Virus record (IMG/VR): IMGVR_UViG_3300048585_000186
Span: 1 to 41,512 of that record
Length of the DNA stretch: 41,512 nt
Strand: one strand, 5' to 3'
Source of the DNA: a virus
Made by a program: the position numbers and the translations under genes
The notes under the pieces: generated by a model
What the model saw: only the letters and a program-made list of their open reading frames with translations
Databases searched by the model: none
What the model was told of the DNA's origin: nothing
In this document: positions 1 through 41,512 of the stretch, one piece after another
Position numbering within the stretch: position 1 is the first letter of the stretch
Layout of the letters: each line of letters starts with the position of its first letter

Positions 1-37
1 CCCTCGAACCCGGTAACCCGGATTAACGGTTTTCGAG
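1..37 (-). pseudogene. Displaced tRNA-Ser 3' half (truncated by window edge)
   Basis: Read on the minus strand this is an anticodon loop CTCGAAA, the 3' anticodon stem ACCGT, a long serine-type variable arm (CCGG/CCGG stem) and the first strand of a T stem (GAGGG). The window ends there, so the rest of the T arm and the acceptor strand lie outside. The variable arm and T stem differ from those of the intact tRNA at the right end. This is therefore probably the original host 3' half, pushed aside when the phage supplied its own. Confidence 0.75.
23..37. other. attL core
   Basis: TTAACGGTTTTCGAG is identical to 41420-41434 and covers the anticodon loop and 3' anticodon stem of tRNA-Ser(CGA). 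The integrase gene ends 54 bp to the right, the usual att-int arrangement. An imperfect match continues leftward (ACCCGG plus one extra A). Confidence 0.85.
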
Positions 38-90
38 TTACAACTTTTGCCGCACAAGTACGCTCAAGGAAACTAGAGAGCAGTTCTTGG

Positions 91-1254
91 TCAGCTACCG
101 TCGTCCGCCGTCGTATTTCGACGGCCACTATCTTGGCCAAAAGCGGTCCTTGGCCAATTCTGGCCAACGATCCGGAGGGCCTCGGCGGCCGCCCGGTCGG
201 CCCTCTCGGAGGGCCTCACGTAGTGCGATTCGGTGACCGACACGGTCGAGTGGCCGAGGCGGCGGGAGACCGTGTAGAGGTCGACGCCGGCGTCGAGCAG
301 CAGGCAGGCGTGGGAGTGGCGCAGGTTCTTGAGCTGCACGCGCCGCAGCTCCGCCTCCCGGACGCGCCGCTCGTAGTGCCAGCTGATCCGCCAGGGCCTC
401 ATCGGCTGGCCGTCCTCGGTCACGAGCGGCCCGAGGCCGCGCAGGGGCTTCAGCATGGCGACGGCCCAGGCGGGCAACGCCACGCTCCGCATGGAGGTCG
501 TCGACTTGGGAGCCTCCTCGATCACCCCGCCTTCGTGGTCGTGCAGGCCGCGGGTGACCGACACCTCGCCGAGCTCCGTCACGGCGCCGTCCTCGCCGGT
601 CTCCTTCCAGAAGCGCAGGTCGGACCAGCGCAGCCCGGCGAGCTCCGAGCGCCGCAGGCCGGCGGCCAGGGCGAGCACGATGACGGGCTCGAGGACGTGG
701 CCCTCGAAGGCCCGCAGGTACTGGGCCGCTTCCTCCGGGGTGAGGACGTCGGGGTTGCGCGCGCTGCGCACCTTGGGGACCTCGACGGCGCGCAGCGGGT
801 TGTTCTCGATCAGGCGCCAGCGCACCGCGACGTTGAGGGCGGCGCTCAGGACGCGGTAGACGTGGCGGCGGGTGCGCTCCGCGCCCTTGACGCCGTCGAG
901 CCAGCGGTCGAGCACGTAGGGGGAGAGGGCGGAAAGCGGGGTCTCGCCGAGCTCAGGCAGGATGTGGTTCTCGATCTTGGAGCGGTAGTCGACGACCGTG
1001 CGCGTGCGCAGGCGCCCCTCGACGTGCGGCAGGTACATGTCCTCGAGGAACTGGCGCACGCTGACGTCCTCCTCGGGCATGCGCCCCGCCTCGAGGAGCA
1101 GCTTGGCGAAGGCGATCGCCGCCTTGCTCTCGTCGCCGCGCACCGTCACCGAGGGGCGACGGCGCTTGCCGGTGACCGAGTTGTAGCCGATCGAGACCCG
1201 GATGCGCCAGAGGCCGGGGAAGACTTCCTCCATGCTGCCGACCTCGCGCCTCAC
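91..1254 (-). CDS. int: Tyrosine site-specific integrase
   Basis: This phage integrase (387 aa) catalyses recombination between attP and the tRNA-Ser attB. The N-terminal part is an arm-binding AP2-like domain (residues about 10-60). A core-binding SAM-like domain follows (about 65-150), then the catalytic domain (about 170-350). Visible catalytic elements are the first arginine in GLRRSEL (about 199-205), LRHSHA with Arg312, LGH with His335 and the nucleophile Tyr345 in ESHYV. The GTG at 1254 gives the longest form. An ATG at 1233 (MEEVFPG) has a GAGG eight to nine bases upstream and is equally plausible. The gene lies 18 bp downstream of an XRE regulator on the same strand, so the two are probably co-transcribed. 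Its 3' end contains candidate arm-type sites. Confidence 0.95.
   Translation of the reverse strand: MRREVGSMEEVFPGLWRIRVSIGYNSVTGKRRRPSVTVRGDESKAAIAFAKLLLEAGRMPEEDVSVRQFLEDMYLPHVEGRLRTRTVVDYRSKIENHILPELGETPLSALSPYVLDRWLDGVKGAERTRRHVYRVLSAALNVAVRWRLIENNPLRAVEVPKVRSARNPDVLTPEEAAQYLRAFEGHVLEPVIVLALAAGLRRSELAGLRWSDLRFWKETGEDGAVTELGEVSVTRGLHDHEGGVIEEAPKSTTSMRSVALPAWAVAMLKPLRGLGPLVTEDGQPMRPWRISWHYERRVREAELRRVQLKNLRHSHACLLLDAGVDLYTVSRRLGHSTVSVTESHYVRPSERADRAAAEALRIVGQNWPRTAFGQDSGRRNTTADDGS
133..168. promoter_or_regulatory. Candidate integrase arm-type sites, left cluster
   Basis: TTGGCCAA occurs at 133-140 and 150-157, and TGGCCAAC at 161-168. The spacing is about 10-17 bp, roughly one to one and a half helical turns. 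The same octamer recurs close to attR (41299-41317), so in the circular phage the two clusters would flank attP within about 135 bp on each side. That is where arm-type integrase sites usually lie. The left cluster is inside the last codons of int. Confidence 0.5.
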
Positions 1255-1272
1255 GGCCTCTTACGGCTCCTC

Positions 1273-1560
1273 TCATAGTCGCTCCGCCACGTCGGCCCGC
1301 ACGGCCGGCTTGAAGTAGCCCGTCTCCGCCTCGAGCGCCGCCAGCGCGGCCAGGTAGAAGTCGAGGCGGGGCATCTGCTCGCCGCGCTCGATCGCGTACA
1401 GCGTGCGGTCGCTGACCTCGACTCCGTACTTATGGCGCAGAAGGCCGGTGAAGTCAGGTGCCCGGTCGTAGCCACGGCGGATGCGCAGAGAGCGCAGGTC
1501 GCGCCCGAAGACCTTCGGGTCGAGTACCGGCTTGGGGTCTGCAGTGGAGGGTTCGGACAC
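1273..1560 (-). CDS. XRE-family HTH regulator (candidate immunity repressor)
   Basis: The 95-aa product has one Cro/C1-type helix-turn-helix, roughly residues 18-72: GRDLRSLRIRRGYD leads into a recognition region ending TLYAIERGEQMPRLD. There is no peptidase tail, so it is not a LexA/CI-type self-cleaving repressor. Position between integrase and a divergent excisionase-like gene, with an intergenic region carrying an inverted repeat (1652-1723), is the classic layout of a lysogeny switch. It probably represses the rightward early promoter and may control int. It could instead be only an int/xis directionality regulator. The ATG start at 1560 is preceded by GAAGGAGCGCGCC, a good ribosome-binding site. 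Confidence 0.8.
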   Translation of the reverse strand: MSEPSTADPKPVLDPKVFGRDLRSLRIRRGYDRAPDFTGLLRHKYGVEVSDRTLYAIERGEQMPRLDFYLAALAALEAETGYFKPAVRADVAERL

Positions 1561-1651
1561 GGCGCGCTCCTTCGAGGTAGCTCGGCTGCAGTTAGGCGCA
1601 TCGTATCCACAGGTTCGTCCCTTGTCTACGCTATTCGTCGGTCGTCAACCA

Positions 1652-1723
1652 GAATCGTAGCTTGCTGACGACAATGAGTGTAGCACTTCCTCTTGCAGTA
1701 AGCGAAAGCCGACGCTACGATTC
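1652..1723. promoter_or_regulatory. Divergent control region with inverted repeat
   Basis: GAATCGTAGC (1652-1661) and its exact reverse complement GCTACGATTC (1714-1723) lie 52 bp apart in the 199-bp gap between the XRE gene and the divergent excisionase-like gene. The gap is clearly more AT-rich than the coding DNA around it. A related TACGCTATTCG lies at 1627-1637. These are the best candidates for repressor operators. No convincing -35/-10 pair was fixed. Confidence 0.5.
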
Positions 1724-1759
1724 CGTCTGTGAGTTACGGCTAACGTAAGGAGAGTCCAC

Positions 1760-1984
1760 ATGACGGAACTGCTCAGTCCGCCCCAGGCGGCCCGCCTGAT
1801 CGGCGTCAACGTCCACCAGGTGAAGGAGTGGATGCGCCGCGGCGACGATCCCCTGCCGAGCGTCCCCGTGGGCAGCTCGGGGAAGTTCCGCAAGGTGCTG
1901 CGCGAGCAGATCGCGGAATGGCTCGAGCGCGAAGCGGGCCGATCCCATTCGCCGAAGACGCGTCCTCGTCGTCCCAGGCGCTGA
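1760..1984 (+). CDS. xis: Excisionase-like / MerR-type HTH protein
   Basis: The 74-aa basic protein carries an HTH_17-type fold: SPPQAARLIGVNVHQVKEWMRRGD, then a wing ending GKFRKVLREQIAEWLERE (residues about 6-62). This is the build of small excisionases and MerR-like DNA binders. It is the first gene rightward from the control region, opposite int and the XRE regulator, and has AAGGAGAG nine bases before its ATG. The C-terminus is Arg/Pro-rich. A role as Xis or as a Cro-like early regulator is inferred from size, fold and position. Confidence 0.7.
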   Translation: MTELLSPPQAARLIGVNVHQVKEWMRRGDDPLPSVPVGSSGKFRKVLREQIAEWLEREAGRSHSPKTRPRRPRR

Positions 1985-1995
1985 CGAAACTCACC

Positions 1996-2502
1996 TTGAG
2001 CGTTCGACACATAGGCCTCGTCCTCGACCATCTCGAGGCGCCGGCGCCCGTGAAGCTCGTGGCCCTCATCCTGGCGGACCACTGCGACGCCGACGGCTTC
2101 TGCTGGCCGAGCTACCGGCGCATCGCCGAGAGGAGCTGCCTCTCGGAACGTTCGGTGCGCCGCCACGTCCACGACCTGATCCGGAGCGGCGTCGTGACCA
2201 AAGTGCGTACGGGTTCTGTCACGACGACAGACGGCAGGCGCCTCAGGGTCACCAACGCATACCGGGTGAACGCCGGCGTGCTCGCCGGCAGGCCCTCGCT
2301 TCTGTCCACAGCCGAGGTGTCGATAGTGGACACCACTGACCACCTACAAGTGGCCATATCTGGCCGCTCTAGGTGGTCAGGGCTGGCCACCAAACCGTCA
2401 TTAGAACCATCACTTCTAACCGTCAGCGGTGTGGAGGATGTGGAAAACCGCGGCTCGCTGCGTCGTCTGCTCTCAGCCGACGGGGAAGAGGCCGCGGGAT
2501 GA
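1996..2502 (+). CDS. HTH_36-type replication or regulatory protein
   Basis: The conserved part is PVKLVALILADHCDADGFCW, then PSYRRIAERSCLSERSVRRH. This is the winged-helix HTH_36 fold found in phage and plasmid replication initiators. The C-terminal third is poorly conserved in character and its DNA holds three nested dyads (2303-2419), reminiscent of phages whose origin lies inside the initiator gene. The start is uncertain. TTG 1996 begins 12 bp after the excisionase stop; GTG 2050 is the next option; an open frame extends upstream to 1828 but overlaps the previous gene and looks like readthrough of it. The stop overlaps the next ATG (ATGA at 2499). No helicase-loader motif was seen. Confidence 0.65.
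   Translation: MSVRHIGLVLDHLEAPAPVKLVALILADHCDADGFCWPSYRRIAERSCLSERSVRRHVHDLIRSGVVTKVRTGSVTTTDGRRLRVTNAYRVNAGVLAGRPSLLSTAEVSIVDTTDHLQVAISGRSRWSGLATKPSLEPSLLTVSGVEDVENRGSLRRLLSADGEEAAG
2303..2419. repeat. Cluster of three dyads, candidate origin or operator
   Basis: Three perfect inverted repeats lie in 117 bp. TGTCCAC/GTGGACA is at 2303-2309 and 2326-2332. CTGACCACCTA/TAGGTGGTCAG is at 2336-2346 and 2370-2380. TTAGAA/TTCTAA is at 2401-2406 and 2414-2419. TGGCC repeats three times between 2350 and 2390. The stretch from about 2340 to 2425 is less GC-rich than its surroundings. It lies inside the HTH_36 gene, where an origin would be expected if that gene is an initiator. Confidence 0.45.
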
Positions 2503-2909
2503 GGTCCTGGACGACCGCCGAGGAGGAGGCGCTTCGACAGCTGGCGCACCTCGGCACGCACGCCCTCGCCGTGGCCTTCGACCGCCCCGTCCGCAGCATC
2601 GAGAACAAGGCGCGGCGACTCGGGATCTCGATCAGGCGCAGAAGCTCCGAGTGCTCTTCGAGTGGAGTCTGCAGCGAAGCCGGCCTGCGCCGCGCCCGCG
2701 AACTCATGGCCGCTCCGCTCTGCCCGGCCTGTGCCAGGCGCCCGATCGGCGTGCGCCGGACCGGCCTCTGCTGGCGCTGCCACCTCGAGGCCCTCCGCCT
2801 CGTCCACGAGGAGGAGATCGCCAGAATCGAGGGCCAGCGCGCCCTCTGGGCGTCGCGCAGCAAGCTGCAGCGCCGGCGCTCCTCGCTCCCGTCGACGCCC
2901 GAGTCCTGA
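2499..2909 (+). CDS. Myb/SANT-like DNA-binding protein with zinc ribbon
   Basis: The product is 136 aa. Residues 1-48 form a Myb/SANT-like helical domain (RSWTTAEEEALRQL and SIENKARRLGISIRRR). A CxxC...CxxC zinc ribbon follows (CPAC and CWRC, about residues 74-94), then a charged helical tail. The same SANT-like module is found at the N-terminus of this phage's large terminase. The ATG at 2499 overlaps the previous stop (ATGA), which makes it the natural start even though the frame is open further upstream. The exact role is unknown. DNA binding in early gene control or replication is inferred. Confidence 0.7.
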   Translation: MRSWTTAEEEALRQLAHLGTHALAVAFDRPVRSIENKARRLGISIRRRSSECSSSGVCSEAGLRRARELMAAPLCPACARRPIGVRRTGLCWRCHLEALRLVHEEEIARIEGQRALWASRSKLQRRRSSLPSTPES

Positions 2910-2914
2910 TTCCT

Positions 2915-2943
2915 TTGAATCCGTCCCCTTGGAGAGGTACCAT
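2915..2943 (+). promoter_or_regulatory. Candidate promoter ahead of SOS box
   Basis: TTGAAT (2915-2920) and TACCAT (2938-2943) are separated by 17 bp and resemble a sigma-70-type -35/-10 pair. The SOS box starts 17 bp beyond the -10, placing it over the early transcribed region, where a bound repressor would block transcription. Support is by pattern only. Confidence 0.45.
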
Positions 2944-2959
2944 GCGTTCACTCCCTGAC

Positions 2960-2975
2960 ACGAACATATGTTCGT
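2960..2975. promoter_or_regulatory. LexA SOS box (perfect 16-bp palindrome)
   Basis: ACGAACATATGTTCGT is a perfect palindrome and contains CGAAC-N4-GTTCG, the LexA operator of Bacillus and actinobacteria. It lies just upstream of the Shine-Dalgarno (AAAGGAG) of the gene at 3002. The operon behind it would be de-repressed by host DNA damage. Confidence 0.8.
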
Positions 2976-3001
2976 ACCGACCCCGAAAGGAGCTGCTCGA
3001 C

Positions 3002-3205
3002 ATGGGGCTGATCTTCGAGCCGACCACGACGCCGCGCGGCTGGACCGTTCACCGCGCGGCCACCGGAGAGCTACTCGGCAGCGTCGAGTGGCACGATCGG
3101 CTCGGGGTCTACGGTTTTGCTGCGCGTCCTGGGCTGGCGCTCGTCTTCGACCACCGGGCGCTCGAGGCGATCGGGCACTTCGTCGACGAGGCCAACTCCA
3201 AGTGA
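3002..3205 (+). CDS. Small hypothetical protein, first gene after SOS box
   Basis: The 67-aa protein (MGLIFEPTTTPRGWTVHR...) reads as a small beta-rich domain with a terminal helix (DHRALEAIGHFVDEANSK). I do not recognise a family. ATG 3002 is chosen because AAAGGAG lies nine bases upstream. An in-frame ATG at 2942 is also preceded by GGAGAGG, but its first codons would run through the LexA palindrome. The stop overlaps the GTG of the HNH gene (GTGA). Its position right behind the SOS box suggests a damage-responsive role, possibly in induction. Confidence 0.65.
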   Translation: MGLIFEPTTTPRGWTVHRAATGELLGSVEWHDRLGVYGFAARPGLALVFDHRALEAIGHFVDEANSK

Positions 3206-3567
3206 GCGTCTTCCGCCAGTCGCAGGCCGCGCGCCTCGAGCGGCGCAGCTGTCGCTACTGTCCGGCGCTGGCCGACCCCGGCTCCGACACCTGCTCTGAG
3301 CACACCGGCGAAGCCGGGCGCATGGCTGCAGAGCCTCGGCGCGCCGGCTACAAGAGTTCTGCCTACCGCGTCGCCAGGCGCAGCGCGCTCCGCCGCGCCA
3401 AGGGACGCTGCGAAGCCTGCGGCGCCTCGCTGCCGCGGCGACCCGACGGGCGTCTCCTCTGCCAGACCCACCACAGGGACGGGGATCCGACGCACAATCC
3501 CGCTGACGGTTCCAACCTGCTCGTGTGCTGCCTTGCCTGCCACTCCGGCAGGCGCTGTCCCGGCTGA
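3202..3567 (+). CDS. HNH endonuclease-like protein
   Basis: The 121-aa protein has two cysteine pairs early (CRYC, then CSEH) and a typical HNH core: CEAC (about residues 70-73), QTHHRDGDPTHNPADG, then NLLVCCLACHSG. The HH, N and final H supply the beta-beta-alpha metal site, and the CxxC pairs form the structural zinc knuckle. HNH enzymes usually sit beside the terminases in such phages. Here it is in the early operon, so a role in recombination or DNA degradation is as likely as packaging. The GTG start overlaps the previous stop. Confidence 0.8.
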   Translation: MSVFRQSQAARLERRSCRYCPALADPGSDTCSEHTGEAGRMAAEPRRAGYKSSAYRVARRSALRRAKGRCEACGASLPRRPDGRLLCQTHHRDGDPTHNPADGSNLLVCCLACHSGRRCPG

Positions 3568-3668
3568 CCACTCCGTTCGCCCTACCGTGCCTTCTCACGC
3601 CTCTCAAGTTCCGTCTGGCGTAACTGGTATACACAAGAGGTAGATTCATGTTCGAAAGGAGCCATCCC

Positions 3669-4532
3669 GTGTCCGAAGCCCCCGACCTCGTCGTCGCCAC
3701 CGCCCCGAGCCCGTCCGCCGCCTCCACGCCTCCTCGCCTCACTCCCGCCGACGTCGTGCGCGAGGTCGCGGCCATCAAGCAGATCATGGCCGAGGTCATG
3801 AAGGACGGGGAGCACTACGGCAAGGTGCCCGGCTCGAACAAGCCGGGCCTCTTCCAGCCCGGCGCGCAGATCATCGCCCTCACCTTCCGTCTCGGGCCGC
3901 GCTTCCGCGTCACGAAGACCGACCTGCCCGGCGGGCACCGCGAGTTCTACGTCGAGACCGACCTCTACGACCGCCTCACCGGCCAGCTCGTCGGCATGGG
4001 CGTCGGCATGGCCACCACGCTCGAGACGAAGTGGCGTTACCGCTCCGGCCCCGTGACCTTCACCGGCCGCTCGGTGCCGCGAGAGTACTGGGAGCTGCGG
4101 CAGTCGGATCCGCAGAAGGCGGCCGAGCTCGTGGGCGGCAAGGGTTACCAGACGCGCAAGAACCCCGACACCGGCTTCTGGGAGGTCGTCGAGGCCGGAG
4201 AGCGCACCGAGAACGACAACCCGGCCGACGTCTACAACACGGCGCTCAAGATGGCGAGCAAGCGGAGCTTCGTGCACGCCGTCATGAACACCACGGCCGC
4301 GGGCGAGATGTTCACTACGACCGAGGTCGACGAGTCGCTCTTGCACGTGGGCGGCGACCGGGTGAACGCCGAGACCCTCGAGCGCCTGCGCCGGCGCCGC
4401 GACGAGCTCGGCATCTCCGCCGATGTCTACGGGCGCCAGCTCTCCCACTACCGCGCGACCGTCGACACGGCCCTCAGCCAGGTCGACGCCGAGGCGCTCC
4501 TGGATGCCTACGAGTCACGAGAGGCGTCGTGA
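3669..4532 (+). CDS. Conserved phage protein, possible ssDNA-annealing/recombination function
   Basis: The 287-aa product contains blocks I associate with a widespread phage/ICE protein family: IKQIMAEVMKDGEHYGKVPG, then KPGLFQPGAQ, DLPGGHREFYVE, VGMGVGMATTLETKWRYR and YNTALKMASKRSFVHAV. The last block resembles a conserved element of some single-strand annealing proteins, but I cannot name the family with certainty. GTG 3669 is preferred because AAAGGAG lies seven bases upstream. ATG 3648 is in frame, with a weaker AAGAGG. A TATACA-like element at 3629-3634 may be part of a promoter. The downstream RusA-like gene fits a recombination module. Confidence 0.6.
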   Translation: MSEAPDLVVATAPSPSAASTPPRLTPADVVREVAAIKQIMAEVMKDGEHYGKVPGSNKPGLFQPGAQIIALTFRLGPRFRVTKTDLPGGHREFYVETDLYDRLTGQLVGMGVGMATTLETKWRYRSGPVTFTGRSVPREYWELRQSDPQKAAELVGGKGYQTRKNPDTGFWEVVEAGERTENDNPADVYNTALKMASKRSFVHAVMNTTAAGEMFTTTEVDESLLHVGGDRVNAETLERLRRRRDELGISADVYGRQLSHYRATVDTALSQVDAEALLDAYESREAS

Positions 4533-4722
4533 CCTCGTGGGCTACCGGGACGAGGACCCGCGCGACTACGGCATGGAGGAGGAGTTCGAGCGCCAGAGCC
4601 GGCGCTTCAGGCCCGTGCCGTCGTTCTGCCGTACCGAGGACGAGTACCGCGAGTGGCTGCGCGGCGACCTGGACGACTGGGAGCTCCGGCAGCGGAGGGC
4701 GGGGGAGAGGGAGCGCGCCTGA
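4504..4722 (+). CDS. Small acidic hypothetical protein
   Basis: The 72-aa charged protein (EEEFERQSRRFRPVPSF, then TEDEYREWLRGDLDDWELRQ) is helical in character with no known motif. ATG 4504 overlaps the preceding gene by 29 bp; GTG 4537 is an alternative that removes the overlap. The stop overlaps an ATG at 4722 (TGATG), so translation is probably coupled to what follows. Confidence 0.5.
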   Translation: MPTSHERRRDLVGYRDEDPRDYGMEEEFERQSRRFRPVPSFCRTEDEYREWLRGDLDDWELRQRRAGERERA

Positions 4723-4853
4723 TGCTCGCGCTCCTCATCGCCGTGGTCGCGGTCCCGCTCGCCGTGGTCTTCGTCGTGTTCGCCCTCGCTCTGGCGAAGG
4801 TTGCCGCGAAGCCGACGCCGCCCGTCCGCGGCCCGGTCGGTGAGGATCACAAC

Positions 4854-5231
4854 ATGCCTGAGGCCGTCACCTTCACCATCCCCGGCCGGCTGCCTGGCCT
4901 GAACGAGTACACGGCCGCCAATCGCACCCATCCCAAGGCCGGCGCACGCGCCAAGAAGGAAGCCGAGTGGCAGGTCGCGTGGGGCGTGAAGATCGCCCGC
5001 CTCGAGCCGATCGAGGGCCCGGTCTACCTGACCTTCGCCTGGCACGAGCCCGACCGCCGGCGCGACGTCGACAACGTCGCCTTCGCGAAGAAGTTCATCC
5101 TCGACGCGCTGGTGCGGCTCGGCATCCTCGCGGGCGACGGCCGTAAGCACGTCGTCGGCTTCACCGACGAGTTCCACCTCGACCGCATACGTCCGCGCGT
5201 CGTCGTGACGATCGAAAGGACCAGCGCATGA
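4854..5231 (+). CDS. rusA: RusA-like Holliday junction resolvase
   Basis: The 125-aa form matches the usual RusA length of about 120. IPGRLPGLNEY opens the domain. The metal-binding core is DRRRDVDNVAFAKKFILDAL, followed by GILAGDGRKHV. In RusA the acidic residues of such a core bind Mg2+ and the lysine assists cleavage. It resolves branched DNA during phage replication or recombination. ATG 4854 is chosen on homology and on GAGGAT nine bases upstream. The frame stays open to an ATG at 4722 that would add 44 residues with one strong membrane helix (LALLIAVVAVPLAVVFVVFA). This could be a separate translation start or a membrane-anchored form. Confidence 0.85.
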   Translation: MPEAVTFTIPGRLPGLNEYTAANRTHPKAGARAKKEAEWQVAWGVKIARLEPIEGPVYLTFAWHEPDRRRDVDNVAFAKKFILDALVRLGILAGDGRKHVVGFTDEFHLDRIRPRVVVTIERTSA

Positions 5232-5428
5232 CCAGGCCCATCCCCGCGGAGGTGGCGGCCTTCTACAACGAGCACGTCCGCCGCGACCCGTCGAACCCTC
5301 CGACCCGACGAGAGATCGCCGCCCTCGCAGGCATCTCGGTCGCCACCGCGCAGAAGTGGCTCGAGGTCCTCGAGGCCCAGGGCCGGCTCTGCTATCCGCT
5401 CCGCCGGACCCGGAGGGTCGAGGCATGA
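5228..5428 (+). CDS. Small winged-helix DNA-binding protein
   Basis: The 66-aa protein has a LexA-N-terminal-like winged helix: PPTRREIAALAGISVATAQK, then WLEVLEAQGRL. It has no dimerisation or effector domain. It is translationally coupled on both sides: ATGA overlap with the RusA-like stop and again with the next gene. It may tune early transcription, perhaps by competing for LexA-type sites, but the target is unknown. Confidence 0.7.
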   Translation: MTRPIPAEVAAFYNEHVRRDPSNPPTRREIAALAGISVATAQKWLEVLEAQGRLCYPLRRTRRVEA

Positions 5429-5736
5429 GCGGTCTGCAGCTCTCTCTCGACAACACGACGCTCCTCGAGGCCATCGTCTGGCGCGACGCTCACCGCGCCT
5501 CCTGGGACGAGATCGTCGCATGGGCGCATGAGGACATGCACCTGCGGGGCTACTGCTCGATGCAGACCTACATGGAGACCCTGCGCTCGCCGGCCGTGGC
5601 GACTCGCCTCGGTCTCCAGAAGATGGGCGACGAGCCCTACCAGATCAACCACAACCTGCGGAGCGGCCTCACGCGGCTGATGCTGCTCGAGTACCCCTAC
5701 CTGCCGTTCAAGCCGCGACGCAGCAAGTGCGACTAG
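5425..5736 (+). CDS. Hypothetical phage protein
   Basis: The 103-aa protein (MSGLQLSLDNTTLLEAIVWR...) seems mostly helical in its first half and ends in a basic tail (PFKPRRSKCD). No family is recognised. The ATG at 5425 overlaps the previous stop (ATGA). It is the last gene of the overlapping early block. Confidence 0.6.
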   Translation: MSGLQLSLDNTTLLEAIVWRDAHRASWDEIVAWAHEDMHLRGYCSMQTYMETLRSPAVATRLGLQKMGDEPYQINHNLRSGLTRLMLLEYPYLPFKPRRSKCD

Positions 5737-5766
5737 TCCCCGAGTCTTCCGTCCGAGAGGAGAACC

Positions 5767-5973
5767 GTGCTGTCCAGGATCAAAACCTACCTGACGCCGC
5801 CGCGGCGCAAGGCCATCTACGGCGCGATGACCGCCGGCACCGTCGCTCTCATCGCCTTCAACGTGGTGAGCGCCGACCAGCTCAATCAGGCCGTGGAAAG
5901 TGTAGTCTCCGTCCTCACCGCACTCACGACCTTGCTCGCCTTCCTGAACACAGGCTCGGGCGCGGATCACTGA
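5767..5973 (+). CDS. Holin-like small membrane protein
   Basis: The 68-aa protein has two hydrophobic segments (AMTAGTVALIAFNVV and VVSVLTALTTLLAFL). A basic N-terminus (TPPRRKAIYG) precedes them and the chain ends LNTGSGADH. This is the general build of small actinophage holin-type proteins. GTG start with GAGGAGA six bases upstream. It is far from the amidase (27706), so assignment as the functional holin is tentative; an early membrane or exclusion role is possible. Confidence 0.55.
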   Translation: MLSRIKTYLTPPRRKAIYGAMTAGTVALIAFNVVSADQLNQAVESVVSVLTALTTLLAFLNTGSGADH

Positions 5974-5981
5974 TGGCGGTA

Positions 5982-5999
5982 GACGTGGGGACCCACGTC
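5982..5999. other. Tight stem-loop between small genes
   Basis: GACGTGGG and CCCACGTC are separated by two bases, so the practical hairpin is a 7-bp stem with a 4-base loop (GGAC, counting the flanking pair). It is not followed by a T run. It may be a processing or attenuation element, or a protein-binding palindrome. Confidence 0.35.
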
Positions 6000-6018
6000 G
6001 TGAGATTGAAGGAGCAGT

Positions 6019-6228
6019 GTGGAGCGCGTCAGCCTGAGTCAAGCAGCCCGCTGGAAGAAGAAGTACGCCTACTACCGGACCTCCCGCGGTGAACTGCGCC
6101 GCGTGGTGAGAATCGAGCGAAAGCGGCCCAACTGGCGCCTCGTCCTCGAAGACGGCCGCGACTTCCTGGTCGACCCGAGCACCATGCTCTTTTCCGATGT
6201 GATGGATGACGGAAAGGTCAACTCGTAG
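6019..6228 (+). CDS. Small basic hypothetical protein
   Basis: The 69-aa protein has a basic start (LSQAARWKKKYAYYRTSRGE) and beta-type segments (VVRIERKRPNWRLVLEDGRD). GTG 6019 has AAGGAG five bases upstream. It is the last rightward gene before the oppositely oriented defence operon. No family recognised. Confidence 0.5.
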   Translation: MERVSLSQAARWKKKYAYYRTSRGELRRVVRIERKRPNWRLVLEDGRDFLVDPSTMLFSDVMDDGKVNS

Positions 6229-6241
6229 CCCCCATTGTCAT

Positions 6242-6313
6242 CCTTGTTGGCCGCTGATGCGTGGCTAGATTGATTGTCACGACCCGGGTTGACTGCAACG
6301 GGTGCCAACAAGG
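6242..6313. repeat. Wide inverted repeat in convergent intergenic region
   Basis: CCTTGTTGGC (6242-6251) and GCCAACAAGG (6304-6313) are exact reverse complements with 52 bp between them. The whole 172-bp gap 6229-6400 contains no gene I can support. It separates rightward phage genes from the leftward defence operon. It may fold in RNA from either side and help terminate transcription, or mark an old insertion boundary. Confidence 0.4.
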
Positions 6314-6331
6314 GTCGGAGCTCATCCGGGG

Positions 6332-6359
6332 CCCTGCGACGTGATGAGCCGTCGCAGGG
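6332..6359. terminator. Convergent transcription terminator (stem-loop)
   Basis: CCCTGCGAC and GTCGCAGGG form a perfect 9-bp stem with a 10-base loop. It lies 42 bp beyond the vsr stop codon on the minus strand and about 100 bp beyond the last early gene on the plus strand. The following plus-strand bases are moderately T-rich (TCTCGTTACTTCTC). Confidence 0.6.
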
Positions 6360-6400
6360 TCTCGTTACTTCTCTACCTCTCGGGGACGCCCGCCTATATG

Positions 6401-6844
6401 TCAGATCTGCATGCGGCTCCGGACGAGATCTGCAACCCTTGCTGCAGCTTCTTCGGAATCGTCGTGCTCCCAGATCCGAATCACAATCCAGCCGGCTTCC
6501 TCTAACCGGGCCGTGGTGTCGCGATCGCGCTTGACATTCCCCTCTATCTTGGTGCGCCACCAGTCGCTATTGGTGCGCGAAGGCGCTCTGTGCAGAGCGC
6601 AGCCATGCCAGAAGCATCCGTCAACGAACACCGCTACCTTGGTGCGCGTGAAGACGATGTCCGCCGCCCTGCGAATTGTGGGGACGGGGCGAATGTGCAC
6701 TCGGTATCTCAGTCCGAGCCGGTATAGGGCCGACCTGAGCCTGCGTTCAGGTACTGTGTCCCGCTGACGCTGCAGCTGCATCCTTCGTCGCACACAGTCA
6801 GACGACGCGGCGGGAGCGCGTTCTCTGCCGTCAGACGGCACCAC
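6401..6844 (-). CDS. vsr: Very short patch repair (Vsr) endonuclease
   Basis: The 147-aa protein matches Vsr. The N-terminal RQRDTVPERRLRSALYRLGL is followed by the ADIVF strand (Asp62, equivalent to the catalytic aspartate), VAVFVDGCFWHGC (about 70-82), NSDWWRTKI, NVKRDRDT and GWIVIRIWEHD. Vsr nicks at T:G mismatches produced when 5-methylcytosine deaminates within the partner methylase's site. It begins directly at the end of the C5-methylase gene, the usual pairing. The first 20 residues are probably non-conserved; a later start at Met22 (RRRMQLQRQ) is possible. Confidence 0.95.
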   Translation of the reverse strand: MVPSDGRERAPAASSDCVRRRMQLQRQRDTVPERRLRSALYRLGLRYRVHIRPVPTIRRAADIVFTRTKVAVFVDGCFWHGCALHRAPSRTNSDWWRTKIEGNVKRDRDTTARLEEAGWIVIRIWEHDDSEEAAARVADLVRSRMQI

Positions 6845-8095
6845 TCAATCCGCCGCGCCGAAGCCCTTGGTCGGACTGCTTTTCGCGCACACGTCTTGCG
6901 CTAGGCTGGCGCTGACCAGTTCGGCCACCCTTTGGGCGCAAATGGGCGCCACGATGTTGCCGACCAACTGGTACTTCCGCGTGTCTCCTGCGTCCCAGTC
7001 GCCCAGCCCGGCGACCAAGGCGTCGACGTGAGGACCGAACAAGCGCAAGGCGCGCTCCGGTCGGAGGCGCATCACCAAGACACCGTCCTGCTCCCGACTC
7101 CAGTTGGAGAACTCCAGAAAGGCCTCCCGATCCTCAACCTTCTGAACAGAGTCGATTGGCGCTGCGAACAACGGGGCACCGCCGATGCTGGTTCCTACGC
7201 AGTGGGATGAGGCCTCGCTGCGGAAATGCAGTCTCGTCGGGCCTTGTCCGCGTTCCGTCGACCAGTATCGGACTGAACGAACTAGGCTCCCCTTCCGGAA
7301 GTGCGGCGCGACGATCTCTGCGAGCGAGGGGCGAGGATCCGGCGATGGCAGGTCGTCCAAGTCGAAACTGAGAAACCGCACACCAGACGTTCGTCCGAGA
7401 GGTCCGAATCGATATGGCTTTCCCGGGCGAGGCTTGCCGATTGCTGGTCTCAGAGCCTCTCGTGTTTCCGCCAGTGATGCCTGATAGCGAAGCTGCCAAG
7501 AGGCGCCCAAGTCCGACAGCATGCTAGAAAACAGGCCGGGCTCATCGCAGTCAAAACCAGGCAGGGTAGGGTGTGGAAGTTCCGATTGCGGAATGCGTAG
7601 GACCCCGGGTTGGAAGGCGACCATGAAGAGGCGCGGCCGGGTCTGGGGAATGCCGAACCAGCGGAGGTTGACCAATAGCCAGTCTGTTCGGTAGCCCAGT
7701 TCGGACAGGCTTGACAGAATGCTGGCAAGGGTGTGTCCGGCTTTGTTCGTCAGCAGGCCCTCCACGTTCTCGAACACTGTAAGTGGCGGGCGTCGAGTCT
7801 CCATCAAACGAGCAATATGCTCGAACACGTTTCCTGAGCTGTGGTGGAAGCCACGTCGGTTCCCTGAGGACGAGAACGGCTGACACGGGAATCCAGCTAC
7901 CCAGACATCTGCTTGAGGGATTTCGTCCGCCGCCATTTGCGTGAGATCCGCTTCTACTGCATCGCCGAATGAGCGACGGTGAACGGCCACCGCGTCCGGG
8001 TTGTTGTCGACAGCGAGCGAGCAATGCCATCCCGCAGCCTCCAGGCCAGCTCTCATTCCGCCAGCGCCGGCGCAGAAGTCGATGTACGTCAACAT
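6845..8095 (-). CDS. dcm: DNA (cytosine-5) methyltransferase of the defence operon
   Basis: The 416-aa protein has the ordered C5-MTase motifs. Motif I is DFCAGAGGMRAGLEAAGW (about 6-23). Motif IV is AGFPCQPFS with the nucleophile Cys71. Motif VI is FENVEGLL and motif VIII QTRPRLFMV. Motif X is near the C-terminus (QLVGNIVAPICAQRVAELV). The target sequence cannot be read from the protein. It overlaps the GP88-like gene by 7 bp upstream and abuts vsr downstream. It could protect self-DNA from the operon's helicase-nuclease or act as a second, independent RM methylase. Confidence 0.95.
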   Translation of the reverse strand: MLTYIDFCAGAGGMRAGLEAAGWHCSLAVDNNPDAVAVHRRSFGDAVEADLTQMAADEIPQADVWVAGFPCQPFSSSGNRRGFHHSSGNVFEHIARLMETRRPPLTVFENVEGLLTNKAGHTLASILSSLSELGYRTDWLLVNLRWFGIPQTRPRLFMVAFQPGVLRIPQSELPHPTLPGFDCDEPGLFSSMLSDLGASWQLRYQASLAETREALRPAIGKPRPGKPYRFGPLGRTSGVRFLSFDLDDLPSPDPRPSLAEIVAPHFRKGSLVRSVRYWSTERGQGPTRLHFRSEASSHCVGTSIGGAPLFAAPIDSVQKVEDREAFLEFSNWSREQDGVLVMRLRPERALRLFGPHVDALVAGLGDWDAGDTRKYQLVGNIVAPICAQRVAELVSASLAQDVCAKSSPTKGFGAAD

Positions 8096-8871
8096 TCCGC
8101 GGGCCTATGGCATCGGGAGCAGGCTGTCTGGCACATGCCTTCCGGCCGGGTGTCATCAAGATACTCGAGGAGAACCTTCGGACACAGGGACGCCACGTCT
8201 ACCACTTCTCGAACACGGCCTACCCTGTGTACCGGGAAGGTCACGACGGTGTCCGGCGGTGGCATGTCGTCTACGCCGTCGGACGAGTACGCCAAGGGAA
8301 GCCCCGCATCTCGCGCGCCCATGAGAGTTGCCGGCGCGGTTGAGCGGTCGCACGAGAAGAGAACGGCGATATGTTCCTGCTGCAGGGCTCTTGCCACCTG
8401 AAGGCTCCGAGTGAAGCCCCACAGCCAGACGCCGCCGTCTTTGATCTGACGAAGGGCAGGGAGGTGGTCCTTCGTCACCTCTCCGCTTCCTGCGTACCGA
8501 AGGTTGGGGTTTCGAAGCACGCCTGACCTCGTGGCCGCTTCTACTTCTCGCCGGACGGCGGTGCCGAATAGAGCGGGAAATCTGCGCGCCAGAACGTCGA
8601 TCATCGCTGCATGACGATTGTGCAGTGCGCCAGATTGCCTGCCCTGGAAGGTGTAGCACCAGCCATTTGGGCCGCCGCATGCTTCCGTGGCCGTGTAGCA
8701 GTAGTGCGGCCAGTCAAGCGACAGCCCGGTGTCGTGATTGCTACTGGTGACCCTTCGCCTTAGGAGGAGTTCCTCCCACTCAACTTTCGACAACGCCTCG
8801 AACTCAGCCCTATGGGCCAGCTCCTTGTCGAGCCGGCGCTTCCATCTGGGCGTGCTACTCGTGGAAGCCAA
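8089..8871 (-). CDS. GP88-like cysteine-rich protein in a defence operon
   Basis: The 260-aa protein resembles the actinophage gene-product-88 family as I know it. It has an early cysteine group (Cys58, Cys65, and Cys72 in WCYTFQGRQSG), an HNRHAAMI helix (84-91), LRYAGSGEVTKDHLPALRQI (about 124-142) and VWLWGFTRS (148-155). GP88 proteins have CxxxxC..CYA..G, HxRN, an IHDSGDF strand and FYAYTK at the same places. A second cysteine cluster ends the chain (Cys230, 247, 251, 254, 260). Nine cysteines suggest a metal or Fe-S centre. The biochemical function of GP88 is not known to me. It overlaps both neighbours, so it belongs to the operon rather than being a stray gene. Confidence 0.65.
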   Translation of the reverse strand: MASTSSTPRWKRRLDKELAHRAEFEALSKVEWEELLLRRRVTSSNHDTGLSLDWPHYCYTATEACGGPNGWCYTFQGRQSGALHNRHAAMIDVLARRFPALFGTAVRREVEAATRSGVLRNPNLRYAGSGEVTKDHLPALRQIKDGGVWLWGFTRSLQVARALQQEHIAVLFSCDRSTAPATLMGARDAGLPLAYSSDGVDDMPPPDTVVTFPVHRVGRVREVVDVASLCPKVLLEYLDDTRPEGMCQTACSRCHRPAEC

Positions 8872-11800
8872 GTGACTCCTGGTCTCCGATTTCGATTGTC
8901 TTCGGCGCGGCTGTGTCCTCTGGCTGCGGCAGCGGCAACTCCGTATCTTGAAGCGTCGGCCCGCAAATCACCAACTCCAGAAAGTCCGCGAGTTCGGGCC
9001 ATAGAGCCACACATCCCTCGACAACCCACAGAAGCTCGAGGAGTTCACCGGTGAACGTCCATCCATGCGGCCGGATGTCGTCTAGTGGCGTTCGGCTTGA
9101 GCCTCGCCGTGCACGACCGCCCCGCTCCTTCATTCTGTAGCGCAGCCAGCTCTCTACGGGTCGAAAGCCGGACTGACTATAGCCGTAGACCTCGCTAGAA
9201 ACCGGCCCAATGAGTCCACCACCGACTCGCAACTCGTCGGCATCAGGATTGTGCCCGTAGTCCTCGGGGTAGTGCTCGAGCTCCTGCGGAATCGGCCGGA
9301 TCACTGCGGCAGTCCCCGTCACTGAGGAGGCCGGAACTGCGCCTTCGCCCAGCCATCTCTCGCCAAAGGTCTGCAGCCAAATCAGACGAGCGCCCAAGGC
9401 CGCTCCCATTGCGAACACGTTGGCATCTCTGGGGAGCGGGATACGTGGCCCGGGGACTCTCAACTCGGACTCGAAACGCTCGACGTAGCTGGGCGATCCC
9501 AGAACGGCCATGCAGTAGCTGAAAAGGCTCTCGGCCGAAACGTTGGTATTCAGGACGGAGGAGAGAGCCTCAAGGAGGCCAGGCGTCACGTTCGGTCGTG
9601 TGCCAGCGGAATCACGCCATAGGGGCACGATGTCCTTCGCTCCACGATTGCAGAACACGTCCATGTCGGGCAGGAGACTCGTCACAGTGGCGGCGGGCCC
9701 CCTGCCCAGTTGCTTCGACATGAGCGATGCGGCGAACACTTGCCTTGGTCCGCAGGCGCCCATCAAAGGGGGGCGCAAGAAGTCACCGAGCCGCGTATCG
9801 AGCAGACACCACTGTCGGTCCAGTGTGCGGTAGCAGTAACGGACGATGATAGGCACCGCTGTATCGGCGGGCAGATCAGCGATTCCAGTGCATCTCGCGG
9901 AAGATGTCCCGCGAGGCGGAGCAGCGATAATCCGGTCTCGTGTTTCGACGAAAGCAGACGCTCGATCCTCGCGCGGGAGCGACATCAAATGGCTCCAGCG
10001 GTCACGAAGCACCTCCTGCGATTCGCCGATCGGCCAGAGGCGCTTGAACTGTGATCCCGAGTGCTGCCAGGGGAAGAGGCTCGTGAACTTGGGCCATGTG
10101 ATGAAGGCGCCAGTTGAAGCGGGCATGAAGGTCCCGTCAGAAGAGGCACAGGTCTCCCATGACATGACTTCCGTTGTCTCGCCCAACGATTCCAGCGTCG
10201 AGAGCTTGTCCTCCGATGTGCCCGTCACCTCTTTGTATGAGACTGCGCACTCGACATCGTTAGGTGTAGGGCATCGCGAGCAGACACCAATTGCGACCCC
10301 CGTCTCGATGTCAAAGACGTTCTCCGACTTTCGTGCACCCCGGTTGTCCCCGCCGAGATCAGTCACGCGAATGGTGTCGGAGACAGTGCGCATTCTGCTC
10401 CTCATACCGCTGTGGCCTGGACCTGCAATGTAGGCTCGGGGGGAGATCATGCCTATGATTCCTGGCCCCGGCTGCCGTTCAAAGACCAGCCACAGGGCCA
10501 GTCTCCAGAACATCACAGACAGCTCGTACGCGAGCTTGGCGTGTACGCCCTCATTCGTTTGCGCGAGCGGCGCAATGAAGTCGTCAAAGAGGGGGCGCCC
10601 GGAATCCCCGCCATCACCGTAGCGGACCCAGCCACCAATGCGAGTGTCCGGAGCATTGTCGGAGTGCTCCTTCTCCCGAAGGTACGGCGGGTTGCCAACC
10701 AGGACGGTGAATCGCCGCTCAAGCTTCACGCGGCTGACAGCTTGGGCTTCGTGGGCGAGTGCTGGCGAGAGGTTCGCAAACGCCAACTGCCCCTCCCGCT
10801 CGGCTGCCGGCTCGAGCGAGTCGGTGAGGTAAACGTGAACGCGCTGTTCAGCCTGGAAGCGGTAGCCTGTCTCGTGGAGCTTCAAGCCAATCTTGAGGTG
10901 CGCGATGGCGTACGGAGCCATCAGGATCTCGAAGCCGAACAGTCGCGGCAGCAGATGCTCTGCCACGTACTCGTTCCAGTTGTCCACGATCTCAGACGGT
11001 GGGCAGCCTTGCTTCGACCACTTCTGGGTCATGCGTTCGTGGATAAGGTCAATGACCTCGACGAGGAAGGTCGCCGTGCCCACCGCTGGATCGAGGATCT
11101 GAACGAACGGCGCGTTCGGCGAGACGTTCACGGGGACGGTGACGCCCGGACAGCGGTTGGCCAACTCTGCCCAGGTTGTCGTGTCGGCAAGGCCGTCCGC
11201 GAGCCCGAACCTTGTGCGCAGGACCTCGTCCACCGATTTCACGATGTAGGAGACGACGGGACGAGGTGTGTAGAAGACCCCTCTCCTCACCTTCTCAGCT
11301 GGGTCGTATTCCTTGAGAAACGACTCGTAGAAATGGATGACTGGGTCCTCGCGAGGATTCCGATCGCCGAAGTCCCGGATGACTGCATCCATGTCCGCGT
11401 TGTCCAGTAGAGCCGCCACTTCACTAAGACCCAGCTCGTCGAAGTCAATGCCGTGTCGGGCCTGATTGCCGTTGCCGCCCATGGTGAGGAACGTAGTCAT
11501 CAGCTCCCGAAGCAGCGGATTGGTCCTCAGATGCAGCGCCAAGTCGTCAGTTGTCTTCGAATGGGGGTCGGCAATGCGAGAAGACAGCAGCCCGTAGGCG
11601 ATGGTCTGGGCATACATGTCGGCGAAGCCGTCGGCGTCCAGATCGTGAACTAGCGCCCGACGAAAAGCCCCCATCAAACTGGTAAGGGGACCCTTCTTGC
11701 TTTCGATCGCCAGGGTCGCATGGATCCGCTCGCGGATTTCCCTAGCCAAGGCAGCCAGCCGAATGGCCAGGTCCTTCGACGTGGTGATCGCTTCATTAGG

Positions 11801-12385
11801 TCGCAGGGTGAACGCCGAGCGCCACGTCTCCCTCCAAGCTTCCAGGTTATTGGCATCCTCCGGCCAAGCGAGCTTCTTTGTCAGTGCGTCCGCTACGCGG
11901 TCAAGGTGCAGGTCCGTGTCGCGCTCGTCCCAGGCAATGACTTCGAGCGTGGGCAGAGTGCCCTCTCCAGCGTGTGCGAAATGCGCAAAGCTGAGCTGTC
12001 TCTCATGCCCTTCGCCGTAGTTGGAGACAAATAGCAGGTCGTCTGCCTGCCAAGCCACGCGATCGGGTGCGTTGGCAGACGCACGCTTGCGCAGCACGGC
12101 ACCGCTGAGAATGCGCCGCAAGGCCATGATAGGCAGGCGCTTGGGCTCGAAAGTTACGAAGAAGATTCCCCAGGGTTGGTTGTCGACGAGGGGGCGTAGC
12201 CGGCGTATCTCTTGGACCTTCGCGGCGCTCGCGTCATCCAGACCCAGTTCCTCGGGGGTGTAGTCGAAGACGAGGTCGTCGTATTCCTCGAACTCAATTG
12301 GCCAGTTCATCTCCTCCCGGAGGAACTTGATGAGCTCCGGGAAGCCTCGGACTTGCTGAAGCTGTGTTCTGTGAGAGGACAGCAC
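8855..12385 (-). CDS. Adenine-specific DNA methyltransferase, type ISP-like
   Basis: The 1176-aa protein has an N-terminal helical region of about 350 residues. The class I MTase core follows: FYTPRPVVSYIV (371-382), SAM motif DPAVGTATF (432-440), FGFEILMAPYAIAHLKI, and catalytic NPPY (565-568), which indicates N6-adenine methylation. The C-terminal region (about 1030-1150, with YGYSQSGFRPVESWLRYR, SRTPLDDI and ELLELLWVVEGC) resembles the specificity domain of type ISP enzymes such as LlaGI/LlaBIII. No helicase or Mrr-type nuclease is present in this chain; those activities are in the next gene upstream. It starts five bases after the helicase stop. Confidence 0.85.
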   Translation of the reverse strand: MLSSHRTQLQQVRGFPELIKFLREEMNWPIEFEEYDDLVFDYTPEELGLDDASAAKVQEIRRLRPLVDNQPWGIFFVTFEPKRLPIMALRRILSGAVLRKRASANAPDRVAWQADDLLFVSNYGEGHERQLSFAHFAHAGEGTLPTLEVIAWDERDTDLHLDRVADALTKKLAWPEDANNLEAWRETWRSAFTLRPNEAITTSKDLAIRLAALAREIRERIHATLAIESKKGPLTSLMGAFRRALVHDLDADGFADMYAQTIAYGLLSSRIADPHSKTTDDLALHLRTNPLLRELMTTFLTMGGNGNQARHGIDFDELGLSEVAALLDNADMDAVIRDFGDRNPREDPVIHFYESFLKEYDPAEKVRRGVFYTPRPVVSYIVKSVDEVLRTRFGLADGLADTTTWAELANRCPGVTVPVNVSPNAPFVQILDPAVGTATFLVEVIDLIHERMTQKWSKQGCPPSEIVDNWNEYVAEHLLPRLFGFEILMAPYAIAHLKIGLKLHETGYRFQAEQRVHVYLTDSLEPAAEREGQLAFANLSPALAHEAQAVSRVKLERRFTVLVGNPPYLREKEHSDNAPDTRIGGWVRYGDGGDSGRPLFDDFIAPLAQTNEGVHAKLAYELSVMFWRLALWLVFERQPGPGIIGMISPRAYIAGPGHSGMRSRMRTVSDTIRVTDLGGDNRGARKSENVFDIETGVAIGVCSRCPTPNDVECAVSYKEVTGTSEDKLSTLESLGETTEVMSWETCASSDGTFMPASTGAFITWPKFTSLFPWQHSGSQFKRLWPIGESQEVLRDRWSHLMSLPREDRASAFVETRDRIIAAPPRGTSSARCTGIADLPADTAVPIIVRYCYRTLDRQWCLLDTRLGDFLRPPLMGACGPRQVFAASLMSKQLGRGPAATVTSLLPDMDVFCNRGAKDIVPLWRDSAGTRPNVTPGLLEALSSVLNTNVSAESLFSYCMAVLGSPSYVERFESELRVPGPRIPLPRDANVFAMGAALGARLIWLQTFGERWLGEGAVPASSVTGTAAVIRPIPQELEHYPEDYGHNPDADELRVGGGLIGPVSSEVYGYSQSGFRPVESWLRYRMKERGGRARRGSSRTPLDDIRPHGWTFTGELLELLWVVEGCVALWPELADFLELVICGPTLQDTELPLPQPEDTAAPKTIEIGDQESLGFHE

Positions 12386-12390
12386 TCTGT

Positions 12391-15300
12391 CTACTCCCTA
12401 CTCAGTTCCATCCAGCACTTGAGGATTGGCTTGACGCCTACCGGCGCATTCACCTTCTTGAGGTACGTGTTCTTGATGTGCTTCTCGACCTTGGCGCGGA
12501 TGTCCGACAGCGTTTCATCTGGAACGCCACGATGGCGTGGCGTGTCTGGCCTGCACCTGATTGAGTCGACGATCCTCGAAGGGTCATCCATGATCTCGCC
12601 CGACTCCAACCGATACAGGTACCATGCTGTGGAACCGAGCTCCTCGGTCCAGGCATCAGCGGGAGAGCCCACTGGCGTCTCATTGAGCTCTGGCGCGGGC
12701 AACGCATAGCAGAAGAACACACCGTCGGATGCCTCGGCTGGGCGTCGCTTGCCACTGAAGAGGCGCCCCGGGAGGGCATCAAGTTTCGTGGCGAGCTCCG
12801 GGTCGTCCACAAGCAGCTGCTGGAACTCGAGATGCATCTCCTCTGTCGGGGTAGTAGTGCCTTCGTAGGCGTGGACGAAGTCGCGCAAAGCCTCGTAGTC
12901 GTCATCGGGAGTGAGCAGCTTCTTTCCCTCGATGCCAAAGACCTGGGAAATACGCAGGGTCTTGCGGGTTACGACGGCATACAGACTCAGCAGCGTGTTG
13001 AGTTCCGCCGGCGGCAGGAAGTTCCAGAACGCCACGGTCTGACGGACATCCGCTTGGTCGGGGTGGTCGACGACGATGTGTTCCTCAATCTCCGGGTTCA
13101 GACGCCTGTCGACACGCCCTATGCGCTGCATTAGTCGGACGGGGTTCCAATGCAAGTCGTAGTTGATGAGCCGAGTTGCGTCCTGCAGGTTGAGTCCCTC
13201 TGAGAGCACGTCGGTCGAAATGAGCACTCTCGTCTCGTTCTCTCCGAGTTCAGCAATCCCGGCGCTCGACGACTCGTTGTAGTACGGGGCGAACTTCCAG
13301 ATCGTCCTGTCGCGCGGGGTCTTCACCATGCTGTCGACCTCGTCAAGGCCCATGATGCCGGCCTCCTCCAGCCGATGACGCAGGTAGCGGGCTGTCGTGA
13401 GGTACTCAGAGAAGATGATGACCTTGTGCTTCTTCAGTACTGGGTCAGTCTTGAGCAGTGCGATTAGTTGCTGCAGCTTGTCGTCGTTCTTGGGCTTCAG
13501 CTTCTGCAACTCCTCCAAGAACTCGGCGACTTGTTCGAGGTCCGCGATCGACTCCATGAGCATGTCGGTTACGTTGAAGTCCTCACGTGGCAATTCCTCA
13601 TAGGCCTCGAGGAGCTCAGGCGGGACGATGTCCTCCTCTAGCTCCTCTTCGTCGTCGAGTTCCTCGCCAAGTTCGAGCTGCTGCTCCTGGCGCTTCACGT
13701 AGCCGATCAGGTCAGCATGACGCTGCTTCCACAGCTCTAGGGCATGCTTCTCGCCGGCGGTGACGCTGTTCACAGTGACGAAAGCGAGAAGCTTCTTGAG
13801 AAGCGTCCCACATGACATTTCAAAGGCTTTCGGCGAGCTCTCGAAACGCTTCAGGAACTGCAGGCGGATGAGGCGAACCACTTGGCGCTGACGGCCTGCG
13901 TCCATGGCCGAGATCGCGTCTGGATCGTCGCCAGTGTAGTAGTTGAGCGGGTAGTACATCGGAAGCGTGAATAGCGGGTTCTTCTTACTGAAGGCGCGCT
14001 CAAAGCTGCTGAGCAGTGGGCCATAGGTCTTGGCGACCGAGTACTTCACAACCCTCGGATCCTCGCGCTTCGGGAAGACGGCCTGCCGGCCACCGTATTG
14101 CCGCTGGCTCTCCTGAACGTATCTGCGGCTTCGCTGGACGATGATCTCGCGGAAGAGCTCCTGGTCCCCGAGTACCCGCTCGAAGTCGACTTGATCGGTC
14201 TCGAAGTCGCTGCCGTTGTCCTCTGACCCTGTGACAGCCAGGCTCTTCTCAAGGTCCTTCTCGAGCTTGCGGAAATAGCCGGCTACAGACTGGATCCCAA
14301 GCGGCGCTGCCGCGAAGTGTGTGGCTTCGCGGTGGGAGAAGAGCTCGATCATGTGCTGCAGATCGAGCAGCCGATTGTTGACCGGTGTTGCCGTGAGCAT
14401 GAACACCTGCTTGCCCTCGCAAATGTCGTAAAGCTGCCAGTAGCGGGACTGGCGCTCGTCCTCTCCTTCGGCACGCACTCCTGGATTACGGAAGTTGTGC
14501 GCCTCATCGATGACGACGACGTCAGCCATCTCGCGCACCCGGGCAAGCCGGGCCGGCCAGTCACCATGCTGTCGGAGAAGGTCTGTGTGGCTGAAGACGG
14601 CGAGGTGGCTGAAGTCGCTGGCTCCACCCCAGACATGCGGCACGTATCTGCGAAGGTGCGGCTCCCACACTGCGGAGCGCGCGGACTTCGGCACGAAGAG
14701 GGCAACATTCTTGCCCTCGAATGAGCAGAGGCGTTCGATGAGCATGAGGCCAATGAAGGTCTTGCCGAGACCGACGCCATCACAGAGGAAGGCTCCACCC
14801 CAGCGCCGGGCGATCTTCATGAGGGCCTGGTAGCCCTCCTTTTGATACTGGTCGAGCTTTGGGTAGACCTCGGACTCAGTCTGCTCCCATTCACCCGAAG
14901 TCAGCTCGTGGCTACGGAAGAACTGCTGCAACGCCTTAGCGTAGACCTCGAAAGGCGTGTACTCGCGAGTGTGACGCTCAATGACTCTGAGGATTTCGGG
15001 GGTGACATCCTCTGCCTCGTCCCAGTGCCGCTCGTACCACTCTTGGAGTACCTCAACTTCGCGGCGCAGCTGGACGTTGAGCTCGATGTTGGTCGTCAGG
15101 CCGGGGTACGTGAAATTGCTTGACCCGACGAGAGCGGTGGAACCGACCACCCTGTGCTTGGAGTGCGTGATGTAGGCCTTGGCGTGGAACTTCCCTCTGC
15201 CGTACACGCGGCACTCGATCTGACGCTTCTGCAGGGCCTCGACAATCGCCGGGGCACCGTGTAGGAAGTCGTTCTTCTCCTTCTCACTCTCGATACTCCT

Positions 15301-15660
15301 GTCGAGTATCTCGCCCGCGTGTTTGATGCCTGCAACGAGCGCCTGGTGCGTGCGCTTGGTGACCTCATTGCCCATGAGGATGCGGAGCTTGTCGAGCTTC
15401 TGCCACTGGCCGTCCAGTGCAAGAAGGGCACCAATCTCGAAGTAGCCAGTGGCGACGTCGAACTTGTGCGCGAGGTCAGCCCACTCGTGGAGGTACTCCT
15501 GGACACGCCAGAGGTCCGCATTGTCGACGATGAAGAGGTCGCCGCCTTGCTGTTGCTCTGCCAACGACTTGCCCCCAGTGCTGGCTCCATGCGCTCTTAG
15601 GTCAACCGCCAGCGCGAAGTCTATCGAAGAGAGCGTCACGTAGGGGAGAGCACCGCTCAT
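12391..15660 (-). CDS. PLD-nuclease/SNF2 helicase fusion (restriction subunit)
   Basis: The 1089-aa protein begins with a phospholipase-D-type nuclease domain (about 40-200): GKFHAKAYI with His159 and Lys161, then VGSSNF (178-183), one HKD half-site. Residues about 260-900 are an SNF2 translocase: Walker A DGVGLGKT (294-301), VVVIDEAH (381-388), MLTATPVNN and the C-terminal motifs ISTDVLSEGLNLQ, LHWNPVRLMQRIGRVDRR. It would translocate on and cut unmodified DNA. ATG 15660 is chosen because the nuclease domain begins soon after; the frame is open to 15954, but that part is poorly protein-like and overlaps a plus-strand gene. Similar SNF2 proteins occur in class 1 DISARM (drmD). Confidence 0.85.
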   Translation of the reverse strand: MSGALPYVTLSSIDFALAVDLRAHGASTGGKSLAEQQQGGDLFIVDNADLWRVQEYLHEWADLAHKFDVATGYFEIGALLALDGQWQKLDKLRILMGNEVTKRTHQALVAGIKHAGEILDRSIESEKEKNDFLHGAPAIVEALQKRQIECRVYGRGKFHAKAYITHSKHRVVGSTALVGSSNFTYPGLTTNIELNVQLRREVEVLQEWYERHWDEAEDVTPEILRVIERHTREYTPFEVYAKALQQFFRSHELTSGEWEQTESEVYPKLDQYQKEGYQALMKIARRWGGAFLCDGVGLGKTFIGLMLIERLCSFEGKNVALFVPKSARSAVWEPHLRRYVPHVWGGASDFSHLAVFSHTDLLRQHGDWPARLARVREMADVVVIDEAHNFRNPGVRAEGEDERQSRYWQLYDICEGKQVFMLTATPVNNRLLDLQHMIELFSHREATHFAAAPLGIQSVAGYFRKLEKDLEKSLAVTGSEDNGSDFETDQVDFERVLGDQELFREIIVQRSRRYVQESQRQYGGRQAVFPKREDPRVVKYSVAKTYGPLLSSFERAFSKKNPLFTLPMYYPLNYYTGDDPDAISAMDAGRQRQVVRLIRLQFLKRFESSPKAFEMSCGTLLKKLLAFVTVNSVTAGEKHALELWKQRHADLIGYVKRQEQQLELGEELDDEEELEEDIVPPELLEAYEELPREDFNVTDMLMESIADLEQVAEFLEELQKLKPKNDDKLQQLIALLKTDPVLKKHKVIIFSEYLTTARYLRHRLEEAGIMGLDEVDSMVKTPRDRTIWKFAPYYNESSSAGIAELGENETRVLISTDVLSEGLNLQDATRLINYDLHWNPVRLMQRIGRVDRRLNPEIEEHIVVDHPDQADVRQTVAFWNFLPPAELNTLLSLYAVVTRKTLRISQVFGIEGKKLLTPDDDYEALRDFVHAYEGTTTPTEEMHLEFQQLLVDDPELATKLDALPGRLFSGKRRPAEASDGVFFCYALPAPELNETPVGSPADAWTEELGSTAWYLYRLESGEIMDDPSRIVDSIRCRPDTPRHRGVPDETLSDIRAKVEKHIKNTYLKKVNAPVGVKPILKCWMELSRE

Positions 15661-15922
15661 TGCGGTCGTCCATCGGGAACGGCCCTCATTCCATAGCGGC
15701 CGCCAGTTTGGAGTCCGGCTTCGTTGGAGTCTCCGTCCGGCCACTGGGAGTCCATGCCCATGCAAGCCAAGAATGCTCATCACGATGTCACACTGGTAGG
15801 GGGTCGAATCACACGCAAGCAGTCTCGCGTACCCTGCCTGCCGCCCTCCGCGTGCAAAATCGAAAATGGAGTTTCTGAGAGCGGGTAACGGGTTCCGGTG
15901 ACGGTCGGCCCATGATCGGGCC
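15661..15922. promoter_or_regulatory. Divergent promoter region between defence operon and late genes
   Basis: These 262 bp lie between the start of the leftward helicase gene and the start of the rightward zinc-finger gene. It should contain the promoter of the defence operon and possibly a late promoter. The segment near 15857-15880 (GTGCAAAATCGAAAATGG) is the most AT-rich. A short inverted repeat GGCCC/GGGCC (15907-15911 and 15918-15922) sits directly before the zinc-finger start codon. I could not fix promoter boxes. Confidence 0.4.
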
Positions 15923-16303
15923 ATGGCCGACGCCTCAGACAGCCCCGGTCTCACCTGCGCCTGGTGCGGCGCGCAGATCAGCCGGCGCGGAAGCCGCGGG
16001 CCGGTCCCGACCTACTGTCCGGGCTCGCGCTGCCGTGTCGCCGCCCACAGGGCCCGAACCGGATACGCCGACTGGGCGACCACGCGGCCAGACGTCGCGC
16101 TTCCGCCTCCCCGCCCTGCCAGCACCTCACCACCGGTCGAGCAGGTCTCGTCAGCCCTCCTCGAGGCCCGCGCCGTCTCAGCCTCCCTTATCCGCCTCGG
16201 CCTCGCCTCGCCGCCCCAGCTCGCCTGGCGCTGCTCGAGGCTCGGTCGGCAGATCGACGAGGCCATCGACAGACTCTTTCCCGACGCCAGGAGCCGCTCA
16301 TGA
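15923..16303 (+). CDS. Small zinc-finger protein
   Basis: The 126-aa protein has an N-terminal four-cysteine finger (CAWCGAQI at about 12-19 and YCPGSRCRVAAHRAR at about 31-45). A Pro/Ser-rich linker and a helical C-terminus follow. Similar short fingers are common in actinobacteria and their phages, without assigned function. No Shine-Dalgarno is evident before ATG 15923; a short inverted repeat occupies that place. It overlaps the next gene (ATGA). Confidence 0.6.
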   Translation: MADASDSPGLTCAWCGAQISRRGSRGPVPTYCPGSRCRVAAHRARTGYADWATTRPDVALPPPRPASTSPPVEQVSSALLEARAVSASLIRLGLASPPQLAWRCSRLGRQIDEAIDRLFPDARSRS

Positions 16304-16830
16304 GCAAGCCGCCCACGCCGCAGATCCGGCGCGTGAAGACCTCCGACCTGGCGTCCGACCCGGACAACGCACGGATCCACGGCCGCAACAACCTGCGCGC
16401 CATTCGCGAGTCACTCGAGCGGTTCGGCCAGGTGCGCCCGCTGCTCGCGACCTCCGAGCTCGTCGTGGTGGCCGGCAACGGCACGCTCGCCGCCGCGGAG
16501 GCGCTTGGCCTGGACGAGCTCGAGGTGCTCGTGCTGCCGTGGGAGGACCGCGAGAAGGCCCGCGCCTACGCGATCGCCGACAACCGCACGGCAGAGCTCG
16601 CGACCTGGGATGACGAGGCCCTTGCCGGCCAGCTCGTCGACCTCGCGGCCGCCGGGGTCGACATGGGCACGCTCGGCTTCGACGTCCCCGAGCTCGGCGA
16701 CCCGGGCGGCCCGCCGGTCACGCAGTCCAGCCGCGAGGCTCTCGAGGAGGAGGCCGCGGTCGCCTACCGCTGCCCGGCCTGCGGTTTTCGCTGGCGGTTC
16801 GAGGATGGGGGAGAGGTGACGCCGCTATGA
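16300..16830 (+). CDS. ParB/sulfiredoxin-fold protein 1 with zinc ribbon
   Basis: The 176-aa protein is a ParB N-terminal-like domain (about 8-105): DLASDPDNARIHGRNNLRAI, FGQVRPLLA, VAGNGTLAAAEALG and AYAIADNRTAELA. A short C-terminal zinc ribbon starts CPACGFRW. The GNGT/DNRT boxes are the nucleotide-binding or catalytic motifs of the fold. In phages this domain is often next to, or fused with, DNA methyltransferases, as here. It may bind DNA or act as a nuclease; it is unlikely to be a partition ParB, because no ParA or HTH domain is present. ATGA overlaps on both sides. Confidence 0.8.
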   Translation: MSKPPTPQIRRVKTSDLASDPDNARIHGRNNLRAIRESLERFGQVRPLLATSELVVVAGNGTLAAAEALGLDELEVLVLPWEDREKARAYAIADNRTAELATWDDEALAGQLVDLAAAGVDMGTLGFDVPELGDPGGPPVTQSSREALEEEAAVAYRCPACGFRWRFEDGGEVTPL

Positions 16831-17324
16831 AGGCCGAGGTCGTCGCCATCGCTACTCTGGCCGCCGATCCGGAGAACGCCCGCCTGCACAACCGGCGGAA
16901 CCTCGAGGCGGTCAAGGCCTCGCTCGCACGGTTCGGTCAGACGCGCCCGCTCGTCGTCACCGAGGACCTCACCGTGATCGCCGGCAACGGCACGCTCGCC
17001 GCCATGGTGGAGCTCGGCTGGGAACACGCCGCGATCACCCGCGTGCCCTTCAGGGACGCAGGCGAGGCCCGCGCCTTCGCCCTGGCGGACAACCGGACGG
17101 GCGAGCTCGCGCAGTGGAACAAGCCGGTGCTGCTCGAGGCCCTCGAGGCGCTTGCGCTCGAGGGCTGGCAGCTCGACGGGCTGGGCTTCGAGCCGCACGA
17201 CATGGCGGCGCTCAAGTCCCGGGAGCGGCAGGCGCCAGCCGAGTTCCCGGCCTACGACCTCGACCTCGAGACCGAGCACCGCTGCCCGGAGTGCGGCTAC
17301 GAGTGGAACGGACGTCCGGAATGA
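16827..17324 (+). CDS. ParB/sulfiredoxin-fold protein 2 with zinc ribbon
   Basis: The 165-aa protein is a paralogue of the preceding gene with the same order of motifs: DPENARLHNRRNLEAVKASL, FGQTRPLVV, IAGNGTLAAMVELG and ALADNRTGELA. It ends in an HRCPECGYEWNG zinc ribbon. The tandem copies have diverged outside the motifs, so the duplication is not recent or was inherited as a pair. ATGA overlaps with the gene before and with the methyltransferase after suggest a fixed three-gene unit. Confidence 0.8.
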   Translation: MKAEVVAIATLAADPENARLHNRRNLEAVKASLARFGQTRPLVVTEDLTVIAGNGTLAAMVELGWEHAAITRVPFRDAGEARAFALADNRTGELAQWNKPVLLEALEALALEGWQLDGLGFEPHDMAALKSRERQAPAEFPAYDLDLETEHRCPECGYEWNGRPE

Positions 17325-18343
17325 GCGGGCGGCCGGCGTACCGCGTCCCGACGCTCGCCGAGATCGCGCGGATCCCGTGGAACGGCTTCACGGTCGCCTC
17401 GCTCTTCGCGGGCGGCGGCGGCAGCTCGACCGGCTACCGCATGGCGGGCTACCGCGTGGCCTATGCGAACGACGTCGTGCCCGAGGCCCGCGAGACCTAC
17501 GAGGCGAACTGCGCCCCGTACACGGTGGTCGATGGCGACGACGTCCGCACCGTCCCCGGCTCGCGGATCCTCGATGCGGTCGAGGCGATGACCGGCAGCC
17601 GCCAGCTCGACGTCCTGGACGGCTCGCCTCCCTGTCAGGCCTTCTCCATGGCGGGGCCGCGCGACGGCACCTGGGGGAGGGAGGTCGCGCACGCGGACGG
17701 GACGACCCAGCGCAGCGACGACCTCTTCTTCGAGTACGCCCGAATCCTCGAGGAGGTCCGGCCGACCGCCTTCGTGGCCGAGAACGTCCCGGGTCTCGTC
17801 AAGAGCGTCTCCCGCGGCTATTTCAAGCGCATCCTCGCCGCGCTGCGGGCGACCGGTTACCTGGTCGAGGCGCGCCTGCTCGACGCCCAGTGGCTGGGCG
17901 TACCGCAAACGCGCCAGCGGCTCATCTTCGTCGGCGTGCGGAACGACGTCGGCCTGGGGCCGGCCTTCCCGGCGCCGCTGCCCTGGTTCATCCCGCTGAG
18001 CGAGATCTGCCCCGACGTCGTGCGCGTCGAGATCTTCGGCTACGGCATCGTGAAGGAGATCAGGGACGCGAGGAAGGCGCCCTCGAACACGATCCTGGCG
18101 AGCGGCTACAGCGCCTGCGCCGACGCCTACGACCTGGTCTGCGCAGACGGCCGGCGACGGAAGCTCACCATCGAGGAGGTGCGCCGGATCGGCTCGTTTC
18201 CTTCCGACTACCGGTTCAGCGGAGGCCACAAGCAGGTCTGGACCCGGATCGGCAACAGCGTGCCGCCGCTCATGATGAAGGCGGTTGCGGAGACCGTCCG
18301 CGAGCGAATCCTGGACCAGGCGAGGACCGCCTCCCATGGCTAA
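17321..18343 (+). CDS. Second DNA (cytosine-5) methyltransferase, phage-type orphan
   Basis: The 340-aa protein has motif I SLFAGGGGSSTGYRMAGY (about 27-44), motif IV DGSPPCQAFS with Cys105, motif VI VAENVPGLV, motif VIII QTRQRLIFVG and motif X RIGNSVPPLMMKAVAE. There is no restriction partner beside it and its GC matches the phage, so it probably protects phage DNA from host restriction. It is distinct from the defence-operon C5-methylase at 6845-8095. It overlaps the terminase small subunit by 8 bp. Confidence 0.93.
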   Translation: MSGRPAYRVPTLAEIARIPWNGFTVASLFAGGGGSSTGYRMAGYRVAYANDVVPEARETYEANCAPYTVVDGDDVRTVPGSRILDAVEAMTGSRQLDVLDGSPPCQAFSMAGPRDGTWGREVAHADGTTQRSDDLFFEYARILEEVRPTAFVAENVPGLVKSVSRGYFKRILAALRATGYLVEARLLDAQWLGVPQTRQRLIFVGVRNDVGLGPAFPAPLPWFIPLSEICPDVVRVEIFGYGIVKEIRDARKAPSNTILASGYSACADAYDLVCADGRRRKLTIEEVRRIGSFPSDYRFSGGHKQVWTRIGNSVPPLMMKAVAETVRERILDQARTASHG

Positions 18344-18824
18344 GGGTCGCCCGAGGAACGCGAGGCGCGACGAGCTCGACGGGCCGAAGACGCCGCCCGC
18401 CGCTCCGCACCTTCCCGCCGTGCCGGCCGAGCTCGCCGAGCAGGATCCTCCCGGCGACATGGACCCGGCGGCCCAGGAGGTCTGGCGGACCGCGATCTGC
18501 GACCTTGCCCGGAGCAAAGTCCTCGTGCCGTCCGACCTGACCTCGCTCAAGGTGTGGTGCGAGGCCTACGCCGACCACGAGGACGCCGCGCGCATCATCC
18601 GCGAGACCGGCCGCCTCGTGAAGGGCGCGCACGGGCCGATGCCCAACCCGATGCTCCGGGTGAAGAAGGAGGCGGCGGCGACGATGCGCCAGTACTCCGA
18701 CATCCTCGGCCTGAACCCGCTGGCGCGGATCCGCGGCAACCTCATGGCGATCTCGGCCCAGAGCCAGGCGCTCGACGTGCGCGAGCGCATCATCGCCATC
18801 CTCTCCGAGCGCGATCGGTCGTGA
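18336..18824 (+). CDS. terS: Terminase small subunit (P27-like)
   Basis: The 162-aa protein has the build of P27-type small terminases: a basic start (MAKGRPRNARRDEL), DMDPAAQEVWRTAICDLAR, then helices with LTSLKVWCEAYADHEDAARI, NPMLRVKKEAAATMRQYSD and ILGLNPLARIR. It recognises phage DNA and loads the large subunit. The ATG at 18336 overlaps the methyltransferase end. The large subunit follows after 4 bp. Confidence 0.9.
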   Translation: MAKGRPRNARRDELDGPKTPPAAPHLPAVPAELAEQDPPGDMDPAAQEVWRTAICDLARSKVLVPSDLTSLKVWCEAYADHEDAARIIRETGRLVKGAHGPMPNPMLRVKKEAAATMRQYSDILGLNPLARIRGNLMAISAQSQALDVRERIIAILSERDRS

Positions 18825-18828
18825 CCCG

Positions 18829-20427
18829 GTGCCGCGAAGATGGACCGATGACGAGCTGGCGGCGGTCAGACGCGGTCGCGTGGCGGCCGCGGTCGCCCGT
18901 GAGACCGGCCGCACGGAGGCGGCTGTCCGCGCGAAGGCGCGGGCGCTCGGGGTAGCACTCCGCCGCAGGAGAGGAGCGGGGGAGAGGCCGGCGCCGGACG
19001 CTCGGCCGTCCGGCTCGCTCTACGCCGAGATCGTCGAGGCCTTCATCTCGGGCTTCCTCACGCACACCGAGGACCTCTACATCGGGAAGCCCTTCCTGCT
19101 CGAGGATTGGCAGCGAGAGCACGTCATCCGGCCGGTGTTCGGGACCGTGGACGCGGCCGGCAGGCGCGTCTACCGCGAGGCGATCGTCGGCCTGCCGAGG
19201 AACGGCGGCAAGAGCGAGGTCGCAGCCGCCCTCTGCCTCGCGCTCATGTTCACGGAGCCCGTCCATAAGGGCCACTACGTGGTCGTCGCGCGGAACCGCG
19301 ACCAGGCGCGCATCGTCTTCGAGAAGGCCAAGGGCATGGTCTACGCGAACGACGAGCTCCACGCCTGGTGCGAGGTCCAGAAGAACAAGATCGTCGTGAA
19401 GGAGACCGGCGCCCAGTTCTACACCAAGGCCTACGACGCGGGCGGCGCCCAGGGCATCCACGCCCAGGTGGTCGTGATCGACGAGTACCACGTCCACAAG
19501 GACGACTCGATGCGCCACGCCATGCTCAGCGGCATGATCGGCCGCGAGCGCATCTCCGGCTACACGCCGCTCCTCGTCACCATCTCGACGGCCGGCGACG
19601 AGCGCAAGGGGCCGCTCTGGGAGCTCCTCAAGAACGCGCCCCGCGACCCGCGCGCTTACGTCTACTGGTGCGGCGCGACCGACGAGGACGACGGCCACGA
19701 CCCGGTGGTCTGGAAGCAGGCGAACCCGCAGAGCTGGGTGACCGAGCAGGACCTGCGCGATGCCTACAACTCGATGCCCTTCGCCGAGTTCGAGCGGTAC
19801 CACCTGAACCGCTTCCCCTCGAAGGGCACGAACCGCGCCTACCCGGCAAGGCTCTGGCACGCCTGCGATGGGCGCCCCGTCATCGACCCCGACCTGCCCG
19901 CGGTCATCGGCCTCGACGCCTCCTGGACGCGCGACACCTCGGCGGTCGTCTTCGATCAGGTGGGCTCAGATGGCGTCCACAACTGGCTCGCCTGGGTCTG
20001 GCGCAAGGACGAGGTCCTCGGCTACATCGACCACGACCCCATCGAGGCCAAGATCGTCGAGCTCTGCGAGGACTTCTCCGTGGTCAGGATCGCCTGCGAC
20101 CCGAACTACTTCACGCGCTCCATGCTCCGGCTGCAGAACGAGTGGGGGCTGCCGGTCGAGGAGTTCCGCCAGAACGACGCCAAGATGAGCGCGGCGTCGA
20201 TGATGCTGCTCGACGTCCTGAAGGAAGGTCGGGGCCGGCACGGCGGCAACCTCGAGCTCACGGACCAGATGCTGAATGCGGGCGTGAAGGCCACGCCGCA
20301 TGGCTGGCGCGTCACGAAGGTCGAGGAGGATCTGAAGATCGACGCTGCCGTGGCCTGCGTCATGGCTTCGTACCTCGCAGAGGGCGAGGCCGTTGGGCGC
20401 GCCGATCCGCGGGTCATCACCACCTGA
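18829..20427 (+). CDS. terL: Terminase large subunit with N-terminal SANT-like domain
   Basis: The 532-aa protein is the packaging motor. The ATPase has a Walker A variant GLPRNGGKSE (121-130) and Walker B VVVIDEYHVH (about 214-223). The nuclease domain begins near 360 (GLDASWTRDTSAVVF) and contains IACDPNYFT and KIDAAVACVMA. Unusually, residues 1-48 are a Myb/SANT-like segment (RRWTDDELAAVRRGR and AAVRAKARALGVALRRRR) akin to the early gene at 2499. GTG 18829 lies 4 bp after terS. A later start would drop the SANT part but no better site is evident. Confidence 0.95.
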   Translation: MPRRWTDDELAAVRRGRVAAAVARETGRTEAAVRAKARALGVALRRRRGAGERPAPDARPSGSLYAEIVEAFISGFLTHTEDLYIGKPFLLEDWQREHVIRPVFGTVDAAGRRVYREAIVGLPRNGGKSEVAAALCLALMFTEPVHKGHYVVVARNRDQARIVFEKAKGMVYANDELHAWCEVQKNKIVVKETGAQFYTKAYDAGGAQGIHAQVVVIDEYHVHKDDSMRHAMLSGMIGRERISGYTPLLVTISTAGDERKGPLWELLKNAPRDPRAYVYWCGATDEDDGHDPVVWKQANPQSWVTEQDLRDAYNSMPFAEFERYHLNRFPSKGTNRAYPARLWHACDGRPVIDPDLPAVIGLDASWTRDTSAVVFDQVGSDGVHNWLAWVWRKDEVLGYIDHDPIEAKIVELCEDFSVVRIACDPNYFTRSMLRLQNEWGLPVEEFRQNDAKMSAASMMLLDVLKEGRGRHGGNLELTDQMLNAGVKATPHGWRVTKVEEDLKIDAAVACVMASYLAEGEAVGRADPRVITT

Positions 20428-20598
20428 CCGGCAACCCCCTTGTCGCGATGGCCGACCCAGGAAAGACCCTGTCGCCGTGGTGCAATGAAGGCGCGAGTAT
20501 CGCCGCCACTCGTGGTCGACGACGGCCTATCAGGCCTGCGCCGGCAGTTGACCAACCAGCAGACGCTCGTGGTTCACAAGGTCATCCCAACGACGAGA
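20428..20598. other. Convergent intergenic region between terL and redox cassette
   Basis: In these 171 bp no gene is supported. A small hairpin GGCC-TATCA-GGCC (20524-20536) is the only structure noted, too weak to call a terminator with confidence. Confidence 0.4.
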
Positions 20599-21672
20599 TC
20601 ACAGCAGCCGGTCGGACGATCCCACACCGTCGGACGTCCATCCAGGCATGTCGCGCCGTCCCTCCACCGCGGGACCGTAGAGCTCGGCGATGGTACGCCT
20701 GATCTCTTCCACCACGGTCTCGCGCTCGGCCTGCGCGCCCGAGGCGTCGAAGAGCACCATGCGTGCCAGCTTGAGGAGCGTGACGATGGCGGCCTGCGCG
20801 TCACCGTTCGCATACTGTCTCTGCGTCACCTCGACCGGGCGTGCAGCCAGACTCAAATCCGGCCCCCCAGCAGAGCTGGCACCCTCCACGACAGCTGCGA
20901 GACGCGCGAGCCCGGTCAGCAAGGTCGACCCCGGCGCCAACCTCTCCAGCCGCTCGGCGCACGCCGCCTCGGCATCTCGGACGGCGTCGCCGAGCCGCCT
21001 GCCGAGCGCATCGGCTTCGGCCAGCACCTCGACCTGATCCTCCACGGTCGGCGGAAGCCAGGCCGGCGCGATGACGAACTGCTCCGCCGGCGGAAGCCGA
21101 AGCACGTCACGGTAGCCGTACGGCACCGCCTCGCCGCGCACCAGGGGAACGACGGCACCCTGCGTGCAAGTGTCGCCGAACCCGCACGTCCAGCATGGGT
21201 CCGTTCCGGCGGGGGTGGCCGTGCCCAGCGCCCGGAGCCCTTCTCCTGTCAGGTAGGCCAGCACGGCCTCGGCCACCGGCTGGGGATCGACGGTCCCCGT
21301 GACAATGGCCGCGCCCGCCTTGCCCGCGAGGAGCAGTATCGAGTGACGCAGGGAAAAGGCTCTCTCGATCACTGCCTTGCAGCGTGCGTCGATCATGTTG
21401 AACGGCGCCCAGCCCGCGATGACGACTGCCTGCGCCCGCACGAGCTTGACGGCCAGTGGCAGCCAGTCGTCCTCGAACGCCGTGCAGACGTTGGTGCCCG
21501 CGCACCTGAGGCAGGCGCGGCACGGGCTGACCTCGATGTCCCAGAGCCGCACCAGTTCCGCCTCGAGGCCGGAGGCCTCGAGCACCCGCCTCAGCGTGCG
21601 GTCGGTCGTGCCGTCCGGGATGGGGCTGCCGCTGATGCCGAGTGCACGTTGTCGGCCCACGACCGCTGTCAT
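20599..21672 (-). CDS. Iron-sulfur flavoprotein / NADPH-dependent FMN reductase-like
   Basis: This 357-aa protein has a flavodoxin-like FMN-binding N-terminal half (ALGISGSPIPDGTTDRTL, then VVIAGWAPFNMIDARCKAVI). It contains a compact cysteine motif CRACLRCAGTNVC, i.e. C-x2-C-x2-C-x5-C, as in archaeal/anaerobe iron-sulfur flavoproteins (Isf). A second group, CWTCGFGDTC, lies in the middle. The C-terminal 170 residues are helical and unfamiliar. ATG 21672 (MTAVVGRQRALG) is preferred; the frame is open to 21753, but that part is not conserved in character. It is the last gene of a minus-strand trio with flavodoxin and Crp/Fnr. Confidence 0.75.
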   Translation of the reverse strand: MTAVVGRQRALGISGSPIPDGTTDRTLRRVLEASGLEAELVRLWDIEVSPCRACLRCAGTNVCTAFEDDWLPLAVKLVRAQAVVIAGWAPFNMIDARCKAVIERAFSLRHSILLLAGKAGAAIVTGTVDPQPVAEAVLAYLTGEGLRALGTATPAGTDPCWTCGFGDTCTQGAVVPLVRGEAVPYGYRDVLRLPPAEQFVIAPAWLPPTVEDQVEVLAEADALGRRLGDAVRDAEAACAERLERLAPGSTLLTGLARLAAVVEGASSAGGPDLSLAARPVEVTQRQYANGDAQAAIVTLLKLARMVLFDASGAQAERETVVEEIRRTIAELYGPAVEGRRDMPGWTSDGVGSSDRLL

Positions 21673-21772
21673 CCGTCGGTGTCGGTCCACTGGATGCGGA
21701 GGTGGTCGTCGTTCCTCATCAATCCCCGGTGCCGGTTCGCTGCCGTCTGTCATGGAGTGAATCGGCGGCGGC

Positions 21773-22207
21773 TCAACGTGAACCGACCGCCGCGCCGAGC
21801 TCCCGCGCCGCCTCGAGCTGGGCGTCTACCTCGTCCGCCGCGATCACGAGGGGCTCGCGCACGGCGGTGAAGCCGAAGTAGCCGGGCAGCTCCGCAAACA
21901 GTCCGCTGGTGGCAGCCGGTTCGTCGGCATGGCAGACGATGCTGGCGAAGCCCTTGCCCTGCGGCAACTGGCCCTTGCCGATCCAGAGGCGCTCGAGCAG
22001 CTTCTTCGTCTCGCCGGCTGGCGTGCCGAAGGTCTGTGGCGTGGCCAGCACGAGCACGTCCGCGGCGGCCACGGCCTCGACCGTGACGTCCTGCGCCTCG
22101 CTGAGCCGCACCTCGGCGCCGGCGCTGCGCGCGCCCCCGGCGGCGGCCTCGGCGAGGCCCTTGGTCTTGCCCGTGAACGAGTGGTAGGCGATGAGGACGT
22201 GGGACAT
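21773..22207 (-). CDS. Flavodoxin
   Basis: The 144-aa protein is a short-chain flavodoxin. The phosphate-binding loop is YHSFTGKTKGLAEA near the N-terminus (typical T/S-x-T-G-x-T). VLVLATPQTFGTPAGETKKL and FASIVCHADEP follow as the later flavin-contact segments. It carries one or two electrons at low potential. ATG 22207 is chosen for its AAGGAG five bases upstream; an ATG at 22222 overlaps that site. It is 32 bp downstream of the Crp/Fnr gene and upstream of an iron-sulfur flavoprotein, a plausible redox partner. Confidence 0.85.
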   Translation of the reverse strand: MSHVLIAYHSFTGKTKGLAEAAAGGARSAGAEVRLSEAQDVTVEAVAAADVLVLATPQTFGTPAGETKKLLERLWIGKGQLPQGKGFASIVCHADEPAATSGLFAELPGYFGFTAVREPLVIAADEVDAQLEAARELGAAVGSR

Positions 22208-22239
22208 CGGTGCTCCTTCCATTGGGGGTGATGTGTCTT

Positions 22240-22935
22240 TCAGCGGGCGGGCAGGACGAGGCGTCCGCCCTCACGCAGCACCTTGCCGGATGCACGCAGC
22301 GACTTGAGCGCCCGGGTCACGCTCACGCGGTGCGCCCCCACCAGGAAGCTGAGCTCCTCGTGGGTGAGCGGGAACTCGATGACGAGGCCGGCCTCGGTGC
22401 GCGTGCCGTGCTCGCGCGCCACCGTGGTCAGCACGGCGTAGAGGCGCTCCTCCAGGTGAGTGGAGGCCAGGTCGCCGACGCGGCTCGTGAGCCAGTCGAT
22501 GCGCTCGCTCATGGTGCGCATGATCTGCAGCCCGATGTTGGGCCGCTGCGTGACCAGGCGCTCGAAGCTCTCCCTGCTGAGGCCGCAGAGCAGGCTGTCC
22601 TCGACGCACTCGGCGGTGAGCGGGTAGTCGCCGTCTTCGGAGAGGAAGGTCTCTCCGAGAAAGTCGCCCGCCTTGCGGATGTCGACGAGGATCTCGTTGC
22701 CCTCGGCGTCGGTCTTGGTGAGCTTGATGCGCCCCGCCTTGATCACGAACAGCAGCCGCGCGGGCTCGCCTTGCACGAAGACGTAGCTGCCGGCAGGCCG
22801 CACGCGCTGCTGGGCGACCGTCACGAGAGCGTCCATCTCGGTCGGGCTGAGCCTGGAGAACAGCCACGAGTCCCCAAGACAAACATCGGCGGCGGCGGCT
22901 CCAGGTGGCACGAGCCGGTCGCAGGGGCAGGGCAT
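22240..22935 (-). CDS. Crp/Fnr-family regulator with N-terminal cysteines
   Basis: The 231-aa protein has a cyclic-nucleotide-type beta-roll (about 22-125: WLFSRLSPTEMDALVTVAQQ, then VFVQGEPARLLFVIKAGRIK). A dimer helix and a Crp-type winged helix follow (LTHEELSFLVGAHRVSVTRA, about 190-209). Cys3, Cys5 and Cys19 precede the roll, with Cys110 and Cys117 inside. FNR uses three N-terminal cysteines and one internal cysteine for a [4Fe-4S] oxygen sensor, so oxygen or redox sensing is plausible, although the spacing differs. It heads the three-gene redox cassette and probably controls it. No FNR box (TTGAT-N4-ATCAA) was found upstream. Confidence 0.85.
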   Translation of the reverse strand: MPCPCDRLVPPGAAAADVCLGDSWLFSRLSPTEMDALVTVAQQRVRPAGSYVFVQGEPARLLFVIKAGRIKLTKTDAEGNEILVDIRKAGDFLGETFLSEDGDYPLTAECVEDSLLCGLSRESFERLVTQRPNIGLQIMRTMSERIDWLTSRVGDLASTHLEERLYAVLTTVAREHGTRTEAGLVIEFPLTHEELSFLVGAHRVSVTRALKSLRASGKVLREGGRLVLPAR

Positions 22936-23420
22936 CAGCGTGCGTCGCCTTGCCCGCAGACCACGTTCATCGACATCTCACTCTCCCATTCTGGCAAGAC
23001 CGTCGCTCGCACGCTGGGCCGGAACGAGCACGACAGGTCGGTCTCCTGAAGCATGGGTCATCGTAGACGAACGCGAGTATGCCCATTGTAGCAACGACTA
23101 CTGCGAGCCAGTCAGGCCGGCTGCCTGAGACCGAGTGCATCGGAAGACAACTGCGGCCACCCTGCCATATCGGATCGGCGGTGCAAGACACCCTAGGGAG
23201 CGAGCACCCCGGCGCAATAACGTGGAGTCCTGCCCGACGGAGACTTGTGCTTCGTCCGTCATATGCAATCTGCTCCGCGTCGCGCTTCAGGTAGCCACGC
23301 GCCGAGCCTCATCGCCGCCACAGCAGCCGACTCACAACCGTCGCTCCGGGTTCGCGCCGGTCTGGCGGACGCGCGCGAGATGCCGCCGCCCTTGGGTGAC
23401 GCTCCCGCGACCATGGTCCC
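22936..23420. other. 485-bp gap between redox cassette and head genes
   Basis: No gene is supported here. Open frames exist in several phases but lack ribosome-binding sites and protein-like composition. The stretch is slightly less GC-rich than the head genes. It must hold the promoter of the leftward Crp/Fnr operon and perhaps a rightward promoter for the head genes. It may be scar sequence from insertion of the redox cassette between terL and portal. Confidence 0.4.
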
Positions 23421-23660
23421 ATGAGGATCAGCCGTCGCCCGTACCTCAAGCAGCTCGATACCGAGACCGTCGTGGTGCACACCCGCGACGGAGCCTCGAT
23501 ACGTGGCGTCCTCCTCGCGGCGCACGCGGACGTCTACGTGCTGCGCCACGCGGCCTATCTCAACGGGGACGGCAGCACGGTCGCGATCGACGGCGAGGTG
23601 CTCCTGCCCGTCACGCGCGTCGCCTTCTTCCAGCGCATCCTCGAGACGGCGGAGCCGTGA
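23421..23660 (+). CDS. Small conserved phage protein upstream of portal
   Basis: The 79-aa beta-rich protein (TVVVHTRDGASIRGVLLAAH, then YLNGDGSTVAIDGEVLLPV) is of a type often found just before actinophage portal genes. The pattern resembles an Sm-like or small barrel fold, which is an inference. The stop overlaps the portal GTG (GTGA). Confidence 0.65.
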   Translation: MRISRRPYLKQLDTETVVVHTRDGASIRGVLLAAHADVYVLRHAAYLNGDGSTVAIDGEVLLPVTRVAFFQRILETAEP

Positions 23661-25009
23661 CGGTCATCGTCTCCAAGGGGGTGCCTGTCCGGGCGCAGGC
23701 CTCGCCGCCCTGGGCCGGCAAGGGCATCACCACCTACTCCGGCCCGTCGGGCGGCTCCGTCTCCCTGTGGGGAAGCCGCGCCGTCACCTACGAGCGGATC
23801 GTCTTCAGCCAGCCCTGGATCTACGCGGCGGTGCGCACCTTCTACCTCGCCATCAGCCGTCTGCCCGAGAAGGTCTACCTCGGGCTCGAGGGCGACGAGC
23901 GCAGGCGAGTCCGCGACCACGAGCTCGCCAAACTGCTGCGCCGGCCGTTCCCGGGCGGCTCGGCCTTCGACCGCAAGGGCGCCCTCGCCTTCAACCTCTT
24001 CACCCACGGCAACCACCTTGAGCTTAAGCTCCGGCCCGGCGAGGGCCGGCCGCCGGTCGAGCTCTGGCCGGTGCCGTGGACCTGGGTCCAGGAGGTGCAG
24101 AAGGACGGCGACGGGCGAACGAGCGAGTACCGCATCTATCCGAATCTGGGTCAGCCGTTCAGCATCCTGCCGAAGCACGTTGTCCACTACCGGCTCATGG
24201 GCGGGCGCTCGCCGCTCGAGCCGCTGCGGCGCACGCTCGGCATCGAGGACGCGGCCACCGACTGGCAGCTGCAGGCGCTCGAGAACGGACCCAGTCTGCG
24301 CGGCGCCTTCACCACCGACAAGCTGCTCCAGGACAGGACCATCCCGCGCCTGCGCGCCGAGCTCGAAGAGCTCTACGGCGGGCCCGGTGGCAAGACGCTC
24401 GGCATCTTCGACCAGAACCTCAGGTTCAACAGCCTCTCGCAGTCGGCCGCCGACGTCTCGCTGATCGAGACGCGCAAGGCGACGCGCGAGGAGGCCGCCG
24501 CCACCTACGGCATCCCGGCGCCGATGGTCGGCATCCTTGACCACGCCACCTACTCGAACATCTCGGAGCTGCGCAGGAGCTTCTACGTCGACACCGTCTC
24601 GCCCTACTGCACGCTGATCGAGGACACCGAGCAGGCGCAGCTGATCGAGCCGGAGGCGGCCTGGGTGCGCGAAGGCGTCTTCACCGAGTACGACCTCGGC
24701 GAGATCCTCAAGCCCGACCCGCTCGCCGAGGCGCAGTCGATCATGCTCCTCACCTCGTCCGGCACGACCTCGACGAACGACAACCGCAAGCTCAAGCGCC
24801 TCGACCCGGTCGGCGACCCGGCCGACCCTTCGAACCCCTACAACCGCCCGCGCGTGCCCGCCAACCTGCTCGACCCCGAGGCGCCGGCCGACGTCGCAGT
24901 GCCGGCTTCGGCGTCGCTGCACGAGGCGCTGGTGACGGGCGCCATGCGCGCCGGGCGCCCGATGACAGAAGAGGAGGACGACGATGCGCCGGCAGTTCCC
25001 CAGGGCTGA
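23657..25009 (+). CDS. Portal protein (HK97 family)
   Basis: The 450-aa protein forms the dodecameric DNA entry ring of the head. Recognisable stretches are QPWIYAAVRTFYLAISRLP, HELAKLLRRPFPG, FNLFTHGNHLELKL and ATREEAAATYGIPAPMVGIL, the last being the usual portal helix. YSNISELRRSFYVDTVSP is also typical. GTG 23657 overlaps the preceding stop. The C-terminus overlaps the protease gene by 26 bp. Confidence 0.93.
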   Translation: MTVIVSKGVPVRAQASPPWAGKGITTYSGPSGGSVSLWGSRAVTYERIVFSQPWIYAAVRTFYLAISRLPEKVYLGLEGDERRRVRDHELAKLLRRPFPGGSAFDRKGALAFNLFTHGNHLELKLRPGEGRPPVELWPVPWTWVQEVQKDGDGRTSEYRIYPNLGQPFSILPKHVVHYRLMGGRSPLEPLRRTLGIEDAATDWQLQALENGPSLRGAFTTDKLLQDRTIPRLRAELEELYGGPGGKTLGIFDQNLRFNSLSQSAADVSLIETRKATREEAAATYGIPAPMVGILDHATYSNISELRRSFYVDTVSPYCTLIEDTEQAQLIEPEAAWVREGVFTEYDLGEILKPDPLAEAQSIMLLTSSGTTSTNDNRKLKRLDPVGDPADPSNPYNRPRVPANLLDPEAPADVAVPASASLHEALVTGAMRAGRPMTEEEDDDAPAVPQG

Positions 25010-25823
25010 CCGCCCCTTCTACGAGGTCAAGGCGGCCGCCCGCGCAGGCGGCGAGCCGACCGCGACCGACGTCTGGATCTACGACGTCATCGGCGACGAC
25101 TGGTTCGACCCCTCGCTGACCGCCAAGGAGCTCTGCCAGGCGGTCGCGCAGGTCGACACCGACGAGATCGTCCTGCACCTCTCCAGCCCCGGCGGCTCGA
25201 TGTCGGACGGCATCGCCATCTACAACGCGCTGGTCACGCATCCCGCGAGCGTGCGGTCGGTCGTGGAGGGCTGGACGGGCTCGATCGCCACGGTCGTCGC
25301 GCTCGCCGGCGAGCACGTCTCGATGTTCGACAACACCATGTGGATGGTCCACCACCCCTGGGGCGTGCAGGTCGGGAACGCCGCCGAGATGCGCAGCTAC
25401 GCCGACTACCTCGACCGCTGCAGCGCGCTCATGCAGCGGGTCTACCTCGGCCGCGTCACGAAGAGCGAGGAGGAGCTCGTCGCGGCGCTCGACGCCGAGA
25501 CCTACTTCGACGCCGAGCAGGCGGCCGAGTGGGGCTTCGTCGACGAGGTGCTGAGCGGACGGCAGGCGGCCGCGGCCTGCGACGTGCGCGTGCTCGAGGC
25601 GCTCGGCCTCGGCCCGCGCCGCCGCGAACCGCTCGCCGTCGGCCGCAGCCTCTCATCCGAGAACGAGGGCAAGCTCAGGGACGCCGTCGCGCTCCTCGAC
25701 GAGGTGCTCTCGACGCTCGACTCGCGGGCCGTAGCACCGGCGCCCACCGGCTCGGGTGACGCTCGCAGGAGCATGGACTCGAAGGCGCTCGCTGCACTGC
25801 GGCTCGCCAGCCCGCGACACTGA
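24984..25823 (+). CDS. ClpP-like head maturation protease
   Basis: The 279-aa protein is an S14-type phage prohead protease. Motifs are IVLHLSSPGGSMSDGIAIYN (62-81), VEGWTGSIATVVALAGE with nucleophile Ser100, and MVHHPWG with His123/124. EAEQ-type closing features follow (FDAEQAAEWGFVDEVLSG). It cleaves scaffold and capsid delta domains during head maturation. The C-terminal 80 residues are helical and could serve as scaffold. It overlaps portal by 26 bp and precedes the capsid gene by 14 bp. Confidence 0.93.
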   Translation: MRRQFPRADRPFYEVKAAARAGGEPTATDVWIYDVIGDDWFDPSLTAKELCQAVAQVDTDEIVLHLSSPGGSMSDGIAIYNALVTHPASVRSVVEGWTGSIATVVALAGEHVSMFDNTMWMVHHPWGVQVGNAAEMRSYADYLDRCSALMQRVYLGRVTKSEEELVAALDAETYFDAEQAAEWGFVDEVLSGRQAAAACDVRVLEALGLGPRRREPLAVGRSLSSENEGKLRDAVALLDEVLSTLDSRAVAPAPTGSGDARRSMDSKALAALRLASPRH

Positions 25824-25837
25824 TACGGAGGTACCTG

Positions 25838-27175
25838 ATGGATCTCAAGGCACGTGCTCGCAAGCTGCGCGAGCAGGCCGACGCCGCGACGTCCGAGGCC
25901 AGCGCCAGGTGGGACGAGTTCGTGCAGGCGCGCACGGCGCTCGAGGCGCTCGGCGACGACGTCGATGTGACGAGCGCGGCGGAGTTCACGGCCGCCCAGG
26001 CGGCGCAGGAGACCTACAACGCCGCCGCCGAGGCGTCCCGCACCGCCGAGCGCGCCTACCGCGACGTGCTCGAGCTCCTCGGCGACGAGGCCCCGGAGCA
26101 GCCGCTGGTGCGCCGCCTCATGAGTACCGCGGCCGAGCGCATCTCCATGGGCGAGCAGTTCACGGCGAGCGGCGTCTACCGCGACGTCGCCGCGCGGATC
26201 CCCGACAGCGCCGGCTCGAAGATGCGCATCGGCGTGACGGAGTCGGTCCGCGTGGCGGACCGCGAGCAGGCGCGCGCCATCATGCGCAGCCCGCATGCCG
26301 CGATCTTCTCGACGCCGCCCGACGTCGTCGAGCCGGCCGCAAGGCCCGGCATCCGCCCGCTGCCGCTCCTGCCGCCGCTCACGGTGCTCGACCTCGTCAC
26401 CATGGCGAGCACGGACTCGACGAGCGTGAAGTGGGTGCGCGAGAAGGCGTTCACGAACAGCGCCGCCGAGGTCGCCGAGTCGGCCGAGGGCGCCAAGGTC
26501 ACCAAGCCCGAGAGCGCGCTGACCCTGGAGACGGTCACCTTCGACGTCAAGACCCTGGCGCACTGGCTGCCCGCCTCCAAGCAGTCGCTCCGCGACGTGG
26601 CCGGCGTGCGCAGCCTGATCGACGCGAAGCTCGAGTGGGGCCTGCGCAGGCGCCTCGCCAGGCAGGTCATCGCCGGCGACGGCGTCGGCGCCAACCTGCT
26701 CGGCATCGCGAACACCGCGGGCATCGGCCACGTCGACCGCTCCGGCGCCGACGCGCCCTCGCTGATCGAGGACATCTACGACGGCGTGGTCTCCATCGGC
26801 GACGCCTATGGCGAGGCGCCGAACGTCTGCTTCGTCTCCCGCGCCGACTACAAGCTGCTGCGCTTCGCGCGCGACGCCTCCGGGGCCGGCGCCGACACCG
26901 GCGGCTTCATCTTCGGCACGCCGCGGACGGTCAACCCGATCGAGGTCGAGGGCTGCCTCGTGCTCCCCAACTTCGATCTGCCTGCCGGGATGAGCGTGAT
27001 GGGCGTCTGGCGCGAGTTCGCGGTCTGGATGCACGAGGGCATCAGCATCGCGCTCAGTGACAGCCACGACACCTACTTCGTCGAGAACCTGGTCGCCATC
27101 CTCGCCGAGTTCGCCGCCGCGGCCGGCGCTATGGAGACCGTCGCCTTCTGCGAGATCAGCGCCGCCGGCGGCTGA
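25838..27175 (+). CDS. Major capsid protein (HK97 fold)
   Basis: The 445-aa protein starts with a coiled-coil delta/scaffold domain (about 1-115), the part normally removed by the protease. The HK97 shell domain follows: SVKWVREKAFTNSAAEVAE, TLETVTFDVKTLAHWLPASK, LRRRLARQVIAGDGVGANLL and FVSRADYKLLRFARDASG. It ends FCEISAAGG. GGAGG lies nine bases before the ATG. A strong hairpin downstream (27228-27267) is consistent with dosage control after this highly expressed gene. Confidence 0.95.
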   Translation: MDLKARARKLREQADAATSEASARWDEFVQARTALEALGDDVDVTSAAEFTAAQAAQETYNAAAEASRTAERAYRDVLELLGDEAPEQPLVRRLMSTAAERISMGEQFTASGVYRDVAARIPDSAGSKMRIGVTESVRVADREQARAIMRSPHAAIFSTPPDVVEPAARPGIRPLPLLPPLTVLDLVTMASTDSTSVKWVREKAFTNSAAEVAESAEGAKVTKPESALTLETVTFDVKTLAHWLPASKQSLRDVAGVRSLIDAKLEWGLRRRLARQVIAGDGVGANLLGIANTAGIGHVDRSGADAPSLIEDIYDGVVSIGDAYGEAPNVCFVSRADYKLLRFARDASGAGADTGGFIFGTPRTVNPIEVEGCLVLPNFDLPAGMSVMGVWREFAVWMHEGISIALSDSHDTYFVENLVAILAEFAAAAGAMETVAFCEISAAGG

Positions 27176-27227
27176 TCTGCGAGCATTCGCCCGAGGAGTC
27201 GGCCCCCCAGACAGCTCAGGGCGAACA

Positions 27228-27267
27228 GAGAGGCCCGGATTCGCCCAATGGCGAGTCCGGGCCTCTC
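27228..27267 (+). terminator. Strong hairpin terminator/attenuator after capsid gene
   Basis: GAGAGGCCCGGA (27228-27239) pairs perfectly with TCCGGGCCTCTC (27256-27267). The stem continues through a T-G wobble and TCGCC/GGCGA to a CAAT loop, about 18 bp in all, followed by GCTTTG. It lies 52 bp after the capsid stop, inside the 161-bp gap before the next gene. A further 7-bp inverted repeat, TTCGCCC/GGGCGAA (27186-27192 and 27219-27225), precedes it. Confidence 0.75.
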
Positions 27268-27336
27268 GCTTTGCCCGGAGGTGGGTGACGAGGGCGCGAC
27301 ACTCGCAAGGGAGCAACCGACGAAGGGGGTTCGCAC

Positions 27337-27693
27337 GTGTTCGAGGTCAAGGGGCGCGTCTACGGCACCGCCGCCGATGGACGCAGAGTCCTGCTGTTCA
27401 CGCCCGGCGTGCTCATCACCGACGACGAGGCCAGGGCTGCCGGCCTGCTCGGCGGCGAGCCGTCCGAGAAGCAGCCGGCCCGCGGGCTCGTCATCGAGAG
27501 CGGCGAGCGCAGGAGCGACGAGGCTCCGCCGGCGAAGCCGCTCGAGCGCATGAAGCTGGGCGAGCTGCGCGCCGTCTGCGAGGCCGAGGGCATCGATCCG
27601 GGCGAGGCCAACCTGCGAGCCGAATTCATCGAGGCGATCGAGTCGGCGCGCGCCGCGCGCGAGTTCGAGGCCGGTCCCTTGGGCGAGGACTAG
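27337..27693 (+). CDS. Hypothetical head-region protein with SAP/HeH-like tail
   Basis: The 118-aa protein has a short beta-type start (MFEVKGRVYGTAADGRRVLL) and an acidic linker. The helix-extended-loop-helix segment LERMKLGELRAVCEAEGIDP (about 70-89) resembles SAP/HeH DNA-binding motifs. GTG 27337 has AAGGGGG eight bases upstream. In related phages small proteins at this place decorate or join the head; that role is only suggested by position. Confidence 0.55.
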   Translation: MFEVKGRVYGTAADGRRVLLFTPGVLITDDEARAAGLLGGEPSEKQPARGLVIESGERRSDEAPPAKPLERMKLGELRAVCEAEGIDPGEANLRAEFIEAIESARAAREFEAGPLGED

Positions 27694-27705
27694 AGGAGGC
27701 CGCCG

Positions 27706-28401
27706 ATGGCCATCAAGCTCTACATCAGCCAGGCCAACCAGGCCCACAACGCCGGCCCCGGCGGCTACACCGAGAAGGCCGGCATGGACGCCGTCAGTCG
27801 TGCCCTCACGGACGTCTTCAAGCGCGACGCCCGCTTCGCCCTGAAGCGGAACGCCGTAGGGGAGCGCATCGACACCGCGACCGAGAACGGCCTCGAGGCG
27901 AACTCCTGGGGTGCCGACTACTACGTCGCCCTGCACTCGAACGCCGGCGGCCCCGGCGCCCGCGGCACCTTCGGCTTCTACTTCTCGAAGGGCTCGAAGG
28001 GCTACGCGCTCGCCAAGGCCATTGTCGCCGAGGTCGGCCCGCTCTCGCCGGGCACGGGCTCTGCCCTCATCGCCAAGCCCGGTTTCATCGAGCTGCATAC
28101 GCCCCGCTGCCCCGCCTGCCTCATCGAGCTCGAGGCGCACGACTGGGCCGATGGCGTGAAGTTCCTCACCGGCCAGAAGCAGGCGATCGCCGAGGCCCTC
28201 TACCGCGGCATCTGCCGGGGGCTCGGGCTGGCGCCAGCCGCCGAGAAGCCGGAGGACGTCGACTACCGGCCGCTGAAGCGCGAGGCCGTCAGGATCGCGC
28301 GCCGGCTGCGCATCCCGCGGGAAGGCGTGGACACGGCGGCGCGCGGCAAGGGCGAGCCGTTCGAGACGCTGCTGCGCGCGATCGCCGACCACGCGGGCTG
28401 A
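27706..28401 (+). CDS. N-acetylmuramoyl-L-alanine amidase endolysin (Amidase_3)
   Basis: The 231-aa protein matches zinc amidases of the Amidase_3 type. QANQAHNAGPGGYTEKAGM supplies His14 and Glu23. YVALHSNAGG supplies His77 as a zinc ligand. CLIELEAHDW is the region of the catalytic glutamate. The C-terminal 60 residues (RPLKREAVRIARRLRIP) may bind the cell wall. It cleaves the amide bond between muramic acid and the stem peptide. Its location between capsid and head-connector genes is unusual. It has GGAGG eight bases before the ATG and no adjacent holin. Confidence 0.85.
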   Translation: MAIKLYISQANQAHNAGPGGYTEKAGMDAVSRALTDVFKRDARFALKRNAVGERIDTATENGLEANSWGADYYVALHSNAGGPGARGTFGFYFSKGSKGYALAKAIVAEVGPLSPGTGSALIAKPGFIELHTPRCPACLIELEAHDWADGVKFLTGQKQAIAEALYRGICRGLGLAPAAEKPEDVDYRPLKREAVRIARRLRIPREGVDTAARGKGEPFETLLRAIADHAG

Positions 28402-28408
28402 AGGCTCC

Positions 28409-28996
28409 GTGGCCGACGCCCCCTACTTCACCCTCGAGGAGCTCCGGGCGGCCTACCCCGAGCTCGCTAACGCCGCCAAGTACCCGGACGCGAAGCTCGA
28501 GGCCGCCCGGGTGTTCGCCGAGCAGTGGTTCGAGGCCGCGGCGCACGTCGCCTACGTGCCGCGCTCCGCGACCGAGACGCAGGTCGGAGCGGGGAGCCGG
28601 AGCCTGTTCCTCTCCCGTTGGGCCGCCGTGCGGCCCGTCACGGCCGCGTCGGTCGACGGGGTAGACCTCACCGCCGCCGAGCTCGCTGCGCTCGTGACCC
28701 GGCCCTACGGGGTCGTCGAGCGCCCTCTCCGTTGGCCGGCGGGCTGCACGGTCGTCGTCACCTACGAGCACGGCTTCGAGGCACCGGTCGAGCTCGCAAG
28801 GACGGCGGTCATGATGCTCGCCGTCGAGCACGCGAAGCCGTCCACCATCCCGGCGCGGGCCACGTCGGTCTCGACCGACCTCGGCAGCTACCGGATCAGC
28901 CAGGCCGACGTGACCGGGAGGACGGGCATCCCCGACGTCGACGCCATCATCGGCCTGCTCGGCGCCGACAAGCCCGCCACGGGGGCGGGGGGATGA
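28409..28996 (+). CDS. Head-tail connector / adaptor protein
   Basis: The 195-aa protein begins like phage gp6-type adaptors: YFTLEELRAAYPELANAAKY, then a helix (KLEAARVFAEQWFEAAAHVA). A central beta part follows with VVTYEHGFEAPVELARTAVM, and SYRISQADVTGRTGIPDVDA near the end. It probably forms the ring under the portal. GTG start 7 bp after the amidase stop, with GAAGG upstream. It overlaps the next gene (ATGA). Confidence 0.75.
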   Translation: MADAPYFTLEELRAAYPELANAAKYPDAKLEAARVFAEQWFEAAAHVAYVPRSATETQVGAGSRSLFLSRWAAVRPVTAASVDGVDLTAAELAALVTRPYGVVERPLRWPAGCTVVVTYEHGFEAPVELARTAVMMLAVEHAKPSTIPARATSVSTDLGSYRISQADVTGRTGIPDVDAIIGLLGADKPATGAGG

Positions 28997-29424
28997 TCGA
29001 CGAGCTCCGCCTCTGGGACGCGCAGGACGCGCTCCTGACGGCCCTCCGCGAGCAGGCCGCCTTCGACGTCGGCGGCGCCGGGGAGGTGGCCCTGGGACTC
29101 GGCTTCCCGACGGAGATCCAGACGGAGCACGTCTGGGTCGACGGCGAGGCCGAGGGGAAGCTCAGCGCCGAGCTCACGGGGGCGAAGCCGTCGGACGAGA
29201 GCTTCCAGTTCAAGCTCTTCGTGTTCGCGCAGGCCGACGACTACGTGACGACTCGCGACCGCGTGAAGGTGCTGGCGAGAGCCTGTGAGGCGGCGCTCGC
29301 CTCGACGACCTTCGCCGCAGCCGTCGACTCCTGGAGCATCCCTCGCTATCGCCTCGCCGCGGGCACGGACGGCACCAACCGCCAGCTCTGCCTCGAGCTC
29401 TCCGTCGAGTGCTCCTGCTGGTGA
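28993..29424 (+). CDS. Putative tail completion/terminator protein
   Basis: The 143-aa protein (MIDELRLWDAQDALLTALRE..., then FKLFVFAQADDYVTTRDRVK, LCLELSVECSCW) has the alternating helix and strand pattern of tail terminator or neck proteins. It lies between connector and tail tube, where that function is expected. Assignment rests on size and position. Confidence 0.55.
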   Translation: MIDELRLWDAQDALLTALREQAAFDVGGAGEVALGLGFPTEIQTEHVWVDGEAEGKLSAELTGAKPSDESFQFKLFVFAQADDYVTTRDRVKVLARACEAALASTTFAAAVDSWSIPRYRLAAGTDGTNRQLCLELSVECSCW

Positions 29425-29445
29425 CGTTGAAAGGACAATCAGGCC

Positions 29446-29643
29446 ATGGCAAAGCGCGCGCAGACCTACGAGATCCGGCAGGCCGCGAGGGGTTCCTTCA
29501 TCGGGGCCTTCGGCCGCGTCAGCTACGACGTGGGGCCCGGGACCGTGGCCGAGAAGGACATCGACGCCGAGGTCCTCGCCGTCCTGCTCGCCTCCGGCGT
29601 CGCCGTCAAGGCGAAGCCCACGGAGAGTGAGGAGCCCACATGA
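29446..29643 (+). CDS. Small hypothetical head-tail region protein
   Basis: The 65-aa protein (TYEIRQAARGSFIGAFGRVS, then VAEKDIDAEVLAVLLASGVA) resembles small proteins often placed before tail tube genes. AAAGGA lies 11 bases before the ATG. It overlaps the tail tube start (ATGA). Function unknown. Confidence 0.55.
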   Translation: MAKRAQTYEIRQAARGSFIGAFGRVSYDVGPGTVAEKDIDAEVLAVLLASGVAVKAKPTESEEPT

Positions 29644-30602
29644 ACCTGAAGGACGCGGCGGCCGGCTTCGCGGTCCAGGCCGCGAAGGGGAGCCCAGAGG
29701 ACCAGCCCGTCTTCTGGGGCCCGGTCGGCGGCGGCAAGCTCATCACCGCCGAGGTCGAGCAGACCGAGGACGAGCTCACCTCGGCGCGCGTCGCCGGCGT
29801 CGGCGAGTTCCGCGAGTCGGTCTCCATCGTCGGCGGCTACGAGTACCGCGTCTGGCCGGGCTCGTTCGGCGGGCTGCTCTACGCAGTGCTGGGCGCGATC
29901 CAGACGGTCGGCGCCGCGCCGCCCTACACGCACACGGTCACGCCGGCCGGACAGCTGCCCTGGTGCACGGTCTTCGGCGCCAAGGGCCCGGAGCGCAAGG
30001 CCGGACGCGACTGCAAGGCAGACTCGCTCAAGGTCGAGTGGGAGGGCAACGCGCCGGTGAAGGCGACCGTGGCCTGGGCCGGCCTGGGACTGGAATGGTC
30101 GCAGGTTGCCTATGTGCCCGGCACCGACGAGAGCGATCTCTCCTACCTCAAGGGCATCAACCTCGCCGCGGTCATCGACCTCGACGGCTCTGGCTACGAC
30201 GGCGGCGCCGTGCTGCAGGGCGGCTCGCTCGAGGTCAAGCGCAACGTCACGCCGGACCCGAAGTCCGGGCAACTCGCTCCCGCCGGCCTCTCCGAGGGCG
30301 CCTTCGAGTGCGACGTCGAGCTCAAGGTGCGGGTGCCCGACCTGCTCGCGGTGCGCAAGCTGCTGACCGGCGCCGTGGACGGCTCCGCCGTCTCGGCCGC
30401 CGTGCCCTACGGCGAGTTCTCGCTCACGTTCGCCGACGGCTCCGAGAGCGTCGCCCTGGCTGCGGCCAAGGTCGCCTTCAAGGTCCCGGAGGAGCCCGAC
30501 GCCGACCCCAAGGGCGGGCCCGCCGAGCTCACCCTGCAGGGCCGCTGCTACGGCGACCCGGCGATCACCGGCACCGTCGTCAACTCCGTCGCCTCCTACT
30601 GA
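29640..30602 (+). CDS. Major tail tube protein
   Basis: The 320-aa protein is rich in beta segments (SARVAGVGEFRESVSIVGGY, LKVEWEGNAPVKATVAWAGL, FECDVELKVRVPDLLAVRKL). It ends LTLQGRCYGDPAITGTVVNS, the usual pattern of siphophage tail tubes. It is followed directly by the tail assembly chaperone and tape measure, which fixes its identity by synteny. The tube hexamers stack around the tape measure. Confidence 0.8.
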   Translation: MNLKDAAAGFAVQAAKGSPEDQPVFWGPVGGGKLITAEVEQTEDELTSARVAGVGEFRESVSIVGGYEYRVWPGSFGGLLYAVLGAIQTVGAAPPYTHTVTPAGQLPWCTVFGAKGPERKAGRDCKADSLKVEWEGNAPVKATVAWAGLGLEWSQVAYVPGTDESDLSYLKGINLAAVIDLDGSGYDGGAVLQGGSLEVKRNVTPDPKSGQLAPAGLSEGAFECDVELKVRVPDLLAVRKLLTGAVDGSAVSAAVPYGEFSLTFADGSESVALAAAKVAFKVPEEPDADPKGGPAELTLQGRCYGDPAITGTVVNSVASY

Positions 30603-30635
30603 GGCGCCGCAATCACTCACTCGTAGGGGGAGCCC

Positions 30636-31031
30636 ATGGCAGGCAAGGGAGCCACGCTGTTCGAGGTCGTCTACCTGGACACCGGCGAGAGCGTCCCGGT
30701 GCTGGTCGGCATCGGCGACGCGCTCGTCGCCGCCGAGTGGGCCAAGACGCAGGTCCCGCTGCCGGGCAAGCCCGAGCTCGCGGGCAAGGATCCGCTTGAA
30801 GCCGAGTTCCTGATCGAGGAGTACCGCGCCGAGAAGGCCGAGGTCGAGGCCGAGCGCCAGCACCTGGCCGGCCTCTACGCCTGCTACCTCGGGGCGCAGC
30901 GGTCGCACCTGCGGGACGCCGACCACGACCACCTCTACTGGCTGCAGCGGGTGACCATCCCGGACGACGAGAGCCCCGAGGCCGAGGAGTCGGCCGAGGG
31001 GGAACCCTCCCGGCCCTCGAGCGCAGCCTAG
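30636..31031 (+). CDS. Tail assembly chaperone, frame 0 (gpG-like)
   Basis: The 131-aa acidic protein (ATLFEVVYLDTGESVPVLVG, then FLIEEYRAEKAEVEAERQHL) lies between tail tube and tape measure. This is the place of gpG. It binds the tape measure before tail polymerisation. Its last codons contain a run of five G followed by AA (30998-31004), a candidate slippery site giving a longer product with the next frame. Confidence 0.75.
   Translation: MAGKGATLFEVVYLDTGESVPVLVGIGDALVAAEWAKTQVPLPGKPELAGKDPLEAEFLIEEYRAEKAEVEAERQHLAGLYACYLGAQRSHLRDADHDHLYWLQRVTIPDDESPEAEESAEGEPSRPSSAA
30998..31004 (+). other. Candidate -1 frameshift site in tail chaperone
   Basis: GGGGGAA sits in the frame-0 codons GAG GGG GAA. 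Slipping back one base keeps GGG pairing in the P site, then reads GGA ACC CTC CCG GCC CTC and continues open through the former stop into the 31037 frame. It is not a perfect X-XXY-YYZ heptamer, so the slip point is an inference. Confidence 0.5.
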
Positions 31032-31036
31032 CTCGG

Positions 31037-31222
31037 GTGGCCATAGATTCTATGCAGCCCGTCGGCCATCTCTGCGACCTGCTCGGGATCTCCCGGCAGC
31101 GTCCCGGCGTCTTCCACGCCATGGTCGACCTGCTGTATGGGGAGGGAGAGGGCTCAGGCGCGCCGACGGTCGACGCTCGCATCGACGAGCTCGCCGCCCG
31201 CATGGCGCGGCGGAGTCACTAG
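31037..31222 (+). CDS. Tail assembly chaperone, -1 frame portion (gpT-like)
   Basis: The 61-aa frame (MQPVGHLCDLLGISRQRPGV, then DARIDELAARMARRSH) may start at GTG 31037, but there is no good ribosome-binding site. Read upstream, the same frame is open across the end of the preceding gene and encodes a natural-looking TLPALERSLARVAIDS. Expression as the C-terminal extension of the chaperone by -1 frameshift is the preferred reading. Confidence 0.6.
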   Translation: MAIDSMQPVGHLCDLLGISRQRPGVFHAMVDLLYGEGEGSGAPTVDARIDELAARMARRSH

Positions 31223-31725
31223 TGGCGTCGGGCGCCAGCACCGCGATCGACCTGGCGGGGCTGCCGGAGACCAGGCGCCTCCTGCGCCGGTTCGAGCCCG
31301 ACCTGCTGAGGCGGCTCGACGCGAAGATGAACGCCACCGCGCGCGACCTCCGGTCCGCCGCGCAGGCCAACTTCGCGCGCACCGGCGCCGGCGGCAGCGC
31401 CTACCGGATCATCAGCCGGAGCCGCATCGACGGCTTCTCGAAGTCGGTCACGACGCAGGGCGGCAGCGTGGCGCCGAGGCAGAAGTGGTCCAGCGAGCCC
31501 GGCGTGCTCGCCGCAATCTTCGAGCTCATGGCGAGTCCTCGTGACGCACGACCGCAGAACGTGCCGCGCGTGCGCTCCCTCATCGCCACTCTGAACGAGC
31601 GGTACGGCACCCCCGGCCGCTTCCTCTGGGAGGCGTGGGATGACTCTGAGGGCGGCTACGAGGAGGAGGTACACGCCGAGATCAGGGCCGTCGAGGCCGA
31701 GTACAGCGCGAGGCTGAGTGCGTGA
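31222..31725 (+). CDS. Hypothetical tail-region protein
   Basis: The 167-aa protein has a long basic helix (LLRRFEPDLLRRLDAKMNAT, then ARDLRSAAQANF). A beta part follows (YRIISRSRIDGFSKSVTTQG) and an acidic tail. This resembles HK97 gp10-type tail-completion proteins. Its place after the chaperones and before the tape measure is not usual for that role. GTG 31222 overlaps the previous stop (TAGTG) and the stop overlaps the tape measure GTG. Confidence 0.5.
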   Translation: MASGASTAIDLAGLPETRRLLRRFEPDLLRRLDAKMNATARDLRSAAQANFARTGAGGSAYRIISRSRIDGFSKSVTTQGGSVAPRQKWSSEPGVLAAIFELMASPRDARPQNVPRVRSLIATLNERYGTPGRFLWEAWDDSEGGYEEEVHAEIRAVEAEYSARLSA

Positions 31726-34157
31726 GCGTGCTCGTCAACATCCTCACGACCTACAACGGCGCCGGCGCCAAGCGCGCGATGCGCGACCTCGGCGTCATGG
31801 GAAAGCAGGCCACGCTGGCGGGCTCGAAGATGAGCGCCGGCATGCTGGCCGCTTCGGCGGCGATGCAGCGCACCGGCGCGAAGACCGCCGCGCTCGGCGC
31901 CTCGTGGAGCAAGCGCCTCACGCTGCCCGTCATCGGCTTCGCCGCCGCCGGCGTCTACGCCGCCGAGAAGGTGGAGGGCGGCCTCAACCGAGTGCGCGCC
32001 GGCACGGGCGCGACCGGCAAGAAGCTCGAGGGCCTGGAGGACTCCTTTCGCAAGGTCGCGGCCGGCTCCGGCAAGGACATGGAGACGATCGGCAGCGCGA
32101 TCGCCGACGTGAACACCCGCCTCGGCCTCACCGGGAAGCCGCTCGAGACCGTGACGGCGAAGTTCCTCACGCTCAGCCGCATCACCGGCCAGGACGTCAG
32201 CAGCATGCTGACCGACGTGTCGAAGGCCGCGAACGACGCCGGCGTGAAGTCCGGCGAGATGGCCGGCTTCCTCGACAAGCTGCTGGTCACGAGCCAGCAG
32301 ACCGGCGCCTCGATCTCCTCGCTCGCCTCCGACATGTACCGCTACGGCTCGCCGCTCCGCCAGGTCGGCTTCTCCGTGAACGAGACGATGGCGACGCTCG
32401 GCGCCTTCGACAAGGCGGGCGTCAACACCAAGCTCGTCATGGGTTCGCTCCGCATCGCGCTCGGCAAGATGGCGAAGGCCGGCGAGAAGGACCTGCCCGC
32501 GGGCCTCGCCAAAGGCATCGCCGCGATCAAGGACGCGAAGACCGGCGGCGACGCCGCCGCCAAGGCGATCGAGCTCTTCGGCGCCCGGGCGGGCCCGGAC
32601 ATGGCCGCTGCGATCCGCGAGGGGCGCTTCGAGGTCGCGGACCTGATCACGAAGCTCGATGGCTCCGCCGGCGCGGTCGACCGCACCGGCAAGGCGACGC
32701 AGACCTTCTCCGGCAAGATGGCGGTGCTGCGCAACAAGGCGACGCTGGCGGGCGAGGGTTTCGGCCTCCTGCTGCTCCCGTACCTCGAGAAGATGGTCGC
32801 CGTCGGCGCCCGCGTCGTCGCCTGGCTCGGGCGCCTCGACGGCGGCACGCGCAAGTGGGTCTTGGGCATCGGCCTCGCCGTGGCCGCGATGGGCCCGGCG
32901 CTGGTCGTCATCGGCAAGGCGACGAGCGGCGTCGGGCGCATGGTCGGCGTGGTCGGCAAGCTGAGCCTCGCCTTCGGCAAGGGCGGCAAGGCCGCGCCCG
33001 CGTGGGCGCGCGGCATCGCCGCCGTCACCAAGGGGCTCGCAGCGTTCGTGAGGCAGGCCGCGCTCGCGGTCGCGAGCATCGCCCGCCAGGCCGCCGCCTG
33101 GGCACTAGAGACGGCCGCGAAGGTCGCCGCCACGGCGGCCACCGTCGCGCACTCGGCGGCGACGAAGGCGTCGGCCGCCGCGCAGTGGCTGCTGAACGCC
33201 GCGCTCACGGCGAACCCGATCGGGCTCGTCGTCGCGGCGATTGCCGCGCTGGTCGCCGTCATCGTCGTCCTGTGGAAGAAGAACGAGACCTTCCGCCGCG
33301 TCGTCACGGCCGCCTGGGACGCCATCAAGGCCGCGGCCGTGGCGGTCTGGAGCTGGCTCGCCTCCGCCTTCAAGAAGTGGGGCAAGGGCATCCTCGTGGC
33401 CATCACGGGGCCGATCGGCATCCTCGTCATCGCGGCGATCCGCAACTGGGGGAAGATCAAGGACGCCGCCGCGCGGGTCTGGGCCGCGATCAAGTCCGCT
33501 GCCACGACGGCGTGGAACGCCATCAAGGGCTTCCTGAGCCGCGTGTGGGGCCTCATCGTGGCCGCCTTCAGGCTGAGCCCGGCGGGCATCATCGCCGGCC
33601 ACTGGCAGAAGATCCTCGGCGCTGCCACGGGGATGTGGTCCCGCATCAAGGGCGTCATCTCAAGCGCCTGGTCGAAGATCGTCGGCGTCTTCTCGAACGT
33701 GGGCTCCAGGTTCCTCGGCATCGGCTCGGCGATCATCTCGGGGATCAAGAACGGCATCACCGGGGCCTGGGGGCAGTTCGAGTCCTGGTTCAAGGGCCTC
33801 ATCGGCAAGCCCGTCCAGTGGGCGAAGGACATCCTCCACATCGGCTCGCCGAGCCGCGTCTTCATGGACATCGGCGGCTACGTGGCCGAGGGCCTGGCAG
33901 TCGGCATCAAGGGAGGGGAGAGCGCCGTCCGCCGCGCCTCGCGCGACCTGGCCGGCTCGACCGTTCCGGGCTTCGGCGGGCAGTCGTTCGCCATGGCGGG
34001 AGGCGCCGGCGGGCGGAGAGTGTCGGTCGTCGTCATGCCGGGCGCTGTCCCGATCAGCATCGGCGGCGGCCGGTTCGGCGACGTGACGCGCTCCGACGTC
34101 GATGCGGCCATCCGGAAGGGCTTCCGCGAACTCGCCGCGGAGCTCTCGAGGAGGTAG
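31722..34157 (+). CDS. Tape measure protein
   Basis: The 811-aa protein sets tail length. The N-terminal 350 residues are the TP901-type core (AEKVEGGLNRVRAGTGATGK, DVSSMLTDVSKAANDAG, FSVNETMATLGAFDKAGVNT). Central hydrophobic helices follow (about 455-520, including NPIGLVVAAIAALVAVIVVL). Trp-rich repeats come next (AAWDAIKAAAVAVWSWL, ARVWAAIKSAATTAWNAIKG). The end is glycine-rich. At roughly 0.15 nm per residue it predicts a tail near 120 nm; this is an estimate. GTG start overlaps the previous stop. Confidence 0.93.
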   Translation: MSVLVNILTTYNGAGAKRAMRDLGVMGKQATLAGSKMSAGMLAASAAMQRTGAKTAALGASWSKRLTLPVIGFAAAGVYAAEKVEGGLNRVRAGTGATGKKLEGLEDSFRKVAAGSGKDMETIGSAIADVNTRLGLTGKPLETVTAKFLTLSRITGQDVSSMLTDVSKAANDAGVKSGEMAGFLDKLLVTSQQTGASISSLASDMYRYGSPLRQVGFSVNETMATLGAFDKAGVNTKLVMGSLRIALGKMAKAGEKDLPAGLAKGIAAIKDAKTGGDAAAKAIELFGARAGPDMAAAIREGRFEVADLITKLDGSAGAVDRTGKATQTFSGKMAVLRNKATLAGEGFGLLLLPYLEKMVAVGARVVAWLGRLDGGTRKWVLGIGLAVAAMGPALVVIGKATSGVGRMVGVVGKLSLAFGKGGKAAPAWARGIAAVTKGLAAFVRQAALAVASIARQAAAWALETAAKVAATAATVAHSAATKASAAAQWLLNAALTANPIGLVVAAIAALVAVIVVLWKKNETFRRVVTAAWDAIKAAAVAVWSWLASAFKKWGKGILVAITGPIGILVIAAIRNWGKIKDAAARVWAAIKSAATTAWNAIKGFLSRVWGLIVAAFRLSPAGIIAGHWQKILGAATGMWSRIKGVISSAWSKIVGVFSNVGSRFLGIGSAIISGIKNGITGAWGQFESWFKGLIGKPVQWAKDILHIGSPSRVFMDIGGYVAEGLAVGIKGGESAVRRASRDLAGSTVPGFGGQSFAMAGGAGGRRVSVVVMPGAVPISIGGGRFGDVTRSDVDAAIRKGFRELAAELSRR

Positions 34158-34161
34158 TCGC

Positions 34162-35772
34162 ATGCCGAAGGTGACTGTGCGGCCGACGAAGCAGGACCCG
34201 AACTACAAGCGCATCGCCGTGACCGGCGCCGGCGGCAACGCCACCACGGCCGTGTCGGACCAGAACGACGCCACCTACGTCCGCCGCAAGGTCGACGGCG
34301 CGCCGACCGCGCGCTTCCGTCTGGCGACGCCGGCGATGCCGGCAGGACACGACGTCGCCACCATCGTCCCCGGCGCTCGCCTCCGGCAGCCGACGTCCCG
34401 ACCGCCGAAGCTCGTCACGCTCGCCATGAGCGTCCCCGGCACCGGCAAGCCGAAGAACAAGATCAAGCCGACCGTGAACGGCCCCGCCGTGCGGGCCGGC
34501 TCCGGCACCGCCGCCTACACCTACGAGACGCCGGCCGCCCAGGGACGCATGGCCGGCCCGACCGGGCCCTGGAGCGGGCTCTTCTCGAGTCTCGCCGTGC
34601 GGGTCAACGACGGCCACGCGGCAGGCGACTCGAACCGCGCCTACATCTACGACCTGTTCGCCGACGTCTACTGCGCCGCCCGTCCGACGGTCGCGCTTCA
34701 GACGACGCCGGTGACGCCGATCACGGGCACCTCGTACCCGGAGGTCAACGCGACCTTCTGGGCGCTCGTCGAGGACTGGCAGGACAACGGCGGCGCGCCG
34801 GCACGCACCGAGGTCGCCTACGAGCTCAAGGTGTTCAGCTCCGCGCAGTACCTGGCCGGAGGCTTCGACCCGGCGAGCTCGCCGGCCGTGTGGTCGACGC
34901 AGGGTCTCACGGCGCCGCTCGACTTCATTGACGGCGCGACGCCGTCGTCCGAGCAGGTCGACGAGACCCCAGACGCCCCGCTGCCGAACGGCACCTACCG
35001 GGTCTACGCGCGCGGCCGGCGCTGCTTCGACGCCGCGCAGTTCGGCACCTGGGCTTACGTCACGATCGCCCTCAACGTGCAGCCTTGTCCGGCCCCGCTC
35101 CTGAGCGCGACGCTGGACGACGCCGCGCAGCGCATCATCCTGTCGGCCACGCCTCAGGCGACCGCAGGCGCCGCCGGCCCGCTCACGACGATCGAGCGCA
35201 GCGAGGACGGCGGCGCCACCTGGGAGACAGTGCGGGGCGCCGCGCCGCTCGCCGGCGCCTTCGGCGTCGCTGCCACGGTCTACGACTACGAGGCCGCCCG
35301 CGCGACCGCGCTGCAGTACCGGGCCTGCACAGAGGCGTCGTTCAACGACGTCCAGCTCGTCAGCGACTACCGCATCGCCGCCGTCGCCGGCACCCTCTCG
35401 CGCGACGCCTGGAACCTCAAGTGCCCGCTCGACCCATCGCTCAACGTGCTCGACGTACTCATCGACAAGGATCCCGAGTGGTCGCAGAACGAGGACGCGG
35501 CCACGTTCCGCCCCGTGGGCCGCAAGTACCCGGTGGTCGTCAGCATGAGCATCGGCGGCGCCGACGGCTCGCTCTCGGTCACCTGCCACACCGACGCCGA
35601 GTGGGCCGCGGTCGAGAAGCTCCGCGACCACGCCGGCGCGCTCCTGCTCGAGTCGCCCTATGGCTGGAGCCGCTACGTCCGCATCCTGCAGCGGTCCTGG
35701 AGCGAGACGGGGGTGCCCGGCGCGGCTCGCCGGCGCGCGGCGTTCTCGTTCCTCGAGGTGGGGGCTCCCTGA
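34162..35772 (+). CDS. Minor tail protein (distal tail region)
   Basis: The 536-aa protein follows the tape measure directly. The first half carries beta-sandwich segments and FN3-like stretches (TPVTPITGTSYPEVNATFWA, DAPLPNGTYRVYARGRRCF). The last part (SLNVLDVLIDKDPEWSQNED, VVSMSIGGADGSLSVTCHTD) resembles the distal-tail region of other siphophages. It probably links tail tube and tip. It overlaps the next gene by one base (TGATG). Confidence 0.7.
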   Translation: MPKVTVRPTKQDPNYKRIAVTGAGGNATTAVSDQNDATYVRRKVDGAPTARFRLATPAMPAGHDVATIVPGARLRQPTSRPPKLVTLAMSVPGTGKPKNKIKPTVNGPAVRAGSGTAAYTYETPAAQGRMAGPTGPWSGLFSSLAVRVNDGHAAGDSNRAYIYDLFADVYCAARPTVALQTTPVTPITGTSYPEVNATFWALVEDWQDNGGAPARTEVAYELKVFSSAQYLAGGFDPASSPAVWSTQGLTAPLDFIDGATPSSEQVDETPDAPLPNGTYRVYARGRRCFDAAQFGTWAYVTIALNVQPCPAPLLSATLDDAAQRIILSATPQATAGAAGPLTTIERSEDGGATWETVRGAAPLAGAFGVAATVYDYEAARATALQYRACTEASFNDVQLVSDYRIAAVAGTLSRDAWNLKCPLDPSLNVLDVLIDKDPEWSQNEDAATFRPVGRKYPVVVSMSIGGADGSLSVTCHTDAEWAAVEKLRDHAGALLLESPYGWSRYVRILQRSWSETGVPGAARRRAAFSFLEVGAP

Positions 35773-36872
35773 TGTACCCGGTCTCCGACGCCTTCCGCGC
35801 GGCCATCGTCGGCTGCGACCAGCGCGCCGTGGTCCGCGTGACGGTCGAGCTCGACGGCTCGGAGCTCGGCGAGCTCCCCTTCACGAGCGGCACGGTCGAC
35901 TGCGACGGAACGCGCGACGGAGCCCTGCGGGCCCTCTCGCTCACGGTGTCGCCGGACCCGGCCGCCTTCGACTGGCTCGCCAGTGCCGGCGCCGAGATCG
36001 TCGTCCGCCGCGGCCTCGTCCTTCCCGAAGGCACGGAGGAGCTCGTGCCGCTCGGCGTCTTCGTGCTCGACGCCGACCTCGAGGAGGCCGAGGACGGCAG
36101 CATCACGGCGTCGGCCGGCGACCGCTCGCGGCGCATCAGCAGGGCACGCTGGACCGACCCCTACGTGGTGCTGGCCGGTAGCGTCGTCGGCGACGCGCTC
36201 GCCGAGCTGCTGCGGGCCTGCTGGCCGGACTGCCCGGTCGGCACCAGCCTCGCGACGGCCGACAAGCTCACGGGCGCGAAGCTCGCCTACCTGGGCGGCG
36301 CCGACTCCGACCCTTGGAAGGACGCGCGGGCGCTCGCCGCGTCGGCCGGCCTCGACCTCTACTTCGACGGCGACGGCATGGCGCAGGTACGCGACGCGCC
36401 GGACCCGGAGAGCGACCCGGTGTGCTGGACCTACGAGGCCGGGGAGGAGGGCGTGGTGCTCGGACGGACCCGCAAGGCGATGCTGACGCAGCAGTACAAC
36501 GGCGTCGTCGTCACGGCCGAGGGCTCCGGGGTGGCGGTGCCGAAGCGGGGCGAGGCCTGGGACGAGGACCCGAACAGCCCGACGTATTCGGGCGGGCCCA
36601 TGGGGCGCGTGCCGCTCTTCTACTCCTCGCCGCTGCTCACGACCCAGGACGACGTCGACTCGGCCGCGGACACCCTCCTGGCGCGCGTCAAGAGGCCGAT
36701 CGAGCAGACGTCCTTCACCCTGCTGCCCAACCCGGCGCACGAGGCCTTCGACGTCGTCGAGTTCGTCGACCCAGCTGGGGTGGCGCGGCGCTACATGTTC
36801 GACGTCGTGTCGGTGCCGCTCGATTCGTCCGGCCCTCTCACGGCGACGGCGCGCGAGACGGTGGTGACCTGA
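35772..36872 (+). CDS. Minor tail/baseplate hub protein (DUF5047-like)
   Basis: The 366-aa protein (VSDAFRAAIVGCDQRAVVRV, LSLTVSPDPAAFDWLASAGA, VLGRTRKAMLTQQYNGVVV, LPNPAHEAFDVVEFVDPAGV) has the order of elements of DUF5047-type actinophage minor tail proteins. These are regarded as hub components of the tail tip. Tight overlap with the preceding gene and a 1-bp gap to the next support one operon. Confidence 0.7.
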   Translation: MYPVSDAFRAAIVGCDQRAVVRVTVELDGSELGELPFTSGTVDCDGTRDGALRALSLTVSPDPAAFDWLASAGAEIVVRRGLVLPEGTEELVPLGVFVLDADLEEAEDGSITASAGDRSRRISRARWTDPYVVLAGSVVGDALAELLRACWPDCPVGTSLATADKLTGAKLAYLGGADSDPWKDARALAASAGLDLYFDGDGMAQVRDAPDPESDPVCWTYEAGEEGVVLGRTRKAMLTQQYNGVVVTAEGSGVAVPKRGEAWDEDPNSPTYSGGPMGRVPLFYSSPLLTTQDDVDSAADTLLARVKRPIEQTSFTLLPNPAHEAFDVVEFVDPAGVARRYMFDVVSVPLDSSGPLTATARETVVT

Positions 36873-36873
36873 C

Positions 36874-39111
36874 GTGAAGGAGCTCGCCGAGGCGCTCAAG
36901 GCGCGTGCCGGCCTGCGCATGCGGCAGGGCGTCGTCACGGCGGTCGACGGCCCGACCTGCAGCGTCCTCATCGGCGGCTCGGACGTCCCGGTCGACGGCG
37001 TCCAGCATCTCAACTCGTGCGCGCCCACGGCGGGCGACGTCGTCTGGATCACGAGCGACGGCGCCGACCTGTGGATCATCGGTACGCACGGCGACCCACC
37101 GCCCATCGACCCCGCGCGCCTGCCTGCGTTCGAGACGTACTTCACGGAGGCCGACTCGGCCGGGCCTCCGGGTGCGGTGACCGGGCTTGCCGGCGACGCG
37201 GCCTTCAGCACCGTCGTCCTCTCCTGGGACCTCCCGCCCGAGGCCATGTGGCGGAGGTGGGAAGTGCGCGAGGGCAGCGCCCCCGGGTTCGCGCCGGGGG
37301 CGCCCATCCTCGTGACCACGGAGACCGTCGTCAGGATCACCCGCGAGACCGGCTCCGGCCCCTGGTACTACAAGGTGCGCGCCGTCAACTCGCGCGGGGA
37401 GGCGTCGCCCGACGTCGAGGCCGGACCGTTCACGCTGCCGGCGCTCGAGCACGTCGACCTCGGGCCGGGGTCGGTCTACGCCGCGAACATGGCCGCCGGC
37501 GCCGTCGACCTTGCGAGCGCCGCGGTGACCGGGCAGATCGTGGCCGGAAGGCTCGCTGACAACGCCGTCACGCAGGCCAAGCTCGCCAGCGCCGCCGTCG
37601 ACGCGACGAAGCTCGCCGACAACGCGGTCACGCAGGCAAAGCTGGCCGCGGGCGCCGTGGACGCCACCAAGCTCGCCGCCGCCGTGAACGCCGCCATCAG
37701 CAACGCCCAGGCGGCTGCCGACGCGGCCGACGCGGTCGCCGACTCGGCGCTGACGGCCGCCAACGGCAAGAACAAGATCGTCTTCTCGGCTTCCGACGCC
37801 AGCGGTACCGGCTACTCGGCCGGCGACGTGTGGTTCAAGAAGTCGGGCGCGCTCATCGTCGCCCAGTGGGAGTTCGTCGCCGGGGCCTGGGCCGCCAGGA
37901 CCCTCGACAACGCGGTCATCGGGAACCTCGACGCGGGGAAGATCAACGCCGGCACGATCGCCGCCGCGCGCATCGCCGCGGGCACGATTACCGGCAGCAT
38001 GCTCGCCGCCGACACGATCGTGGCCGGCAACATCGCCGCGGGCGCCGTCGGGGCGACCGAACTGGCGGCCGGCTCCGTCGTCGCCGGCAAGATCGCGGCA
38101 CTCGCTGTGACCGCTGCCGAGATCGCGGCGGGGACGATCACGGGGGCGAAGATCGCGGCCGCCACCATCGCCGCCGGGAACATCGTCGCGGACACGATCA
38201 CAGCTGCGCAGATCGCTGCCGGCACGATCACGACGGCCGAGATCGCCGCCGACACGATCGTCGCCGGCAACATCGCCGCGGGCGCCATCGGCGCCTCTGA
38301 GATTGCTGCCGGGGCCGTCGTCGCCGGCAAGATCGCCGCCGGCGCGGTCACGGCGACCGAGATCGCCGCGGGCGCCGTCACGACCGCGAAGCTCTCCGTC
38401 GGCGCGGTCACGGCGAACGAGCTGGCGGCGGGGTGCGTGACCGCCGCGAAGATCGTCGCGGGGACGATCACGGCCGACCGCATCGCGACGGGAGCGATCA
38501 CCGCGAACGAGATCGCCGCCGGGACCATCACCGCTGCGAAGCTCAACGTCGCCGACGTGCAGGCCGCCGTCGTCACCGCCGCCAAGGTCAACGCGCTGAC
38601 GCTGAACGCCGTGTCGATTACGGGCGGCTCGATCAGCGGCGTGAGCATCAGCGGGCAGACGATCACCGGCGGGCTCATCCGCACCGCCGCCTCCGGCCAC
38701 CGGGTCGAGATCTCGCCGCAGGCGTACATGGACATCAGGATGCCGAGCGGCTACTCGGGAACGGAGTACAGCCCGGCGGCGCTCGGCGCCTACTACAACG
38801 GAAGCGACCCGGACTCGCCCGTGCTCAACATCAGCGGTCCGGACATCGGCTGGGGTCAGGCCGGAATCACCATCACCGGCACCGGCATGATCGACCTGTT
38901 CCCGACCAGCCCGACGACCCCGCGCGTCCGCGCGTGGGGCGCTCTGCGGCTCATGGACAACTGCGCGAGCGGCGTGAGCGAGGACGGCATCTGGATCAAC
39001 GACCTCTCGACCGCCGCCCGCCGCTGGAAGCTCTACATGTACAACCCGGGGACCGGCTACAAGCTGTACATGCGCTACGGCCCCGGCGGGTCCGAGTACC
39101 GCGCCATCTGA
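36874..39111 (+). CDS. Tail tip fibre/spike protein with decapeptide repeats
   Basis: The 745-aa protein starts with a small OB-type domain (RQGVVTAVDGPTCSVLIGGS). An FN3-like domain follows (about 95-190: AVTGLAGDAAFSTVVLSWDL, WYYKVRAVNSRGEASPDVE). Next comes a long repeat region, with twenty exact-length decapeptides at residues 359-558. A C-terminal domain (about 610-745) is rich in Gly/Tyr and probably contacts the host surface. It is the likely receptor-binding or fibre-anchoring protein. GTG start, 1 bp after the previous stop. Confidence 0.75.
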   Translation: MKELAEALKARAGLRMRQGVVTAVDGPTCSVLIGGSDVPVDGVQHLNSCAPTAGDVVWITSDGADLWIIGTHGDPPPIDPARLPAFETYFTEADSAGPPGAVTGLAGDAAFSTVVLSWDLPPEAMWRRWEVREGSAPGFAPGAPILVTTETVVRITRETGSGPWYYKVRAVNSRGEASPDVEAGPFTLPALEHVDLGPGSVYAANMAAGAVDLASAAVTGQIVAGRLADNAVTQAKLASAAVDATKLADNAVTQAKLAAGAVDATKLAAAVNAAISNAQAAADAADAVADSALTAANGKNKIVFSASDASGTGYSAGDVWFKKSGALIVAQWEFVAGAWAARTLDNAVIGNLDAGKINAGTIAAARIAAGTITGSMLAADTIVAGNIAAGAVGATELAAGSVVAGKIAALAVTAAEIAAGTITGAKIAAATIAAGNIVADTITAAQIAAGTITTAEIAADTIVAGNIAAGAIGASEIAAGAVVAGKIAAGAVTATEIAAGAVTTAKLSVGAVTANELAAGCVTAAKIVAGTITADRIATGAITANEIAAGTITAAKLNVADVQAAVVTAAKVNALTLNAVSITGGSISGVSISGQTITGGLIRTAASGHRVEISPQAYMDIRMPSGYSGTEYSPAALGAYYNGSDPDSPVLNISGPDIGWGQAGITITGTGMIDLFPTSPTTPRVRAWGALRLMDNCASGVSEDGIWINDLSTAARRWKLYMYNPGTGYKLYMRYGPGGSEYRAI
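37948..38547 (+). repeat. Twenty tandem 30-bp (10-residue) coding repeats
   Basis: The unit A-G-T-I-T-A-x-x-I-A repeats twenty times without a length change over exactly 600 bp. Positions 1-5 and 9-10 are best kept (AGTIAAARIA, AGTITGSMLA, ADTIVAGNIA, ... AGTITAAKLN). Four looser decapeptides (DNAVTQAKLA-type) lie earlier, near 37555-37675. The alternating small and beta-branched residues suggest a beta-helical or fibrous stalk. Confidence 0.85.
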
Positions 39112-39127
39112 CGCAAGGGAGGACCTC

Positions 39128-39298
39128 ATGGCCGACGCGAACGCCGTGATCAAGTCCCTGGGCATGCAGCTCGCCCAGGCCATCGTCGACAAGACCATCG
39201 CAGAGGTGGAGGTGGCCGAGCTTCAGGGCCGCGAGGCCGCGCGCGCCGCGATCGACTCCGGGGAGGCCGTACCGGTCGCCGCGGAGGTGGAGTCGTGA
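39128..39298 (+). CDS. Small hypothetical protein after tail fibre gene
   Basis: The 56-aa helical protein (MADANAVIKSLGMQLAQAIV, then DKTIAEVEVAELQGREAARA) has GGAGG five bases before its ATG. Its stop overlaps the GTG of the next gene (GTGA). Composition and coupling support a real gene despite its size. Function unknown. Confidence 0.65.
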   Translation: MADANAVIKSLGMQLAQAIVDKTIAEVEVAELQGREAARAAIDSGEAVPVAAEVES

Positions 39299-39606
39299 AC
39301 ATCACCTACGCCTGCCCCGTCTGCGGGACCGCGCAGACGGCTACGGCGGCGACCGGCGCCGGCGTCGAGGTGCCGGAGTGCAGCAACCCGGCTTGCTCTG
39401 TTGAGCCGGCCTGGGGCGCCATCAGCCTCACGATGATGAAGCAGGCCGTCTCGACCAACATGGCGGGGCACCCCACGAACACGGCCGGTGCGCTCGCTCG
39501 CTTCATCCTGCGGCTGCTGAACCGCGCCCGGAAGGTGCCGGCCACGACCGACCCCGACGACGTCGCCGTCTGGACTGAGATCCTCGACCAACTGGCGAGC
39601 CGCTGA
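39295..39606 (+). CDS. Zinc-finger-containing hypothetical protein
   Basis: The 103-aa protein opens with CPVCG (about 7-11) and CSNPAC (about 29-34), a four-cysteine zinc site. A helical C-terminus follows (TNTAGALARFILRLLNRARK). GTG start coupled to the previous stop. The next gene begins after one base. Role unknown. Confidence 0.6.
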   Translation: MNITYACPVCGTAQTATAATGAGVEVPECSNPACSVEPAWGAISLTMMKQAVSTNMAGHPTNTAGALARFILRLLNRARKVPATTDPDDVAVWTEILDQLASR

Positions 39607-39607
39607 G

Positions 39608-39979
39608 ATGGACCTGACGGCCGTCGGGACAGCAGCAGTCGGCGCCATCGTCGGCATCGGCGGCACCTGGGCCGCGCTGCGCCGCGACCGCCGCGAGGAG
39701 CGAACGCAGGCCATCGCGGAGGCCAAGGAGACGATCGAGCTCCTAAAAGAGCAGACGAGCCTCATGCGCCAGCAGGGGGAGGTCAGGGAGGGGGAGTGGC
39801 ACCGCCTCGAGCAGACCTGGCACGAGCGGGAGGCGCGCCTGGAGAAGCGCATCGAGGCGGTCGAGGGCGACTACCGCAGGCTCGTCCTCACGGTGACGTC
39901 GATGGGGCTCTGCGCCAACGCTCCGGACTGCGCGAACTACAACCCCGGAAGGTCCACAGCGTCGTCGACCTCGCGCTAG
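39608..39979 (+). CDS. Membrane-anchored coiled-coil protein (possible holin/lysis accessory)
   Basis: The 123-aa protein has one N-terminal membrane helix (VGTAAVGAIVGIGGTWAAL, about 5-23). A long charged coiled coil follows (RREERTQAIAEAKETIELLK through KRIEAVEGDYRRL), with two cysteines near the end. Such proteins at the end of actinophage tail operons are often annotated as holin-like or lysis accessory; this is by position only. It ends the rightward genes; the minus-strand esterase stop overlaps its stop by 4 bp. Confidence 0.6.
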   Translation: MDLTAVGTAAVGAIVGIGGTWAALRRDRREERTQAIAEAKETIELLKEQTSLMRQQGEVREGEWHRLEQTWHEREARLEKRIEAVEGDYRRLVLTVTSMGLCANAPDCANYNPGRSTASSTSR

Positions 39980-41235
39980 AAGGGCATCGAATTGTCCATG
40001 GTCACGGCAGGCATGCTGATGATCGCGTCGAACGCCTGAGCCACAGGGGTCTCCATGTAGCTGCTCTGGGTACGGATGCGCAGGGGAGCCTCCTCTCCGT
40101 GCCATCCCCTCACGTCGAGGAGCGATACCACTTCACCACGCCCTGCAGACGTGATCGCCGCTTCGACACTGCCGGTCTCGGGTTCGCCTACACGCGCGTC
40201 GGACACCTTGAACCCTACCGGGCTCTCGGCGTCCAGCGACATCTCAGGGACGTGCCGGTCGGTGCTCGTCAGAGCGATGCAGAAATACTGCTCCCCCAGC
40301 GCCGCCGCGAGGTACCGGCCCATGGGAAGGGCGTAGAGGCTCCCAGCAAAGGCCACGGGGGTCTTCTGGATGTGGTTGTTGTGGGCGGCCAGCACGATAC
40401 GCGAGTCAGATCCTCCCTGCTCCTCGAGGAGCCGGCGCACCGAATCTGCCATGAACCGCTCTCGTACCGAAGCGTCGGCCCGCAGAGCCGCACCCGCGAA
40501 CATCTCGGCACTTGAGCGGACCATGTAGTCGCCACACACGGCAGCGTCCAGCTCCCGCGACGCGACGGCGTAGCGCCTCTCCCCGCCACGCTCAACGTAC
40601 AGGGGCGCGAGCGCCGCGAAACGATGGACGAGTCGCGCCAAGTTGGCCGTGAGCCCATCTTGGGCGGCCGGCCCGAGATCGCGCCAGGCCGGAGCTGCCG
40701 ACGCCGCAGATCCGGAGGCGAAGCGCGCCGCCACCTCGAGCGCGGCCTCGACCCATCCAGATGACTCAGGGTCGATGTCACGCAAGTAATCCGCGAGCGG
40801 CTCGAGAGCGGGCAGAAGACTGCCGCCGCCCTCGGGGATGTCGATACCGGCGAAGCGGATCTGGCGGGCCGAGCGCGCATTGTAGCCCCGGAGCCAGAGC
40901 ATGGTGTCCCGGGCTCCCCAGCCATGGGCGGCGGGGGCCACCTCTGCCAGGTCATCGGGCTCGCCATCTCCATGCAACCAGAGATCGAGCGGGAAGCCCT
41001 CCGCGACGCCGTACTCCAGTGCGAACACCTGAAAGCCGAGGCGCTCGGCGAGGAAGCGGAGAAGGCGCTGGCGCATGAGCCAGTATTCGCGCACGAAGTG
41101 TGCGCCCTCGCCGACGGCGACGACGCGCGCATCGCCGACAAGGTCGGCCAGTGGTTCCAGGTCGTCGAGTGGGGCTTCTGGGTCGGGACTCCCCAGTGTG
41201 ACGGCGTGGGATGTGAGCCAATCAGTGGATGTCAT
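39976..41235 (-). CDS. Erythromycin esterase family protein
   Basis: The 419-aa protein has the same length as EreB. VVAVGEGAHFVREYWLMRQR supplies Glu43, His46 and Arg55. FALEYG supplies Glu74. IVLAAHNNHIQK supplies His285 and His288. These are, from memory, the residue numbers found important in EreB. WLRGYNARSARQIRFAGIDI is another family block. EreA/EreB hydrolyse the macrolide lactone; other family members have unknown substrates, so macrolide resistance is possible but not shown. It lies between the tail operon and attR on the opposite strand as cargo. AGGA is five bases before the ATG. Confidence 0.88.
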   Translation of the reverse strand: MTSTDWLTSHAVTLGSPDPEAPLDDLEPLADLVGDARVVAVGEGAHFVREYWLMRQRLLRFLAERLGFQVFALEYGVAEGFPLDLWLHGDGEPDDLAEVAPAAHGWGARDTMLWLRGYNARSARQIRFAGIDIPEGGGSLLPALEPLADYLRDIDPESSGWVEAALEVAARFASGSAASAAPAWRDLGPAAQDGLTANLARLVHRFAALAPLYVERGGERRYAVASRELDAAVCGDYMVRSSAEMFAGAALRADASVRERFMADSVRRLLEEQGGSDSRIVLAAHNNHIQKTPVAFAGSLYALPMGRYLAAALGEQYFCIALTSTDRHVPEMSLDAESPVGFKVSDARVGEPETGSVEAAITSAGRGEVVSLLDVRGWHGEEAPLRIRTQSSYMETPVAQAFDAIISMPAVTMDNSMPF

Positions 41236-41298
41236 GTGATTCCTAACCTCATTTCGAGTTGGCCGCTCGGCCTTCGTCCGCTCTCATCGCCGATCGCG

Positions 41299-41317
41299 TT
41301 GGCCAAAGATGGCCAAT
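41299..41317. promoter_or_regulatory. Candidate integrase arm-type sites, right cluster
   Basis: TTGGCCAA (41299-41306) and TGGCCAAT (41310-41317) form a 7-bp inverted repeat around AAGA and match the cluster at 133-168. A partial TTGGCC is at 41259-41264. They lie 103-121 bp from the attR core, in the non-coding DNA between the esterase gene and the tRNA. Confidence 0.5.
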
Positions 41318-41371
41318 GAATCGGGGTGGACGGCTCGCAACGCATCGTACACAGAGACGGAAAAGGCCTGC

Positions 41372-41466
<95 letters not shown>

Positions 41467-41512
41467 GCGAGGCGACGGCCGTCCGCAAGGTCAGGAGGCC
41501 GCGGGCGAGTAG

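Follow-up and report, generated by a model that had tools for sequence, protein, structure and literature searches.

A temperate phage carries, on the minus strand of its genome, five intact genes that are best read as two restriction-modification (RM) modules stacked within a single transcription unit. The window, meaning the whole stretch of DNA that was analyzed (41,512 nucleotides), is an entire IMG/VR virus record (IMGVR_UViG_3300048585_000186) that encodes an integrase, a terminase, a portal, and a tape-measure protein. The first module joins a PLD-SNF2 nuclease-translocase (P0001) to an N6-adenine methyltransferase (MTase) with a type-ISP specificity domain (P0002), a widespread pair that has no name in the libraries searched, while the second consists of an orphan gene (P0003), a C5-cytosine MTase (P0004), and a Vsr mismatch endonuclease (P0005). 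On balance we favor the reading that both modules share one cargo slot and are transcribed together, and that they protect the lysogen. The features of the locus are as follows.

6327..6364, no strand assigned: possible terminator, a 15-bp inverted repeat beyond the Vsr gene end (inverted-repeat scan)
6401..6844, minus: Vsr mismatch endonuclease P0005 (TIGR00632, 122 bits against a cut-off of 97.85; PF03852)
6845..8095, minus: C5-cytosine MTase P0004 (PF00145, 167 bits; TIGR00675, 168 bits)
8089..8871, minus: P0003, cysteine-rich orphan, proposed module 2 endonuclease (unproven)
8876..8880, minus: Shine-Dalgarno sequence AGGAG, 4 nt before the P0003 TTG start
8855..12385, minus: N6-adenine MTase P0002 with type-ISP specificity domain, proposed modification/specificity subunit of module 1
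9107..10081, minus: type-ISP C-terminal target-recognition domain (TRD) of P0002, residues 769-1093, hypervariable (Pfam)
11681..12385, minus: pair-specific N-terminal domain of P0002, residues 1-235, proposed helicase-coupling domain
12391..15660, minus: PLD-SNF2 nuclease-translocase P0001, proposed restriction subunit of module 1 (Pfam, PADLOC, motifs)
13105..14865, minus: SNF2-family motor of P0001, about residues 266-852 (Pfam, motifs)
15019..15531, minus: PLD (HxK...GSSN) nuclease domain of P0001, about residues 44-214 (Pfam, motifs)

The genes run in the order PLD-SNF2, MTase, P0003, C5-MTase, and Vsr, with junctions of +5, -17, -7, and 0 bp; the positions and spacing reported in the first-pass annotation are exact, and its impression of lower GC than in the phage is borne out. 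GC content is 0.58-0.62 over 6-16 kb versus about 0.66-0.73 elsewhere in the window, and GC3 agrees, at 0.69-0.78 in the five genes versus 0.80-0.97 in the sampled phage genes whose frame had a family hit. The AGGAG and TTG start of P0003 fall within the end of the MTase gene, and genes 2 and 3 are therefore probably coupled in translation. A promoter scan of the locus returned nothing exceeding chance, and inverted-repeat sites were no more numerous than in shuffled sequence, leaving the terminator only a possible one. The catalytic motifs looked for in P0001, P0002, and P0004 are all intact.

The ends of the window and the gene beside the left one bear on the carrier.

16..37, plus: left att-like core, 22 bp, repeated at 41414-41434 with a 1-nt difference
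91..1254, minus: phage integrase adjoining the left att-like core (PHROG integrase, 196 bits)
41375..41466, minus: tRNA-Ser (CGA), containing the right att-like core 41414-41434

An att-like core at both ends, the right copy one base shorter than the left and inside a tRNA-Ser gene, is the pattern expected of an integrated prophage with both of its ends. Together with the integrase and the structural phage genes, this supports the earlier proposal that the operon is carried by a prophage. The host is likely actinobacterial, since the terminase is nearest, among annotated records, to those of Streptomyces phages (about 31-32%). The terminase and portal region is common to the window and three IMG/VR contigs, and one of these, a sibling phage (L118), encodes a type III RM pair (Mod, 702 aa, and Res, 852 aa; L118:2195-6858, minus strand) in the slot equivalent to window positions 6190-15910. 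The flanks of that pair match window positions 6020-6188 and 16356-17191, and thus the five genes sit where the sibling has a different RM system. The shared slot is a further instance of prophages exchanging RM cargo at a single site, and horizontal acquisition of the five genes as prophage cargo is supported. The phage backbone region also contains a second C5-cytosine MTase gene (17114-18343, plus strand), right after a ParB-like gene (16827-17324).

P0001 matches the Pfam families PLDc_2, RE_NgoFVII, SNF2-rel_dom, and Helicase_C and, partially, the PADLOC model C3a139 'HKD+Snf2' (185.6 bits). Its PLD HxK...GSSN motif (residues 159-HAKAYITHSKHRVVGSTALVGSSN-182), Walker A, DEAH, and motifs V and VI are intact. 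The reading frame is open to 15954, but homologs begin near residue 37-39, so translation may actually start downstream of 15660. P0002 matches Type_ISP_C (PF18135, 193 bits) and N6_Mtase (33 bits) in Pfam, REase_MTase_IIG (694 bits) in PADLOC, and the LlaBIII and LlaGI chains in the PDB, and it retains FYTP, DPAVGTATF, and NPPY motifs. An AF2 model of its N-terminal domain (pLDDT 75.5) had no Foldseek match in the PDB, so the fold cannot be named.

A survey queried with a two-sequence alignment of P0001 and its L002 relative (56% identical) yielded 80 genome loci and 5 viral loci, including one duplicate (L002 and L094 are the same contig), from Acidobacteria, Nitrospirae, Chloroflexi, Planctomycetes, Proteobacteria, Verrucomicrobia, Actinobacteria, Poribacteria, and others. 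A same-strand downstream protein with the P0002 N-domain was present at 75 of 86 helicase loci, and the window, with its 5-bp gap, agrees; the domain was absent from all other loci examined. Among the 11 misses, eight (L015, L019, L046, L055, L064, L065, L070, and L095) end at or just past the helicase, and the sequence of two more (L047 and L081) ends within 0.9 kb. In 16 of the 75, what follows the N-domain belongs to another type of MTase or is cut off. The two genes are adjacent in 25 of 35 complete pairs and separated by inserted genes in the other 10, which include AAA_21, DUF4276, DUF3800, AbiEii, and AAA plus S8 protease genes, several of them of abortive-infection or defense type. Genes 1 and 2 therefore recur as a two-gene unit.

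Three further features of these neighborhoods were observed. The gap within the pair resembles an insertion slot for defense-like genes (L021, L032, L036, L048, L050, L063, L020, and L079). In L012, L016, and L060, the pair N-domain is fused to far longer MTases (1509-1587 aa), that of L012 giving a strong PglX match (484 bits). Finally, a Rhodococcus plasmid (L010:6953-12969) has an MmeI-type MTase gene immediately after that of a distant PLD-SNF2 helicase, a similar pairing.

Conservation within the pair is uneven. Across pairs, the helicase has a mean pairwise identity of 57%, with conservation over the greater part of the chain. In 50-residue bins, identity to the window is 41-71% for MTase residues 1-550 but falls to 11-22% over residues 701-950 and 1001-1150; the target-recognition half is summarized as 15-20% identical, and in the bins spanning P0002 residues 751-1100, relatives are 11-36% identical. 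A conserved engine with an exchanged target-recognition half is the pattern that RM specificity turnover produces and, judged from sequence, the one expected of an ATP-dependent RM system split over two chains. Helicase and MTase distances are moderately correlated (Pearson 0.45, Spearman 0.21), which is what TRD swapping would give, yet is weak as proof of partnership.

We hypothesize that P0002 would recognize the target site and methylate adenine on self DNA, and that on unmodified DNA its N-terminal domain would engage the SNF2 motor, which would then translocate and bring PLD subunits together for cutting. The N-domain is present with the helicase and absent from solitary plasmid MTases, which ties it to the presence of the helicase, and we propose that it recruits the helicase. 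If so, module 1 would be a simple two-gene system with an invariant engine and exchangeable specificity on separate chains, and the N-domain would predict the means by which an MTase recruits a PLD-SNF2 nuclease. In PADLOC the two genes carry separate labels (a partial 'HKD+Snf2' and a 'type IIG'), so surveys would miss the unit. A bolder version of this reading, which we regard as possible but doubtful, is that the pair represents a class of split ATP-dependent RM systems, phylum-wide and without a name, with an undescribed coupling domain and interchangeable accessory defense genes, extended here by a second RM system whose nuclease would be P0003, a protein without known relative.

In module 2, P0004 has intact motifs I, IV, VI, VIII, and X, P0005 contains FVDGCFWHGC, and the two genes abut at a 0-bp junction, the arrangement of R-M-V operons. 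Among 62 viral Vsr loci found with P0005, 49 carry a P0004 homolog within the stretch retrieved, directly beside Vsr on the same strand in 18 of them; Dcm-Vsr is a common pair that recurs without the helicase-MTase pair. In three loci (L253, L255, and L257) the Dcm-Vsr genes run on into a protein weakly similar to the P0001 motor. A viral contig (L283:1-7768) has in a row a GHKL-like ATPase, a gene of unknown function, Vsr, a PLD-SNF2 relative (131 bits), and a type-IIG MTase; Vsr genes can thus adjoin helicase-MTase units of other subfamilies.

The remaining gene, P0003, encodes 260 aa with nine cysteines and a C-x3-C-x2-C at 247-254. It had no family hit in PADLOC, Pfam, NCBIfam, or PHROGs, and no relative among phages, plasmids, viral contigs, genome contigs, or 396 + 251 genomes of two phyla when sought with the single sequence, a kind of contig scan that finds close relatives only and leaves room for remote ones. 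Weak hits in the genome set, to phosphoglycerate kinase and other unrelated proteins, were set aside as chance. An AF2 model of P0003 alone had a pLDDT of 37. The sequence contains no [DE]xK, HxK, or HNH-like pattern, so the one pointer to a nuclease role, given the lack of a family hit, is position: in the P0003-MTase-Vsr layout, P0003 stands where type II operons have their restriction gene. Restriction endonucleases are frequently without detectable relatives, and for these two reasons the cognate restriction endonuclease of an R-M-V set is the most likely role for P0003, an assignment by analogy that we make tentatively. In module 2 as we envisage it, P0004 would mark self DNA, Vsr would repair T:G mismatches arising from deamination of m5C, and P0003 would most likely be the cognate nuclease; the two modules together would protect the lysogen against other phages.

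Module 1 would stand equally if genes 3-5 were instead a solitary m5C methylation and repair pair, with P0003 an unrelated passenger and the mark shielding the prophage from host restriction. Viral Dcm-Vsr pairs often have no recognized endonuclease neighbor, and the phage has the second C5-MTase of its own described above, both of which fit this explanation; but P0003 overlaps both of its neighbors, as a random passenger is unlikely to do, and we consider the explanation unlikely.

The first-pass annotation had treated all five genes as one dual-mark (m6A plus m5C) restriction system with P0003 as a new accessory or effector. Its account of two methylases of different chemistry alongside a nuclease-translocase is supported by Pfam hits and motifs, the exclusion of other phages that it proposed is a likely function, and its statement that the union matches no named system holds in that no exact PADLOC match was found. 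Gap-free packing, the similar GC3 of the genes, and the P0003 start embedded in the MTase gene would also be expected of one co-evolved system. Helicase, methylase, and Vsr genes do occur together (Iyer et al., 2008; PMC2292703), and L283, with Vsr beside a distant PLD-SNF2 and a type-IIG MTase, shows that genes of these kinds can lie in one operon, although its helicase is only a 131-bit relative and the locus has no C5-MTase hit. The neighborhood survey, which the first-pass annotation had itself named as a refuting test, went against a single system: the helicase-MTase pair recurs over about 85 helicase loci with no relative of P0003 or P0005 and no adjacent relative of P0004, the trio is found at none, and a separately fetched actinobacterial locus likewise has the pair alone. 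As the pair and Dcm-Vsr each recur separately, we reject the five-gene system and judge it improbable.

Four of the five gene identities proposed from the sequence alone (PLD-SNF2, ISP-type adenine MTase, C5-MTase, and Vsr) are upheld by family hits, but the fifth, 'GP88-like' for gene 3, is not. Were the label right, P0003 might be a distant GP88/DUF5131-like iron-sulfur protein acting on the P0004 product, m5C, to modify it further, and its richness in cysteine and a visual collinearity (C-x6-C-x6-CY, GSGE, GFTRS, and C-x3-C-x2-C near the end) would suit that role. P0003 does not match the Pfam GP88 family (PF17338) even at E 10, however, and hhalign gave a probability of 0.5% against 77 true GP88 proteins collected by motif and 0.2% against DUF5131, whereas four of eight DUF5131 proteins used as controls reached 52-66% against GP88. 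The shared look is thus only an impression, we reject the GP88 identity, and we give the iron-sulfur role a slim chance. For curators, this means dropping both the erroneous GP88 label and the claim of a five-gene system.

Least probable is that genes 1 and 2 represent a reduced DISARM or DUF499-centered BREX-related (type-2 BR) system, which the latter's HKD-SNF2 effector plus N6-MTase (PMC12839542) and P0001 matches to DrmD (98 bits) and HmaA (74 bits) might suggest: the matches are confined to the helicase motor, no DrmA, DrmB, DrmC, DUF499, or DUF3780 gene is among the five, and P0002 is type-ISP/IIG with no COG1743-like hit, so that membership is refuted for this locus.

The two-module reading places the locus among several known systems. 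Type ISP enzymes such as LlaGI and LlaBIII likewise combine an SF2 motor, an N6-MTase, and a Type_ISP_C target-recognition domain, but they are single chains with an Mrr-like nuclease, whereas here the nuclease is a PLD domain fused to the SNF2 motor in P0001, and the MTase and TRD lie in P0002. Solitary type ISP/type IIG enzymes on Thermus, Corynebacterium, and Rhodococcus plasmids have an MTase core and TRD 30-37% identical to P0002, but they align only from about residue 223-254 onward, lack the pair-specific N-domain, and stand alone in the neighborhoods viewed. In CglI and NgoAVII, separate MTase, endonuclease, and helicase-like ATPase proteins act together (PMC4267653; PMC5737866), an RM function split over cooperating proteins as proposed here; CglI, however, has three proteins with a separate R-protein, while in this locus one protein combines nuclease and motor, and specificity resides in the MTase. 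BR/Hma-like systems have an N-terminal HKD nuclease and SNF2 helicase effector together with an N6-MTase (PMC12839542), but their DUF499 ATPase and DUF3780 are absent from the five proteins in Pfam and PADLOC. As for the DISARM core, PADLOC gave no DrmB (DUF1998) hit, and DrmA/DrmD hits were solely to the P0001 helicase motor. The second module resembles Dcm-Vsr pairs and R-M-V type II operons, with a C5-MTase directly followed by Vsr, and MORC/helicase/Vsr RM operons, in which Vsr is on record with helicase and methylase genes (PMC2292703); it differs from all of them in its third gene, the orphan P0003. Each half of the locus is otherwise built from known parts.
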